Shown: one piece after another, positions 1-64,000 of the stretch
How the letters are laid out: each line of letters opens with the position of its first letter
How positions within the stretch are numbered: the first letter of the stretch is position 1
Assembly: GCA_023205875.1 (NCBI GenBank)
Contig: CP060755.1
Coordinates: 992,001 to 1,056,000, forward strand
DNA from: Chloropicon primus
Lineage: Eukaryota; Chlorophyta; Chloropicophyceae; Chloropicales; Chloropicaceae
Direction: 5' to 3'
Length of the DNA stretch: 64,000 nt
Notes under the pieces: model-generated
Told to the model about the DNA's origin: nothing
Database searches by the model: none
What the model saw: only the letters and a program-made list of their open reading frames with translations
Position numbers and translations under genes: made by a program

Positions 1-797
1 CAAGAGTCTTGCTCTCGCCCGCCAAGACGTACGACTCGAGCTTCTCAGGGTATTCTAGTCCAGCGAAGGCCTTGTTCAAAATCAAATCGTTGTCCCCTGT
101 GGTAATGTAAGCCCCCTTTGGAGCAATGGAGCTGTCTTTCTTGATGTCCTGAATCATGGTTTGGAGTCTCTGGAGCTCGGTGTACTCGAAGGAGACCTCA
201 GCTGGCTCCTCGGCCTCCTCGGCCGCAGGCTCGGCGCCCTCCTCGGCTGCGGCCTCCGCCGCGCCCTCCGCCTTCGGGGCCGGCTCAGTCACCGTGTACA
301 CCTGAGAAGGGTCCCCGGACATGGTAGTGTTGATGGTCAGACATCTCTTCGAGGTCTCCTCGTCAACAGGGTTCAAGTCCAACCACTTCACGCAGTCCTG
401 GGTGTAGAAAAATTTCGTCTCCGCTACGAGCTTGTTGTCGAAGTAATACGCCTTTCCCTTTCCTTCGGCAATGAAGTAGTCCTTTCCATTTGATGCTGCT
501 ATCTTCCCGAACAGGGACAAGCTCTTCAAGGCAGCCTCGGCCTTCTTAAGAGGAATTGAAACTGTGAAAGCGGACTATTTCGGTCGAAAGCAAAGCGAAG
601 TTGAGTCAGTAATCAAGCCCAAAGGAACGGCAACGCTTCGCACCCCTTGCCCTCAGCCACCGAAAAGGGCTTCCGCAGCACGTCCTCCTTCCCTCTCCCT
701 CTCTTGCCTTCCCCCTTCTCCTTACTTTCTGTTCGTTCGAGAGCACAATTCCGCTGCTGGCGAGCGCGTCCAGTGTGAGCGAGAGGTTATTCTCCAT
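1..797 (-). CDS. RSPH9: Radial spoke head protein 9 (RSPH9), 3' end outside window
   Basis: Subunit of the radial spoke head of motile cilia and flagella. Exon 1 is 797-726 (24 codons, starting MENNLSLTLDALASSG), the intron is 725-575 (151 bases, GTAAGG to TAG, phase 0) and exon 2 runs from 574 to the window edge. The spliced protein resembles human RSPH9: a short helical N-terminus, FGKI followed by KDYFIAEG (compare FWGRI and DYYIAQG), then FFYTQDCVKW, MSGDPSQVY, an acidic low-complexity insert rich in Glu and Ala (about residues 120-145), then YTELQRL and IAPKGAY. The acidic insert is longer than in animals. The 3' end lies beyond base 1. The chain start and splice sites are my choice; they are supported because both sides join in frame and align to the family. 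It implies that flagella are encoded. Confidence 0.85.
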
Positions 798-805
798 GTC
801 TAACT

Positions 806-1270
806 GTGTCTGTGGGCCTTGTGTATCTCCTTGTCCTCGTCCCCTGTCCTCTTGTCTCGCCTCGCCGGTACGTGTGTGCGTGTGCCTCCACCTCCAGTCG
901 ATGGGTTCACCAAGCGTCCTGCCTGCTCCCCCCTGGCGCTCCGGGGCTTCTTAACGTTCAGAATCACCTTAACAAGGGATTACCACAGGGAGGGAGGGGC
1001 CAAAGGCCTTGGGAAAATAGGAGAGTCAATTTTGACCAAGATTCCATCTTGGGTGTAAAAGGGAGAAGAAGGAGTGTAGTGAGAAGCACGAAGTTTCCGA
1101 GGAGGACGGGGAGGACGGGGAGGACGGGATGTGTTGTCGTACTCCTCAATCCAGTGAGTCTTCATCTCGTTAGCTTCTCCTTGAGAAACTCCAGAGATGA
1201 AATGAAAAAAAATTGTTTGGATGTCAGAAAATAAAAAAGATTGGCTTGAATTTGACTTTCTCCACCCAAC
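806..1270. other. Intergenic: RSPH9 upstream region and UAP1 3' flank
   Basis: This stretch of about 465 bases lies between the RSPH9 start and the UAP1 stop. It holds three tandem copies of the 9-mer GAGGACGGG near 1100-1128 and an A/T-rich patch at 1200-1260 that suits the 3' UTR of the minus-strand UAP1 gene. Small open frames on both strands (for example 980-1165 minus) are Pro/Arg low complexity and show no family resemblance. I see no convincing gene. Confidence 0.5.
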
Positions 1271-2689
1271 TCAGTGGAGATACCACCAAGTGTTGAAGTC
1301 CTCAGCACTCCCAGACTGTGACCAGCGGCCCTCGAGCGCCGTGAGGGCTGTGGTGGCCGATGCGATCTCGCTCTTTATGGGAGCAAACTCTTCGTCCCTC
1401 ATCACCTCCAGGAGGCAGCTCTTCTTGGCGTAGTGGAAGACGTCGAAGATGAACTGCTCCATCTTCACCCCCGGCACGGGTCCGTCCACCGTCGGGATGG
1501 TCTTCGAGGCGAGGTGGTGCTCGAGGTGCACCTCGTCGTCGCAGCATATCCTCGTCAGAAAGTCCTTGGAGTAGTACTGCATGCAGATGTTGCTCCAGTT
1601 GTAGTAAAGCTCTCCCGTCTCCGCGTTGGCCACTTTGGCACTCATCTCTGGGTCCAGCTCCGAGTACTCCACCACCCCGACCCCCTCGCCCCTCTCCACG
1701 AAGACGCCGACCCTCTCCCCCGGCGAAGACTTGGCCAAGGTCCTGCAACACAGGTCGGCCCCAAAACTCTTGCAGTACCCGATCAGGAGGGGGTCGGCGA
1801 TCTTTGCCAGAATGTTGTCCACGCAGTAGCAATCCAGGGCCTCCACCCCGGCCCTTTCCATGCTCTCCAGGCACCCGGAATCCCTCAGGGCCTTGTAAAT
1901 CCCGCCATTGCCATCGGGGGACTCGGCTATCTTGCCCTTGGTCTCGAGGAGGACTTTGCCCTCCTCCGAGACGCACGGCAGCTTCCCTTGGTTGAAGAGG
2001 AAGACCTGATCCTCCTTGAGCCCGAACCAGGAGTTCTCCCTGAAGTAAGACTCGGTGTACGCCCGAGTCGCGTCGCTCAGCATGATGTACCACATGATGG
2101 ACTTCTGCACCGCGTGGCCCTTGCCCCCCCCCGCCTCGGCCGCGAGCTTCTGGAGGTCCAGGATCCGCTCCGCTTGGATCTGGAACAGAGTTTTCTTTCC
2201 AGGAAGCTGCAGGTCCACGCAGCCCTTTGGCAGCTTCGTGCCGAGCCGGGTTCCCTGGCCGCCCGCGAGGAGGATCACCCCGACCTTTCCCTCCGCGATC
2301 AGACCCAAGCCCGTCCTCACGTACTCCTCCCTCCTCGCGGCTGTCAGGCTCGCCCTGGAGCACACCCGCCCGGCGCTCACAGGCTTCGGGGCCTCCCCCG
2401 AAAGATCCCGTCCGCTCTTGGTCGCGGTGGCCTCCTCGAACTTTTCCCTCAGCCCGCCGAGCCCGAGGGACTCGATCTGGACCGAGAGCTGGCTCCTCTC
2501 GTCCTCGCTCAGGTCACCCCAACACCTCGTGATTTGGCCCTGTCCAACCTTCTCCAACGCGCTCTGCGGGAAGTTTCGGCGGGGACGAACCAGAAGGTGG
2601 TCAGCCAGCCGCGACCCCCTCGCGGAACTCGTCTCGACCTCCCTCGTCTCACTTACCTGAAGCTCCACCGGCGGGGCCATAACGAACAC
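1271..2689 (-). CDS. UAP1: UDP-N-acetylglucosamine pyrophosphorylase
   Basis: Cytosolic enzyme making UDP-GlcNAc from GlcNAc-1-phosphate and UTP, the precursor for N-glycans, GPI anchors and any amino-sugar wall polymer. The 472-residue frame has the nucleotidyltransferase loop LLAGGQGTRLG at residues 140-150 followed by PKGCVDL. Further family blocks follow: WYIMLSDATR, GNGGIYKAL, CVDNILAKIADPLLIGY, GVVEYSEL, YNWSNICMQYYS and MEQFIFDVFHYAKK. The start could be Met1 or Met4 (MAPPVEL). The C-terminus stops soon after the helix ending GRW, so the usual terminal block with an SYAGE-type motif is missing. This may be a real short end or an unrecognised last exon. The product call is firm. Confidence 0.92.
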   Translation of the reverse strand: MFVMAPPVELQVSETREVETSSARGSRLADHLLVRPRRNFPQSALEKVGQGQITRCWGDLSEDERSQLSVQIESLGLGGLREKFEEATATKSGRDLSGEAPKPVSAGRVCSRASLTAARREEYVRTGLGLIAEGKVGVILLAGGQGTRLGTKLPKGCVDLQLPGKKTLFQIQAERILDLQKLAAEAGGGKGHAVQKSIMWYIMLSDATRAYTESYFRENSWFGLKEDQVFLFNQGKLPCVSEEGKVLLETKGKIAESPDGNGGIYKALRDSGCLESMERAGVEALDCYCVDNILAKIADPLLIGYCKSFGADLCCRTLAKSSPGERVGVFVERGEGVGVVEYSELDPEMSAKVANAETGELYYNWSNICMQYYSKDFLTRICCDDEVHLEHHLASKTIPTVDGPVPGVKMEQFIFDVFHYAKKSCLLEVMRDEEFAPIKSEIASATTALTALEGRWSQSGSAEDFNTWWYLH

Positions 2690-2992
2690 GATCTCTCTCT
2701 CCCTCTCTTCTCCTCTTCAATGAAATGGAACAACAAACAACGACGACGACGACGACGACGACCCAAGATGTTTCCCGCGGCGACGGAGACTACCTCCCCT
2801 GACTCCGGCCCGATCGATCGATTCTCCTCCCAACAAGTCCACCGTGCGCGCGCCCCACCACTCTCGGCTTTTCGTCGAGAGAAGAGAATAGAAAAATCGC
2901 AAAAGAAGCCGTTACAAACACGAAGAGGGGAGAGCGAGGGCGAGAGGAGGTCGCGTTGCGTTGCGTTGCGTTGTTTTGCCGGAAAGGAAAGG
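2690..2992. other. Divergent promoter region (UAP1 / thioesterase)
   Basis: About 300 bases separate the UAP1 start (minus) and the thioesterase start (plus). It contains a run of CGA repeats near 2740-2762, a CGATCGATCGATT palindrome near 2810-2822 and four tandem GCGTT units at 2953-2973 just upstream of the thioesterase ATG. No gene is seen. Regulatory function is inferred only from position. Confidence 0.4.
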
Positions 2993-3859
2993 ATGACGGG
3001 AGGTGCGACGGAGGAGGGGGGGAGCGTGAGCTACGGCCCGTGGATACTTCAGGGGCCCAAGGAGAGGAGGAGGACGACGGACGAGGAGCCGAGCCTTCGA
3101 CTGTTTTGCATCCCTCAGGCCGGGATGGGGGCGTGGGCTTTCCACGGTTGGCAGGAGGTCCTGGGGAGCAGCGTCGAGGTGATGCCGATCGAGCTGCCCG
3201 GGCGCAACTCCAGGCAGAAGGAGAAGCGCCACACGTGCATGGCGGAGCTCGTGAAGGACCTGGTGGACAACCTGCTGAACGAGTTCAGGAAGGCGCCGTA
3301 CTGCATTTTGGGCCACAGCCTTGGCGCCTGGATCGCCTACGAGGTGATCCACGAGCTCTGGAGGCGGCACGAGCCCCTGCCGATCAAGCTGTACGTGTCG
3401 GCGAACCGGGCCCCCCACCTCTGCGGCCGGCACCACGACGTCCACCCCGTTCATCTGCACAAGCTGCCTTACCAGGAGTTCTGGGAGGCGTTCAAGCACA
3501 GGTACGGGGTGAACAAGGACCTGCAGAGCGAGGGGATCAAGAAGTACCTCTTCCCCATGCTCAAGGACGACTTCACTCTGCTGGAGACGTACGAATGGAA
3601 CGGGTTCACGACGACCCAGAACAGCCTGAAGGCGCCTGGGGGGCCGAAGAGCCCCAGAGGTCTGCCCGTCCCCATCGAGGCCTTCGGCGCAAAGGGCGAC
3701 ACACGGTACACCAAGGAGCAGCTCTCTTCCTGGTCGGAGCACACCGCCATCAAGTTCAAGGAGGTTTGGTTCGAGGGGAAGCACCGGTACATTGTGGACG
3801 AGCCGGAGGAGGTCAGGAAGTACGTGGCCTACGACCTCTTCGGCTGCATGGTGGCTTGA
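2993..3859 (+). CDS. Type II thioesterase (alpha/beta hydrolase, TesA/GrsT-like)
   Basis: Hydrolyses acyl groups from phosphopantetheine carriers. In bacteria this family edits mis-primed polyketide or peptide synthases; the animal member (OLAH) releases medium-chain fatty acids. The 288-residue protein shows the family's order: LRLFCIPQAGMGAW (residues 35-48), the nucleophile elbow GHSLG with Ser109, a lid region, an acidic residue in AFGAKGDTRY near 237, and the catalytic His in FEGKHRYIV near 263. The start ATG at 2993 is the first after the GC-rich leader and gives the usual 250-290 residue length. No synthase gene is adjacent in this window, so the partner is unknown. Plastid targeting is not obvious. 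Confidence 0.85.
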   Translation: MTGGATEEGGSVSYGPWILQGPKERRRTTDEEPSLRLFCIPQAGMGAWAFHGWQEVLGSSVEVMPIELPGRNSRQKEKRHTCMAELVKDLVDNLLNEFRKAPYCILGHSLGAWIAYEVIHELWRRHEPLPIKLYVSANRAPHLCGRHHDVHPVHLHKLPYQEFWEAFKHRYGVNKDLQSEGIKKYLFPMLKDDFTLLETYEWNGFTTTQNSLKAPGGPKSPRGLPVPIEAFGAKGDTRYTKEQLSSWSEHTAIKFKEVWFEGKHRYIVDEPEEVRKYVAYDLFGCMVA

Positions 3860-3948
3860 AAAGATTGGACGCTTCGCAATTGCGTGTGTATGTTGTGTGT
3901 GTAATGTACAAGAAGGAAAGCATTCTAGTTTTTGAGAAAAAAATATGC

Positions 3949-5535
<1,587 letters not shown>

Positions 5536-8500
5536 ATGGAGGACGCGCTGGAGAGGGAGGACGCGAGGTCCCTCGTGGCGGCGCTGCGCGAGTCCGAGGC
5601 GGCGATCGACGGGCAGGTCCTGTTCTCCCTCGGGGAGAGGATGAGACTTGTTTGCGACGCGGGCGTGAGGGGGGACGAGGCGTGCAGCCTGGTGACGGAG
5701 ATCCTCCGCTTCGTCGATCGCGGGGCGAACGAGGAGGGGGGCGCCCTCCCCGTGCCGACCACGATCCTCGATCAGCAGAACAAGTTCGGGGACGGCCTCG
5801 GCAGGGCCCTCGAGTTCCTCTGCAGCGACGTGGACGAGTGGCTCGGCTCTTGCGACGCGGGCGAGTACGAGCTTTGCCTGCGCAAGGCGACCGAGTTCGT
5901 CTCCATGACCTGCGGCGAGGAAGGAGGCGCGGGGGCCAGCGCGTACGCCAAGGGCGAGCTGGGGAGGCTGTGCATCCCCCACTTTGTGAGTCTGGCGGCG
6001 AGCCCGCGCGGGGAGATCGCGAGGGCGAGGAGGGAGGTGCTCCAGACGGTGGCCGAGCTGGTGCACGGCTGCGAGGCGAACGCCGGCCTGGTCCTCTCCC
6101 TCCTCTCGGACCTGGACCACGCCTTCTTGGGTTTCCTCGCGCAGTGCGGGGACTACCAGACGCAGCTCAACTACGTGGACATCGTGTACAGGCTGCACAG
6201 GCACGCGAGCAAGAAGTCGAACAAGTCCGACCGAGACTGCAGGGCGTTCCTCGACCAGGACTTCGGGGTCTTCGGGCAGAAGAAGTTCTTCGTGGAGAGG
6301 TACAAGGGCCACGACGAGATGAAGAGATCGTCCATGAAGCTCCTGGACGCCTTCAACGCCGAGAACGACGCTTGCGGTGTGCACTCTTTCAAGGTCAAGT
6401 CGGTCGTCTTGGCCGGGAGCAGAGAGGGCTGCGATCGAGCCTCCGAGCCAAAGGGTGGCGCGGCGAGGAGCCACGACCGCGTTTTCGTCGGCGAGAGCCT
6501 CATGACCTTCTCCGTTCTCGTGCAAGATGAGGGGGATTTGTGGAACGAAACCGTGGACGTTCCCCTGAGGGACATCGCCGTCGCCGAAGCGGAGGAGGGA
6601 AAACGCGGCACCTGGAAGCTCTATCTGTCGGTGCCCTCCGATCCCAAGCGGCTGAACCCATTCCTAGAGCACGGGAGCGAATCTGTGGTCTGCATTTCTG
6701 GAACCAAGAAGGTTTTGGCGGGCATCAAAGATACTTGCTTGGCCGCGAACAGGCTTTCACCCACCGGAGACGCAGACGATGGGCCGAGCCAGAAGATATC
6801 CAGGGGCATCCACTGCAGCATCCCTTGCACCCTCGAGGGGGGCAAGAGCGTGCCGAAAGCACCTGAAGCGAAGAAGAGCCAGAGGAAGGTGCCAGAAAAC
6901 TTCGGGGACGAGTTCTTTGTCGGCCGGGCATTGAGCGTTTGGTGGGACGGCGATGAGTGCTACTACCACGGAAAGGTCAGCGAGTGCGACACCATGAAGG
7001 GCAGGGTCCACGTGGAATACGACGACGGCGATAAAGAGTGGATCGACCCATCCAAGTGCAAGATCGCCTTCGACCACGAAGAGCAGGCGAAAGAGGACCC
7101 AACTCCACGGCAGAATGGCCAGGTCGGGAAAGGGAAGAAGCAAGCTTCCAGCAGGAAGAGGACACCACCGGCCAAGCCCAAAGCATCCGTGCCAGAGAAA
7201 CCAAAGGCAAAGCCAAAGCCTTTGGCCAGTCTCAAAAGAGAGCAGGAGAGGAGATCTTCGCCGCCCACGGAGACGATCAGGAGGAAGAGGCCAGTCAAAA
7301 GAAGGATCGACTTGCTGGCCGAAATCCCGGAGCACCCGGAGCACTCGGAGAGCGAGACCGAGCGCGTGAATGACGAGCGCGTGAATGACGCCAGCGAGAC
7401 TCAAGATGGATCCAGCGACGATGAACCAAACGAGCGCTTTTCAGACGAGGCTTGGGTTCCAGAGGAAGTGCAAAAGAAGAGACCGAAGATGACTGCGAGC
7501 AAGAAAGCAAATCCAGGGAACAAGAGCACTACATCTAAGGCAAAGGCTTCAATTCAACGCCAGAGGATTTCGAGAAAGGGCAGCACGGCTCCGAAAAAGA
7601 GATGCTCTCCTCGCTCGCCATCACCAGGATTAAGATTCAAGACAGGAAAACAGGCAGAAAGTGATATTGCGGCGGACATGTCGACACTGGACGAGCCGGG
7701 GAGTTCTCTGCGCCACTACAGAATCTCCGGCCGCAAGAAGAAGGATTCCTGGACTGGTCACACCATCAAGAGGCGTCCTCCTCCGCAACCTTTGCGCTCA
7801 GAGCAGAGCGTCTCTCTCTTCTCTCTGTCGCCAGAAGAGAAGGAGAGTGAGAGGAGTGAGAGTTACAAGGAAGACACTTCCAGTGCAGAAGCGATGGATC
7901 CAGAGATTATTCCAAGTGCCAGAAAGCCCAGGACCTGGGAGCCCGTGCCTGCAGGCAGACCGAAAGATCGACGCCAAACGAGTTCAAGCAAGCTTTTCGG
8001 CGATTTGGAGTCGTCCCTCGTCACTGGCGGCAGCACAGGGACTGAAGCTGAGAATATGGCCGTCCTCGGCAATCTCATTCAATCGATCATGGCATCAAGA
8101 AAGAAGAAGAAGGGCAGGAAGAGGAAGAAGATGGAGGATCTCTTCGTCTCAAAACTGCATGGTGACTCCAAGAAGCTTGAGGGCTACGTGTCCACCGCGA
8201 TCGAGGAATCCAATCAATTCTGTTCGGATGTGTACTCCGGCATCACCAAGGAGTTCGACAAGATTGACTCCAAGATGAAGAGCTGCGTCGCCGCTTTCAA
8301 CAAGGAAATGCAAGCCCTGTCAAGGACGTACTCTAAGTTCCTGGAGAGCATAAACACGAAGGAGAGAGAGGTGGATTCCTTTGTGCAGAAGAAAGTGAAA
8401 AGCGCCAGAGACCTCACCGTGAGAGCCAGATCAAAAGCGGAGGAGCTCATGCAGAGAACCAAGCAAAAGACGGCGGAGCTGGAGAACAACAAAGAATCCA

Positions 8501-8547
8501 GCCATCAAATTTCTCAGCTCCTGAACGCATTAATGGCAAACGCGTGA
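5536..8547 (+). CDS. SYCP2-like meiotic chromosome axis protein with Tudor domain
   Basis: Predicted 1,003-residue protein. Residues 1-275 form an armadillo-like helical region. CGDYQTQLNYVDIVYRL matches the human SYCP2 segment GDYDLQVGIVEALCRM, and the following helices keep the SYCP2 spacing. Residues about 278-400 resemble the SYCP2 Spt16M-like PH domain (LMTFSVLVQDEGDLWNETVD, then LRDIAVAEAEEGKRGTWKLY). Residues about 462-510 are a Tudor-like barrel (LSVWWDGDECYYHGKV, HVEYDDGDKEWID). A long basic, Ser-rich disordered linker follows, and residues about 860-985 form a coiled coil like those that assemble SYCP2/SYCP3 or Red1 axis filaments. The start at 5536 is the first ATG after a low-complexity leader. 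The SYCP2 link rests on domain order and one clear motif; it is an inference. I do not know of a Tudor domain in animal SYCP2. Confidence 0.65.
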   Translation: MEDALEREDARSLVAALRESEAAIDGQVLFSLGERMRLVCDAGVRGDEACSLVTEILRFVDRGANEEGGALPVPTTILDQQNKFGDGLGRALEFLCSDVDEWLGSCDAGEYELCLRKATEFVSMTCGEEGGAGASAYAKGELGRLCIPHFVSLAASPRGEIARARREVLQTVAELVHGCEANAGLVLSLLSDLDHAFLGFLAQCGDYQTQLNYVDIVYRLHRHASKKSNKSDRDCRAFLDQDFGVFGQKKFFVERYKGHDEMKRSSMKLLDAFNAENDACGVHSFKVKSVVLAGSREGCDRASEPKGGAARSHDRVFVGESLMTFSVLVQDEGDLWNETVDVPLRDIAVAEAEEGKRGTWKLYLSVPSDPKRLNPFLEHGSESVVCISGTKKVLAGIKDTCLAANRLSPTGDADDGPSQKISRGIHCSIPCTLEGGKSVPKAPEAKKSQRKVPENFGDEFFVGRALSVWWDGDECYYHGKVSECDTMKGRVHVEYDDGDKEWIDPSKCKIAFDHEEQAKEDPTPRQNGQVGKGKKQASSRKRTPPAKPKASVPEKPKAKPKPLASLKREQERRSSPPTETIRRKRPVKRRIDLLAEIPEHPEHSESETERVNDERVNDASETQDGSSDDEPNERFSDEAWVPEEVQKKRPKMTASKKANPGNKSTTSKAKASIQRQRISRKGSTAPKKRCSPRSPSPGLRFKTGKQAESDIAADMSTLDEPGSSLRHYRISGRKKKDSWTGHTIKRRPPPQPLRSEQSVSLFSLSPEEKESERSESYKEDTSSAEAMDPEIIPSARKPRTWEPVPAGRPKDRRQTSSSKLFGDLESSLVTGGSTGTEAENMAVLGNLIQSIMASRKKKKGRKRKKMEDLFVSKLHGDSKKLEGYVSTAIEESNQFCSDVYSGITKEFDKIDSKMKSCVAAFNKEMQALSRTYSKFLESINTKEREVDSFVQKKVKSARDLTVRARSKAEELMQRTKQKTAELENNKESSHQISQLLNALMANA

Positions 8548-8633
8548 TTACACTCGCGCGTGCGTCATATTCTTCTTTCCCAATCTTATTACACGAAGCT
8601 CGCCACAACTGTCAACCTCTTGTCTGAGCCGCC

Positions 8634-10130
8634 CTAGCTCTTCTTCTTTGAATTTGAATTGTTATTGTGCGGCCTCCACGTGATCCTTGAGCTGTCTATA
8701 TTTACGTCCCGAGACAGCTTGAAGTTCTTCAGGTGCTCCTCGACCATCTTGGGGGTCACGTTCAAGATGTGCTGCCCCTTGTAGTACTTGACTAAGTTCA
8801 GCGTCTGCAGCGTTTGCACGATGTCCTCAACTCTGATCGCCGTCATGCTGGACAGATCCTTGATGCTAAGACTTCCTTTGTAGTCCCTCAGCAGGCCCAT
8901 CAGAACCCTCGTCCAGTAGCTCCTGTAGCTCACGAGGCCCAAATCGGACAAAGGCCTCTCCGGTGTCCCCACCTTCCCCTCGAGCTTGCTCAGCTCGTAG
9001 CTGAATGCGATCAGAAGCTTCCCGTACCCCTTCCTCTGATAGCTTGGGAGGGTCAAAATACACGCGAGATTGAAGCCCTCGGCGGAATTCTTCTCCTTGC
9101 TGAAGTAACCCACAATGTGGTACCCGCTGCTGTCCCTCTCCGTGAGAACGTAGAACCAAAAGTGCTCCACGTCGTAGAAGCACGTCTTGTGATCGAGAAA
9201 GAGCTTTGAAAGCAAGCAAAGACTTTGGCAATACCTCTTGTCCTTGGCACCGTCCACCTCGAAGAAGCACACGGGGTTCTTGTGCCTGAGGGACGGGGGC
9301 CTCACGGAGGAGTAGATGTCCTTGCCGGGGGGCTTCCTCACCCCGCACTTGTGCATGTGTTTCACAAGGGTCTTCTTCGAGTGCATGTACTTGAGACAGT
9401 ACTCGCAGAAGAAGAGCTTGAAGGCGCTGGAGTACTCGTCTGGGAATGGGGAGTAGTACCAAGTGTCAAGCTCGTACTTCCCAAGCTCGATCATCTGGAT
9501 GTTCTTCACTTTCGTCTTCTCCTCGTGCTCCCTCTCCAGGGTCTGCTCCGCGGGCGTGAGGTCCTCCACCGCGGGCGCCGTGTGGTGGATCTCGTCGTAC
9601 CGCCGCTTCAGGTTTCGAGTCACCTTTCGCTCCAATTGCCCGGGCCCCGCCTCGATGCCGGTGTGCCGAGGCGATAGCACGCTCGGCGACTTGAGGGAGT
9701 CCATCTTCTTCAGCTCCGCCGGGGAAGTGATGGGCGAAAGCCTCGAGTGCTCCACCCACTCGTCAAGCCGCTTGTTGTACTCGAGGTAGTGCACGTAGTA
9801 CAAGTACTTCTCATCCTTCTTCCCCACCTTCCGCCTGGAAATCACCTCAGCCGGGTGCGGCTGCCCGTCGAAGGTCGTCTTGCAGGACACCTGGGTCCCG
9901 ATCTCGTAGATCCCGTTCGTAGAGGAAGTCCCCCCCACGCCATCCTTCCCCTCCTCTCCGTTCTGTTTTTTCACCGGCGTCACCTCCGTCTTCACCGGCG
10001 TCACTTCCCTCGCCTCCACACCACCACCCTCCCCTCCCCCTGTCCCACCCCTCGGCGTCGCCCCCTCCTCTTTCCCTTCCATGACCCTCGCCCTCCCCTC
10101 GTCGCTCTCTCCCCCAATCGTCTTGCTCAT
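8634..10130 (-). CDS. MYST-family histone acetyltransferase (Esa1/TIP60/HAM type)
   Basis: Nuclear catalytic subunit of a NuA4-like complex acetylating H4 and H2A. The 498-residue protein has a chromo-barrel (Tudor-knot) domain (VHYLEYNKRLDEWVEHSRL, about residues 80-135) and the MYST C2HC zinc finger (CEYCLKYMHSKKTLVKHMHK). The catalytic core contains the acetylated Cys region LACILTLPSYQ, the acetyl-CoA loop QRKGYGK and the catalytic Glu in SYELSKLEG. A winged helix ends the domain (GLLRDYKGSLSIKDLS). The start at 10130 (MSKTIGG) is chosen because the upstream 73 residues are repeat-derived. The stop lies 86 bases from the convergent SYCP2-like stop. Confidence 0.93.
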   Translation of the reverse strand: MSKTIGGESDEGRARVMEGKEEGATPRGGTGGGEGGGVEAREVTPVKTEVTPVKKQNGEEGKDGVGGTSSTNGIYEIGTQVSCKTTFDGQPHPAEVISRRKVGKKDEKYLYYVHYLEYNKRLDEWVEHSRLSPITSPAELKKMDSLKSPSVLSPRHTGIEAGPGQLERKVTRNLKRRYDEIHHTAPAVEDLTPAEQTLEREHEEKTKVKNIQMIELGKYELDTWYYSPFPDEYSSAFKLFFCEYCLKYMHSKKTLVKHMHKCGVRKPPGKDIYSSVRPPSLRHKNPVCFFEVDGAKDKRYCQSLCLLSKLFLDHKTCFYDVEHFWFYVLTERDSSGYHIVGYFSKEKNSAEGFNLACILTLPSYQRKGYGKLLIAFSYELSKLEGKVGTPERPLSDLGLVSYRSYWTRVLMGLLRDYKGSLSIKDLSSMTAIRVEDIVQTLQTLNLVKYYKGQHILNVTPKMVEEHLKNFKLSRDVNIDSSRITWRPHNNNSNSKKKS

Positions 10131-10384
10131 CCTGGCGCGCTGCTTCGGCTTCGTGGAGGAGAGGGAACGAGAGGGAACGAGAGGGACGAGGAGGACGAGG
10201 GGTTTGGAGAGAAGGGAGGGGAACCATCGGAGCAAGCTTCTGTTTCTGTTTCTGTTTCTCTTTCGTTCGTGTGGTCGCTTGAAAGAAAAGACGCTCTGGT
10301 GAGGAGTGGAGGACACACACACACACACAGAGGAAGGAGAAAGGGACAACGAGGGAGAGAGAGAGGGAGGGAAGGTGTTTGAGG

Positions 10385-10994
10385 ATGAGTCATGACATGC
10401 TGTTGAGGAATAAGGCGTGGAGGATCGTGGTGAATGCGAGCAAGCGTTCGCCGACTTTCTTCTTCGCCTTCACGGCGACGTGCACGGCGGGGTGCTATTA
10501 CTTGGCCACTGCTGTGCAAGGGGGCACGAACCCATCGGACAAGAAGGCCCTCTTCATCGCGGAGGAGAAGCTGAATAGGGATGCGGGTCTCCACGCCCAG
10601 GTTCTCGCAAAAGCCAACAAGGAAAGGCTGGGGTGAGTTCGAGCATTCCGAACCCCAGATCATCTCAGATCATTTCGAGGATGACGTGTCTCCCTCCTCG
10701 TCCAAACGTACTGACGAAACGTTTGCACCTCCTCCTCTTCTTCACCTCTGTCCCTGCAACCACAGGGTTCTTCTGGAAGAAGCGAGGTCAAACAAGGGTG
10801 ACAACAAGCGGTATAAAGCGGCACTCAAGTAAGTTCTGGCAAGCACATCGCCTCATCCGACCTCCTGCGTTACACTTCAGTGTGGCTGACCTTGGTCTCT
10901 CTCTCTCTCTCTGCCTGTTTATGATGTCTCCAGTGGGGAGTCTTTGGGCACGCACACGACGGGGACGACGATGGGAGCAAAGGCTGTGGAATAA
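10385..10994 (+). CDS. Small single-pass membrane protein, three exons
   Basis: Spliced model: exon 1 10385-10632, intron 133 bases (GTGAGT to CACAG), exon 2 10766-10828, intron 105 bases (GTAAGT to TCCAG), exon 3 10934-10994. It gives 123 residues. An apparent TAA stop at 10830-10832 lies inside the second donor site (AA|GTAAGT), so it is intronic. The protein has a basic N-terminus, one hydrophobic span (FFFAFTATCTAGCYYLATAV, about residues 24-43), then a charged helical region and a small Thr-rich tail. I do not recognise the family. The basic start plus a single span would fit a mitochondrial or other organelle membrane protein, but that is a guess. Confidence 0.6.
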
Positions 10995-11317
10995 CGACGA
11001 GGCCGGACGTTCCCTTGCAGCGAAATGTACCATAAAGAAACCTCTAAAGTGTGCGCGTGAGTGTGCACATTGTGTTCAGCAACTCCACCGCTGCGTAATG
11101 AAGCCATCTGTAACTTATTCACTCGTTGTTTCTGACGACTTCACAAAGCACTTTGGACACAACCACGGCGGAACACCGTTATCATCATCAACGTCATCAA
11201 CTGCTGTTCTGTTTGCTGTTCTGTTTGCTGGTAGTGGTGGCCCCAGGACGGGCGCCCTGCTGGCAGTCACAGTGAGCGGAAGGAGCATCGAGAACACACA
11301 AAAGCACTAGGATCGGG
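10995..11317. other. Convergent 3' flanks, no gene seen
   Basis: Between the end of the three-exon membrane-protein gene and the stop of the next minus-strand gene. No coding pattern, hairpin terminator or RNA gene is evident; probably 3' UTR sequence of both genes. Confidence 0.4.
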
Positions 11318-11704
11318 CTACAGCTTTACAGCTCTTTTGAAGTTGGATCGGAAGCTCGCACTGACAGCGAAAGCGAGAGGCCACAGGGCTGTAAGGACCG
11401 CCTTGGTTGGAAAGTTATTGTTGTAGCTCGTGTTCCGGTACCCTGAGGCGAACCTCGCGCCCCCGAACGCGTACGCGATGAAGAGAGTCACGGGGTTTAG
11501 GAACCAGCCCACGACAGGCAGGCCCATGGTCGTGGTGGCCCTCGACCTCTGTCTCTGGACTCCGAGCGAGCAGCCCCGACTTCCCGACGCAGTCCGATTC
11601 CCGTGGCCGACAACCGCACCCCGCGGAAGGGACCGGGCACCCCTCCTCCCTCGCGTCGCGACGCCTCCGCTCAATCCCACCCGTCCCGCCTCGCTGATCA
11701 TCAT
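11318..11704 (-). CDS. Small plastid-type membrane protein (hypothetical)
   Basis: Predicted 128 residues from the double Met at 11704/11701. An upstream start at 11863 would leave only 18 bases to the AP-4 mu stop. The first 60 residues are Arg-, Ser- and Gly-rich and poor in acidic residues, like a chloroplast transit peptide. The mature part has two hydrophobic segments, PVVGWFLNPVTLFIAYAFGG and TKAVLTALWPLAFAVSASF, separated by a short Tyr/Asn-rich loop, and ends SNFKRAVKL. This resembles small thylakoid or envelope proteins shared by plants and cyanobacteria, but I cannot name a family. Location is inferred. Confidence 0.55.
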   Translation of the reverse strand: MMISEAGRVGLSGGVATRGRRGARSLPRGAVVGHGNRTASGSRGCSLGVQRQRSRATTTMGLPVVGWFLNPVTLFIAYAFGGARFASGYRNTSYNNNFPTKAVLTALWPLAFAVSASFRSNFKRAVKL

Positions 11705-11881
11705 CCTCTCCTCTCCTCCTCTTATCTTGTCCTTATCCGATGCCGAGGCTACCTCTCCCCTCTTCTCGTAGCCGTGGTTTGTGAGCAGAGACAAGAGCCC
11801 ATGATGGGGATGGTTGGAGAAAACGTTTGTATTACAGCGAAATTCTATCGGGGACCTGGCCAAGCGTCCTTGACAAGCCCA

Positions 11882-13255
11882 CTACATTCTGCAGATGTAA
11901 GAGCTGCTCTCTGTCATGTACCTGATCCACCTCGCGGGGTTCTGGCCCTTCTCGGTGCTCTGATTCAGAATCTGCAAGTACTTGACCTGCAGCCTGGAGG
12001 AGTTGAAGAGCGGAAGGTTGAACTGCAAGCTGACCGGCCCGAACTCCTTCTTGACGCTCACGCTGCTCTGGCTGTTGAGGGATATCCTCGCGACTACGAT
12101 ATGCTCGCTCCCACCCTGGACCTTCTTCAGCGTCCAGTTAATCTTCTTCTCCTTTTCCAGGAAGGTGCCGGGGGGCGTCGCGGCTTGGGCCTGCTTTCCG
12201 GACCTGTCACCGGGCTGGTTCGAGGAAGGGAAGCTAATACTAATCGTGCTCTTCGGCACGGGCATGGAAATACTAAGAGCCGGGGCTACGATCCTCTGAG
12301 CGAACTCCGCCCTTATCTTCATCACCAGCTCTACCTTGAAGGGTCCGGAGTCGTTCAGGGACGTCGTCACCCTGAAGGGCGGCCTAATCTCCCTCGTCGT
12401 ACGGTAGTTCATCAATGCAAACTCTCCCTGGCTCGGGTTGAGCGTGATCGTCCTGTCGATATCGAAATTGTCGAGGTTGCAGTGCTCATAAAAGTTGCAG
12501 TCGTCAAGCAAGACTCCGTAGTTGCTACCGTAGGAGTTGTACCCGTCGTTCCTCCCGGCGATCTGCAGGTCCTCGTTTAAAGCAACCTTGACGAGGGGCC
12601 TGCCACTGAGGTAGCTCTTTACCTGGATGGATCCGTCGATAGCCGAGTTCTGCACGTAACCAGACGAGTTGAAGGTGATACTCAGCTTCTCCACGATGTC
12701 CACAAAGATTTCCCCCTTCTTCCCGGAAGTGTCCCGAGACAGGACGGACTTTGAGATCACTGGAGCCTTTCCTTCCCTCTTGGCCAAAAGATTAGACGAC
12801 TTCATTGGAAGCTGCTCGGGGAGGATCGGTCTGTTCAGTATGTACCTCTTCAGCACGTCCGTCGCAGTGTTCTGCGGAACACCGTAATCAACGATCTCGT
12901 CCAGGAGCTCGTACAGGAGGACGAAGTTTTGCCTGATCGACTCCTCGTTCAGAACCCCGCAATAGTCCTTGATGATATTCGCCACGCGAGACAGGAACTC
13001 CAGAACGAGGGCTGGAGACACGTTCTTCCTCGAGGTCGCGAGGAGGTACACCCCGCCTATCTTGATGTAAAGGTACTGCACCCCGTCCACGTAAAACACG
13101 GGGGGAGCCTCCTCCTCCGCGTTCGCCCCGTCCCAACGGTTCGCCTTCGTATAAAAGACCTCCGACGTTGTCTTCACCTTGTGGACGTCACCCGTGAAGT
13201 CCCTCGATATGATCGTGTCGCCGCGAAGCGACATGATCAGAAATTGTGATATCAT
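11882..13255 (-). CDS. AP4M1: AP-4 complex mu subunit
   Basis: Medium (mu) chain of the AP-4 adaptor, which selects cargo by Tyr-based signals at the trans-Golgi network. The 457-residue length matches the family. The N-terminal longin-like half has MISQFLIMSLRGDTIISRDF and the AP-4-like block VNVSPALVLEFL-type (here NVSPALVLEFLSRVANIIKD), then LLYELLDEIVDYG and a hinge. The C-terminal mu homology domain begins near residue 190 (GEIFVDIVEKLSITFNSSG) and includes ISISFPSS and WTLKKVQGGSEH. EEAPPVFYVDG near residue 45 favours AP-4 over AP-1 or AP-2. The start at 13255 aligns to the conserved MISQF. Confidence 0.88.
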   Translation of the reverse strand: MISQFLIMSLRGDTIISRDFTGDVHKVKTTSEVFYTKANRWDGANAEEEAPPVFYVDGVQYLYIKIGGVYLLATSRKNVSPALVLEFLSRVANIIKDYCGVLNEESIRQNFVLLYELLDEIVDYGVPQNTATDVLKRYILNRPILPEQLPMKSSNLLAKREGKAPVISKSVLSRDTSGKKGEIFVDIVEKLSITFNSSGYVQNSAIDGSIQVKSYLSGRPLVKVALNEDLQIAGRNDGYNSYGSNYGVLLDDCNFYEHCNLDNFDIDRTITLNPSQGEFALMNYRTTREIRPPFRVTTSLNDSGPFKVELVMKIRAEFAQRIVAPALSISMPVPKSTISISFPSSNQPGDRSGKQAQAATPPGTFLEKEKKINWTLKKVQGGSEHIVVARISLNSQSSVSVKKEFGPVSLQFNLPLFNSSRLQVKYLQILNQSTEKGQNPARWIRYMTESSSYICRM

Positions 13256-13339
13256 GGCGGCCAGTCTCTTCCTGAGCCTCTCTTTCACCCCTTCCCCTGC
13301 TTGTCGCTCGTCCCTTCCCTTCGCTTCCCTGCGCCCGAG

Positions 13340-13537
13340 TTACTTGTCCTTCCTGCTGCTCGTGGAAGACTTTCCCTTCTTCAAACCGTTTATGAGCAAA
13401 GCGATGAGCTTGTGCGCGACGACGACCGTGGGAAGGAAGAGCAGGACAGTGGCGAGCGCAATCTTCACCTCCAACAGCGACAAGTGCGGTGGAAGCCACT
13501 GGTTACTGTGCAGCCACTCCTCCAAAGGCTGCGACAT
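13340..13537 (-). CDS. 65-residue tail-anchored-type membrane protein
   Basis: Short frame beginning MSQPLEEWLHSNQWLPPHLS. It has one strong hydrophobic helix, LEVKIALATVLLFLPTVVVA (residues 21-40), followed by a Lys-, Ser- and Arg-rich tail ending RKDK, which could act as a dilysine-like ER retrieval signal. Third positions are GC-biased and the frame ends cleanly, so it looks real, but no family is recognised. It lies between AP-4 mu and the tetraspan gene on the same strand. Confidence 0.5.
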   Translation of the reverse strand: MSQPLEEWLHSNQWLPPHLSLLEVKIALATVLLFLPTVVVAHKLIALLINGLKKGKSSTSSRKDK

Positions 13538-13774
13538 CGACGACGACGATTGCTCTCTGTTTTGAGGAACGATTGGTTCGCCTTCTCGACATGAAACCCT
13601 GCTCTTCTCCTGTCGAAAAAAAAAAGTGAGAGGCAAGAGCCGAGGCCCTTGGAAGGGGGAAGCCTTGCTGGTGAAGGAATGCATGTAAACTTTGTTCGTG
13701 TGGATCACACGCGGGATTGTCATTTTTATTTTTCGTCTTCTCGCTCCTGCTTGCCATGCTCCGTCGCGTCGCGC

Positions 13775-15209
13775 TCACGGCTCGGCGTCATCGCCCGCTG
13801 GGTTGGCTTGCATCATCTCGACGTCCTTGTTGTCCTCCGTGGACTCGAACCCAAACTCGACGTCGTCAGATCTCGACTTTGCGTGAGCGGTGAACGTGCA
13901 GCAGAGGAAGGGGAGCATGACGAGGGACCAGCCAGCCGCGCCGATGAAAATCCAGGCGGACCAGCCCCAGTACTGGTGGAGGTCGTACGGGATCGGCTCG
14001 TCCACAAACATGTAACTGACGTTCAGCACCTGCTTGGAGTTGCTGTTGGCTATGCGAGCGGTGAGAATGAAGTAGCATATCACGCCGCCGAGGCCGCAGA
14101 GAACTTGCAGGACAGCAAAGATCGTCCCGGACACGATGTTGCTGTACGAGCAGCTGCCGACCGAAACGGCCAGGGTCCCGAAAAAGATGAAACAAGCGAG
14201 GGCTCCCAGTATGCCGTAACCCACCACAAAACCCCTTTTGTTTCCAACAAGAGAGAGACGGAGAGAGACAGAGAGAGTGTGTGTATGCGTGTGGTCAGCA
14301 AAGTGCTTCAACGACGTTCTCTTCGCCGGGATGAAAGCTTACCTGAGGCTCTGGAAGACGTAGTAGCTGCTCCCCCCGTACGGAAAAGGCACAAAGGAGA
14401 AGAATTTGCCAGGTTGATCATCCTTGTACACCCCCACTGCGTTCGTGCACCCGGAGGATACCGGGAAATCTTTCAGGGCCGAGGTCACCAGCACGTTCAC
14501 CGTGGCTCTCTGCAGGGCGTCCTGGTAAGACGCGGTGTCCTTGACGTCCTGGGGGATCATGTCAGGGGTCAGCTCCCCGTCCGCCAGCTCGTCCACGAAC
14601 TTTTGGGCGGCTTCCGGATCCCCTGCCGTCGAATTATCCGACCTGCTCACATCCGGGGCGTTCGTCGCGAGGAGGTCCTTCAGCTCCTCCTTGAAAACGC
14701 CGGGCCCGTCCTGCTCCAGGAGTTCCTGCTCCAGCTGCTTGTTGAACGTCGCCGAGGTTCCGTCCGCGCCGAACAAGTTCTCCGCCACAATACCGCTCAG
14801 GTGCCTCGTCAGGTCGTCCACAGTCTCGTCCTCCGGGACATCCGTGTAGCACACCGACCACAGGCCCGCGTTGTTGATGCCCAGGAGCCCATTGGGGCTC
14901 GCGTCTGTGGAGCAAAAAGTCAAAACGTCAGCCCAGGGCGAAGCTTGAAACACCGCGGAGCGTCGGGGGAGGGGGAGGGAAGAATCGCGCACGGACCGGG
15001 GAAACAGAAGGCTCGGACGGGGGGAAGCCCAGGAATCCACTCGCGCGGTACTCACTTATCCAGTGCGTCGTGCCCACCGCCACACCCGCAGCTGCCAGAG
15101 CGATGAGCAACTGCACGGCATTCCAGGCAACCAGACGATAGTAGTGCCGCCTCGCTCGAGAGGAGCCCGTCTGCTCCTGGAATTCTGACTCGTCCATCTC
15201 ATGCATCAT
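13775..15209 (-). CDS. Claudin-like four-span membrane protein, three exons
   Basis: Exon 1 15209-15056, intron 151 bases; exon 2 14904-14343, intron 108 bases; exon 3 14234-13775. All junctions are GT-AG and in frame, giving 391 residues. Topology: a short cytosolic N-terminus, span 1 (AVQLLIALAAAGVAVG, residues ~32-47), a large non-cytosolic loop of ~190 residues, spans 2-4 in exon 3 (YGILGALACFIFFGTLAVSV, FAVLQVLCGLGGVICYFIL, AWIFIGAAGWSLVMLPFLCC), and an acidic C-tail. The loop starts with NNAGLWSVC and has a later Cys in SSGCTNAV, similar to the claudin/PMP22 GLW-C-C signature. The loop is far longer than in animal claudins (about 50 residues), so homology is uncertain. Confidence 0.65.
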
Positions 15210-15589
15210 CGCGTCTTTCCGTACCCTCGCAAGCCCGCTCGCAAAGCCCAGTCAAAGCGCACCAAGGTTATCGTCGCTCCCGTCCGAGACAGAGCGCGCC
15301 TTCTGCCCTAGATGATGCAAACATTAAAAAAATCTTAGCCTCGTCCAAAGACAAGGGGAGAGAGAGCGAGAGCGAAGAGGTTGGTGGTGAACAGAACGAA
15401 CGAAGCGAGCATTACGACTGGGCCGGGACGTTAGGTCTGCGCTCGACGGAGAGTTTCCTGAGTCGTCTTGCCGTCCTTCGCATTGTTTCGCTTGGCGTCG
15501 TCTCTCGTACAGTAACGTTTGTAACGCTCGTGTCGTCCTCACCACCGGGCGAAGAGGGAGAGACGCGGGGAAGTCCACGTTGTTGCGGG
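15210..15589. other. Divergent promoter region (tetraspan / FAD monooxygenase)
   Basis: About 380 bases between divergent starts. A plus-strand Met at 15530 opens the FAD enzyme frame earlier and would add 20 residues, but the Met at 15590 sits better with the flavoprotein fold. Nothing else is recognised. Confidence 0.4.
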
Positions 15590-17002
15590 ATGGCGGGAAA
15601 AACGATGCGCGTTGGGATAAGCGGTGGCGGTCCGGCTGGGCTGACGCTTGCAGCGATCTTGAGCAGGGAGGCGAGCGAGGGCGCCTTCAAGGTCACGGTG
15701 TTCGAGCGGGGGGAGGAGGATCGCGACCAGGGGAGCGGATGGGACATGAACCAGGCCGCCAAGGACGCGCTGTCGAGGGCGGGCGTCGATCCGGCGAGCG
15801 TGCAGAGAGCCGGGAGCGACACGATGAGAATTTTCAAGGTCGCGGAGAGCGGGCAGCAGGAGCTGACGGCCTGCTTACGTATGCCCGGCGTGCTGAGCAG
15901 GTTGGGCTTGCGGAAGGAGATGATTGGCCTGAACGAGTTGGGGCAGGAGACCGAGAGGACGAAGATCATCTCGTACCTTCTCGGCCAGCTCGGCGAGGAC
16001 GTCGTCGTCAAGCACGAGTGTCCGGTGACGGGCGCCCGCCGCGTGACAGGCCAAGGCGTGGAGGTGCTGGGTCGGAACGGCGCTTCCCTTGGAATCTTTG
16101 ACGCCGTTGTGGACGCCTCGGGAACCGCGTCGGCGCTGAGGCGCTGCCGTTACCAGCCCGAGGCGGACGCCTTCTACACGGGGACCGTTTTCTTACAGGG
16201 CGAGGTGGACTCCCCGGAGAAGGAGTGGGACGCCAAAATCGTGCAGAGGCTCGGCGAGGGAACGTACGGTTTCTGCGGTCCCAGCGAGGACGGGAAGGGG
16301 GTCGTCGACGGCTGGGCGCAGAGGTACGGGGCCCTCAAGGAGGATCAGATGACCAACGTCACCGTCAGACTCGGGGCCAAAGATTTTCACGAGTTGAGTC
16401 GAGCTGTGGGACTGGAAGGGGTCCACGGCATCAGTCACGAAAAGAGCCACGTCGCATCAGTTCGAAAATTCCTGGCGAAGAAGTTCTCTCACGGCGCGTG
16501 GGATCAGGCTCACCTCGGCCTTTTCGCTTCCATAAAGGGGGTGAGGTTTCTGCCCATCTTCATGCACCCGCTCGCGGAGGTCGCCAGAGCGAATGTGGTG
16601 CCAGGGAGCGACTCCCTTCCCTTGGTGGGAATCGGGGACGCCCTCCACGCCCTCCCCCCTTGGAGCGGCACCTCGGGAAACTTTGCGCTGAGCGACGCCA
16701 GCGATCTGGCGACCGCGCTTCTCGAGGAGCAAAAGAAGGCCTCCTGGTCCATCGCATCGACGTTGAGAGCGAAGGAGAACGAGTTCCTGGACCGAGCTGA
16801 CGGCCCTCGGCAGCGCTGCATCGATTCGAACAAGTACACGGTGGAGCACTCCGCAACGACACCAATCGCGGACTTTGATTTTATCAGCTCTCACATCTTG
16901 GGAGGAAAGAAGTGGTACCAGTCCGTCGAAGGCTTTTTTGTCACGGCATTTATCAGGGGCCTCACAGCCCTCAACTGGTGGGATAACTATGGCCTCCGCT
17001 GA
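15590..17002 (+). CDS. FAD-dependent monooxygenase (PHBH-fold, TetX/kynurenine-hydroxylase-like)
   Basis: Predicted 470-residue class A flavoprotein hydroxylase. FAD motifs: the dinucleotide fold MRVGISGGGPAGLTLA at residues 6-21, an acidic strand end in VFERGEE, VVDASGTASALRR near residue 180, and the distal FAD motif GIGDALHALPPWSGTSGNF near 350. An Arg- and Asn-rich helix typical of TetX-like enzymes lies between them. Substrate unknown; possibilities include aromatic compounds or a lipid precursor. No clear signal peptide. The start at 15590 leaves five residues before the first beta strand. Confidence 0.8.
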   Translation: MAGKTMRVGISGGGPAGLTLAAILSREASEGAFKVTVFERGEEDRDQGSGWDMNQAAKDALSRAGVDPASVQRAGSDTMRIFKVAESGQQELTACLRMPGVLSRLGLRKEMIGLNELGQETERTKIISYLLGQLGEDVVVKHECPVTGARRVTGQGVEVLGRNGASLGIFDAVVDASGTASALRRCRYQPEADAFYTGTVFLQGEVDSPEKEWDAKIVQRLGEGTYGFCGPSEDGKGVVDGWAQRYGALKEDQMTNVTVRLGAKDFHELSRAVGLEGVHGISHEKSHVASVRKFLAKKFSHGAWDQAHLGLFASIKGVRFLPIFMHPLAEVARANVVPGSDSLPLVGIGDALHALPPWSGTSGNFALSDASDLATALLEEQKKASWSIASTLRAKENEFLDRADGPRQRCIDSNKYTVEHSATTPIADFDFISSHILGGKKWYQSVEGFFVTAFIRGLTALNWWDNYGLR

Positions 17003-17292
17003 ATCTTTTGCCGAGGAGCATAGCCTGGCTCCGGCTAAACCTTGCAAAACAAGGGTCTCAAGCCCCTTTCTTTGTCTTCCGTCGCCGTTACCCTGCTTTT
17101 TTCGGTTACCTGCCTGGCATGACTTGCCTCCTCTCTGCCAGGACCTTGGGCCTTTGCTCGGGGGGAGGGAGAGAGAGGCCATAAGGTCGTGGTGGTGAGT
17201 GCGTCAGGAGGAGGAGGGGGCAAGCTGGAGCGGCTCGAAGAAGGGCACGCATCGCGAGTGACGAGTGCGGGACCACCGTTCTTTGCTCTCGG

Positions 17293-18402
17293 ATGGCAGT
17301 CAACCGAGACGACACAACAATGAAGGAGGAATATCTTTGCCTCGGCTTGATGAGTGGAACCTCGTTGGATGGCGTCGACCTCTGCCTCGCTCGTTTCAGG
17401 CCTGGATCGTGGGAGGACTTTGAGATCGTCGAGGCGGAGACGAGGGGCTACCCCGATTCTTGGCGAGCGCGCCTCAAGGGAGCTTTTGAGGCCAGTGGTG
17501 GCGACTCCGAGGAGCTCGTCCAGTTGCACGAGGATTACGGGACCTATCTTGGAAAGCTCGTCAAAAGCTTCCTGAGCGACAGGGGTGTCGATGGGGTGGA
17601 CCTGATTGCCTCTCACGGGCACACGGTGCACCACCGGCCCGACCTTGGTCTGACGCGACAAGTGGGTAGCGGGAAAGCGATCTGCGAGGAGACTGGGGTC
17701 ACGGTGGTGTCCAATTTCAGGGAGCAGGACGTCAAGTTGGGGGGGCAGGGGGCTCCCCTCGTCCCGATTGGCGACGAGCTCCTGTTCAAGGGCTACGAGG
17801 TGTGCTTGAACCTCGGGGGCATTGCTAACCTTTCGTTCTCGTCCGAAGGCAAGAGACTGGCGTTCGACATTGTCCCTGTGAATCTGGTCCTCAACCACTA
17901 CGCCGTCTCCAAGCTCGGCCTTCCCTACGACGACGGTGGCAGCACGGCGAGAGAGGGCGACCTCGTCCCAGCTCTGCTGGACGTGCTGAACGCCCTCGAG
18001 TTTTATGACAAGGCCTTGGGACCGAAATCGTTGGGATACGAGTTTGTGGTGGACACGATCTTCCCGCTCCTCGAGAACTCCGGGGTGTCGAGCACGGCGG
18101 ACGTCCTGCGCACGTTCACGGAGCACGCGGCTTGCCAGATTGCGAAGACGCTCAAGGGCACGGGAAAGTCCAGGGTGCTCGTTACGGGCGGCGGGGCTTA
18201 CAACACCTTCCTCGTGGAGCGGATCAGGACCTTGAGTGGTTTCGACGAGGTCTGCGTTCCTGACCCCGAGATTGTCGAGTTCAAGGAGGCCCTCATCTTT
18301 GGCCTCTTGGGCGTCCTCAGGCTCGAGGGGATCAACAACTGCCTGTCCAGCGTCACGGGAGCGCAGAGAGACCACTGCAGCGGCGACTTGCACCAAAAAT
18401 GA
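17293..18402 (+). CDS. anmK: Anhydro-N-acetylmuramic acid kinase (AnmK)
   Basis: In bacteria this ATP-dependent sugar kinase opens and phosphorylates 1,6-anhydro-MurNAc to MurNAc-6-phosphate during peptidoglycan recycling. The 369-residue protein has the family start LGLMSGTSLDGVDLCLARF, then HGHTVHHRP, NFREQDVKLGGQGAPLVP, NLGGIANLS, the catalytic Asp in AFDIVPVNLVLNHYA, LVTGGGAYN and a final FKEALIFGLLG. The FDIxPVNxVLNHYA form is, from memory, that of Bacteroidetes AnmK rather than the proteobacterial FDTGPGN form, which points to transfer. No MurQ etherase or other recycling gene is seen in the window. The second Met at 17320 is an alternative start. Confidence 0.9.
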   Translation: MAVNRDDTTMKEEYLCLGLMSGTSLDGVDLCLARFRPGSWEDFEIVEAETRGYPDSWRARLKGAFEASGGDSEELVQLHEDYGTYLGKLVKSFLSDRGVDGVDLIASHGHTVHHRPDLGLTRQVGSGKAICEETGVTVVSNFREQDVKLGGQGAPLVPIGDELLFKGYEVCLNLGGIANLSFSSEGKRLAFDIVPVNLVLNHYAVSKLGLPYDDGGSTAREGDLVPALLDVLNALEFYDKALGPKSLGYEFVVDTIFPLLENSGVSSTADVLRTFTEHAACQIAKTLKGTGKSRVLVTGGGAYNTFLVERIRTLSGFDEVCVPDPEIVEFKEALIFGLLGVLRLEGINNCLSSVTGAQRDHCSGDLHQK

Positions 18403-18471
18403 GCGCTTGCCTTCAAAACAGCCGAGACCCGTGTTGCCAGTTGTTATATAGAGATAGATTATGGCTCCGTC

Positions 18472-18804
18472 TTACTCGAGAAGCTCCGCCCCGCTCTGCT
18501 CCTCTTCTTCTTCAGAAGGGACGGCGGCTTTTGCTTTGCCCGTTCCCGTTCCCTTCTTCATGGCCCGGAGTCTGAGCCTGATCGGACCCTTGAAACCCCT
18601 CGGGTCGTCGACCACCTTGCCCTTCTGTAGGATCTCCAGTCGACCCTCCTCGACCAGGTCTCGCGCGACTCGCCGCGTCAACTCCATCAGCGGCCTCCAG
18701 TTCCGAGGCCGAACCCTCCTGGGTATCTCCGACGGTCAGCACGTCTTCCTCAACCCCCTCTCCTCCAACACCTCCACCATCGCCTCCCGGATCAACGACT
18801 CCAT
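18472..18804 (-). CDS. DUF3253 protein with in-frame TGA: candidate selenoprotein
   Basis: The frame from ATG 18804 reads 22 residues (starting MESLIREAMVEVLEERG), meets TGA at 18738-18736, and continues without another stop to TAA at 18472, 110 residues in all. The whole span aligns to the bacterial DUF3253 family: helix, then LRKTC-U-PSEIPRR (family: GKTICPSEVAR), then RNWRPLMELTRRVARDL, EGRLEILQKGKVVDDP and FKGPIRLRLR. The TGA falls exactly where the family has its conserved Cys, so reading it as selenocysteine at residue 23 is the simplest explanation. The function of DUF3253 is unknown; it looks like a small winged-helix. I could not draw a convincing SECIS in the downstream 200-300 bases. 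The tail is acidic. The stop is 69 bases from the convergent AnmK stop. Confidence 0.7.
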
Positions 18805-18856
18805 CCAGAGAACTTTTGGATAAGAGTGAGATCACCCCATCGTCATCGTCATCGCC

Positions 18857-20259
18857 ATGGCGCCGAGGCTTGGTGCTTGGTGCCGCGGGGGCGCGGGGGA
18901 GGCCTCGAGCTTGAAGCGGAGGGAGGTCAGAGACCTGGTTGCAACGTTGCCCCTCTCATCCAACACCTCCGGATCGAGAGAGGGGAGGAGGGTTTCCGCT
19001 GGGGCGTCGTCGTCGTCGTCGTCGAATCCATGGGACGCGTTTTTGAGGTTCTCGAGAGCGTCGGTGGCCGCACTCGCGATCCTGATCTCCGTCGAGTCCG
19101 GCCTCGACGACGTGGTTCTGGGCTCCCAGGCCTTGGCGACGAGCCTGCCCCCCTCGAGGAGCGCGGCGAGCTTGGCCGCGGAGGAGGACGCGGTTGTGAA
19201 CATTTTCAGGGAAAACACGCCAGCAGTTGTCAACATCACCAACCTGCAGCAAGTTCTCGCGCGGTCCGGGGGCTCGCTCGACATGACGGACGTTCCGGTG
19301 GGCACGGGGTCGGGGTTCGTTTGGGACAACGAGGGCCACGTCGTGACGAACTTCCACGTCATCAAAGGGGCCTCGATGGTGAAAGTGACACTGATCAACA
19401 AGGAAACGTTCGACGCTCGCGTGGTTGGCTACGACGACGACAAGGACATTGCAATCCTTAAAGTCGAGGGGGTGAAGCCCTCGGACCTCGTGCCCGTGAG
19501 ACTGGCGAGAAGTGACAAGCTCCTGGTGGGCCAGCAGGTCTACGCGATAGGGAATCCCTTCGGCCTGGACCACACGATGACTGGAGGCATCGTGTCTGGC
19601 CTGGGCAGGGTTATTCAGTCGCAATCGGGCAGGCCGATCCGGGGTGCCATCCAGACGGACGCGGCCATCAACCCGGGAAACAGCGGGGGGCCGCTGCTGA
19701 ATCGATACGGGCAGCTCATCGGCGTCAACACCGCGATCCTCGATCCTTCTGGAAAGGTGAGCTGGGCTACTGGGTGCTTGCTTCTGCAGGACTTCTGACT
19801 TCTGACTTCTCGCTCTTCCGTTTGTGTTTTGGCGTTACGAACCAAAAAAAGGGCGCCAACGTGGGCGTAGGCTTTGCCATCCCGGTCGACACCGTGAAGG
19901 GAATCGTGGACCAGATCATTAAGTACGGCCGGATCGTGAGGCCTTACCTGGGGATCACCCTGGCGCCGGACGGAGCCCTGGCTCAGCTCGGGAAGAAGGG
20001 CGTCCTGATCCTCGACGTTCCGGACAACTCCCCGGCGGCCGGGATCCTCCAGCCCACGTACCGGTCCTTCACGGGGATCGTCCTCGGCGACGTGATCACC
20101 GCTCTCAACGGCCACCCGATCGAGACGTCCGCGGACTTGTTCAGCGAGCTGGACGACCTTCGTGTGGGGGACTCGGTGACCCTGTCGTTGGAGAGGAACC
20201 AGGTCCAGGAGGAGGTCTCCGTGACGCTGGGCAGCAAGACGACGACCTTCGAGAGTTGA
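18857..20259 (+). CDS. DEG1: Deg/HtrA serine protease, thylakoid-lumen type (Deg1-like)
   Basis: Two exons, 18857-19756 and 19852-20259, with a 95-base GT-AG intron, give 435 residues. The N-terminus is Ser-, Arg- and Gly-rich without an early hydrophobic core (chloroplast transit). A hydrophobic stretch (ASVAALAILISV) follows, with a possible lumenal processing site after SQALA. The trypsin-like domain has the triad His in NFHVIKG, Asp in DDDKDIAIL and Ser in NPGNSGGPLLNRYGQ. A single PDZ domain follows (RPYLGITLAPD, VLILDVPDNSPAAGI, IVLGDVITALNG). In plants Deg1 degrades damaged photosystem proteins in the lumen. The primary-plastid style of targeting is important for identifying the organism. 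Confidence 0.9.
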
Positions 20260-20407
20260 GTGCGAAAAAACGCGATTTGCTCTATTTGTTCAGTTGGAAT
20301 AAAATGGTGCTTATTTTGTGTTGTTGTTTGTCGTGTGTTATCGATCGCGCTCGACTCCACACCGAGGCGGTGTTTGGTGGCGAAAGAAGACCGTGAAACA
20401 AGAGGAG

Positions 20408-21076
20408 CTAGTAGGGGCTGTAACCCCCTCTTCCCCCCCTGTACCCGCCTCTGTACCCGCCTCTGTACCCCCCGCGACCCCTGTATCCTCCCCTGAACCC
20501 TCCCCTCCCCCTCCCTCTTCCTCTTCCTCCCCGCATCCCGGGGACGTTGGTCCTCTTGGGCGAGACCTTGAGCTTCCTGCCGTTCAGCTCGGACTCGTTG
20601 AGGAGGACGGCGTGCTGCACCGCGTCCGGCTCCAGGAACTCGATGTACGCGAAGCCCTTGGGGTTGTTGAACTTGTCCGTCATGATAGTGACGCGGTTCA
20701 CCGTGCCGCAAGACGCAAAGTGGGCATGGAGCTGCTCCGGCGTCACCGCGTAGTCGACCTGGCCGACGTAGACTGACCGGGTGTCGACCTCCTCCTTGGC
20801 GGCCGCGTCCACCTGGGCGTTGGCGTTCGAGCCCCCCCCCATCTCCTTCTCCACCTGGGCCTGCATTTCTCGCAGCTTCGCCTCCTCCTCCTCCAAGCCC
20901 TTGAGATCTGCATTCAGGGCCTCCACATCATCCCCTTCCTCTGCCTCGGCTTGTTCCTCCTTCTCCTCGTTCCCTCCCTCCTCCTCCTCGTTCTCCTCCT
21001 CCTCGTTCTCCTCCTCCTCCTTCTCCTCGTAGTCCTCGTCCAGCAACTCGTTCACCTCGTCCTCGACCCCCGCCAT
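20408..21076 (-). CDS. PABPN1: Nuclear poly(A)-binding protein (PABPN1/PABP2 type)
   Basis: Controls poly(A) tail length during nuclear mRNA 3' processing. The 222-residue protein has the family architecture: a Glu-rich acidic N-terminus (residues 1-50), a short coiled coil ([20 protein letters not shown]), one RRM with RNP2 SVYVGQVDY and RNP1 KGFAYIEFL (residues ~98-172), then an RGG/RGGY tail of about 45 residues that is probably arginine-methylated. The Met at 21076 ([12 protein letters not shown]) is selected over one at 21133 because of composition and family length. Only 110 bases separate it from the divergent ankyrin gene, suggesting a shared promoter. Confidence 0.9.
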
Positions 21077-21186
21077 GATGCTCGCCCTCGAACCCAAACC
21101 AAACTCCACCGCCACCCTCCAGCGCCAGGCCAAAACCCTGCAGGGAGAGAGAGAGAGGGAGAGGCAGAGAGAGAGGAGAGAGGAGG

Positions 21187-22407
21187 ATGGAGGAGGCGGT
21201 GGGGGAGGCGTGGGGGGAGGGGGGAGGGAGGGACTTTGGGAAGGCGTGGAGGCACCTGGGGAGGAGGCCGGAGGACGTGAACGTGTCGGACGAGAGGGGG
21301 AGGACGGTGCTGCACTGCTGCTGCGTCCTGCCCGATGATCGGGGGAGGGCCGTGCTGATCAACAACCTGCTGGCCGCGGGGGCGGACCCCTCGAGGGAGG
21401 ATCGGGACGGGTGGGCCCCGATCCAGTCCGACTTCGTGCTGGAGGCCCAGGGCAGCTGGGAGGCGTGGTCCTCGAAGTTCCGGGCGACGGGGAGGTCCAG
21501 GCCCTGCCTCGAGTTCCTGCTGGAGGAGGCGGGGGCCACGAGGGCCGAGGGGACTACGAGGGCCCAGCAGGCGCTGTGGTCCTCGGTCAGCAGGCACAAC
21601 GTGAACCGCAGGCTGGGCGGCCAGCTAGGCGGGAGGACGCCCCTGCACCTGGCGTGCGAGGCCCTGGGGGTCGGGGTCGGGGGGGCGCTGGACCTGCAGG
21701 GCGTGGGGGAGGAGGCTGGGAGGGAGAGGCTGACCCGGTGGAGCGCGAGGAGGGCGCTGGCGAAGCTCCGGGGGGAGGCCGCGGCGGAGGACTGGACGAC
21801 GTGCCACGACCTGGTTTGCCTGCTCCTGGACCTGGGGGCGGACGCCGAGCGGAGGGACGACGGCGGGAGGAGGCCCTTGGACTTGCTGCCCCCCGGCCGG
21901 TGCGACTCGGTGCGGGCCCTGCTGGAGTCCGACTGGGAGCTGGGCGAGAAGACGGGGAGGGGGACCACGCTCGCGGCGGACTCGGGGGACGTCGTGGACG
22001 GGGCCTCGGGCCTGGTTGTGGCCGAGGGGGGAGGAGGAGACCCGGGTGCCGCGAATGGGGCGCCGGAAGACCCGACCCTGGCCTCCGAGTTCGCCCGGCT
22101 CAGCGTGGACCTCCTCGCCTCGGACGTCGAGGAGGAGGGCCTGTACCGCAGGGTGGAGCGGGCCGAGGCCGAGCTCAGGGAGTGGAGGAGGGTGAACGCC
22201 AGGGCCCTGGGCCGGATGATCGAGGCGTGGCCCGCGGAGGACGCCGCGAGGAACTTTGGGGAGTGGGGCAAAGGAGAAGGTTTAGACGCAGTTCACCCGG
22301 CCAGGAGGAGGAGGGGGAGCGCGGTGGCGGTGGTGGTGGAGGAGAGCGCGGGGGAGGTGGAGAGCGTGGAGAGGGAGGTGGAGTACGAGCTCGAGTACGC
22401 GGCGTAA
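21187..22407 (+). CDS. Ankyrin-repeat protein (hypothetical)
   Basis: Predicted 406 residues. Ankyrin-like units: [20 protein letters not shown] with [20 protein letters not shown] (residues ~30-78), [12 protein letters not shown] (~148-160) and [20 protein letters not shown] with RPLDLLP (~207-235). The repeats are interrupted by insertions rich in Gly, Arg and Trp. The C-terminal third is acidic and helical and contains a probable coiled coil ([20 protein letters not shown]). Very high GC. No catalytic domain seen, so it is likely a scaffold. Confidence 0.65.
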
Positions 22408-23355
22408 TTCAATGTGTGGGATCCGCCAGTGTCTCGAAGCCAAGGCCAGGCATCAGCATCCAAGTATGATATTAGAAAGTAAAATTTAAGGAAGAGAAAG
22501 GAAGTGCCTCCGTCTTGATCGTGCGATCGATCGAAGATCGATCTGAAGAACCAAGGGAGCGCTGGTTCTCAAACACATTCCTTGGCAATGGCATATGTTC
22601 CAGGTGCCTTGCGAGCAAAGAGGGGGCTCTTCAAGCTCCTACCTTGTGCTCTTCCTCGAGCCTCAAGCTCCTGCACCACTCGCCTTTGGCTGTCCTCTCG
22701 TTCTGCGCACGGCAGCCAAGCCAAAGCAAAGTCCGCTCGTCCCCCCTTGTCCTGTAGCCCAGAGAGACGAAGAATTTCGCCAAAGTCTTTCTCATCCTCA
22801 GCCCCCCTTGTCAAATATATCTGGCGGGAGTTTGGGGTTGTTCGCTGTTTCAAACTTTTGGTTTAAGGTCGCCCGTTAAAGTGGGAATTTCATTCTCGCG
22901 ATATTTTTCTCTTCGTCCGCGCCAATTTCTTGATTAGCAGCCATCAGCTCCGATAGGTAGATTTCACACGTTGAGACTACAAATGGGAAAAACCTAGCCG
23001 GCTGCAGAACTCGGCTGTGCAGAAATGTACAGCGTAAAATTCCTTTGCTCCCCGAGAATAGTCGCATCGTCTTCTGAGAACCGACGAAGACGGTTTCGAC
23101 TTTTGTTTTGAAGGGGCTGTGACTGCGCTGTCCACTGTGGGGGCAAAAACGACAGCAACGTGGCTCTGTTTCGCCACTGCGGATTAGGTCCTGCTCCGCT
23201 TTTTGGACCAGAAGAGACCGTAACGCTCGGCGACCTTCGATGGCGTAACGTCCGACGAAGGGGTTGTTCCGTTGTTGTCCTTGCAGTTGGCGTGGGGGCG
23301 GGCGAGTTGCCCTTGTGCTGCGAGGGTTTGTTTGGGGTGGGGCGTCGATCCGTTG
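22408..23355. other. 950-base stretch without a convincing gene
   Basis: Distinctly lower in GC than its flanks. It should contain the 3' UTR of the ankyrin gene and the leader of the next gene. A minus-strand frame here ends with protein-like residues (EIYLSELMAANQEIGADEEK, near 22876-22970) preceded by a possible acceptor (TTTTTCCCATTTGTAG), and after its stop the same frame continues open to a TGA (ending PKLPPDIFDKGG). I could not join these into a gene. An unrecognised small gene or non-coding RNA is possible. Confidence 0.35.
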
Positions 23356-24753
23356 ATGCCAACGACGAGCGAGAGAGCACAAGAGTACGGAGACACGGAG
23401 ACAACACGGATGACGGGCACGACCATGGAGCAGCAGCAAGCTCCTCCTTGTCCTCCTCCTTGTCCTTCTCCTTGCGGCGGGGACGACGACAACGACCCCC
23501 TCGTCGAGGACGAGGTCCTCAACCCTCCGAAGAGAAGCGCGCAGGAGGAGGGTCTGCCGCCGGCTCCCCCTATGTCGTCCGCGACGACGTCCTCCGCGGT
23601 GTCGGACAAGACCGCCGTGCACTCGAGCAACTCCATGTCGTGGTTCGACATCGAGGGCCTCGTGGACACGGCGGAGGACGCGATGGAGAAGAAGCTGGAC
23701 GACATGAACCAGTCCTTCGTGGACCCCTTGGGCCTGGACAACGAGGCGTTCATGAAGGAGATGGAGGAGGACCTGGGCGGGGACCTTGGGTGGGGGGACA
23801 TGATGCCCCCCCACCCCTCGGTGTACACCCCGCCCCCGATGGCGCCGGCCGTGCACTACCCGCCGCCGATGATCGCGACGCACAGGCCCCAGCACCAGGC
23901 GCACCCCACCAGCCTGCACTCCAGCGCGCAGGCCAGCAGGATCCAGGCGGGGTTCGACGCCCTCATGAAGTCGTTCAAGCTGGACCACGCGGCGGCCGTT
24001 TCGAAGCAAGGCCAGCCGCGGACCCCCAAGGGGAAGGGGGACTCCCCCTCGAGGAGCAACAACAAGGGGGAGGATTGCCGCAAGGGGGGCGGCAGCAGCA
24101 TCGACGAGCAGAAGGGGAAGAAGGAGGAGGCGGCGACGGGGTCCAGGAGCCCCGAGAGCAACAACGAGGCGTTCGTGAACGGCTTGCTGAGCAGCATGGC
24201 GGCCGCGAGGGAGACGCCCAAGGGGAGCCCAAGGACACCCAAGGGGAAGAAGGGATCGTCCTCCCCCCTGCTGTCCAGGACCAACTCGTTCAAGAAGGAG
24301 ACTGGCAAGCTGTCCCCGGCCAGCTCGCTGGTGCGGTCCCTCTCGGACAGCAGGTCGACGCTCCTGAGGACGTCCAAGGACGCCAGGGAGTGCACCGTCG
24401 CGGGGGCGATCACGTCCCTCCTCGCGGGGGGGAAGACCACCCTGAACCTCCACCGCACCTCCTCCGGGGGGCCGTACAACCCCACCTCGCCCTCGGACCA
24501 CTTTGAGATGATGCGCCGGATGTACGGTTACAAGGGGTGGGAGCTCCAGCAGCAGCAGCAGCAGCCGTCCATGTACAACGTCAACGAGGTGATCAGCCAC
24601 CAGATGTACAGCAGCCCCCCTCCCTTCGGCACCCCGGAGGCTCCCCAGCGCTACAGAAATTTCTCGGCACCGATCTCGGACCCGCTCGGCGGCTGCCCCG
24701 AGCTCGACCTCTACGACCCTCACGTGACAAGGTGCCTGTCCTCGAATCTTTGA
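23356..24753 (+). CDS. Disordered low-complexity protein (hypothetical)
   Basis: About 465 residues from Met 23356 (Met 23410 is equally possible). The protein is rich in Ser, Pro, Lys and Gln with no folded domain that I can identify. Features: an acidic helical patch near residues 80-130 (WFDIEGLVDTAEDAMEKKLD), a Pro/His/Met-rich stretch (~145-180), three TPKGK or TPKGS motifs that look like proline-directed kinase sites, LSRTNSFKK (basophilic kinase or 14-3-3-like), and a Gln7 run near 400. A regulatory or RNA-granule role is imaginable but unsupported. Confidence 0.55.
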   Translation: MPTTSERAQEYGDTETTRMTGTTMEQQQAPPCPPPCPSPCGGDDDNDPLVEDEVLNPPKRSAQEEGLPPAPPMSSATTSSAVSDKTAVHSSNSMSWFDIEGLVDTAEDAMEKKLDDMNQSFVDPLGLDNEAFMKEMEEDLGGDLGWGDMMPPHPSVYTPPPMAPAVHYPPPMIATHRPQHQAHPTSLHSSAQASRIQAGFDALMKSFKLDHAAAVSKQGQPRTPKGKGDSPSRSNNKGEDCRKGGGSSIDEQKGKKEEAATGSRSPESNNEAFVNGLLSSMAAARETPKGSPRTPKGKKGSSSPLLSRTNSFKKETGKLSPASSLVRSLSDSRSTLLRTSKDARECTVAGAITSLLAGGKTTLNLHRTSSGGPYNPTSPSDHFEMMRRMYGYKGWELQQQQQQPSMYNVNEVISHQMYSSPPPFGTPEAPQRYRNFSAPISDPLGGCPELDLYDPHVTRCLSSNL

Positions 24754-25121
24754 TGACGACGACGACGAAGGAGAAACCTCCTCGCGCCGAGCGAAGACGT
24801 TTTTGCATGGACTGCACGTACACAGAGTTGGCAATAAACAAATGGAAGGAAAGCCGCTGCGGACTGCCGGAGGGGCGAATTGAACTAGAATTGAGGGCGT
24901 TGGTTGGTGTGTCGGTGAACTGGGGTCTCTCACATCACACCCCGTTAGCACACCACACCCCGTTAGACGTCATGGGTGAAAGAGAGAAAACCAAAAAATA
25001 TTATAAGACAAAACCCATGGGAAAACCTCCAAGCGTTTTTATTTAGGCTACACTTAATTTTGTATACGCACGCGCACGAGACCAAGAATGATTTGTTCAT
25101 TCCCTGCAATGCCTTGCGTGC
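24754..25121. other. Convergent 3' flanks
   Basis: Lies between two convergent genes. AATAAA at about 24834-24839 is a plausible poly(A) signal for the plus-strand disordered-protein gene. A short direct repeat, CACACCCCGTTAG, occurs twice at about 24936-24966. No gene is seen. Confidence 0.4.
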
Positions 25122-27476
25122 TCACCCCTGCTGCTGCTCGTCCACCAGGCGAAGGAATTGCCTCATCTGGTCCACGCCCTCGCGGTGTTGCTGCTGTCCC
25201 CCCATCGCCGCCGCCTGGCAATCCGCCAAGCAGTCCCTCACGAACCCGACCAGGGCACCCACCTCCTCGGGGACGGCGCGAAGCCAACCCTCGGGGACGG
25301 CCTCGCAGAGGAAGCCCCCGATGCAGGCCTGGGCCCCCACGTCGCTCTTCAGCGTCCTCAGGTAGGGGAGCATTGCCCCCTCGAAGATCGACTTGATCGC
25401 CATCCCGGCCAGAGCCCCTTGGTCGATGAGGCCCTCCCACAGCAGCAGGCCCGCGAACTTGTGGGCCGCCCTCCTCACGGCGTGGGCCACGAAGCCCTGG
25501 GACAGGGGCACGCTCCTCGCCACTTTCTGCGGCCACATCGGAATGCCGGCATTTGCGTTCTCGTGGTCCCAGTGGTACGCATTCCTCACGGCCAGGAGCA
25601 CCTCTTGCAGGGCCTCGCTGCCGCCCTCGACGCCACAGCCGACGACCGCGTCGTCAACCGCGGATCTGAGTGCCCTCGTTTGGTGCAGGTTCGCCGGGTC
25701 CCACAAGTGCGCCACCACGAACCTCAGCTTGGGCAGCAGGAGCTTCTCCGTCAGCGTGCGGAGGAGGTCGCTGTCGGGATCAGCTTTGTAGCTCTTCAGG
25801 ACCCTGTACCACTCCATGGCCCCGAGGGGCGCCGAGACGGCGGCCTTCCCGCCCGACGAGTCGGCCCACTGGAGGAGCTCCAGCCGCACAAAGGGGGAGA
25901 CCAGCTGAGGGAGGGACTCCGGGACGTAGGCCTGGGAGTAGGACCCCCTGTCGAACTCCTTGAAGTGCCCCAGCCTCCGGGCGATCCGATCCAGGGAGCA
26001 GAAGTCCTCGTCGACGTCCGCGAGGAGGGTGTGGGAGGAATCGAAGAGGTCCTTCAGCTTCTCCTCGAGCACATCTCCCTCCTCGTCCTCCGCGGCGCGG
26101 TGCCCCCCGTCTTCTTCTGCGTTCAGGAACTCCCAAGACATGCCCCGAAAAGCCCCGTACCGCTTCCTGTCCTGCTCCATGACTCGCCGCAGGGATGCGC
26201 CGTCGCCGTCGTCGTCCCGGCGGCAGTGCGCGTCCACGAGGTCAGCCTCCTTCTTCTCCAGCTCCTCGGCCACCCTCTGGGCGTCGGGGCCCGAGAGGTC
26301 GGTCCCGCCCAGGAACATGGCCTTCATTATGCCGGCCTGCATGGACTGGAAGAGCACGTCCCTCGCCAAGGGCCGAAGCCGTCGAAGACCGTCGTCGATC
26401 TTCCTCTGGACGCCCTCGATGTCCTCCTCCAGGGCCTCGATGTCCCCGGCCTTGTCCCCAAGGCACTCGCAGAGGGTGGAGAGGTACTGCTGTGTCTGCT
26501 CCAGGAACACGTACTGCTCCGTGAGCGAGTCCAGCCTCCCCTTCGCGTTCGCCTGCTTCCCCTCCGCGAATTCGACCTTCTCCCTCAGCCTCGAGATCTC
26601 GCCGTCCCTCGACACCTCGCCCCCCTCCATCCTCCTCAACGCCCTCGAGATGTTCTCCATGGCCTCCTTCGCTTGGTTGTCCAGGTCCGCCACGCTGACG
26701 ACGGCGGCGCTGATGCCGTGCGCGGCGGGCTCGTCGATCTCCCGAACGTAGCGACCTCCCGCCATGTCGCCAACGCCCTTGCCCTCGTCGTAGAACTTGA
26801 ACTTCACCCTCTCGCCCTCCTCCCCGTCGGAAAGGCCGGCGACGCTGCTCAGCTTGGCTGACCCCCGGACTGGGATGAACGCAGGGGCGGAGCTAAGCTT
26901 TCTCCTCTTGAGCTTGGCGGCCTCGATCTCGGCCGGGGTTGGGATCGCCTGGCCGGACTCCTCGTCGCTCCTTGCCCCCGGGACGTCGTCGTCCCCGGGG
27001 GTCGCGAGGCCGCGATCCTCCTCGCCCTCGGGCTTGAAGGATCCCTTGAGACCGACCTCGGAGAGAGCCTCCGTGTTCCTCCGGTTCGCCTCCTTCAGCT
27101 GCCTCAGCCTCTCCGCGGTGTACTCCCCGGAGCTGGTCATGTGGGCCGCCATCTCCCTTCCCAGCCTCTTGGAGGAGGCCCCGTAGCTGTGGTCCCCCCG
27201 CCCCTCCCCCCGGCCCAAGCGCTTGCCCCTCCTCCTCCTCGAGACGATGGTGCTGGCCTCGCCCTCCGCCTCCTCCTCCTCCGCGAAGGACAGCAGGCCT
27301 GCCACCGTGGCCGCTGGCTTGGGCGGCGCTCGGGAAGCTCGGCCCCCCGCAGGAGTGCCGCCCCCCTGCTCGCGCCCAGACGTCCCAACGACCACCTCCT
27401 CGTTCTCCTCCTCTGAGTCCTCCTCCTTGGCCTTCCTCCTAATGTTCCTCCTCCTCTGCCTGCTCCTCTCCCGCAT
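25122..27476 (-). CDS. GCFC/PAXBP1-ILP1 family protein
   Basis: Predicted 784 residues. An Arg- and Glu-rich disordered N-terminus leads into the ILP1/PAXBP1 hallmark SSGEYTAERLRQLKEANRRN (about residues 125-144), then a coiled-coil middle (~280-400, REKVEFAEGKQANAKGRLDS) and the helical GCFC domain to the C-terminus (FCSLDRIARRLGHFKEFDRG, LVSPFVRLELLQW, AMEWYRVLKSY). Arabidopsis ILP1 and human PAXBP1 act in the nucleus, in intron-lariat spliceosome disassembly and transcription. The start at 27476 (MRERSRQRRRNIRRK) is chosen over 27509. Gln repeats occur at the C-terminal end. Confidence 0.85.
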   Translation of the reverse strand: MRERSRQRRRNIRRKAKEEDSEEENEEVVVGTSGREQGGGTPAGGRASRAPPKPAATVAGLLSFAEEEEAEGEASTIVSRRRRGKRLGRGEGRGDHSYGASSKRLGREMAAHMTSSGEYTAERLRQLKEANRRNTEALSEVGLKGSFKPEGEEDRGLATPGDDDVPGARSDEESGQAIPTPAEIEAAKLKRRKLSSAPAFIPVRGSAKLSSVAGLSDGEEGERVKFKFYDEGKGVGDMAGGRYVREIDEPAAHGISAAVVSVADLDNQAKEAMENISRALRRMEGGEVSRDGEISRLREKVEFAEGKQANAKGRLDSLTEQYVFLEQTQQYLSTLCECLGDKAGDIEALEEDIEGVQRKIDDGLRRLRPLARDVLFQSMQAGIMKAMFLGGTDLSGPDAQRVAEELEKKEADLVDAHCRRDDDGDGASLRRVMEQDRKRYGAFRGMSWEFLNAEEDGGHRAAEDEEGDVLEEKLKDLFDSSHTLLADVDEDFCSLDRIARRLGHFKEFDRGSYSQAYVPESLPQLVSPFVRLELLQWADSSGGKAAVSAPLGAMEWYRVLKSYKADPDSDLLRTLTEKLLLPKLRFVVAHLWDPANLHQTRALRSAVDDAVVGCGVEGGSEALQEVLLAVRNAYHWDHENANAGIPMWPQKVARSVPLSQGFVAHAVRRAAHKFAGLLLWEGLIDQGALAGMAIKSIFEGAMLPYLRTLKSDVGAQACIGGFLCEAVPEGWLRAVPEEVGALVGFVRDCLADCQAAAMGGQQQHREGVDQMRQFLRLVDEQQQG

Positions 27477-27908
27477 CTCTCCTTCTCCCCCCCCTCTCTC
27501 TCGAAGCAAAGGATAACACGCAACGTCCGTCCGTCCGTTCTCTCTCTCTCTCTCCTTCTAAACTAAACCTTCCCGCAAGGTGTGCCCATCCCTCTGGTCC
27601 CCTGATCCAACGCAGCAGCAGCAGCCGTCGTCGTCTCGTCTCTTAATCGTATTCTTAATCGTAATCTCGTATTACCTCTTCTCTGGCATAACCTCCTCGT
27701 CCTCGTCTGCCACAAGGTCAAGGTCAAGGTCAAGGTCAAGGTGTTCCCCCCATCCTCTCTTCCTCTTCCTCCCTCCCTTCCCTCCAGTGGCAGTGGAAGC
27801 CAGCCCGAGCGACAGCCCCTCCTGAAGATTCTCGGCGAGACAGCGAGGACGACTGCGGAGAAAAAAAGAGGGAGAGGAGGGAAAGAGGGAAGGCAGAAGG
27901 GAAGAGGG

Positions 27909-27949
<41 letters not shown>
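27477..27949. other. Divergent promoter region with repeats (PAXBP1 / SNARE)
   Basis: About 470 bases. Contains a CTCTCTCTCTCTC tract near 27540-27553, about five tandem copies of the hexamer CAAGGT at 27713-27743, and a long GA dinucleotide repeat at 27914-27950 that ends at the SNARE start codon. No gene is seen. Confidence 0.45.

Positions 27950-27950
<1 letters not shown>
27914..27950. repeat. (GA)n microsatellite abutting a start codon
   Basis: An uninterrupted GA run of about 18 units that terminates in the ATG of the R-SNARE gene. It therefore forms the last part of the 5' UTR. GAGA tracts near starts recur in this window (for example 37266-37310). Confidence 0.9.
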
Positions 27951-27953
<3 letters not shown>

Positions 27954-28789
27954 GAGGGGAGAGTGGAAGTATACTGTTCTCTCTGGTGTCGAGAGGGGCG
28001 GTGGTGCTGGCGGAGCAAGGGAGTGAGAAGACAGAGGCGGCACGCGCGGCACCGAGGGTGGCCCGTCGTATTATCGAGAAGCTCTCGACTGCGAACAACC
28101 GTGTGACATATTCCCAGGACAGCCACTTGTACCACATACTTTGTGAGAATGGTATCATTTACCTCACCATGGCGGACGAGAGCTTCGGGAGGCGCATCCC
28201 TTTCGCCTTCTTGGAGGACATCAAGTCCAGGTTCTCTTCGCAGTACGGCGCCACGGCGAGCACGGCCTTGGCGTACGCCTACAACACCGAGTTCTCGAGA
28301 GTGCTGAGGTAAGCGAGGCGAGGACCTGGGCTCGGGGGACCTGCGCCGGCGTCGAGCCCGGTGTCGCTTCTCGTCCCTTCCTCTGACCCCCTTTGGGTGC
28401 TGACTTTTGCTCTTCTTCTTCTTCTTCTTCTTCTTCTTGTTTGTTTTGTTTGTTTGTCCCGCTCCAGGCAACAGATGGAGTACTACAGCTCGAACCCGAA
28501 CGCGGACAGCATCAACAAGGTGAAGAGCGAGATCGCGGAGGTGAAGAACGTGATGGTGGAGAACATCGAGAAAGTCCTGGACAGGGGCGAGAAGATAGAG
28601 CTCCTGATGGACAAGACGGACAGACTCCAGGGAGAAGCAAGCAGGTTCAGGGGCCAGGCGAGGAAGCTGAAGAACCAGATGTGGTGGAACAAGATCAGAA
28701 ACATGATGCTCCTCGCTCTGATCATCTTCCTCGTCATCTACTTCATCTTGGCTCTGGCGTGCGGACCCAAGCTGAAGTGCGCCGGATGA
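27950..28789 (+). CDS. VAMP7: Longin R-SNARE, VAMP7 type
   Basis: Vesicle SNARE of the endosome/vacuole/plasma membrane route. Exon 1 27950-28308, intron 159 bases (containing a CTT repeat), exon 2 28468-28789; 226 residues. Longin domain (residues 1-120: ILFSLVSRGAVVLAEQ, YLTMADESFGRRIPFAFLED, GATASTALAYAYNTEFSRVL). The SNARE motif has the zero-layer Arg in KVLDRGEKIELLMDKTDRLQ, then WWNKIRNM and a C-terminal anchor (LLALIIFLVIYFILALACG). The intron splits the longin domain from the SNARE motif at phase 2. Length and order match plant VAMP72/VAMP71. Confidence 0.92.
28411..28438 (+). repeat. (CTT)n microsatellite in SNARE intron
   Basis: About nine CTT units (plus flanking T/G runs) lie in the intron of the R-SNARE gene. 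They sit 30 bases before the acceptor and may serve as its polypyrimidine tract. Confidence 0.8.
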
Positions 28790-28923
28790 AGAGGGTCAGA
28801 GCGAGAGAGAGAGAGAACCACTTTCTCTGTTCTTGTGAGAGCTTCCCGAAAGACTTAAACAAAAGTGACCGGATTTGGAAAATTACATTTTGTCCTCTGA
28901 GGAAACGAACGCTGTTTCGCCAA

Positions 28924-29877
28924 TCAGTCCCAGGCGTCCTCCTCCCCCTCGGTCTCCTCCTCGGAGTCGGACCGCATCCCGTACACGGCCTTGATGTGCT
29001 CGTGGGGGTAGCACCTGCCGCACACCTCGCAGGGCTCCAGGTCGCCCTCCCCGTCACCCTCCCCGTCCTCCAGCCCCCTCTTCGTATTCCTCCTGCACCC
29101 GCACGACAGGAGCCAGCTCACCACGGCCCTCTCGTTCACCTCCTCCGGGGCGCCCGCCTCCTCACCGAAGAGTATCGCCTTGTGCCTCCCGTTCTCAAAG
29201 CAGCAGATCGCGGCCTGGTTCACCTTGTCCCTCTGGTTGACGACCACGCCCTTGACCTTCTCGATCCGGACGAACTTCGTGCCCATGAAGTCCGTCGCTG
29301 CGAGCTCGTCCAGCAGCTCCGACAGCTCGTGGCTGAAGACGTCCCCCTTCACGCTGAACTGGCACACCAGGACGACGGGTGGCCCGGGCTGCGCCTTGCC
29401 GCTCCACTGCGACTGGGCGTGCGTCTTGAGGATCTCCTGCAGGGACGTGTTGTCGACGCCGTGCACCACCCCGTTGCCCAGCTGCAACTTCAGGGCCTTG
29501 GCCACCCCCTGGTCGCTCCCTCGGCCTGTCGCCTTCTCCTGCAACTCGCGCAGCCTCTGGGTCCTGTACTTCTCGAACTCCTCGTCAAAGTCGTCGAGGT
29601 CGTCGTCGTCGAACTCGTCGCCGATCACGTCTGCCTGAGACGCCGCGCTCGACCCAACCTCCTTCGGGGCCTCCGTCGTGACCACCCGCCGTCTCTCCCT
29701 CTCGTGCCTCGTGGAAGGATCGTGCTCCCTCAGTATCGTGAGGACTCGGTTCGCCTCCTTCCTGTCCTCGAGCTCCCGCTCGCAGCAGGCGGCCATGGGA
29801 GCGTCCCCCGTCGCCAGGCCCTCGTCCCGCCCCGCCTCGAGGTGGCTCACCACGTCACAGCCCGCACAGTCCTTCAT
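28924..29877 (-). CDS. Phosducin-like / thioredoxin-fold protein with Cys-rich tail
   Basis: Predicted 317 residues. An acidic helical region, DDDLDDFDEEFEKYRTQRLR (residues ~94-113), resembles the run-in of phosducin-like and TXNDC9 proteins, which are CCT chaperonin cofactors. A thioredoxin-like domain follows (VVLVCQFSVKGDVFSHELSE, GTKFVRIEKVKGV, AICCFENGRHKAILFGEEAG) without a CxxC active site. The last 50 residues carry CGCRRN and CEVCGRCYPHEH, possibly a small zinc site, which is not typical of phosducins. Cys pairs near the N-terminus (CAGCD, ACCER) could add another. The family assignment is tentative. Confidence 0.5.
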   Translation of the reverse strand: MKDCAGCDVVSHLEAGRDEGLATGDAPMAACCERELEDRKEANRVLTILREHDPSTRHERERRRVVTTEAPKEVGSSAASQADVIGDEFDDDDLDDFDEEFEKYRTQRLRELQEKATGRGSDQGVAKALKLQLGNGVVHGVDNTSLQEILKTHAQSQWSGKAQPGPPVVLVCQFSVKGDVFSHELSELLDELAATDFMGTKFVRIEKVKGVVVNQRDKVNQAAICCFENGRHKAILFGEEAGAPEEVNERAVVSWLLSCGCRRNTKRGLEDGEGDGEGDLEPCEVCGRCYPHEHIKAVYGMRSDSEEETEGEEDAWD

Positions 29878-30008
29878 GGTGTGTGGGTCTCTCGTCCTTC
29901 CTCCCCCTGACTAAGACTAAGTTCCTCTTCTGGCGGGAACAAGAATCCTGTCCAATATACAAGATATAGATAGTATTAGATATTAGATAGATAGACTAAG
30001 GAGAGTTT

Positions 30009-33000
30009 TTACTGGCCCATTAGTGCGAGGTCCCTCGCTTGCGTGATTGCAGTCGCCGCGCTCTTCACGCAACCAATGCTTTGGAAGATGGACGAGGCCT
30101 CGGACAGGAGCTGCGCGGCCTTGAGGTTCACCTCCTCGTCCATTTTCGGTGTGCTGGTGAGAAGGTCTTCCGCCTGCTGGACGAGCCCCTTGGCGATCAG
30201 CTTGGTCTTGTTGAAGTGGTGGAGCGCCATGTTCAGAGAGGCTGAATCCTTATCGCGGGAGTGGTAAAGCGAGGTGAGGATCTCCCGCTTCAAATTCCTT
30301 CTCCTGGACACCGTTCTCTCCTTGATGTCGTTGGAGCTCCTCTTCTTCAGCAGGAGCTCCAGCTTGTCGCTGCTGACGAGCTTGTCGATCGCGTGCTGCC
30401 TGAGCTTGGACTGGCCGATGCCGTTCAGCATTCTCACGAGGGCCTTGAACTCGCCCAAGGACGCGTAGGTGGAGACCCTCCCGAAGGCAAGGGCGGTCAG
30501 GACGTCGACCCCGTTCATGGCGTGGGCTGCCTCGTAGTACTGGTAGGCCAGGATAATGACCTCCACTTCGAACTCCGAGGGCAGGTGGTGCTTGGTCAGA
30601 ATGATGTTGAGGAGGGCGTGCCCCAGCTCGGCGTTATCGCTGCAGATGAAAGCACACTTGTCAAACTCTTCCGTGCTGTAGGAGGGCTCGTACGACGTCG
30701 TCGAGGCCTCCTCGGGCACGTCCCTGTGCACGATGAGCAGGCCCTTGAAGAAGCTCTTGACCAAGACGTCCGCCACCTTGCTCTGCGGCACCGAAAACAC
30801 CTCTACGAACTCCCTCGCTTCCTGCAGGAGCTCAGGGCCCTGCCTGAGCACGAGCTGGAGGGTGTCCTCTGGCTTGGCCATCAGCACCAGGTTCGGGGTG
30901 ACCGATGAGGCCAGGGAAGAGAGCTTGAAAGAGAAGGAGACTCGGCTCGCAAACTCCATCCCGATCTCGTGCGGAATGTTTTCCGTACAGAACTTCACCG
31001 CTTCGATCACGTTGTGGGGCACCTGGAACTCGGAGAGCAAGTCCTGCAGATAGGACACACAATTGCCTGATAAGAAGCAGCCCCCACCATTCAGCTCTCC
31101 ATCCCCGTGCTCCGCCAGTATCTCCACCAGAGCTTCGAGGAACATTATTCCCTTGACCTTGTCCTTCAGCTTCGAGCTGAGCTGCTTCACAAAGTCAATC
31201 TCGCCGTACCACACAAAAGCGTTGAAGAGCATGGTGAGCAGGGTGTCCCCCATTCCACTTACGCCGCAGCTGTTCATGTAGGACACGAGTGTTTCGTGCT
31301 CCACCGAATCTATCATGAACGAGCCGCTCGAAACCTTCGTCTCCCCCTCCGGTTCTGCGTGTTTGGAACCGGCTTGGATGTACCACTTGTCGACCTTTTC
31401 GATCTCCTGGTGGTTCTCAAAGCACAGGATGTGGCCACAAATAAGCCCGCGAAACTTGACTTCCTCAAGGAATTCAGCCGAGCAACAAGGCTCCGAGTTT
31501 CCGTGGACACCCTGGTACCACTTGAATGCAAGTTCGAGAACATGAAGGCTGGTCGCGACGGTCGAGTAAGAAAGCTCCTTGTTGAATTGCTCGAAGAAGA
31601 AGTCTCCGGCCAATCTCTCATCGAGGCCATCTTCCACGAACATGGTTTGGATGTCATTCCAGGACTCGCGGCGATCCGCCTCTACCTTTGCCTTGTTTTC
31701 ATAAACGTTCTCGAGAATCCTTGCGGCGTGCCTCAAGACAATGTGATCCGTCTCGAGACCGCACCTCTCGTAGATCATGCGCGCCTCCTTGAACCTGTTA
31801 CCATTCTCCAAGTGGCAAGCGGCGCCTTCGAGGTCCACGCGCAGGAAAGGCTCCGCCGAGATCTCTGAATCCTGCCAAGGATCCGTCGGCACAGCGTTCC
31901 AGGAAATGAAGGAGCTGTGCTCATTCTCCCCAAGAATGTCGTACAGGACATACATCTTCACCATGCTTGGGAAGTATTCCAGGACCTCGCACTTGTTAAT
32001 CAAGTTGACGGCCTTGCTCCTCAGGAACAGGTCAGACGTCTCCGAAGCAAGCGAAGATTCCAAGGCAATGATGATGGACTCCTCCATCCAAGTGTCCGAC
32101 TCCAAGTGGGACCCCTGTCTCATCATGTGCTTGAACTGCAGAAGGTACGTTTCCGCGTCCTTCATCCGAATCTGCATGAAGGAGTGAAGAAAGTACATGA
32201 AGGTAACAAAGATGCTTTTGGGAAAGAAAGTTTCTCCCCCCCGTATCAGTGGCAGGAAGCACTTCTTTCCGCACATGACCGTCACCAAGAAAGGGATGGT
32301 GTGATTTTCTGGCGAAAAGCCATCGCTCGCCACGCATGTTGAACCCAACCAATACTGGAAGCATTTTGCTTTTGAGACGTCGTCGTGGCACGAGGAAAGG
32401 ACAGCTAGGAATGGCCACCGGGACTCGACACAGGACTCCAACAGAAACTGACCAGGCAAGTCCTGCCTTTCGGATTCTGAGATGAGAGCGAAAAGCTCGG
32501 GTGGCTCCTGGCTCCCCATCTTTTCGTCATCCAGGTCGTCCGCCACCAAGTCTCTGCTTGCAAACAATGCTCTTTCGAGGTGCAATTTCAGCTCCCTGCA
32601 GCTGAAGTCTGCTAGGGCGATGACTTCCCTCAGCGTGTACCCGTGCCTCTCTGCCTCCGATAAGAAGTACACCCAGTCATTCTTCCGAGCCAAGTAGGAC
32701 ATATAACGGTCGTCCCTCTCATAGCCAAACAATTCGTTAAGGGCATTCAAGAGCACCCATGTGCTCACCCGGGCATCTATGTCGCCCGAGCCCTCAACGT
32801 GGATGCTCGCAGGATCTTCTTCTCCCTTGAGGATGTCCTCCAGGATCGCATCCATGATTTCATGCAACTGCATCACGCCGGTGTTCTCTGTGCTCATCAT
32901 AAAGCCCTTCTTGATGTTCTCGCACATGAGTTGCACGATGGGAGTCAAGAAATCATACCCGTCCGCATTAGAATCCATGGGAAATGGGATCGACTCGGCC

Positions 33001-36000
33001 ACCAGACCACTGTCAACGCACAAAACCAGGTATCTCAAGATGGAAATGACCAGCTGCAAGGCATAGGTGTCCTCGTTCACCAGTTGCAAGGTCAGAATGC
33101 ACGCTGACACGATGGTCTCGTCCTGGAAGTTCGACAGAGCTGAGCAGTAGCTCGTCCGCTCCAAGGTGACAAAGTCGTTATTGATTTTGATTTCCTCCCA
33201 GCCTTTGCCCTCCTCTACCACGGCCTTCGTGATGTCTGACTTCAGGCAAGCATCGATTGAGGCGAAACTCCTTCCATGCATGATGTTGTTCTGGATCTTC
33301 AAATTCAACGAGCTTTCGTAAGGCAGCACAAAGAATTCGTTCTCAATGCACTTCTCAATCTCTCTCTCTTGAGTCAAAAACATTTCCTCGAAGTGCCGGT
33401 GCCCAGCCTTCTCAGGTTCTGCGCCTGCGTTCTTGTAGTGCCTGACATTTGTGGACAAGTGAATCAACTTTTTCGTCCAATGAGGCAATTGAGCAGGATA
33501 GTTGGACATCAGCAACGAATACTGGTTGGAGTAGGCAAAGACAGCGTTCCTGACAGCAACGAACAGTCCTTCCTCTGTACAAGCTGCGGTATGCTCGCTC
33601 GGCTTCTCAGACAACTCGTTCAAGAAACATGACAAAGTGGGGTACTTGTCCTGGAACCTCGTATTCTGCAGCAGCTCCTCCTTGAAGTCCGGCCAGAATT
33701 TCGATGCAAAGTACCTGCAAGCTTCTCCTTCCTTGGGCTCAAAGCCGAGCAGGGGCAGGGAGTGCAAGTAGTTACCAATGCCCTCAATCCTACGGATGCA
33801 ATTTTCTTCACTTGTGCGAATGTCCAAATGGCACACAATCGCCGTGTTTAATGCACAGGACAACGCCCGCAACTCACGGTGCTGCGCGATCGGCAGCCAG
33901 CTGCACCAAGATAGATCCTCAATGTTCTTCATGGTATCGTCCGCGTGCGTGGTACCTCCAGCTGATCGATCATGGAGGAGTGTGAAGTTTGGGAAATTGT
34001 TTACGCTGAAATACATGGCGGAGACGGACTTCAGGGCATCCTGTATCCTAGCAAACTCAGCCGCGTCTATCTTGTTTCGTGCTGATAAGATGTTCTCCTC
34101 ACAGAAAGCCAACATATCAAGGGCCGATGACCAGTAGAGCTGCTGAAATATGCCTTGCTCGGCCAGCAAGCGACGAACCTGAATTTGCACGAATTCTGGC
34201 AGTCCGTCTGGTAGAGCTGGCATGAACACAACCATTGGAATCTCTTGGACTCCCCTCTGATTGATTCGCACTTTCAGTTGCCCCGGGCACTTTGCATCAT
34301 CGGGTATCTGGGCCAGCGCGTCCCTGAGGAGATCCAAGTGAGCGTGCTCACAAGCGTATCTGAAACAAGTCTCCCAAGACTCGTGCAATATGGTCTTGGA
34401 CCAAGCTCCCTGGCTCAGATGGACGCCTTCAATGATAATCCTTCTCACGACTTCATCTTCCATCTCCGCGAACCAGAGGGCGGGTATTGAGCTCAGCCCG
34501 CTTGCTGCAGTGCCATCAGTTGGCCGTCCTCCTTCGCTTGCTGAAATCATCGTCTTCGGCCAATCCCGCCCTAGAACGCCTTCGAATTGCAGGGTGCTCT
34601 CCAAGTCCACGTGAACATCCAGGGGAGAAGCATATCCAACCGAAAATTCTCCGCCACTCTCTGCAAGAAAAGATTGGACGACTCTCTCAGAATCCGAGCT
34701 GGACGAAAAGCAGTACAGGGAGCTTTCTCTTCCACAGTACACGTCCTTCACGTTCTGCATCACGTTCATGACCCGCAGGTGGTCGCCACCCAAGCCGCCG
34801 AGAGAGCATAGGTTCTCAATGGCCTTTCTGCGCACACCGACACTGAAGGCCGACCAGAAGACGTCACCCAATAGGGACGTTGGAAGAATGTCAAGCCTGC
34901 TCAGGGAATGACGGATTTCTTTCAGAGGAGCGTTCTGAATCATGTGAATGAGGTAAGAGTTGATCGTTCTTCTCACACCCCCAATCTCACCCGTTTGCTG
35001 GGAGCTGAAATCGTGGTCGCTCAACCCGAATGACAAGAGCTTGTAGACTGCTTCCGAGGCTCGGTCTGCAGAAAGACCTAACTTCAAGATCTCGAACTTG
35101 TCACTTGAGGTGGACATGCCCTTGGACACCGAGGTTGCCTCCGAAACTTCTGAGCCCCCGGGAAGAATCTGGATTCTCGAGAAGCACCTCAAAACTTGTA
35201 GGTACCTGCTCAGCTGTTGAGCTTCACTGCTCCTTCTCGAGTCATGGGCCTGCCTGAGTAAGCATATAACGAATTTCAAGATTTTTGGAACCACGCTACT
35301 CTTCAGGGAAGGATACCTGAACAAGTATATGACCACTTCGAGCGTGATGTACCTTGCCGACCATATCCACAGCTTGTAGCTCCCTTTCATGATTGCGGGA
35401 CAAAGCTTTTCCAGCAGATTAATATCAAAGCGATGCAACACGGCTTGCAGCACCAGCAGGATTTTCTCATCCTCGCTGCTGCAGAGGTCGTTAAGGTCAA
35501 TCAAATTTGAAACTTCCTCAACAGTCTTAACCGCAAGAAAGTCTGCCAGCCAAGAGAAGTTGCCTATGCTAGGCAAGGATTTTTCTCCCAAGGTATCCTC
35601 GCAAAGATGTGACACGTTGTGATTCTCCTTCCGAGCCCTCTGAAGCTTTGGCATGACGCAAAACATGGAATGCTGGTCAAAAAACACAAGAAGATCTGAG
35701 GAGACGTGCAACGTCGTTGCCTCGCAAATCTCAACAATTTTCTCCCCCCGGCTGTACTCCAGGCTCTTCCTCGTCGTCTGTGGGAACAAATCGCTCCACA
35801 CGAGCTTCAGTTTTCTTGAGCATTCACTGGTGTGAAGCGACAAGAGGCTTTTGTGGTGAAACGCTAAGTGTGTCAAAGCATGTCCTGAGAAAGCGGGCAC
35901 GACCAGCCTTTTACAACGGCAGTGAAACGTCTGAAACTTTTCAAACGCGTCTTCCACCGTTATGCAGCCAGGACAGTCCTTGCTGTCCCTCGTTCCATTC

Positions 36001-36974
36001 TCATGAGCTGTCGTTGCCCTTCTGAACATTTTTTGGAAAAGTCCTGTCGGTTCCAGCACACAGGTCAGGCCTCCTTTCGTCCCTACGGCGATCACCAAGT
36101 CGTCTTTCGGAAAGAAGTGGGCCTCCACGCACGCCACCGTGCTTTGGTCGCCTCTCCCGTGCAGAAGGAGATCAGGGGCGAGCGTGTGGCGCCAAATGAG
36201 GGAAGGGGCGTGCGCGCTCCACACGTACAGCGTGTTTGGCAAAGCGTAAGCTGCAACGGTTCCCTCCTTCACGCAGATCGCCTGGGTGCAGGACTCCTTT
36301 AAGGCGAGCTCAACCAAAGGGCAAGCCTCGATCCAGTGCGCGGATGATCTCAACGTGATGAAGCACTCTGATCCACCCGCACTGCCCAAGACCATCGTGC
36401 ACAGCCCGTGCCTCGGGTCGGAGGACGCCATCATCAGCGCCTCCCAATCCCCCTGGCGAGTCCTGCCCTCGTCACAACCCTGGAGCTCGAAGCTTTTCCG
36501 CTCCAAGTGGTTACTGATAGGGTATTTCCTCTCGTTCGCCCGACCCCCTTCGCCGCAACTCGCGCTCACGACTTCGACAGGCACAGCAAGATTGACCCGA
36601 GAGGCTTCCCCGCCACCACCATCCTTGCTTTCCTCCTTCCCAAGTTGGTGCACTCGAACCTTCAAGGTCGACCGCCGTTCTCGCCTCTCTATCCCAGCGC
36701 AAACGAGTCTGTTGGTACCTATCCAGCAGCACGCATCGCAAGGCGCCCCGAATTCAGCCACCTCCGACCCGTCAGAAGTCCTGATCACCGTGACGCGGGC
36801 ATCTTCCCCTCCGCTTCGGCTTCCCCTCGAGGCGACAGCAACCCACCCGCCACTCGGCGACAGCGAGTACGAGCACGACTCCCCCCCTTCCTCCCCGACG
36901 GCACCCGTCCGTTCTCCGTTCCACCGCCCGACGCGCACCACGCACGCCGCCTTCGTCTCGATCATGATTCCCAA
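30009..36974 (-). CDS. NBAS: NBAS / MAG2-interacting protein 2 (Sec39-domain tethering subunit)
   Basis: Very large single-exon frame of 2,321 residues, close to human NBAS (2,371) and Arabidopsis MIP2. These proteins form the Dsl1/NRZ tether with ZW10/MAG2 and RINT1 at the ER and capture Golgi-derived COPI vesicles. The N-terminal ~450 residues have WD-like beta-propeller texture (YSLSPSGGWVAVASRGSR, CCWIGTNRLVC). The remainder is an alpha-solenoid including the Sec39 region, ending LTSTPKMDEEVNLKAAQLLS and SAATAITQARDLALMG, the C-terminal pattern of NBAS. Start Met 36974 or Met4. The assignment rests on length, architecture and the C-terminus. Confidence 0.78.
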   Translation of the reverse strand: MGIMIETKAACVVRVGRWNGERTGAVGEEGGESCSYSLSPSGGWVAVASRGSRSGGEDARVTVIRTSDGSEVAEFGAPCDACCWIGTNRLVCAGIERRERRSTLKVRVHQLGKEESKDGGGGEASRVNLAVPVEVVSASCGEGGRANERKYPISNHLERKSFELQGCDEGRTRQGDWEALMMASSDPRHGLCTMVLGSAGGSECFITLRSSAHWIEACPLVELALKESCTQAICVKEGTVAAYALPNTLYVWSAHAPSLIWRHTLAPDLLLHGRGDQSTVACVEAHFFPKDDLVIAVGTKGGLTCVLEPTGLFQKMFRRATTAHENGTRDSKDCPGCITVEDAFEKFQTFHCRCKRLVVPAFSGHALTHLAFHHKSLLSLHTSECSRKLKLVWSDLFPQTTRKSLEYSRGEKIVEICEATTLHVSSDLLVFFDQHSMFCVMPKLQRARKENHNVSHLCEDTLGEKSLPSIGNFSWLADFLAVKTVEEVSNLIDLNDLCSSEDEKILLVLQAVLHRFDINLLEKLCPAIMKGSYKLWIWSARYITLEVVIYLFRYPSLKSSVVPKILKFVICLLRQAHDSRRSSEAQQLSRYLQVLRCFSRIQILPGGSEVSEATSVSKGMSTSSDKFEILKLGLSADRASEAVYKLLSFGLSDHDFSSQQTGEIGGVRRTINSYLIHMIQNAPLKEIRHSLSRLDILPTSLLGDVFWSAFSVGVRRKAIENLCSLGGLGGDHLRVMNVMQNVKDVYCGRESSLYCFSSSSDSERVVQSFLAESGGEFSVGYASPLDVHVDLESTLQFEGVLGRDWPKTMISASEGGRPTDGTAASGLSSIPALWFAEMEDEVVRRIIIEGVHLSQGAWSKTILHESWETCFRYACEHAHLDLLRDALAQIPDDAKCPGQLKVRINQRGVQEIPMVVFMPALPDGLPEFVQIQVRRLLAEQGIFQQLYWSSALDMLAFCEENILSARNKIDAAEFARIQDALKSVSAMYFSVNNFPNFTLLHDRSAGGTTHADDTMKNIEDLSWCSWLPIAQHRELRALSCALNTAIVCHLDIRTSEENCIRRIEGIGNYLHSLPLLGFEPKEGEACRYFASKFWPDFKEELLQNTRFQDKYPTLSCFLNELSEKPSEHTAACTEEGLFVAVRNAVFAYSNQYSLLMSNYPAQLPHWTKKLIHLSTNVRHYKNAGAEPEKAGHRHFEEMFLTQEREIEKCIENEFFVLPYESSLNLKIQNNIMHGRSFASIDACLKSDITKAVVEEGKGWEEIKINNDFVTLERTSYCSALSNFQDETIVSACILTLQLVNEDTYALQLVISILRYLVLCVDSGLVAESIPFPMDSNADGYDFLTPIVQLMCENIKKGFMMSTENTGVMQLHEIMDAILEDILKGEEDPASIHVEGSGDIDARVSTWVLLNALNELFGYERDDRYMSYLARKNDWVYFLSEAERHGYTLREVIALADFSCRELKLHLERALFASRDLVADDLDDEKMGSQEPPELFALISESERQDLPGQFLLESCVESRWPFLAVLSSCHDDVSKAKCFQYWLGSTCVASDGFSPENHTIPFLVTVMCGKKCFLPLIRGGETFFPKSIFVTFMYFLHSFMQIRMKDAETYLLQFKHMMRQGSHLESDTWMEESIIIALESSLASETSDLFLRSKAVNLINKCEVLEYFPSMVKMYVLYDILGENEHSSFISWNAVPTDPWQDSEISAEPFLRVDLEGAACHLENGNRFKEARMIYERCGLETDHIVLRHAARILENVYENKAKVEADRRESWNDIQTMFVEDGLDERLAGDFFFEQFNKELSYSTVATSLHVLELAFKWYQGVHGNSEPCCSAEFLEEVKFRGLICGHILCFENHQEIEKVDKWYIQAGSKHAEPEGETKVSSGSFMIDSVEHETLVSYMNSCGVSGMGDTLLTMLFNAFVWYGEIDFVKQLSSKLKDKVKGIMFLEALVEILAEHGDGELNGGGCFLSGNCVSYLQDLLSEFQVPHNVIEAVKFCTENIPHEIGMEFASRVSFSFKLSSLASSVTPNLVLMAKPEDTLQLVLRQGPELLQEAREFVEVFSVPQSKVADVLVKSFFKGLLIVHRDVPEEASTTSYEPSYSTEEFDKCAFICSDNAELGHALLNIILTKHHLPSEFEVEVIILAYQYYEAAHAMNGVDVLTALAFGRVSTYASLGEFKALVRMLNGIGQSKLRQHAIDKLVSSDKLELLLKKRSSNDIKERTVSRRRNLKREILTSLYHSRDKDSASLNMALHHFNKTKLIAKGLVQQAEDLLTSTPKMDEEVNLKAAQLLSEASSIFQSIGCVKSAATAITQARDLALMGQ

Positions 36975-37265
36975 CCAAGCGTGAACACCATCGCTCTACC
37001 ACACAACGACACCACCTTGGTCTCCCCCCTCTCCATCGAGTCCCCTCGGCCCTCAACTCAAACCTTGCATCAACACCCCACTGCAAAAACCGACACAACT
37101 TTGGGTCGGACGAGACTTTGCCCAAACCTTGTCACGATCCCTCGCAGCAAGTGATCACGGCAAGTTCCTCCACCCCGTGCCTTCTCCTCCCTCTCTTCCT
37201 CTTGACCGATCGATCGATCGACTTCTCTCTCTCTCTGTCTCTCTCTGGCTTTTTCCCGAAGCGCT

Positions 37266-37310
<45 letters not shown>

Positions 37311-37539
37311 GAGAGAGAGAAGGTGTCGAGGAAGGAAGGGAGGGGGGGGAAGACTGAAGGAGAAGGAGGTGCCGGAGGGGTTCTGGTTCCGAAGGGAAGG
37401 CGTAGTCGTTGCCGGAGCGCGAGGGAGGGAAGTTTTTTACTGAGATTTGAGCGTTTTGGGGGGCTGGGCAAAAAAGGGGAGAGACGAAGAAGCAGAGGGA
37501 CGGGGTACGTGGCTCGAGTCCTGGTAGAGGTGGAGTATA
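36975..37539. other. Divergent promoter region (NBAS / UNC-50)
   Basis: About 565 bases. Holds CGATCGATCGATCG near 37207-37220 and a (GA)n tract at 37266-37310. Open frames here are repeat translations. No gene is recognised. Confidence 0.4.
37266..37310. repeat. (GA)n microsatellite
   Basis: Roughly 20 GA units upstream of UNC-50, similar to the tract in front of the SNARE gene. Confidence 0.9.
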
Positions 37540-38382
37540 ATGAGCTCGTCGACGTCGGCAATGTCTGCGACTGGTCTCATGCAGGGCCTTCCGACGAGCA
37601 GCGGTGCTTCCGGGAGCGGGGCGTTCGGGACGCAGAGCGTGAAACCCTTTCACAAGCGCGGGGGGAAGGGGCAGTACAGGTCGTTTGCCTTCCTGCCGAC
37701 TTACTTGCGCAGAATAGTCAAGTACAAGCAGATGGATTTCGAGTACTCTTTCTGGCTCATGCTCCAGCTCCTCGTGTCGCCCAAGACGGCTTATAGGCAA
37801 ACGACTTACCACAAACAGACGAAGAACAGGTGGTCTCGGGATGACCCCGCCTTTGTAGTCATTTGCAGCCTTTTCATGGCCGTCTCTGCCAGTGCGTACT
37901 GCATAAGCTTTGGGGCATCGGTCGGAACCTCGATCTACACTATTATTGCGGCCGTTGCGATCGACTTCATTCTGTTGGGCGTGGGGCTCTCCACGGTGTG
38001 CTGGTACTTGGCGAACAACTATCTGCGGGCCAAGGGCAGCCACAACCACACCGTGGAGCAGAAGGTGGAGTGGCTTTACGCCTTTGACGTGCACTGCAAC
38101 TCCTTCTTCCCGGTGTTCTTGATGCTGTATGTCCTCCAGTACTTGCTGTCTCCCCTGCTGCTGGCGAGGTCCTTCATATCCAGCCTGCTGGCGATAGCGC
38201 TCTACGGCTTTGCGCTGTCGTACTACCACTACATGAATTTTTTGGGTTACAGCGCCCTGCCTTTCTTGGAGCACACAGACCTCTTCCTGTACCCAATAGG
38301 GGTGATCGCGCTCCTCGCTGTGCTGGCGTTGCTCTTCCAGTTCAACCCCACCATCTTCACTCTGTCCATTTATTTTAAGTGA
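37540..38382 (+). CDS. UNC50: UNC-50 family Golgi membrane protein
   Basis: Multi-span protein of the Golgi inner-nuclear-envelope family that recruits Arf guanine-exchange factors (Gmh1 in yeast) and supports receptor trafficking. 280 residues, near the family's 260. Signature blocks: YLRRIVKYKQMDFEYSFWLM, QLLVSPKTAYRQTTYHKQTK, WSRDDPAFVVICSLFM, VEWLYAFDVHCNSFFPVFL, and NFLGYSALPFLEHTDLFLYP. Five to six hydrophobic helices. The N-terminal 40 residues are Ser/Gly-rich and variable. Confidence 0.93.
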   Translation: MSSSTSAMSATGLMQGLPTSSGASGSGAFGTQSVKPFHKRGGKGQYRSFAFLPTYLRRIVKYKQMDFEYSFWLMLQLLVSPKTAYRQTTYHKQTKNRWSRDDPAFVVICSLFMAVSASAYCISFGASVGTSIYTIIAAVAIDFILLGVGLSTVCWYLANNYLRAKGSHNHTVEQKVEWLYAFDVHCNSFFPVFLMLYVLQYLLSPLLLARSFISSLLAIALYGFALSYYHYMNFLGYSALPFLEHTDLFLYPIGVIALLAVLALLFQFNPTIFTLSIYFK

Positions 38383-38557
38383 CCTTTCTTTTGAGCTGCA
38401 AGTAACAATAACAGTACAGTAAAATATAGTCATAATCAACTGGCCCCAGAGAATTGCTGTTGCTCTCACAACTCCCGCCCCCTGGGCTCTCCCCATATAC
38501 GCTCTCTCTCCCCCTGGCCCTGGCCGGCCTGATCTTCTCCAGGGGGGAAAGACGACC

Positions 38558-39370
38558 ATGGCCGTGCGTTCTTCGAGGTGCCACAGGAGCCTGGGAGGCG
38601 CTGGGGCCGGGCCCAGTGTGGCCGGCGCGGCGAGGTCCAGGGGGATCAGGAGGCCGTGCTCTGGGTGCGGGCGAGGGCGGCGGGGGCGGGCCAGGTTCCC
38701 GCTTCGCGCGGGCAACGACTTCGACCCGTTCGCCCAAGCGGATGAGAATGACAAGCCCCCTCCGGAGAGCATGAGCAGCCCGTTTCTCAACAGCCCGGTC
38801 GTTGCGCAGGAGGCCCAAGAGATTTTCGAGCAGTTCAAGCAGCTGAGTTCTTTGCAGCCCAAGTACAACAAGTTCGACGTGGAGGGCAAGAGAATCTTCG
38901 TGAATCAGATGGAGGAGATGTGCGAGAAGCTCAAGGTGTTCACCACGCGTTACAAGCTGGCGTCGGGCGACGCCTACGCTCAGGAGATGATCAGGCGGCT
39001 GTCCGACCAGCTGGCCGAGGTCAACATGACAATAGACGGAATGTACGAGGGCCTCGTGCAGACCACCAAGGCGATGAAGGAGATGCTCGAGCAGGAGGAG
39101 CGTCTCGGCGCGGACATCGTCAACACGGGAAATCCGTACTTCAAGGACAAGTCTTACGGTGGTCCGGCGTTCTCCCAAGCCATGCCGGACATCGGGAAGC
39201 TGATGGAGGACCCGGAGGCGGCCGCGCTTCTCTCCGACCCCGAGGTGCTGAAGATCATGCAGCGTTGCATGGCGGACCCAGAGCTGTTTGTCACGGAGGC
39301 GGAGAACAACGAGAAAATCAGGAAGGTGGTTGAGCTCTTCGTCAAGAACATGGACCAGGACATGATGTGA
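38558..39370 (+). CDS. Plastid DUF1825 protein fused to an STI1-like domain
   Basis: 270 residues. Residues 1-50 are Arg/Gly-rich without acidic residues or a hydrophobic core, a good chloroplast transit peptide. Residues ~75-175 match cyanobacterial DUF1825: SPVVAQEAQEIFEQFKQL, YNKFDVEGKRIFVNQMEEMC, KVFTTRYKLASGD. DUF1825 is found in cyanobacteria and plastid lineages; its role is not established. The C-terminal ~60 residues look like an STI1/DP chaperone-binding helix set (MPDIGKLMEDPEAAALLSDP, EVLKIMQRCMADPEL), as in Tic40 and HOP. The fusion suggests a stromal co-chaperone-like role, which is inference. Confidence 0.75.
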   Translation: MAVRSSRCHRSLGGAGAGPSVAGAARSRGIRRPCSGCGRGRRGRARFPLRAGNDFDPFAQADENDKPPPESMSSPFLNSPVVAQEAQEIFEQFKQLSSLQPKYNKFDVEGKRIFVNQMEEMCEKLKVFTTRYKLASGDAYAQEMIRRLSDQLAEVNMTIDGMYEGLVQTTKAMKEMLEQEERLGADIVNTGNPYFKDKSYGGPAFSQAMPDIGKLMEDPEAAALLSDPEVLKIMQRCMADPELFVTEAENNEKIRKVVELFVKNMDQDMM

Positions 39371-39485
39371 AGCCAGAAAAGAAGCTAAAAAATAGAAAGA
39401 AGTGTTGAGTATGATCATCGGGCCCGGACCGGGCCCCCATTATTGCTTCCAAGCGCGCCGCACCGCTCGCTCGCTCGCACTCCCT

Positions 39486-41414
39486 CTAGAGGCTTGTCCT
39501 GCAGGACATCCTCCTTCCTGCTCCCGGGAGCGGCCTGCTCGCCCTCGCCACCCTCGCGGCTCTCATCACCTGCTTCGTCACCTTCCTTGTCGGGAGCGAG
39601 TTGGCGGCCACGGTCCTTCCGGCCATGACGGTGCGAGCGGTCGAGCTGTGTCTCTTGAGGGCCGAGACGCCGTTGGCATCCGCCTCGCTCTCGGCGACAT
39701 AGTACTCCCCCGAGGACTCGTGCACCCCGGCAGCCCTGCCTGAGATGTCCCCTTGCAGCTGGTTCTCCCACTCCGGCTTCCACGCGAGGGCCTCCGGGGT
39801 GCTGCAGGCCACGCTCCTTCCGTCGGGAATGGTGGCCACGGCGCGCTCCCCCGGAAAGTGCTTCTCGAACATGGACCTCAGGAAGTAGTACTCTTTGGTC
39901 TGCGGGGTCTCCTCCGGGAACCTCTCGTGCCTCAGGCTGAACTCCGCGTCGCTGATGATGGCCTCCGCATAATTCTTGAGGCCATCGACCCAGTCGTACC
40001 CCACGCCGTCGCTGAACTGCTCCTTCTGCCTCCACAGCACCTCCTCGGGAAGGTAGCGGTCCTCGGGCGTGTCAAAGGCCTTTCTGAGGATGTACTTCTC
40101 CATCTTCGGGTGGACCCCGTCGGGCTTGGCCTCCATGTCGCACATCTTGGCGCTCGGGTCGATGGTCATGAGGAGGTCGAGGACCTCCTTGTCCAGGAAG
40201 GGCACCCTGGCCTCCAGGCCGTTCGCCATGGTGGCCTTGTTGGCCCTCAGGACGTCCCACTGGTGCAGCCTGGTCGTCTTCCTGACGCTCTCCCTGTGGA
40301 ACTCCCTGGCGTCCGGAGCCTCGTGGAAGTACAGGTACCCCCCAAGGGCCTCGTCCGCGCCCTCTCCGCTGAGGACCATCTTGACGCCCAGGGCCTTGAT
40401 CTTCCTGGCCAGCAGGAACATGGGCACCGCCGCCCTGACCTGGTGCCAGGACTCGAGGTGGTACACCACCTTGGGGACCGCGTCGATCGCCTCCTCGGGC
40501 GTGAAGTGGAACTCGTGGTGCTCGGTCCCGAGGAAGTCCGCGACCTTCCTGGCGTTCTGGAGGTCTGGGGCGCCCTCGATGCCGATGCTGAAGGTGTGGA
40601 GCTTCTCGGACCAGTCGAGCGAGTTCTTGGCCTGGTCCCTGTGCTTTGCCGCGATTGCGGTCACCAGGGAGGAGTCCAGGCCGCCGGAGAGGAGGACGCC
40701 ATAGGGGACGTCCGCCATCAGCCTCTTCAGGACGGCCTTCTTGACGGTCTCCCTCACCCTGCCCAAGTCCACGGGCTCGCTGGGCAGGTAAGCCTCGTCC
40801 GTCACCCACCTCGGCTCGTACCACCTGGTGAACTCGGGCTTGTCCCCGGCCCGCCACAGGGTAAAGTGGCCGGGCGGGAAGATCTCGTAGTCCTTGATCC
40901 CCGGGACGTGCTGGAAGCACTTCATCTCGGAGGCCGTCCAGGTGGACCCGTCCTCGCCGTAGCCGATGTACATGGGGGAGATGCCCATGTGGTCCCTGCC
41001 GGCCATGTACACGGGCTCCTCGCCCCTCGAGTCCACGATGGTGAAGACGAACATGCCGTCCAGCATGCTCACGAAGCCCGAGCCGTACTTCTCGTACAGC
41101 AGGCCGACGACCTCGCTGTCCGACGTCGTCCTGCAGTCCAGGCCGTGGTCGTCCCGGAGCTGCTCAAAGTTGTAAATCTCGCCGTTCACGACCCAAGATA
41201 TCGTGCCCTCCGCGTTGTGCATGGGCTGGTCCCCGCACTCCCTCGGGTCCATGATCGCCAGCCTCTCGTGGGCCAGGAAGTTCTTCCTCCCGTCGGTCCA
41301 CACGCTGCTCCAGTCCGGGCCCCTGTGGCGCAGCCTGGACGCCAGCTCCACCACGAGGCGCCTCAGCGTGGCGTCGTCCCCCGACGCGTTCAGAAGAGCG
41401 AATATGCCGCACAT
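39486..41414 (-). CDS. ASNS: Asparagine synthetase, glutamine-hydrolysing
   Basis: Converts aspartate, glutamine and ATP to asparagine. Start at 41414 places Cys2 as the glutaminase nucleophile (MCGIFALLN). The glutaminase domain keeps RHRGPD, VNGEIYN and TTSDSEVV. The synthetase domain has the ATP PP-loop LLSGGLDSSLVTAIA (residues ~250), LSGEGADEALGGYLYFHEAP, ANGLEARVPFLDKEVLD and WRQKEQFSDGVGYDWVD. Two oddities: the segment normally YDVTTIRASTPM reads WHQVRAAVPM, two residues shorter, and the C-terminus has about 65 extra basic residues after the usual end. 642 residues in total. Class (AsnB versus plant ASN) not resolved. Confidence 0.92.
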   Translation of the reverse strand: MCGIFALLNASGDDATLRRLVVELASRLRHRGPDWSSVWTDGRKNFLAHERLAIMDPRECGDQPMHNAEGTISWVVNGEIYNFEQLRDDHGLDCRTTSDSEVVGLLYEKYGSGFVSMLDGMFVFTIVDSRGEEPVYMAGRDHMGISPMYIGYGEDGSTWTASEMKCFQHVPGIKDYEIFPPGHFTLWRAGDKPEFTRWYEPRWVTDEAYLPSEPVDLGRVRETVKKAVLKRLMADVPYGVLLSGGLDSSLVTAIAAKHRDQAKNSLDWSEKLHTFSIGIEGAPDLQNARKVADFLGTEHHEFHFTPEEAIDAVPKVVYHLESWHQVRAAVPMFLLARKIKALGVKMVLSGEGADEALGGYLYFHEAPDAREFHRESVRKTTRLHQWDVLRANKATMANGLEARVPFLDKEVLDLLMTIDPSAKMCDMEAKPDGVHPKMEKYILRKAFDTPEDRYLPEEVLWRQKEQFSDGVGYDWVDGLKNYAEAIISDAEFSLRHERFPEETPQTKEYYFLRSMFEKHFPGERAVATIPDGRSVACSTPEALAWKPEWENQLQGDISGRAAGVHESSGEYYVAESEADANGVSALKRHSSTARTVMAGRTVAANSLPTRKVTKQVMRAARVARASRPLPGAGRRMSCRTSL

Positions 41415-42157
41415 GGCGCCAGCGCTCAAGCTTTGGTGGCGAAGAAGGCCTCGACAAGACCTCTGCTCAGTCGCACCAAACTAGTAATCCAAATGTGCCA
41501 AAGCAAAACAAACCCCTCACGAACCCGTCCGCAATTCGTCGCGCAATCCTCTCGAGCTCCAAGGTAACCCAAACCGATCCGGTGGCAGGCGACTCCTCAC
41601 CAACACGCAAAACGACTCTCTTACTTGGCCTCTCCCGCCCTGGTTCTCCCGCCCTGGTTCTCTCTCTCTCTCTCGAGCCGCCCTGCCGCGCGCACGTGTC
41701 TGCGGAGCGTCCCCCGCCTCTGCTTTTCTCCACATGGGAAATCTACTCTCAGAGATTCTCAGAGATTTCCATACAAGAAAGGGAGATTTCCAAATCATCG
41801 CTTACTACTCTCAAAGAGAGAGAGGGAGGAAGGTTGCTCTTTGTTTGGGAGTCACGAGGATCCTCTCGACTCCCCCTTGTTAGAGAGAGAGAGGGGATGG
41901 TGGTTGGGCACGCGAAATAATACATTGTTGCTGTTGTTGTTGCTCAATCAAGACCCAAAAGTCCCAAAATGTCACACAATCAATGGATGTTATGTTTTCC
42001 ACGAATGAATTGCTTGAAAAAAAACACCACGGCCACACACCCCGCACCACGAAAAGAGTGGATCCAGCCAGCCAGCCTCCTCCACTTCCACTTCCACCTC
42101 CTCCACGTCACGTCACGTCGTGAGGAGGGGCATTGGATGATTGCTCCTCCCCACCAT
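41415..42157. other. 740-base intergenic region
   Basis: Contains the asparagine synthetase upstream region and the 3' flank of the next minus-strand gene. A 14-base direct duplication (CCCGCCCTGGTTCT) occurs at about 41637-41664. A partly palindromic segment near 41745-41805 repeats AGAGATT and GGAGATTTCC. Microsatellites include TTG repeats near 41926-41943. No coding signal beyond short random frames. Confidence 0.4.
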
Positions 42158-42794
42158 TCATCGCCCCAGCAAGCCGCCGGTGAGCACGGGGCTGTTGACC
42201 ATGGCGTTCACCGTGATCGTGAGATTCCCCTCGATGTAGCCGGAGAGCTCGTTCATGGTCAGGAGCAGGGGCATCAGCGTGGTGGCCTCGTAGGCCGCGT
42301 CCACGCCCTTCTCGATGTCCGTGAGGCCTAGGATGATGGCGTCCAGGTTCGGAATGATGGTGTCCGTCGCCGCGGTCAGCTTCTGAATCTCCACCAGGGC
42401 CAGGAGGGCGAACACCGCCAGGAGGATGACCGCTATGCTCAAGCTGCCGGCGGGCGGGCAGGAGAAGCACGAACGGAGTCGAGGGAGAGAGAGGGAGAGG
42501 GCAACAAAGAAAAGCAGGGACGGACGAGGAACGCGAAGAAACCAAAGGACGTCAGCAAGCTGTCGCCACGAGGGTGGCTCGGAAGGAACGCGCAGGACGC
42601 GTCGTGTTCTCATCTGTCTCGACTTACAACCCGGCTTGCGCCATGAGCAGGACGTTCTGCCTCCTCTGGTTGGGGTTCACTGCGTCCCTGATCTGCTTCA
42701 GGAGCTCGTGCTTGGAGGACCTCGTGTAAGACCTCGAGAGCCCCCCCTCCTCCTCCTCCTCCTGGCCCATCGGGTTCTGGAACGTTGTCGCCAT
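42158..42794 (-). CDS. Small membrane protein, two exons (hypothetical)
   Basis: Exon 1 42794-42628, intron 184 bases (GTAAGT to GGCAG, phase 2), exon 2 42443-42158; 150 residues. Layout: acidic N-terminus (residues 11-18), a charged helix containing SSKHELLKQIRDAVNPNQ, then a strong transmembrane helix formed across the splice junction (FLSIAVILLAVFALLALVEI). A ~70-residue amphipathic domain follows, including AATDTIIPNLDAIILGLTDI, a possible N-glycosylation site (EGNLTITVN) and a Gly-rich end. The exon junction producing an uninterrupted hydrophobic helix supports the model. Family unknown. Confidence 0.6.
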
Positions 42795-43382
42795 CTCTCG
42801 GGAAACGGACTCTGAGCTCTTCGGAGCCAAAACCTATCCCCTCCCCTCAAAAAAAGAAGGAGAGTTTCGAGCCAACGTCCTCGCAAAGGAGCTCCTGCGC
42901 GTGCACGGAGACCCGCGAGAGAACAAGAAGAAACCTGAAAAAGAAAGAAAGAACGAAAGAAAGCACTCCGCCGCCGCACACTTCTTTCCCAACGAACGTC
43001 CTCCTCGTCCTCGCCGTCGTCCTCGTCTGAAGACCTCAGCCGTTACCCCTGGTGGTCTATTATTGATGTAACATATCGTACACCGATGTCTCGCTCGACG
43101 AGAAGCTCCCTTTTTCAGCAGGAAGCTGGATCGGTGAATCAGGAGTGTGGAGTGTGAGCCGAGGCGCTGGATCGGTGAATCAGGCTGGAGCGTGGCCCTC
43201 CGCAACCTTCGAAGGATTCGATGATGCCCGTCCTGCACCCTTGCTCTTGCTGAGATTGTCGGTCGTGAGTGATCCATCCATCTCTGGCGGGGTGTTCTGG
43301 GGCAGAAACACTAACAACAACAACAACAACAAATTGGGTTTGGGTTGGGGTTTGGATAGATTGGTCGTGCTGCCGCCGCGAA
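42795..43382. other. Divergent region with a 19-base direct repeat
   Basis: About 590 bases between divergent starts. GCTGGATCGGTGAATCAGG occurs at 43125-43143 and again at 43166-43184, 41 bases apart, with GAGTGTGGAGTGTGAG between. An AAC repeat lies near 43312-43331. No gene is recognised. Confidence 0.45.
43125..43184. repeat. 19-base direct repeat pair
   Basis: Two perfect copies of a 19-mer (43125-43143, 43166-43184) upstream of the helicase gene. They could be a local duplication or a paired regulatory site. Confidence 0.8.
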
Positions 43383-46300
43383 ATGTTCCGGTACGATGCG
43401 CCCCACGGCGTGACAATGCCCAACAATGGCGGACAGTACGTTTTCAAAAGCATTGTAAGTCTCGCTCGCTCGCTCTCTCGTCGAGTCGACCAAACGACCA
43501 ATCGACTGACTCGCTCGTCTCGTCGTCTCGTCTCCCCCTCTCGCTCTCGTAAAAAGCAGCAAACGCGTCCCGCTTTCGAGAAAAGGGTTCAGCAGTGCAT
43601 GGACGCGATACAAAAGTCGGAGAAGTACCAGTGCTCGCCCAGCGTCACGATAGCATTGCTGGCCCTTCTCGTGACCAAGGTCGAGCACAACGCGAGGGAG
43701 TTCAGCTTCTGCTACGACCAATCAGTCCTGGTGTCGGCCAAAGCGATCACGAAGGTGACCCAGACGGTGGCGACGGGGCAGCAGAGCGAGGGGAACGAGA
43801 GGCTGACCACCCGAGCCCTCAAGTGGCTCGTTTACCAGTACAAGTCCGGGACGCTTTTCCCGAAAATAATTGGAGGGCTTGGTATAGGGCAGCCGGTCGT
43901 CAAGGATCACAATCCTCCGAACCACCAGCACCACCAGAAACCGGAGATCGTCACCAAGGCTCAGGGCCACCTCCCCCAGGCGACCGGCGCGCAACTGATA
44001 GTAGACTTGCTGACCATGCTGCAGCAGGTGGGCGGGAGGTTCGACTCGACGTCGCCGGACCACCTCGGGGAGGCGTCAGAGGATAGAGCGGGCCATCCGA
44101 GCGTCTGCACGCCGGCGTCGGGCTACCCCTTGGAGTTGTACCAGCTCAGGGAGAGGGGCGAGCTCAAGCAGGTGGTCGGGGAGGCCTTCAGGAGGAGGCC
44201 GAAAAAGCACAAGGAGGGGGTGGTGGTGAGGGACAGTGTGAGATTCTTCGATCTCGGGAAGGAGTCTTCTCAGAAGAGGAAGTACCGGGCAATGACGTAC
44301 AAGAACAGGGGAAGGAGGCCCGTGTTCCTGATCAGGGCAGGGTTCAGGAATGCTCTGAACGCGTCCAACTTCGAGCTGACGGACGATTTCGGAATTACGG
44401 ACGATTTCGAGGACAGGGAGGAGGTCCTCATGCTCAGGCCTGGACACGAGTACCAGATAACTGTCATCATGACAGGGAGGTCCGACTCGGAAATTCAAGA
44501 GGAGCCAGTGGTCTCCGTCGTGTTTTGGAACGAGGAGTGCGGGTTCAACGCCTGTCATGCCACGATCCTGGTGATTCCTTTCTCAACGGAGGAGGAAAAG
44601 GCGGGCGGCGGGCGCTCCCTCTCCTCCGAAGCAGAGGTCTACATTTCCAAATCCTTGTCGTCGCTGTTCGACGAGATGGCAAGCCACGTGAAAGGCGTCG
44701 AAAGCTTGCCCTTGATCTCTGGCCTCATCAAGGTTGGCATCCTACCCCAGCCTTCTCACAACCTGATCAGCACGCCTTTCAAATCATTCTCGGATACAAA
44801 CGCCTCCCATGCGTTCAACAGGATGCACGGGCTGAGGCTCCCCCCTTGGAACGGTGAGATGCAAGACAACAAAGAGTATCGCAAGTTTCAGAGAGGAATA
44901 TTATGCCAAGAGGTCGATGAGATGAGGGGCATGAGGAACCTCCAAATGTTTCACATACCTTTTCACCGGGGCGTCGTTGAGTTCAGAACGAGGCGGTACC
45001 AGTACGTTCGCCAAAACAAGGGAGAAAGCAATCACGGGCCTTACTCTGGACCTATGCTGAACAAGCTGTGCAACTTGAAGAATAAACTTCCGTGCGTCTT
45101 GTTCGACGTCCCTGGACTGCTAGAGAAAGATCCAGAGCTCAAGGCCGGGGCCCTTGTTCACGTGAGAGGTGCAGAGGAGACTGAAAAAGAGTTTATTTTG
45201 ATAGTCATTGCAACGCATAACTCAACCGCTATTCTCCTTGCACCGGACGCCGTGTTTGAGATGCTGGACACCAATTGGCATGTTACCTTCCAGATAGACT
45301 TCGACAAATATCGGAACATGTATTCCACGCTTGGGCTGGCGTACGGTTTGCGGGTGTTTGACTTTGACAAGGAATTCCAGTGCGCGCTCGGGGGGAGCAA
45401 GCTCACCAAGCAGGAGCTGAAAAAAGTCAAGGTCCCAGTCTTGAATGACAGCCAGCTCCAAGTGGTTGGCAAAGTATGCAAAGCCCTGAGGACGACTACC
45501 GAGAGGGCTCAGACTCAGCCGACGTACATCACCTGCCGCGGCCCAGCAGGCACGGGCAAGTCTCTCACTGCTGTTATGACTGCCGCGCTGGTCGCAAAGG
45601 AGGCAAGCCCGCGCAGAATACTGATCTGTACTCCCGGAGAGTTCACTTGTGATCTTCTAGCAGAAGCTTTGGCGAAGGAGCTCGAGAAGCACAAGACGAA
45701 GAAGCAGCAGAACGCCAAAAGCGGATTGCTGAAAAGGGGTTCGGTGATCCGATTGAATGATCCGAAGAGACCACTTGCCTTTGCCAGCAAGGGGGTGCTC
45801 CCGTTGTGTAAGTTAGACGAAAATGTTGGCTGCTTCACCATCCCTCCCCCCGAGGAACTGGCCAAGTATCAGGTGGTTTGCACGTCTTGCTCGTCTTGCT
45901 GGTTCCTCCACCGAGGCCAAACGAACCTCGCAGCTGCGCAGAACTTCGATTTATGCGTCGTCGATGAAGCTGGTCAGGCTACCTTGGCAGACTTGATGGG
46001 GCCACTGAGCTGCATGGGGCCTGCACAGGGCGGCGGCAAAACAGAGAAATGCGTCCTCTTGCTGGGCGATGAGCACCAGCTTGGGCCTTCGAGTGCCGCC
46101 GTAAATGACACTGTCGGGTCAGTTTTCGAATACTTTCGGACAGACGTTCGCTTGTCCATGAATTATCGTTCGAATCAGGAGCTCCTGGAGATACCAAAGG
46201 CCCTCTTCTACGGCGAAGATCTCGAAGCGGTTGCCCCCCCCACGGAGGTGAATGCGCCTGACGTCAGGCAAACAGATATCTTCTCCAACGTGGAGAATTC

Positions 46301-46973
46301 GTCCGCGTCGATCTTGACCGTCTGTTGTCAGGCTGGAAAGCACCAGCGATCAAGCATTTACAGCAAGGGGAGAAGCTGCTTCAACGCGGTGGAGGCGAAC
46401 ACCGTGAAGGACATCTGCTTGCAGTTCATAGGGAAGCAGATTGCCTCAGCAGCTTCGATCTCTGTCATCAGCCTTAGTCGTGCGCAAAACGGCTTGATCA
46501 GGAAGGAGCTCCGGCACGTCGGCCTGTCGGAGATCAGGTGCGGAACCGTGGACGATTTTCAGGGTCAGCAAGGCGACGTCGTCATCATCAGCACGGTTGC
46601 CAGCTCGATCAAGGCGCTCGACTGCGACGAGAAGAGATTTAATGTCGCCACCACCCGGGCACGCCGACTGGTCATCGTGGTGGGTTCCAGTAAAGTTCTG
46701 AAAGACAAGCGGGCCGGGCCCTGGAACGAGCTCACCCAGATGTGCATGAAGAAGAACGTCGTCCTCAATTTCAAGGGCCAGTCGGACCAAGGCTCTGCCG
46801 TCGAGGAAAGGGAGGAGACTTTGACGAAGGTCGCAACTTTGGCCAAGACTGCGCTCTTGGGAGTCGGCCACGAGGAGACGATGTTCCCCGACAACCTTTA
46901 CGACACCAACATCTCTTTGGGTTGGGCGGCTACCGATGATGAATTCAATCTGCCTGCAAGGATTGTTCTGTGA
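43383..46973 (+). CDS. SF1 RNA helicase, MOV10/SDE3/UPF1-like
   Basis: Spliced protein of about 1,161 residues: exon 1 43383-43454, intron 43455-43559 (105 bases), exon 2 43560-46973. The N-terminal ~650 residues hold a helical region, a beta-rich domain (YRAMTYKNRGRRPVFLIRAG) and a segment like the MOV10 beta-barrel/stalk region. The helicase core has motif I GPAGTGKSLTAVM (~residue 684), motif II VVDEAGQATLADLMG, LLLGDEHQLGPSS (III), LSMNYRSNQELLEIP (IV), GTVDDFQGQQGDVVIIS (V) and NVATTRARRLVIVVG (VI). This pattern is that of MOV10/SDE3, helicases acting with Argonaute in RNA silencing and decay. The intron is a multiple of three and has no stop, so retention would add 35 residues. Confidence 0.82.
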   Translation: MFRYDAPHGVTMPNNGGQYVFKSIVSLARSLSRRVDQTTNRLTRSSRRLVSPSRSRKKQQTRPAFEKRVQQCMDAIQKSEKYQCSPSVTIALLALLVTKVEHNAREFSFCYDQSVLVSAKAITKVTQTVATGQQSEGNERLTTRALKWLVYQYKSGTLFPKIIGGLGIGQPVVKDHNPPNHQHHQKPEIVTKAQGHLPQATGAQLIVDLLTMLQQVGGRFDSTSPDHLGEASEDRAGHPSVCTPASGYPLELYQLRERGELKQVVGEAFRRRPKKHKEGVVVRDSVRFFDLGKESSQKRKYRAMTYKNRGRRPVFLIRAGFRNALNASNFELTDDFGITDDFEDREEVLMLRPGHEYQITVIMTGRSDSEIQEEPVVSVVFWNEECGFNACHATILVIPFSTEEEKAGGGRSLSSEAEVYISKSLSSLFDEMASHVKGVESLPLISGLIKVGILPQPSHNLISTPFKSFSDTNASHAFNRMHGLRLPPWNGEMQDNKEYRKFQRGILCQEVDEMRGMRNLQMFHIPFHRGVVEFRTRRYQYVRQNKGESNHGPYSGPMLNKLCNLKNKLPCVLFDVPGLLEKDPELKAGALVHVRGAEETEKEFILIVIATHNSTAILLAPDAVFEMLDTNWHVTFQIDFDKYRNMYSTLGLAYGLRVFDFDKEFQCALGGSKLTKQELKKVKVPVLNDSQLQVVGKVCKALRTTTERAQTQPTYITCRGPAGTGKSLTAVMTAALVAKEASPRRILICTPGEFTCDLLAEALAKELEKHKTKKQQNAKSGLLKRGSVIRLNDPKRPLAFASKGVLPLCKLDENVGCFTIPPPEELAKYQVVCTSCSSCWFLHRGQTNLAAAQNFDLCVVDEAGQATLADLMGPLSCMGPAQGGGKTEKCVLLLGDEHQLGPSSAAVNDTVGSVFEYFRTDVRLSMNYRSNQELLEIPKALFYGEDLEAVAPPTEVNAPDVRQTDIFSNVENSSASILTVCCQAGKHQRSSIYSKGRSCFNAVEANTVKDICLQFIGKQIASAASISVISLSRAQNGLIRKELRHVGLSEIRCGTVDDFQGQQGDVVIISTVASSIKALDCDEKRFNVATTRARRLVIVVGSSKVLKDKRAGPWNELTQMCMKKNVVLNFKGQSDQGSAVEEREETLTKVATLAKTALLGVGHEETMFPDNLYDTNISLGWAATDDEFNLPARIVL

Positions 46974-47178
46974 CCGAGGCAGAAGCACTTCTTTGTCGTC
47001 ACTCTCTGTAATTTAACAAGGACATGCTTCACGATCTTCGCTTGTCCCTCCCTCCCTCCCTCCCTTCCAGCCAGCATCAAAGCCTGTTCATTTGCAGGGG
47101 TCATCGAGAGTCGGCTGTGCTCGAAACGAAACAAAGGGTCTCTCCAAAGGGTTCGCGCGCGAGAGGGACTGACGAGGA

Positions 47179-48207
47179 ATGAGGCCAACGGGGATGACGG
47201 CGGCGGCGCGGATGGGGTCGGGAATCCGGCCCGCTCTCATCGTCGCGCTCGCGGTTCTCGCTGTGGGCGTGGCGCGGTGTGGGGATCTGGTCGAGATCAG
47301 GAACGCGAACCTAAATTTGGTGACCTCAGAGAAAGACGCTAAGAGCACGAGGACGCCCATCACGAGCGCCCTCTTGGCGACGCCAGCTCACTTGCACGAC
47401 GACAACGAGATCGCCGTGGAATTCTCTATGTCGGTTGACAAGCCAAGCGTGAGTAGCCTGCTTCTTTTCCTTTTGATCTTCTCGCTCGCTCGCTCGTAGG
47501 GCGTCTCCGTGGCTGAGGACTGACTCCCTTCTTCTTTGCCTCTCACCGAGCAGGACTTCAAGCCCCAGCAGAGGGTTCTCACGTTGACTCACTCCGAGAG
47601 GAGGACGCAGGCGGCACGGTTCGTGGGTGACGTGACCTCGAGTGGAAAGGGCTCCCTGAAGGTTACGTTCCAGGTGACAGCAGACGCGGTGGAGAAGCAG
47701 CTGGGGACCTTGAACGGAGAGTACGAAGCCGAAGTCGTGGTGGCGGACGCCAGCTTCAAGAATTCGTACAAGTTCGGCTTTGGAAAGGTCCTCGTCTCGC
47801 ACGCCCACCAGGCGGACGGGTCTCTGAGTTCCGACCCAGAGCTATACCCAAGGGAGACAAAGTACGCCCCGAAGGAAGAGTTTGAGCACATCATGAGGGA
47901 GGCAGACAAGCGACCCCCATCCATGATCTCCCTCGTTTTCGCGGGAGCAATGTTTTGCCCCCTCGTCTTGCTGATGCTCGTGGTGCAGCAGTCGGGAGCG
48001 AACCTCAAGAAGCTCCCCTCGGTTTTCTTCCAGGCCGTGCTCTTCCATTCCGGGATCGCGGCGACCCTGGGCCTGATCGTTTACTATTGGCTGTCCCTCC
48101 CCTTCCTGCAGACGGTGCCCATACTCTTGGGCCTGAGCGCTTTCGCGGGTTTGACAGGATTCCACTTGTTGAGGGGACTGTGCAAGGTCTCCGAGAAGGC
48201 CGAGTGA
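47179..48207 (+). CDS. RPN2: Oligosaccharyltransferase subunit RPN2 (ribophorin II / Swp1)
   Basis: Subunit of the ER complex that transfers N-glycans to nascent proteins. Exon 1 47179-47448, intron 105 bases, exon 2 47554-48207; 307 residues. A signal peptide (IRPALIVALAVLAVGVARCG) is followed by a beta-rich lumenal domain. The Swp1/RPN2 membrane part begins READKRPPSMISLVFAGAMF, then three helices (PLVLLMLVVQQSGAN, FHSGIAATLGLIVYYWLSLP, TVPILLGLSAFAGLTGFHLL). The protein is short, like yeast Swp1, and lacks the long N-terminal domain of animal RPN2. TGTAA occurs 40 bases after the stop. Confidence 0.82.
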
Positions 48208-48767
48208 TCCTTCGTGTGTCAAGACAAGAAAGAACATAAATCTTTTGTAACATAATGAAGCATTTTTAGTCGTACACGCCAGCAGATACAACATGCTGGC
48301 CGAGCTAGTCCTGCACCTCGCACGCATCGAAAACGATATCAACGGTGCAGTTCTTGGCAGCAAGGGCGGCAGCGAAGCCTTGGGCGCACTGCTTGCATGA
48401 CCAAGATGTTGTCCACGGCTTTGGGCAGAGTTTCTTCAGCTCGGCCGTGCACGTTGGAAGCCTCCTCGAAGCTCGCGATTGTTGCGCAGCTGGGATTCGA
48501 CGTCAGGCCGTTCCCCTAGGCCTAGGTACGCGGCGTTATACCACAACCTCATCTACCAATCTACCAGGAAATGCTTCGCGCCAAAAAAAAAACATCAGCT
48601 GTTGGCTGGCGATCGGAGAGGGGCAAGGGCAAGGCCCAGTGTGGTGGAAGGAAGGAGGGGGACGAGGAGGAGGGGACGAGGAGGAGGGGGAGGCAAGGTG
48701 TTGGTGTATTGATCGGGATTGGTTGTCCCGCGGCGTTTGCGTGCGGAGGAGGAGAGCGGGGGAGAAG
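48208..48767. other. Intergenic with a Cys-patterned open exon
   Basis: Between RPN2 and the large CDCA7-type gene. Apart from the candidate exon at 48305-48489 on the minus strand (listed separately), it contains an A10 run near 48583 and GAGGAGG repeats just before the next start. No other feature is seen. Confidence 0.4.
48305..48489 (-). pseudogene. Possible terminal exon or relic of a secreted Cys-rich domain protein
   Basis: On the minus strand a frame preceded by a possible acceptor (AATCCCAG) reads PTCTAELKKLCPKPW, then SCKQCAQGFAAALAAKNC and IVFDACEVQD before TAG at 48305. The Cys spacing (C-x5-LC type pair, CxxC, then C and C about 13 and 10 residues later) resembles small disulphide domains common in algal secreted proteins. 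There is no in-frame Met in the segment, and I could not find a first exon with a signal peptide upstream. It may be a real last exon, or a fragment left from a lost gene. Confidence 0.3.
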
Positions 48768-51700
48768 ATGGTGGACACGGATGTGTTGAAGGAGGCGCTG
48801 GAAATGATCGAGGACATGGGGGAGGAGCTCTCCCTGTCCGTGTCCAGCGACCCGGACGAGGACGACGAAAGCGCGTTGCAGGGGGTGGCGACGTCTCCGG
48901 AGTCAGGCGGGCCTCCTGCGCGGACGAGTGAGGCGACGGTGCTGGACGTGGACTTGCCTCCGAGGAGGGGCTCGAAGAGGCCAGCAGCGGCGACCACCCC
49001 ACCCCGGGAAGGCACTTTGGGTGCGAGCTGGGGCAGGAAGAGGAGGTTCGAGTACCGGAGTCACAGGTCCCTGCAGCGGGACCTGCTCGCACTCGGGGAC
49101 GACGACAGCGACGACAACGACTCGGGGAGCGAGGCACTGGAGGAGGCGGACGCCATGTCCTCCGAGGAGGTGGTCGGCGAATGGCCGAGGGGGAGCACCC
49201 CCTCGGCCGATTCGGGCAGGTCTGATCGCGATAACTTCTGCATTCCTGTGCCTTCCAAGCCCACCTCGACGACCACCCGGCACGTCTTGGGGGCTCAGCT
49301 TAAGGCCCTGAGGGAGGGCCAGGGCGCGAACAGCGAGTACTACACCCACGAGCATTTGAGGCGCTTGAAGGAGTTCGAGGCGAGGGAGACGTGGAACCGC
49401 CTGTCTCGGGGCTCGAAGACCTACTGCAGCAAGGTCCATCGCCAACCCTGCAAGGAGTGCACGACGTGCCACTTCTGCAGGCAGAGGACCATCGATCAGA
49501 AGACGTGGTGCCCCTGCGCGTTGAAGAAGGGCCGGATTGTCGGGGGGAAGTCGAGAGGCATCATCTGCGGGTTCTGCCTCGAGATGAGGTACGGGGAGAA
49601 CCTTGACGAGGCCCTGGCGAATCCCAACTGGAGGTGTCCGGCCTGCAGGGACATTTGCATCTGCTCCGGGGCAAACTGCTTGAGGGCAAGGAGGAACCTC
49701 TTTCCCACGAATCACCTCTACCACGAAGCGGACAGCTTGGGGTACAAGTCTGTGGCGCACTACTTGATCTTGACCCACCTCACGGACGGAAATGCGATGC
49801 CCATGCCAGAGGTTGGCAGCGGAAGGAAGCCCAGGAAGACAGGCGCGGCTTTGGAGCTGGGCGAAGAAGAAGAGTTCGCGGCGGCTTCGGAGAACAAGAA
49901 TGCCTTGCGACAGAAGACGAAGATAAGGCTGAAGAGGGAAATCGAAGTCATGAGGATGGAGTTCCTCCCACCAGCGGGGTGGGAGGCGTTGGATCTGGCC
50001 GGTCCAGACGAGCCGGAAGCGCTGGTGGAATCGCAAGAAGGGGAGGGCAAAGGCCACGGGTACGCCGAGCACGCGAGCACTCTTCTTCTCACAGAGAGGG
50101 ATCAAGTCTTCTCCCCATCTCTCAGGATCCTACAGAGAAATCAGGTGGAAGGGGAACGAGGAAGCGGGCCGTGGCACGATATCCTGAAGCAGGTGCAAGC
50201 AGTGAACTGGGAAGAGCTCACCGTTCCCCAAAGAAACCAAAGGGCATCCCCAATCGTTGCCCAGCTGCCCACTAGGGCTTGTGTAGTGAAATCTGAGGAA
50301 GGCAAGGCGAGCGCGCAGCCAGGGTGCATGGCCATGACCCACGAGGAGTTGAAGATTTGCTCCTCGGTGCTGCTGATCCTCGCCAGTGCCCTGCCAGAGA
50401 GGCAGCTGGTACCCATGATATGCAAAAAGGTATTCGGAAGGGCGCCCATTGTGGACATGGAGTCGAGCGACACGAGGGCAAAGGCAATCATTTTCGATAC
50501 CTCGTTCAAGGTCCTGAAAATCATGCAATCCAGGATGATTGAGCTTTCTGGAGCGTTGGATATGCTAGTCGGCATATGCACTACATCCTTGGACAATCAG
50601 GACACCCTTTGGAAAGCTCTGTCGATCAAGGCCGAGATTGGGACAACCCCAGAAGTGAAGATTGGCTCCCTCGTGCTTCCTTCCGTGAGAAACAGGTTTC
50701 AACAGCTCGAGAGAATCGCTCTGGTGAAATCCTCCTTGGAAGCCAACCAGGAGCTGTTGCTGAATGCGTTGTCCCACTTTGCTGCGTTGTCCTCTTCTTG
50801 TGGGAAAATATTCCCCACCGTTTTGAGCAGCCTCGTCGTGAGGATGGTCGACAGCAGAAACCATCACCTGAAAGGCATGAGAAACGGCGCCCTCGGTTTT
50901 GCCTACAACGCTTTGGTCCACTTGAAAACCAGGTGGAAGGACTTGAGCGCGGAAGAGAAATTTGAAGTGGCGGACATCGTCGGCAAGCGGCTCTTGAACC
51001 AAGTGAATGGCCTGGTCAACATGCACTATCCGATAAGGAACAAAGAGGCCACGAGCGGCGATGCGCCTGATGTCAGCATAAGCATATCAGAGGATACAGT
51101 CACAATGTCCATTCATTTGCTGAGCCAGATAGTCTCGTTCTTTTTGGACGATGGCCAAATGACTTGGGACCAGGCATCGTCGTACGTCTTTGCCCCATAT
51201 GCTTCCGCTCAATTCTGGAGCTTTGCGAACTCTCACTACAGGAGCTTGGTATACAAATTTGTGTCAAAGATTGCATTGAACACGAGGACGCTTGCCTTCA
51301 AGCAGCAGGAATCCTTGGTTCGCGCGTGGATCGTTTGCATGATTGATCCTGTCAAAGGCAAGCACCAAGTGCAGATGACGGATGCGTTGGCAAGGGCTCT
51401 CAAGTTAGAGGAGTTGTCTCCGACTGGGAGGGCACCATCCTTCCCAAGCGAAATTCGCAATGACAAGGATGGAAGCCTCCGAGCAACCTGGATGACGTTC
51501 CTGTCGCAAAGCATCAAGACAAGGGCCGATCTCGCGAACCGCCTGATTTCGCCTGACACCTTGAAGAGCGTTTGCGAATTCTTCCAAGCTGCCCAGAAAG
51601 AGATGATAAACTCGGGGAAGAGGAAGAGGCACCGGCAGTACGAGGAGTCAGCGTGCAAAGTTTTGATCAGCCTTGAGAAGAATTACATGGATCTCCAAGA

Positions 51701-53708
51701 GAACGATAGCTCGATCTGTGGAGCAATGCCTCTCGTAGATCTCCTGGCTCAAAAGGCCGCGGCCAACCTTAAAGGCTGCCTTTCTCTTTTCTTGCAGTCA
51801 AAGAACAGCAAAACAACTCAAAGGCTGGACAGACTTGAGAATTTGGGGCTTGCTCGGTTACAAATGAAAAGTTCCTCGTTGGCGCACTTGCATCAATTGC
51901 TTAGAGATGTTGCCAGGGTTTCTGTGCGAGACAGCACTTTTGTGTCGCCTTCAACAAGTCTGCACGAAATCCTCTGTGCAATTTTCGAGTCCATTCCTGG
52001 GACGAGCTCCGATAGAGAACCATTCATGACAGCGTTGTATGAGTTGATTGCATCAGCCATGACACCTCACTTGGAGTCCAGCGAAGACTTGGGTGGGGCC
52101 CCAAGAATCTGTGACAGGACGCGGGTTTTGTCCCATTTCGTGCTCGGGACGTACATGAGAAGATGGCTTCAGAAAGCGATCGTTGCCCCAAGGCCACAAG
52201 CAACGATCGCACTGGGGGCATTGAGGTACCTCAAGGTCTTCTTCACTCAAGAGAGTCTGAGATCTCCAAAGTGGATGAGGCTGTACCTCCCCCCCTTGAT
52301 CGGGCCTCTGATCGAGTGCTTTTGCTGCAGCGACTCTTGCGACAGCACCAGCTCGCTGCAGCAAGTTTCCCTGTTGAAGTCGACGTTTGAAGTACTGTCC
52401 CACCTGGCGGTTTCATGTGATCACATCATTCCAGAATTCCAGAGCGCCGAGGCTTTGGGCAAAGCCGTTTTCCCTTCAGACATGAATCTTCTGAGCAATG
52501 CAGAGCCTCTGGAGGAGGGAAAGTATAGCTGTTGCTTGAAACTCCTTTGGCACTCAGCCCTGCAGGCATTCTTGCGCGTCCTTTCCAACGCTTTGAACGT
52601 GAACTTGCATACCGTGGACCAAATCAACGCGGCTTCTGAGGCGAACCACCGCATTTCTATCCTGACAAACACGCTGTCTGCGAACAATAGAAGCAAGGTC
52701 TTCAGGTTGCTAGGCAGGCCGCGGCCTTCTGGACCCATTGAGACCCTGTACGCCCAATCCACCCGAGCGAACGCGGTGGTGATGAGGACGGACAATGTAA
52801 AGTACCCGCAAGAATTGGCGAGCCTGACTGACCTGATTTCTGCCGGGTTCAAGCTCGCACAGAACATGCAAAACACTGATGCTGGCCTGAATTGGGTGTT
52901 GAACCTCGTGCCCGCGCTTCACGATTTGCTGAGGCTGGCGCCAACGAGGCCTACTCACATTGACCAAGCGTACGTGATCCTTTGGAGCGCCCTAGAGGCA
53001 AAGAGCGATGTCTCCAAGTTTGAGATTCCCCCAAAGCCTTCGACGACGAAGTTGTCTTCTCCTGGGCCAGCCCAAGAGGACGAGTGTGGCACCCAGATGT
53101 ACTCTCAGAGCGACAGTCAGGAAACCGTGAGGTACCCCTCCCAGGCCCTTTCCCAGGCATCAGTCCAGTCGAAAGGGAACCAGCAGAGAGCGGTTGTTGT
53201 GTCTACGAAGGACCTTGGGCAGTATGTCGGCCAGATCGTCAATTTCTTGGGGTACCTTGTCAGCAGGGACCCAAAAACTGGGACGAAGGAGTTCAAAAGC
53301 CAGAAGAGGTTCCTTTGCTTGACGCTGGGCGACAGGAATGGATCCGTGAAGCTGATCCTCGCCGGTGGTACTGCACAAGACTTTGCCGCGGCTTTGGACA
53401 AGGGCACGAGTCTTGGGACGCAAATTCTTGTTATCAAGGGCGTCAAGGTGTTTCAGAGGAAGGACAATGGGCAGATCCTGCTGCAGGGGCTCCCCACCAC
53501 GAAGAAGCACCTGAATCCGGAGGTGAAGGCCGTCCGCGCTCTGAGGGCTTGGGTCGAGAGCAAGCAGAACAGGGAAATCCAGGAAATCACGGGGACCCAA
53601 GACTCGAGCCAAGTGGAGAGAGCCCTCGCTCTCGCAAAGGGAAACAAGAATCAGGCCGCAAACATTCTTTTGGACCACAACATCAACAGGAGACCTTTGA
53701 CAAAGTAA
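48768..53708 (+). CDS. Large protein: CDCA7-type zinc finger, helical array, RPA-like OB-fold, UBA-like end
   Basis: 1,646 residues from Met 48768; upstream frame sequence is repeat-like. The N-terminus is acidic. Residues ~215-325 form a zf-4CXXC_R1 finger as in CDCA7: CTTCHFCRQRTIDQKTWCPC, IICGFCLEMRYGE, NWRCPACRDICICSGANC, including the Arg, Gly and Arg positions mutated in human ICF syndrome. CDCA7 recruits the HELLS/DDM1 remodeller and binds hemimethylated DNA. Residues ~500-1430 are helical, solenoid-like, unrecognised. Residues ~1480-1580 look like an RPA70-type OB-fold (GQYVGQIVNFLGYL, FLCLTLGDRNGSVKLILAGG, ILVIKGVKVFQRKDNGQILL). The last 50 residues are UBA-like (QVERALALAKGNKNQAANIL). 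A single uninterrupted frame argues against chimeric assembly. A chromatin replication or repair role is inferred. Confidence 0.75.
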   Translation: MVDTDVLKEALEMIEDMGEELSLSVSSDPDEDDESALQGVATSPESGGPPARTSEATVLDVDLPPRRGSKRPAAATTPPREGTLGASWGRKRRFEYRSHRSLQRDLLALGDDDSDDNDSGSEALEEADAMSSEEVVGEWPRGSTPSADSGRSDRDNFCIPVPSKPTSTTTRHVLGAQLKALREGQGANSEYYTHEHLRRLKEFEARETWNRLSRGSKTYCSKVHRQPCKECTTCHFCRQRTIDQKTWCPCALKKGRIVGGKSRGIICGFCLEMRYGENLDEALANPNWRCPACRDICICSGANCLRARRNLFPTNHLYHEADSLGYKSVAHYLILTHLTDGNAMPMPEVGSGRKPRKTGAALELGEEEEFAAASENKNALRQKTKIRLKREIEVMRMEFLPPAGWEALDLAGPDEPEALVESQEGEGKGHGYAEHASTLLLTERDQVFSPSLRILQRNQVEGERGSGPWHDILKQVQAVNWEELTVPQRNQRASPIVAQLPTRACVVKSEEGKASAQPGCMAMTHEELKICSSVLLILASALPERQLVPMICKKVFGRAPIVDMESSDTRAKAIIFDTSFKVLKIMQSRMIELSGALDMLVGICTTSLDNQDTLWKALSIKAEIGTTPEVKIGSLVLPSVRNRFQQLERIALVKSSLEANQELLLNALSHFAALSSSCGKIFPTVLSSLVVRMVDSRNHHLKGMRNGALGFAYNALVHLKTRWKDLSAEEKFEVADIVGKRLLNQVNGLVNMHYPIRNKEATSGDAPDVSISISEDTVTMSIHLLSQIVSFFLDDGQMTWDQASSYVFAPYASAQFWSFANSHYRSLVYKFVSKIALNTRTLAFKQQESLVRAWIVCMIDPVKGKHQVQMTDALARALKLEELSPTGRAPSFPSEIRNDKDGSLRATWMTFLSQSIKTRADLANRLISPDTLKSVCEFFQAAQKEMINSGKRKRHRQYEESACKVLISLEKNYMDLQENDSSICGAMPLVDLLAQKAAANLKGCLSLFLQSKNSKTTQRLDRLENLGLARLQMKSSSLAHLHQLLRDVARVSVRDSTFVSPSTSLHEILCAIFESIPGTSSDREPFMTALYELIASAMTPHLESSEDLGGAPRICDRTRVLSHFVLGTYMRRWLQKAIVAPRPQATIALGALRYLKVFFTQESLRSPKWMRLYLPPLIGPLIECFCCSDSCDSTSSLQQVSLLKSTFEVLSHLAVSCDHIIPEFQSAEALGKAVFPSDMNLLSNAEPLEEGKYSCCLKLLWHSALQAFLRVLSNALNVNLHTVDQINAASEANHRISILTNTLSANNRSKVFRLLGRPRPSGPIETLYAQSTRANAVVMRTDNVKYPQELASLTDLISAGFKLAQNMQNTDAGLNWVLNLVPALHDLLRLAPTRPTHIDQAYVILWSALEAKSDVSKFEIPPKPSTTKLSSPGPAQEDECGTQMYSQSDSQETVRYPSQALSQASVQSKGNQQRAVVVSTKDLGQYVGQIVNFLGYLVSRDPKTGTKEFKSQKRFLCLTLGDRNGSVKLILAGGTAQDFAAALDKGTSLGTQILVIKGVKVFQRKDNGQILLQGLPTTKKHLNPEVKAVRALRAWVESKQNREIQEITGTQDSSQVERALALAKGNKNQAANILLDHNINRRPLTK

Positions 53709-53752
53709 AGTAGTTACTAGTTTACACAACAACATCCTCTGATACAGAACAT

Positions 53753-54571
53753 TCAGTCTTCGCCCTTCGTGGAGTCTTCGCTTTGCTTCCCCTCCTCGGC
53801 CTCGTCGCCACCTTCCTCTTCAGACGCGGCTTCCGGCAGGCACTCCACCGTGAACTTATCGTTGGTGTAGATGCAGATGTCCGCTGCAATCCTCATAGAC
53901 TTCTCCGCAATGTCCATCGCGCTCAGGCCTTCCACATCCAGGAGAGCCCTCGCGGCTGCGAAGGCATAGGTCCCCCCCGACCCCACAGCGAGCACCCCGT
54001 GGTCCGGCTCGATCACGTCCCCGTTTCCAGTTATCTCGAGCATGCAGTCCTTGTCCGCCACGATCATGACCGCATCCAGGCGCCGGAGGTACTTCTCCGT
54101 CCTCCAAGCCTTGGCGAGCTCGACCGATGCCCTCCTGAGCTGGCCCGGATACTCCTCCAGCTTGCCCTCGAGCCTCTCGTACAGAGTCAGAGCGTCGGCA
54201 GTCGAACCAGCAAAGCCGCCAATCACCCCGCTCTCTCCTATTCTCCTCACCTTCCTCACGTGGTGCTTAATGACCTCGTGGCCCGCCGTCACCTGACCGT
54301 CGCCGATGAGGACCGTCTGCCCCTCCTTCTGCACGCAGAGGATCGTCGTCCCACAGTACCCGTCCGCGTTACCTCTGGCGTACGACGAGAGGGCCTGACG
54401 GGAGGGCCTCCTGACGTCGTTATCCACGTCGTGAAGAGTAGTGTGCCCGAGTCCGAACAAGCTCGCTTGCGCTGGCGGCCGGAAGGCCGCCGCGCCGGGG
54501 GCGGCCGAGTCCAGGAGCGTGCCCAACCCCCTCGCCGCGCGCCACGCCAACTGCCTCGCTCCTCCTAGCAT
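53753..54571 (-). CDS. hslV: HslV peptidase, mitochondrial
   Basis: Proteasome-like threonine protease that forms a dodecamer and works with the HslU unfoldase; in protists it is mitochondrial. From Met 54571 the protein is 272 residues. About 74 leading residues are Arg/Ala-rich and fit a mitochondrial presequence. Mature start at the catalytic Thr in [12 protein letters not shown], then [79 protein letters not shown] and [17 protein letters not shown]. The Glu/Asp-rich C-terminal 35 residues are an extension absent from bacterial HslV. HslU is not in this window. Confidence 0.93.
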
Positions 54572-54712
54572 TGCTCGCACGAGATGAGACAAACGAAGCC
54601 CCCTCGCTCGCTCGCTCAAGAGACCCAGAATTGTTGGCTTTGAGGATTGGCGAAAAATGAAACGGGCCCCCGGGGGGGCTGACAACGGTGGATTACAAAG
54701 CAGTTTTTGCGG

Positions 54713-55875
54713 TTACGCGCAGCCCGAGTAAGCGAACTCGAGGTCTTTCACCTTTTCGCAGTCGCCGATGAGCTTGGCATACTCCTCCTTGGTGTTTTCC
54801 AAGATCTGCTTGGTGTCCTCGAGGCCCTTCCAAACTTGCGGGACGTAGGCGTCGGTCAGCCCGGGCCAGAAAATTCCTGGAGCGTCCCCCACGGCCGCGG
54901 GTTTGTCCCTGGGAGAGGAGAGACGATGGGGACGAGGATGTCAGCACCTGATGGGGGGCGAGGGGCTTTCCGAGCAAGCTTACCTGAAGTAGGTGAAGAT
55001 GGTCTCCTTGACACTTGCGGGCACGTCGTCGATGGTGTCGTACTTGCTGGCGTCCGGATCGTTCGCGTTGATGAGAACGACTTTCCAGTCCGTCTCGTTG
55101 TCGTCGATCAGCCCGAGGGATCCCAGAACTTTCGCGACGTACGGGAAGCCGATGTCGGGCACGGCCGACCCAATGTCCAGCGCGTCGATGGGGTCGTTGT
55201 CCCCCTTGATTCCGGTCACGGGGTCCGGCTCGAGGCTGTTCTCCCAGGTCTGGGGGATCGCACCGTACGTGAAGGGGCTCGGGCCGTAGGCCACGTACCT
55301 GGGGGAGGGCAAGGAAGAGGCGGAAGAGGCGGAAGAGGCGGCGGTGTTATTGGTCGCGTCAGCCGAGGGCGATCGTTCGGGTAAGACTCTTACCTGGGCC
55401 TCTTGTACAGGAACTCCCCCGCGGAATTACTGACGTCCTTCGTGTCGTACTTGATGGGGTTCCCCTCCACGTCCTTGATGATTTCCAGCTTGCCTATCGC
55501 CCCCCTCCTGATCTCCGGGACGAAGTTGACGAGCACGGCCCCGCCGCTCGACTCCTCGGACCCATCCATCCCGGTCACCCTCTCCTCCGCGTACGTCGGA
55601 ATGGAGTGCCAGTACGACGCAGGCTCGCCGCCCTCCCCGTCCACGAGCGAGGCGGAGAACGCCAGGGCATCGTCGGGACTGTCGTGAGCGACAGAGAACC
55701 TCGAGGCAGCGGGCTCGAACGCCCCCTCCTCAAGCAGGCCGGTCGCGCCCTCGTAGCACCCGAGGTTTCCCGCCGCGTACTCGCAGGTCTCGCACGCTTC
55801 ACCGCTCACGACGACGACCAAGAGCGCCGCCGACAGCGCGGCAGCGAACCCCCTCCACGAAGCCATTTCGTTCAT
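54713..55875 (-). CDS. Family I inorganic pyrophosphatase with signal peptide, three exons
   Basis: Hydrolyses pyrophosphate with Mg2+. Exon 1 55875-55394, intron 95; exon 2 55298-54984, intron 75; exon 3 54908-54713; both introns are phase 2 GT-AG and restore an Arg codon; 330 residues. A cleavable signal sequence precedes the enzyme (SWRGFAAALSAALLVVVVSG), followed by Cys-rich CETCEYAAGNLGCYEG. Catalytic blocks: SYWHSIPTYA, NFVPEIRRGAIGKLEIIKD, NPIKYDTK, TYGAIPQTWENS and the metal site GDNDPIDALDIG. Most eukaryotic soluble pyrophosphatases lack a signal peptide, so this copy probably acts in the secretory pathway or outside the cell, perhaps scavenging phosphate. Confidence 0.88.
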
Positions 55876-56195
55876 CTCGATTCGATCGCCCTCTCCCTCT
55901 CTCTCTCTCTCGACGCGCGCCAGCATTCGCCTCCCCTTTGACTTGAACTTCTGGGATGAGCGCGAAGCCAACCGTTTCAAAAAATATGCTCTGATGATGC
56001 TCTGATGATTCTCTGGTGCGCGCTGCAGCAAAGGCCTTTGTCTCGAACCGAATCTTGCCAAAGTCCCTGCTGTTGGCGGGGGTTGGGGTTCACTCGCCCC
56101 CTGTCCCCTGTTCCTTCGCCCTGCCACTCGTCCCTTCCTCTCGGGCCGTTACTGCGGTGCGGTGCGCTCCCCCCTGGCCGACAGAACAGAAAACC
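55876..56195. other. Divergent promoter region (pyrophosphatase / SNAPIN-like)
   Basis: About 320 bases between divergent starts. A TCTCTCTCTCTCTC tract lies at about 55895-55908 in the pyrophosphatase leader, and ATGATGCTCTGATGAT repeats occur near 55985-56010. No gene seen. Confidence 0.4.
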
Positions 56196-56820
56196 ATGGC
56201 CACGCCCACGACGACGACGGGCTTGACGTCGCACGACGAGGTTCTCGCGGAAGGTAAGGGGAGGAGGCGAGGGGGAGGAGCGGGAAGGGAGAAGGACACA
56301 GGGACGACGGTCGCCCTTCTTTCTTTCTTTCTCCCTCCCTCTCGAGAGTCGAGTCTCTCTCTGAGTGTTTTGATGGCGTGCTGAACTCAACATATCGCTC
56401 GCTCAACATCGTTTTTGTTCCCTTGCCCTTGCCTCAGAGTTCCTCAACGTCATCGACGGGTCCGTCCAGGACTGCCACGAGGAGGTGAGCTTGGTGCTGG
56501 AGAGCCAGCAGGAGCTGCAAAAGTCTCTGCACAGGCTTGGGGGCGAGGTGCAGAAAGTTTTCCAGAGGCTGCCTCGGACAGAAATCACGAAGAGGACGTC
56601 GAAGATCCCAGTGCTGAGGCGAAGGTGCCAGAGGCTGGGCTCCAAGGTCAAGGAGATCCAGGTGAGTTCACACGCGGCACGATTCAAAGCTTTGTCACCA
56701 CCACGTTCTCACCCCCAGTCGTTGCTTCTTTCTTTCTTTCTCTCTCTCTCTCAGGATCGCCTGGCGAGGATCTCCGTCATAGCAGAGGGTCTCCCCGCCC
56801 AGCAGGCCGGAACGTCCTAG
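56196..56820 (+). CDS. SNAPIN/BLOC-1-like small coiled-coil protein, three exons
   Basis: Exon 1 56196-56253, intron 184; exon 2 56438-56661, intron 93; exon 3 56755-56820; 115 residues, all joins in frame. The protein starts MATPTTTTGLTSHDEVLAEE and is then helical: ESQQELQKSLHRLGGEVQKV (residues ~38-57), PVLRRRCQRLGSKVKEIQDR (~75-95), ISVIAEGLPAQ. The pattern ESQ-x-L-x(4)-L-x(2)-L...R-x-R-L-x(2)-V-x(2)-IQ-x-RL resembles SNAPIN, a BLOC-1/BORC subunit that regulates endosome and lysosome positioning and binds SNAREs. Short helical proteins are easily confused, so the assignment is moderate. AATAAA follows the stop by about 130 bases. Confidence 0.55.
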
Positions 56821-57011
56821 GAGGCCCGAGGCCTCTGCCCTCGAAGCTGAGAGCGGCTTTTGTTCCCCGGGGGGCGAGGGGGGGGATGAGTTGTTCCTCA
56901 GCTAGAAAAGAATTTTCTTCTTCTGTTAAGAACCTGTTGTTTTAGCTAATATAATAAACGAGGCAGTGGCGCGAAGTCGGTTTTCAGCCATCTTCGCCTT
57001 TCCTGGCCCAA

Positions 57012-58496
57012 TCACTCCGCCGATCCATCGTCATGCTCCGCGGCACCTTCCTCGGTCGTCTCGCCTGGGTTCGTCAAGGGCGGAGGCGTGCCATCGTACA
57101 GGCCTTGGATCTCGCTGATGTGCTCGGCGAGTTGCAGGCACTCTGGCTCTTCCCCGAGGTCGAGCAAATCTTGGAGGTAAATAGCCGCATACATCTCTTT
57201 CATTTGCGCGCAGTAGTTCTCTGCAAGGAAAGGGATCATCTCCTCCTTGGTCAGGTGAACGACGTTGTCCTCCTGGGTCACTCGAGTGGATGCCTTGTAC
57301 TTAAAGTCCTCGCCCCACCCCCGTCGCCACTCGTCGCAGTGCACGAAACCATCCTCGACGCGCTCATCGTAGTAGCCCAGGACAGTCTTAGCCTCGCTGA
57401 TTTTCCCCTGCATCATTTCGGCGTGCTTGACGTTGTCCGGGTGCTTGTCCGGGTGCCAAGTCCTCGAAGCGTCCCTGTAAGCTTTGTGGAGCTTCTTCTT
57501 GTCCGCCCCGATGTCTACCTTGAGGAGCTCTCTCGCTTCCAGTGGGGTCATCTCCTCCGAGTCCCAAGGCATGTAAGCCTCGGCGTAGAGAGCAGCAAAG
57601 AGCTTCTCACCAGGCTTTCGTGTCCACTTCTTGTCGCTGTACATGTCCCACATCAACATCCTTCCAGCCGTGATGTAGCTCCCCTTCGCGTGCTTTCCAA
57701 CGACGTGGCTCACTTCCGCAAGGGGGAGGCCGTGGTTCAAAGCCTTGCCAGTGAGAAGTTGGACTGTCCCGTTCCGGATCCAGTTGTTGGTCGAGATGTG
57801 GTAGCTTGGCCACAGCAGCAAAAAGACGATGAAGCCGAGTTTTGTGTGCTCCCTCGTCGTGTACTTGGAAGGGGTCTTCTTGTACCTGCGGGTCAGCAGG
57901 CAGACGATGGGTGGCAAGTACTCCTTGAAGGATATGAGGTATGGGATGTACCTTGGCGGCGCTCCTTTGTCCAGGAACACCATGGCCACTGTCGACAAAA
58001 GTCCGGACACCATCACAAGCGGCAAGCTGCCGTGGGCCCACTTGCTCGCAGTCGAAGCGTAAACGCAGTAAGAGCACAGCAAGCCGGTGAAAAGGTACAC
58101 GAGGGTCGCGATCATGTCGGGCCACTCGGGGAAGAAGTTGTACTTGAAGTTGAATATGATGAACCTGGAGAGTCCCTCAATCATGTACGACGCGTAAAAG
58201 TGGTCTATGAGTTCGAACGAAGGCTTTTTCCCAGCCTTGATTTTCTCCTTGATCTCGTCGTCGTACTTTGGGTCGTCGTTCGCCTCCCTCACGAGGTTCC
58301 CGAACCACCCGAAGCAGAACAGCCCGCAGAACCACATCGTGGAAGGGTAGTAGGGGTCCAAGAACGTGGCAAACAACACGCCTTTGACCACATTGCCCAA
58401 ATAAATGTGGTGCAAGCCTCCACACAGATACCAAAAGAGCACGCCCGAATTGGTGGCCGGACTCTTCTTGGCCTTGGCTTGGCCTTCACCCGCCAT
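57012..58496 (-). CDS. DNAJC22: DNAJC22/Wurst-like membrane J-protein (TM2 + DnaJ)
   Basis: 494 residues. The N-terminus has a TM2-type hairpin (VLFWYLCGGLHHIYLGNVVK, then MWFCGLFCFGWFGNLVREAN), followed by several more hydrophobic helices (residues ~115-260). The J domain lies in the second half: ELLKVDIGADKKKLHKAYRD with the Hsp70-stimulating HPD in TWHPDKHPDNVKHAEMM. An acidic C-tail follows. This order is that of animal DNAJC22 (Drosophila Wurst), which acts in endocytosis with Hsc70 and clathrin. Length is greater than the animal protein (about 340). Start Met 58496 is the only sensible one. Confidence 0.82.
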   Translation of the reverse strand: MAGEGQAKAKKSPATNSGVLFWYLCGGLHHIYLGNVVKGVLFATFLDPYYPSTMWFCGLFCFGWFGNLVREANDDPKYDDEIKEKIKAGKKPSFELIDHFYASYMIEGLSRFIIFNFKYNFFPEWPDMIATLVYLFTGLLCSYCVYASTASKWAHGSLPLVMVSGLLSTVAMVFLDKGAPPRYIPYLISFKEYLPPIVCLLTRRYKKTPSKYTTREHTKLGFIVFLLLWPSYHISTNNWIRNGTVQLLTGKALNHGLPLAEVSHVVGKHAKGSYITAGRMLMWDMYSDKKWTRKPGEKLFAALYAEAYMPWDSEEMTPLEARELLKVDIGADKKKLHKAYRDASRTWHPDKHPDNVKHAEMMQGKISEAKTVLGYYDERVEDGFVHCDEWRRGWGEDFKYKASTRVTQEDNVVHLTKEEMIPFLAENYCAQMKEMYAAIYLQDLLDLGEEPECLQLAEHISEIQGLYDGTPPPLTNPGETTEEGAAEHDDGSAE

Positions 58497-58911
58497 TGTC
58501 CTCTCCCTCTAAGGACTTTCTCTCCAACACAAGAGACCCTCCTGGTCTGCAAACCAAACGCGCGACGAAAAGATAGGGTTTCTCTCTCTCTCTCTCTGGT
58601 TTCGTCCTCCTCTCGTCGTACAGTCCAGGAGGAGAGCAGAGCAGAGGAGGGGAGAGCAGAGCAGAGGAGGGGAGAGGAGGGGAGGGGAGGGGAGGGGAGG
58701 GGCAGAGGAGAGAAGGAGCTTCTCTGCAGCTTTCGAGAGGCTTCAGGATTGGCGTGGCTTGAGAGAGAAAAACGAAACGGAGAGGGTGGGAGGATTGGAC
58801 GGAGAGGGACAGGTGGTGATGATGAGACTCTCTGGAAGGGGGGAGACTTTGGATAGGTGACGGGGTTGAGATAGAACGACTGCGATCGCTTTAGACAGGA
58901 CGACGAGAGCT
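58497..58911. other. Divergent promoter region (DNAJC22-like / GT47)
   Basis: About 415 bases, purine-rich on the plus strand. Two copies of GGAGAGCAGAGCAGAGGAG lie at about 58630-58672 and are followed by five GGGGAGG-type units to about 58702. Nothing coding. Confidence 0.45.
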
Positions 58912-60303
58912 ATGTTCATGGTGCTGCTCAAGTACGTCCCGGCCAATCGACGGCTCCCGGCGCTCGCTCTGTTCTTCCTCGGGATCTTCGTCGTTTCCTT
59001 GTTCCTCGTGGACTTGGACTCCGCCGAGGAGGTGGGCAAGGGCCTCGAGCACGCTCAGGGGAGGGGGTCTTGGGGCTCGGGGCTCGGGGCGCACCGGGAA
59101 GCGGGGGAGGCAGACGCAGCACCGGCGTCTGGGATCCAGATTACCCACGGCAAGATCAGCACTGGGTACAACTACAAGATGTTTGTGTACGAGGAAGACA
59201 TACCGAGAGAGCTGTACGGGTCGTTCAAGCACGATCTCCACTGCCAGAGCGAATACAGCGGAGTCGAGGCTCTCTTCCCTGCGATATTGAAACGCCTCGA
59301 CGTTTACACGCCGTTCAGCGACACCGCGGACTACTACGTGGTCCCGGTGATGACCGAGTGCTTTTTGAACAAAAAGCTGCTCATGGGGAAGGACTTCAAC
59401 TGGGCGGTGAAGGACCTGAATTCCCTGTTCGAATCGACCTTGGACGAGATCCAGTCCTCGTACCCGCACTGGTCGAGGACCGAAGGCAGGGACCACATTT
59501 TCGTTTTCCCTTCGGAGAGGGGGCCCTCTCTCCTGAACGCGGCAAACATGCAGAGAATAAGTAAGTCCATCTTCCTCACCGGGCTGACTTCCTACAGGCC
59601 CACGGTATTCGAGCCGTGGAAGGACATTACCGTGCCTGCGTTCAACCGCCCGGAGAATGGCAGCGACAGCGACGGCTCGGTCCAAGGTGACACCTCGAAA
59701 GAAAACCGAGACATTTTCGTCCACTTTCGGGGAGCCGTGCCTGGTTTGGAAGACAAGCAGCCCTCGGGCTTGACCCACGAGCTCCAAATGGCCCTCGAGG
59801 AGTACGGTTTGGACAAAGAGTACGTGTTCAAGGACCTTGACGAGGACTGCCCGGACTTGGCTTGCGTCAGGCGTGAAATGAAAAGGAGCACGTTCTGCCT
59901 CTGCCCCGGGGGAGACTTCGAGGGCTGGAGCCTCCGGCTTTACAAGGCCATCTCGGCGGGCTGCATCCCTGTGATCCTTGCGGACCAAGCAGAGCTGCCC
60001 TTCGCACAGCTGCTCGACTACTCGAAATTTAGCGTCAAGATTCTGGAGAGGGAGGTGGACCGAGTCCCCATGCTTTTGAATGAGATGGGCCCGACGAAGA
60101 TCAAGAACAAGCAGGCGGAGTTGAGGAAAGCAAAGGAAAAGCTGTCGTGGGACTACACGATTCGGGACGCCAAGGGGAACCCGATGTGGAAAGGCGCCTC
60201 TGCTCTCGACTCCCTTCTCAAGGTCCTCCAACTGAAGCTTCGATTTATGCGGAACTCGCCGTACCACTTTTGGGTCAAGGAGGAGAACGCGGTGACCGAG
60301 TGA
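58912..60303 (+). CDS. Exostosin-family glycosyltransferase (GT47), type II Golgi
   Basis: 463 residues. A short cytosolic tail and a signal anchor (LPALALFFLGIFVVSLFLV, residues ~15-33) are followed by a stem and the GT47 catalytic region: GYNYKMFVYEEDIPRELYGS, DTADYYVVPVM, EGRDHIFVFPSERGPSLLNA, DIFVHFRGAVPG, and the nucleotide-sugar block FCLCPGGDFEGWSLRLYKAI with SAGCIPVILADQAELPFAQL. Exostosins build heparan sulphate in animals and xyloglucan, pectin or extensin sugars in plants. The algal substrate is unknown. Golgi location is inferred from the type II topology. Confidence 0.88.
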   Translation: MFMVLLKYVPANRRLPALALFFLGIFVVSLFLVDLDSAEEVGKGLEHAQGRGSWGSGLGAHREAGEADAAPASGIQITHGKISTGYNYKMFVYEEDIPRELYGSFKHDLHCQSEYSGVEALFPAILKRLDVYTPFSDTADYYVVPVMTECFLNKKLLMGKDFNWAVKDLNSLFESTLDEIQSSYPHWSRTEGRDHIFVFPSERGPSLLNAANMQRISKSIFLTGLTSYRPTVFEPWKDITVPAFNRPENGSDSDGSVQGDTSKENRDIFVHFRGAVPGLEDKQPSGLTHELQMALEEYGLDKEYVFKDLDEDCPDLACVRREMKRSTFCLCPGGDFEGWSLRLYKAISAGCIPVILADQAELPFAQLLDYSKFSVKILEREVDRVPMLLNEMGPTKIKNKQAELRKAKEKLSWDYTIRDAKGNPMWKGASALDSLLKVLQLKLRFMRNSPYHFWVKEENAVTE

Positions 60304-60507
60304 TCCAATATGATGTACTAGTAACAGAGGCCAAATCGATTTTTTTGCTCGTTGCTGGCCGGCCGGGCCACCGCGAGAACTTGACGTGGGAGGGACAACT
60401 TCCAGTCGAAAATATGTGTGTGTATATGCTTTACAACAATTATGCTACAAAACCATCCTAGAGTCTACATTCTAGACCGGTGGACCTCCCGCCTCAGCGG
60501 CATCCAC

Positions 60508-61389
60508 TCAGCCCTGTCCCAACAACATCGACGCCGCTTCGTTCAAGTTGTTGTTTGTCTGCCTCAAAGCCTCAGATGCGACCCCCGTATCGAAACCCAT
60601 ACTCTCCAGCATCTGCAGGGCTTGGGGGTGGGGCTCCGCCGGCCTTGCCCCACCAAATAAGCCCGTGCCTTGCTGGTTCTGCCCCCCACCTTCCCCCCGC
60701 CCAGGTTCCCTTCGAATTTGGACGAACCTCCCGTACCTGACCTTCACCTTGTCGTAGTCCGCGCCCTCGAACACCTTCCCGCAGGCCTGGGACAGGAAGG
60801 ACGGCAGCTCCACCCTCCCGAGACTCAAGAAATTGGTCTGGTAAGCCAGCCCAAAGAGCCAGCCCACGGCACCAAGGGAAAAGGACTTCCACCCCCGACC
60901 GACGATCAGATGCAGCGCGGCCACGTAAACGAACACGTTGTTCGTCACCTGAAGCCCTCCGAAGACTTCCAGCGAAGCGATGGACGGCACGGTAAGCCAG
61001 AAGGCCGCTATGAGGGCGAAGACGGCTGTGAGGGGTCCGTCACAGAATCCGCCCTTGAAGACGTCCGGCCACAAAGCCGAGAGGGCGGCCCGCGCGAGGG
61101 ACTGGACCACAGACGCCAGCAGGATCATGGTCGCCGTCTTCCTGCTTCCCTTGACCCTCTCCACCTCCTTAAGCCAATACAAAAGCAAAGTCCCCACGAT
61201 GATTTCCGAGCCCGTCGACCAGCACAAAAGCTCGAATCCCCTCGCAGGAAGCTGTACCTTGTCTTGGCCGAGGACGAGCGAGAGTCCCAGACTCGCGAAG
61301 AGCAGTGCCCTCGTCACTGGCACCCCATCGAGTCCTCCCCCCGCCTCCTTCCGGTACACAACCTCCCTCCTCCTCTCCCCCTCCCTCAT
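60508..61389 (-). CDS. UBAC2: UBAC2-like rhomboid pseudoprotease with UBA domain
   Basis: 293 residues. Several hydrophobic segments (ALLFASLGLSLVLG, EIIVGTLLLYWLKEVE, TMILLASVVQSLARAALSAL, LTAVFALIAAFWLTVPSIAS, SFSLGAVGWLFGLAYQTNFL) have the layout of a derlin/rhomboid-type fold without Ser-His catalytic residues. A Gly/Arg linker leads to a C-terminal UBA domain (QMLESMGFDTGVASEALRQT, NNLNEAASMLLGQG). UBAC2 and plant homologues sit in the ER membrane and assist ER-associated degradation and selective autophagy. The start at 61389 or a nearby Met is uncertain. Confidence 0.78.
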   Translation of the reverse strand: MREGERRREVVYRKEAGGGLDGVPVTRALLFASLGLSLVLGQDKVQLPARGFELLCWSTGSEIIVGTLLLYWLKEVERVKGSRKTATMILLASVVQSLARAALSALWPDVFKGGFCDGPLTAVFALIAAFWLTVPSIASLEVFGGLQVTNNVFVYVAALHLIVGRGWKSFSLGAVGWLFGLAYQTNFLSLGRVELPSFLSQACGKVFEGADYDKVKVRYGRFVQIRREPGRGEGGGQNQQGTGLFGGARPAEPHPQALQMLESMGFDTGVASEALRQTNNNLNEAASMLLGQG

Positions 61390-61599
61390 TCTCTTCCTTT
61401 TTCACAACCTCCCCCCCCGCTTAAAACCTCTCAAGATTGGATCTTGGGAGAGGAGGCGCGCTTTGCGACCGAGGAAGAGGAGGCGTGGAGAAGGGGCCTT
61501 CCTGGGTGGTGTGACTGTGATTGATCGTCGTTTTGCAAGGAGGGTTTGGCCGCCACCGGTTTTGGGGGGAACTCTGGTTTTGAGAACCTCCAAGGAAAA

Positions 61600-62970
61600 A
61601 TGAGGTCGAGTTTCACCGAGTGGATCACGAGGCCGAGGCAGATACTGATCCTGTTCGCAATAACACTTGCCGTGGCAGCCATATCGGCCAGCAACAACAT
61701 ACACCGGTGCCATGCCAGGAAGGTGGGGCAGGGGAAGCAGAGGTACCAGATGAGGGACCACCACGTGGGCAACGGGGTCGAGAGCGGTGGTAGTCGGCAC
61801 TGGGACGAGTCCGTGGTGAAGCAGCTCGCCCAAGGAGCCAAGGCGTTTGCTTTCGGCAACCAGGCCTCGCTGACGGGCAAGGAGGCCACCCTAGTGAACC
61901 AGATCTCGGACAAGCTCGTGGAGACAGTAGCCGAGGAGGACATCGAGGCGGACATGGCCGAGGAGTTGGGCATGCAAGAGGAGGACGCCGCTGGAGAGGT
62001 CAACGAGGAATTGGCGGACGCCTCGGGGAGACCTGGAGGAGCGTCCAGCAGCAGCAAATCCGGGGGAAGCCGCCCCAGGGGCTCGAGGGACCACCGGTTC
62101 TCCAAGCCCTCCGAGAGCTCAGGTTTCTGCCCGGCCATCCACAGGCGCGAGGACGGCACCTGCGACCGCAGTGGCGTGCCCGAGTCCCTGCAAAAGTACT
62201 TCAAGGGATCTTTCGGCGGGGACTTGATCCTCACGTCGACCAGCCTCAGGAACAAGAGCGTCATTGCCGTGTCGTCGTCCCCCGGGAAGACCCGCAAGTC
62301 AAAGCTGATGGATGTCAACAGCCACCTGCTCGACCTCTTGCCGAAGGAGGACCAAATCTTCGGCAAGAACTTCACGACCTGTGCGGTGATCGGGAGCTCT
62401 GGCATCTTGCTGAAGTACCAGAACGGCAAGGAAATCGATGGCCATGACATGGTCCTTCGGTTCAACAGCGCCAGAACCAAGGGGTTCGAGAAGCACGTGG
62501 GGGGGAAGACGACCCACAGGCTGACAAACTCAAGAAACTTCGGCTTCAGAGAGAGCAAGTCCGAGCAAGTCCTGGTGCACTTGAGGACCCCAGGGGCGAT
62601 GAGAGCGCTCGTGCAGCGCCTGAAGAACAAAACAAAGTCCGTCCTGTACGGGCTGAACCCCCCGTGGTACTCTTACATGGACAAGAGCCTGCACTTCTTG
62701 TCGACGAGCGGGTTGAACGGGATCTTGATAGCGTTGCACAGGTGTGAGCGGGTCAGGCTGTATGGTTTCCATGTCCACCCCCGGCACGGGGTGCCTTACC
62801 ACTACTACAACGTCAAGGACAAGCCCGCAAACGTGGGGAGGGATGACAACGAGTGGCTCGTGGTGAAGCACCTCATCGAGAACAAGTTCGTGGAGCTTGG
62901 GGAGCCGTGCATCCTCGAGTGCAACGAGAACGAGTCGGAGTGCCAAAAGTGCGTCAAAGCGAATCAGTGA
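61600..62970 (+). CDS. Sialyltransferase-like glycosyltransferase, GT29
   Basis: 456 residues from Met 61600, which gives the type II topology expected for the family. The signal anchor is QILILFAITLAVAAISASNN (residues ~12-31). A long acidic stem (to ~residue 190) leads to the catalytic domain: sialylmotif L around CAVIGSSGILLKYQNGKEID and HDMVLRFNSARTKGFEKHVG (residues ~261-300), motif S near FLSTSGLNGILIALHRC, motif III PYHYYNVKD and motif VS NEWLVVKHLIE. Plant and algal GT29 proteins keep these motifs, but sialic acid is not generally found there, so the donor may be a related acidic sugar such as Kdo. A Cys-rich end (CILECNENESECQKC) may form disulphides. Confidence 0.87.
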   Translation: MRSSFTEWITRPRQILILFAITLAVAAISASNNIHRCHARKVGQGKQRYQMRDHHVGNGVESGGSRHWDESVVKQLAQGAKAFAFGNQASLTGKEATLVNQISDKLVETVAEEDIEADMAEELGMQEEDAAGEVNEELADASGRPGGASSSSKSGGSRPRGSRDHRFSKPSESSGFCPAIHRREDGTCDRSGVPESLQKYFKGSFGGDLILTSTSLRNKSVIAVSSSPGKTRKSKLMDVNSHLLDLLPKEDQIFGKNFTTCAVIGSSGILLKYQNGKEIDGHDMVLRFNSARTKGFEKHVGGKTTHRLTNSRNFGFRESKSEQVLVHLRTPGAMRALVQRLKNKTKSVLYGLNPPWYSYMDKSLHFLSTSGLNGILIALHRCERVRLYGFHVHPRHGVPYHYYNVKDKPANVGRDDNEWLVVKHLIENKFVELGEPCILECNENESECQKCVKANQ

Positions 62971-62979
62971 TCGCGGAAA

Positions 62980-63349
62980 TCAGTGTTTTACAAAGAGCGG
63001 CGACAAGCTTTTGCCCTGCAGACCCTTGCCCAAGTCGCTGGCCACTTCGGAGACCAGCAGACGGAGGGGCCCCCTGTACGCATCGAAAAGCAGGTGGAGG
63101 TATGGCTTGTAGCACGGCTTGGCGGTGGGACCGGGGCCAGCCCCGCCTGAGTTTTTGCCTCTCGCCAGGCCCTCGTGCTCGAGGAAGACTCCCGTTTGGA
63201 ACTGCTCGGGCCTCCGAAACCTGCGCCACAACTGTGTCAAGGGGAACCGCTCGGCCCCCAGAGCCAAGACTTGTACAATTAGCATTGTAAACTAAACGTG
63301 TGTTTGAGTAGCGCTCTTTGGAGTCAGTTTCTGTTGTTGTTTGTGTGTC

Positions 63350-63392
<43 letters not shown>

Positions 63393-64000
63393 ACATCTTG
63401 CTTCCAAGGTCTCTTTTCAGAAAGAGCGAAGGCGGTGGGGGTGTCGATTGGACTTACCTTTAAGCAAACGACGATGAGGAGCCAGAACGCGTAGTAAACC
63501 AAAACTGTCGGGAGCAAGAATAGCAAAGGCGTGAGCAGCAAAACCCCGACGATGACGTGCTCCAGCATGAAGTTGTCCGAATGATCTCCCGCGGTGTCCT
63601 GCCACCTCCCCCGAAACAGGAGATACATTTCCCTCGAAAGCCGCAGGTGGCACCGCAGCGCCAAGGAGTGCGCGTAGTACAGGCCAACGTAGGGAGAGGC
63701 CAGGAGCAGGACCACGTCAGCCAAGAAGGAGAGCCCCGCCTCCAACCCGAAAAACCCTGGCACCACGGGGAAGACCACCCCCGTGTAGCTCACAATCGCG
63801 TCGAACAAGTGCGCACTGGAGGTGGCTTCGATCGCAAACAAGCTTGACCTGGCGAAGAAGTGGCTGAGGTCATCATACAGCTTGAGGCCCCCCGGAGCGT
63901 CGTCGAGAACGGACAGGGAACGCAGGACGACGTCCTCCTCGAAACGTTCCCGGAACTCGAGCGCGGCTGTGGTCGCTCGCAGCCGGGTGCCCTCTCTCAA
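62980..64000 (-). CDS. PIGQ: PIG-Q / Gpi1 (GPI-GlcNAc transferase subunit), 5' end outside window
   Basis: Part of the ER complex performing the first step of GPI-anchor synthesis, using UDP-GlcNAc. Exon A runs from the right edge to 63458; intron 63457-63292 (166 bases, GTAAGT to TTTAG, phase 0); last exon 63291-62980. Family blocks: APGGLKLYDDLSHFFARSSL, AGLSFLADVVLLLASPYVGL, EMYLLFRGRWQDT, FMLEHVIVGVLLLTPLLFLL, PTVLVYYAFWLLIVVCLK, and in the last exon the C-terminal PYLHLLFDAYRGPLRLLVSE. The intron contains a long CA/GT repeat. The N-terminal part of the gene lies beyond base 64000. Confidence 0.85.
63353..63391. repeat. (GT)n microsatellite in PIG-Q intron
   Basis: About 18 GT units lie within the PIG-Q intron. 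On the coding strand this is a CA repeat located about 65 bases downstream of the donor. Confidence 0.9.

Follow-up and report, generated by a model that had tools for sequence, protein, structure and literature searches.

In the available text of a survey of 137 algal species, algal selenoproteins comprise 42 families and three new families are named (PMC7539508). The elements that direct Sec insertion follow simple distance rules, with 10-13 nt between quartet and AA and 15-39 nt between AA and GA, as given in the accessible part of PMC2375036. SECIS elements of coding regions (Mix et al. 2007, as cited in PMC2397514) are described in the text available for PMC2397514 as functional in higher eukaryotes and less efficient than those of the 3' UTR. 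The function of the DUF3253 family (PF11625) is unknown according to Pfam. In the window (the whole stretch of 64,000 nt of Chloropicon primus DNA that was analysed), we find a DUF3253 gene with TGA in place of the near-invariant Cys of family members such as PDB 2NS0 (Rhodococcus RHA04536). The locus resembles the algal selenoproteins, as far as the text of PMC7539508 describes them: a conserved Cys position is occupied by TGA, the genome encodes Sec machinery, and a SECIS-like element lies downstream. As in the coding-region elements of Mix et al., the SECIS-like element lies within the reading frame; in contrast to those in the available text of PMC2397514, it belongs to a green alga, and no second SECIS was found in the 600 nt 3' of the TGA.

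Read on the minus strand from the ATG at 18804, the frame gives MESLIREAMVEVLEERGLRKTC, then TGA, then PSEIPRRV... (Table 1). The gene converges on a neighbour for AnmK (anhydro-N-acetylmuramic acid kinase), an enzyme known mainly from bacteria. Its presence in a green alga is a separate observation, and the gene was possibly acquired horizontally.

Table 1. Positions of the features discussed. Coordinates refer to the window, except for the three loci marked L003 to L005, which are numbered within each locus.
Feature	Position	Strand	Remarks
ORF of the DUF3253 selenoprotein candidate	18804..18472	minus	ATG at 18804; 110 residues; codon 23 = TGA; TAA stop 18474-18472
In-frame TGA, candidate Sec codon	18738-18736	minus	Coincides with the Cys in the C-P-S-E motif of the family
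DUF3253 (PF11625) domain, winged-helix fold	18568..18795	minus	Profile match spanning the TGA
C-terminal tail, residues 82-110	18475..18561	minus	Predicted disordered; encodes the SECIS-like element
SECIS-like core	18561..18512	minus	ATGA 18561-18558, 11 helix-II pairs, unpaired AA 18544-18543, 3-bp mini-stem, GA 18513-18512
SECIS-like element with possible helix I	18570..18499	minus	CUCC 18570-18567 and GGAG 18502-18499; minimum-free-energy fold of 18600-18480
AnmK, convergent neighbour	17293..18402	plus	PF03702, 2.5e-62; own stop TGA at 18400-18402
Probable thioredoxin reductase gene and SECIS after it	L003 1501-1557 and 1616-3049, contig 4		C-terminal G-C-TGA-G
Glutathione peroxidase (Pfam) with in-frame TGA and SECIS past the stop	L004 1501-1566 and 1612-2436, contig 4		
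Peroxiredoxin-like protein with SECIS past the stop	L005 674-1459 and 1501-1557, contig 5		G-TGA-P-L-C

With the TGA read as Cys, the protein matches PF11625 with 83.6 bits, well above the Pfam cut-off of 22.1, which places it in the family. The portion 3' of the TGA alone reaches 62.9 bits, so the 22 residues upstream and the TGA position together contribute about 21 bits. A PF11625 search of the whole genome (17,584,162 bases in 20 contigs) returned this locus as the sole DUF3253 match, at 79 bits, free of gaps and with one TGA inside it; no NCBIfam family matches the protein. The Cys column was followed through 133 distinct homologues, made up of all 23 matches of one search and the best 120 of 2550 matches of a second, which had scored 8000 candidates (10 sequences were common to both). 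Among these listed homologues, 130 have a residue in the TGA column, which is Cys in 127 and Ser, Thr and Val in one each; in the preceding column, 101 have Ile, 18 Cys and 11 another residue. The three sequences with another residue (P0014, P0016 and P0034) look like mistranslated intron/exon edges. They resemble eukaryotic exons cut near C-P-S-E, suggesting introns (or stops) at this point in other algae. The preliminary description had placed an in-frame TGA at the DUF3253 Cys with homology on both sides, and the gap-free profile match together with the 127 of 130 Cys residues confirms it.

Two named green algae, Monoraphidium minutum (P0033) and Chlamydomonas sp. UWO 241 (P0085), have T-C-C-P-S-E-A-P-R-R where C. 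primus, with the TGA read as Sec, would have T-C-U-P-S-E-I-P-R-R, and T-C-C-P-S-E-A-P-R recurs in the proteins P0006, P0026 and P0027. The green-algal T-C-C-P-S-E set against T-C-TGA-P-S-E in C. primus thus forms a plain Cys-to-Sec pattern. When 200 genomes of one bacterial phylum were sampled, 19 had a DUF3253 match, as did two further genomes; none of these 21 matches has an internal stop.

AlphaFold2, supplied with an alignment of 57 rows including the query, predicts a winged-helix fold with block-mean pLDDT values of 86-97 for residues 1-80 and of 50-55 from residue 81 on. A structure search with the predicted model returned PDB 2NS0 as its top match, which supports a winged-helix fold like that of 2NS0; no alkyltransferase was noticed among the 50 structural neighbours listed, a result that does not exclude one. 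The thioredoxin-like fold is common among selenoproteins, and the predicted winged helix sets the C. primus candidate apart from the many that have it. The C. primus protein differs from DUF3253 members such as 2NS0 in its C-terminal tail, predicted to be disordered, which is mostly absent from the bacterial rows of the alignment (these end near the domain) and dissimilar to the tail of P0004. In contrast to many bacterial members, it carries no DUF2256 domain. The gene neighbours of a bacterial DUF3253 gene (locus L019) gave no pointer to function.

The genome encodes much of a eukaryotic Sec system. A tRNA-Sec with the anticodon TCA (66.9 bits), SepSecS (418.7 bits, 8e-125) and SelD (305 bits) all score above their cut-offs, and a SelB-type factor matches SelB with 217 bits versus 122 for EF-Tu, under the SelB cut-off of 242. 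A PSTK-like match reaches 58.5 bits against a cut-off of 382 and is possibly KTI12, which was matched too. The machinery check proposed in the preliminary description thus found tRNA-Sec, SelD and the SelB-type factor (the last under its cut-off), with SepSecS in addition. At E ≤ 10, the Rfam model SECIS_1 (RF00031; gathering score 35) gave three matches in the whole genome, with 20.8, 20.3 and 19.2 bits. All three lie directly downstream of genes with an in-frame TGA, after the stop codon, and carry ATGA..AA..GA (Table 1). The L003 protein is a pyridine nucleotide-disulphide oxidoreductase by Pfam, and its terminus is one that we take to be a thioredoxin reductase tail, which makes it a probable selenoprotein; the L005 protein is presumably peroxiredoxin-like, a name given by its TGA motif alone. 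Because all three SECIS_1 matches follow genes with an in-frame TGA, the UGA codon very probably specifies Sec in C. primus. At the same threshold the model also has matches in 4 of 14 control genomes, so that such matches count only by their adjacency to TGA genes. The model is weak for C. primus, since a whole-locus Rfam scan of L003 to L005 at E ≤ 1 listed no SECIS_1 and thus missed the known elements. MAFFT did not bring the quartets of the three known SECIS into register, one run aligning ATGA only.

The preliminary description had expected a SECIS antisense to the 3' end of AnmK. The best candidate lies instead inside the ORF, 175 nt 3' of the TGA and ahead of the TAA. The inner hairpin of its core has a folding energy of -18.1 kcal/mol, and its spacings of 13 nt (quartet to AA) and 29 nt (AA to GA) fall inside the limits stated in the accessible part of PMC2375036. 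Antisense to AnmK, a site at 18296 (-12.0) was considered; it is weak and was rejected by the filter of the published-distance scan. The Infernal-type search that had also been proposed fared no better for the expected element: no SECIS turned up when Rfam was run on the window or on 2 kb. SECIS_1 run at E ≤ 10 on 101 nt around the hairpin alone gave no match, and the L005 element, the sole known SECIS run under these conditions, was detected at E 0.1.

The published-distance scan combined the distances stated in the accessible part of PMC2375036 with structural filters of our own and covered both strands of the window and of twenty 10-kb stretches (528,000 strand-bases). The hairpin is its sole match in the 600 nt downstream of the TGA. 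Equally strong matches number five in the 528,000 strand-bases, the candidate counted, or about 0.006 per 600 nt (roughly 0.6% of such zones); at ≤ -12, a less stringent level that corresponds to the known SECIS, the frequency is 0.06 per 600 nt (0.018 when only ATGA quartets are counted). The hairpin ranks first of 27 matches under a filter adjusted to the known SECIS, which was set after these and the candidate had been seen; when the window is scanned less strictly, it is second of 25 ATGA matches. The peptide itself favours such hairpins: among 20,000 synonymous recodings, 77 reach ≤ -18, 678 pass at ≤ -12 and 1122 pass the filter. Back-translation pass rates are about 3% for the candidate, P0002 and P0003, 1.7% for P0013 and 0-0.3% for 19 other homologues. 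We give this contrast no weight, because residue-shuffled tails pass at 0 to 5.6% and 3 of 15 exceed the 3.1% of the real tail. The 121-nt region 18600-18480 has a z of -1.02 against shuffles, 31 of 200 of which fold as well. We regard the hairpin as the probable, though not proven, SECIS of the DUF3253 gene.

Three relatives are represented by short predicted proteins that all begin past the TGA position, namely P0002 (99% identity, 65% query coverage), P0003 (82%, 61%) and P0013 (76%, 42%). Their shortness hints at the output of a gene caller that met a stop conserved at the TGA position; contig ends, introns or the choice of start codon could also account for it. P0003 retains the tail that encodes the SECIS-like element, M-T-K-G-T-G-T-G-E-A-K-A-A-V-L-S-E, and 697 of 20,000 random codings of it yield such a hairpin at ≤ -12. 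Orthologue DNA was sought in viral contigs, where the protein search gave no match and the DNA-pattern search one unrelated contig, and in genome contigs, where four bacterial loci and no algal relative were found.

A TGA where the family has its near-invariant Cys, a winged helix in the predicted structure, Sec machinery in the genome and a SECIS-like hairpin together lead us to infer that the ORF would be a functional gene for a DUF3253 winged-helix selenoprotein, with UGA 23 decoded as Sec by means of the intra-ORF hairpin, a reading to which we assign a probability of about 0.7. The most serious competing explanation keeps the Sec but moves the signal: a working SECIS might lie elsewhere, for example in a 3' UTR overlapping AnmK or in a form that our filters miss, and the intra-ORF hairpin would be an artefact of composition. 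The absence of any SECIS_1 score for the hairpin, the pass rates of the shuffled tails and the location of the three other SECIS, all 3' of the stop codon, speak for such an arrangement. The scan with published distances and structural filters finds no other match in 600 nt past the TGA, however, and the site at 18296 fails it, so that we consider a different working SECIS unlikely. The idea of a decaying gene or null allele, in which a Cys codon became TGA and the protein is truncated or starts at Met40, requires a single substitution from TGC or TGT, and a null allele could persist in C. primus, which is mostly diploid (Table 1 of PMC12301720). Yet the frame is unbroken on either side of the TGA, with no second lesion and with exact spacing relative to the homologues, and only one of the 29 single-base changes that could create a nonsense codon in codons 1-80 turns the Cys codon 23 into TGA. 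Nor does decay sit well with the relatives, since P0002, P0003 and P0013 likewise begin past this position and P0003, at 82% identity, has its downstream domain still intact; we judge it distinctly improbable.

Insertion of another amino acid at the UGA, or splicing-out of the codon within an intron, appears very improbable. An exon edge apparently falls near the motif in the eukaryote-like P0014 and P0034, but the exact spacing to the homologues leaves no room for an intron at the TGA, TGA serves as the stop codon of the neighbouring AnmK, and a Sec system is present. The view of the preliminary description that this is a candidate selenoprotein is supported by the Cys-to-TGA site, the Sec machinery, the three other genes with TGA and SECIS, and the SECIS-like element; the incorporation of selenium is a prediction.

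If the gene is such a selenoprotein, we propose that the Sec system of the alga would decode the UGA at codon 23, directed by a SECIS hairpin placed unusually inside the frame, in the low-complexity C-terminal tail. The Sec would then stand beside a Cys (C-U-P-S-E), just ahead of helix 2 in the winged-helix fold, and the selenol/thiol pair may switch a domain of a nucleic-acid-binding type in response to redox state or metal.

The literature searched contains no mention of DUF3253, in agreement with the preliminary statement that it is not a described selenoprotein family, and no joint mention of a winged helix and a novel selenoprotein family. DUF3253 is absent from the main text and abbreviation list of PMC7539508 and Chloropicon from its main text; its 'Hypo' family, left unspecified there, stays outside the comparison, as do the three hypothetical proteins reported in the accessible part of PMC2375036. 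The available text of PMC6627142 contains neither 'DUF' nor Chloropicon, and the available main text of PMC7678280 does not name Chloropicon. The main texts of the Chloropicon genome papers PMC12301720 and PMC6731263 are without any 'selen-' word, so that the selenoproteome of this marine lineage, judging by these main texts, seems unexplored. That the gene represents a new eukaryotic selenoprotein family, with Sec next to Cys in a winged helix, a SECIS within the CDS and, in a marine picoalga, a DNA- or RNA-binding domain under selenol-based redox control, is in our estimate an evenly balanced proposition.

New selenoprotein families are seldom reported. A SECIS within the CDS, with no second one found in the 600 nt past the UGA, would be an unusual arrangement and is directly testable. 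For this bacterial-type winged-helix family as a whole, the Sec form, if true, would suggest that the near-invariant Cys of DUF3253 is catalytic or redox-active, and would thereby offer a clue to the function of the family.
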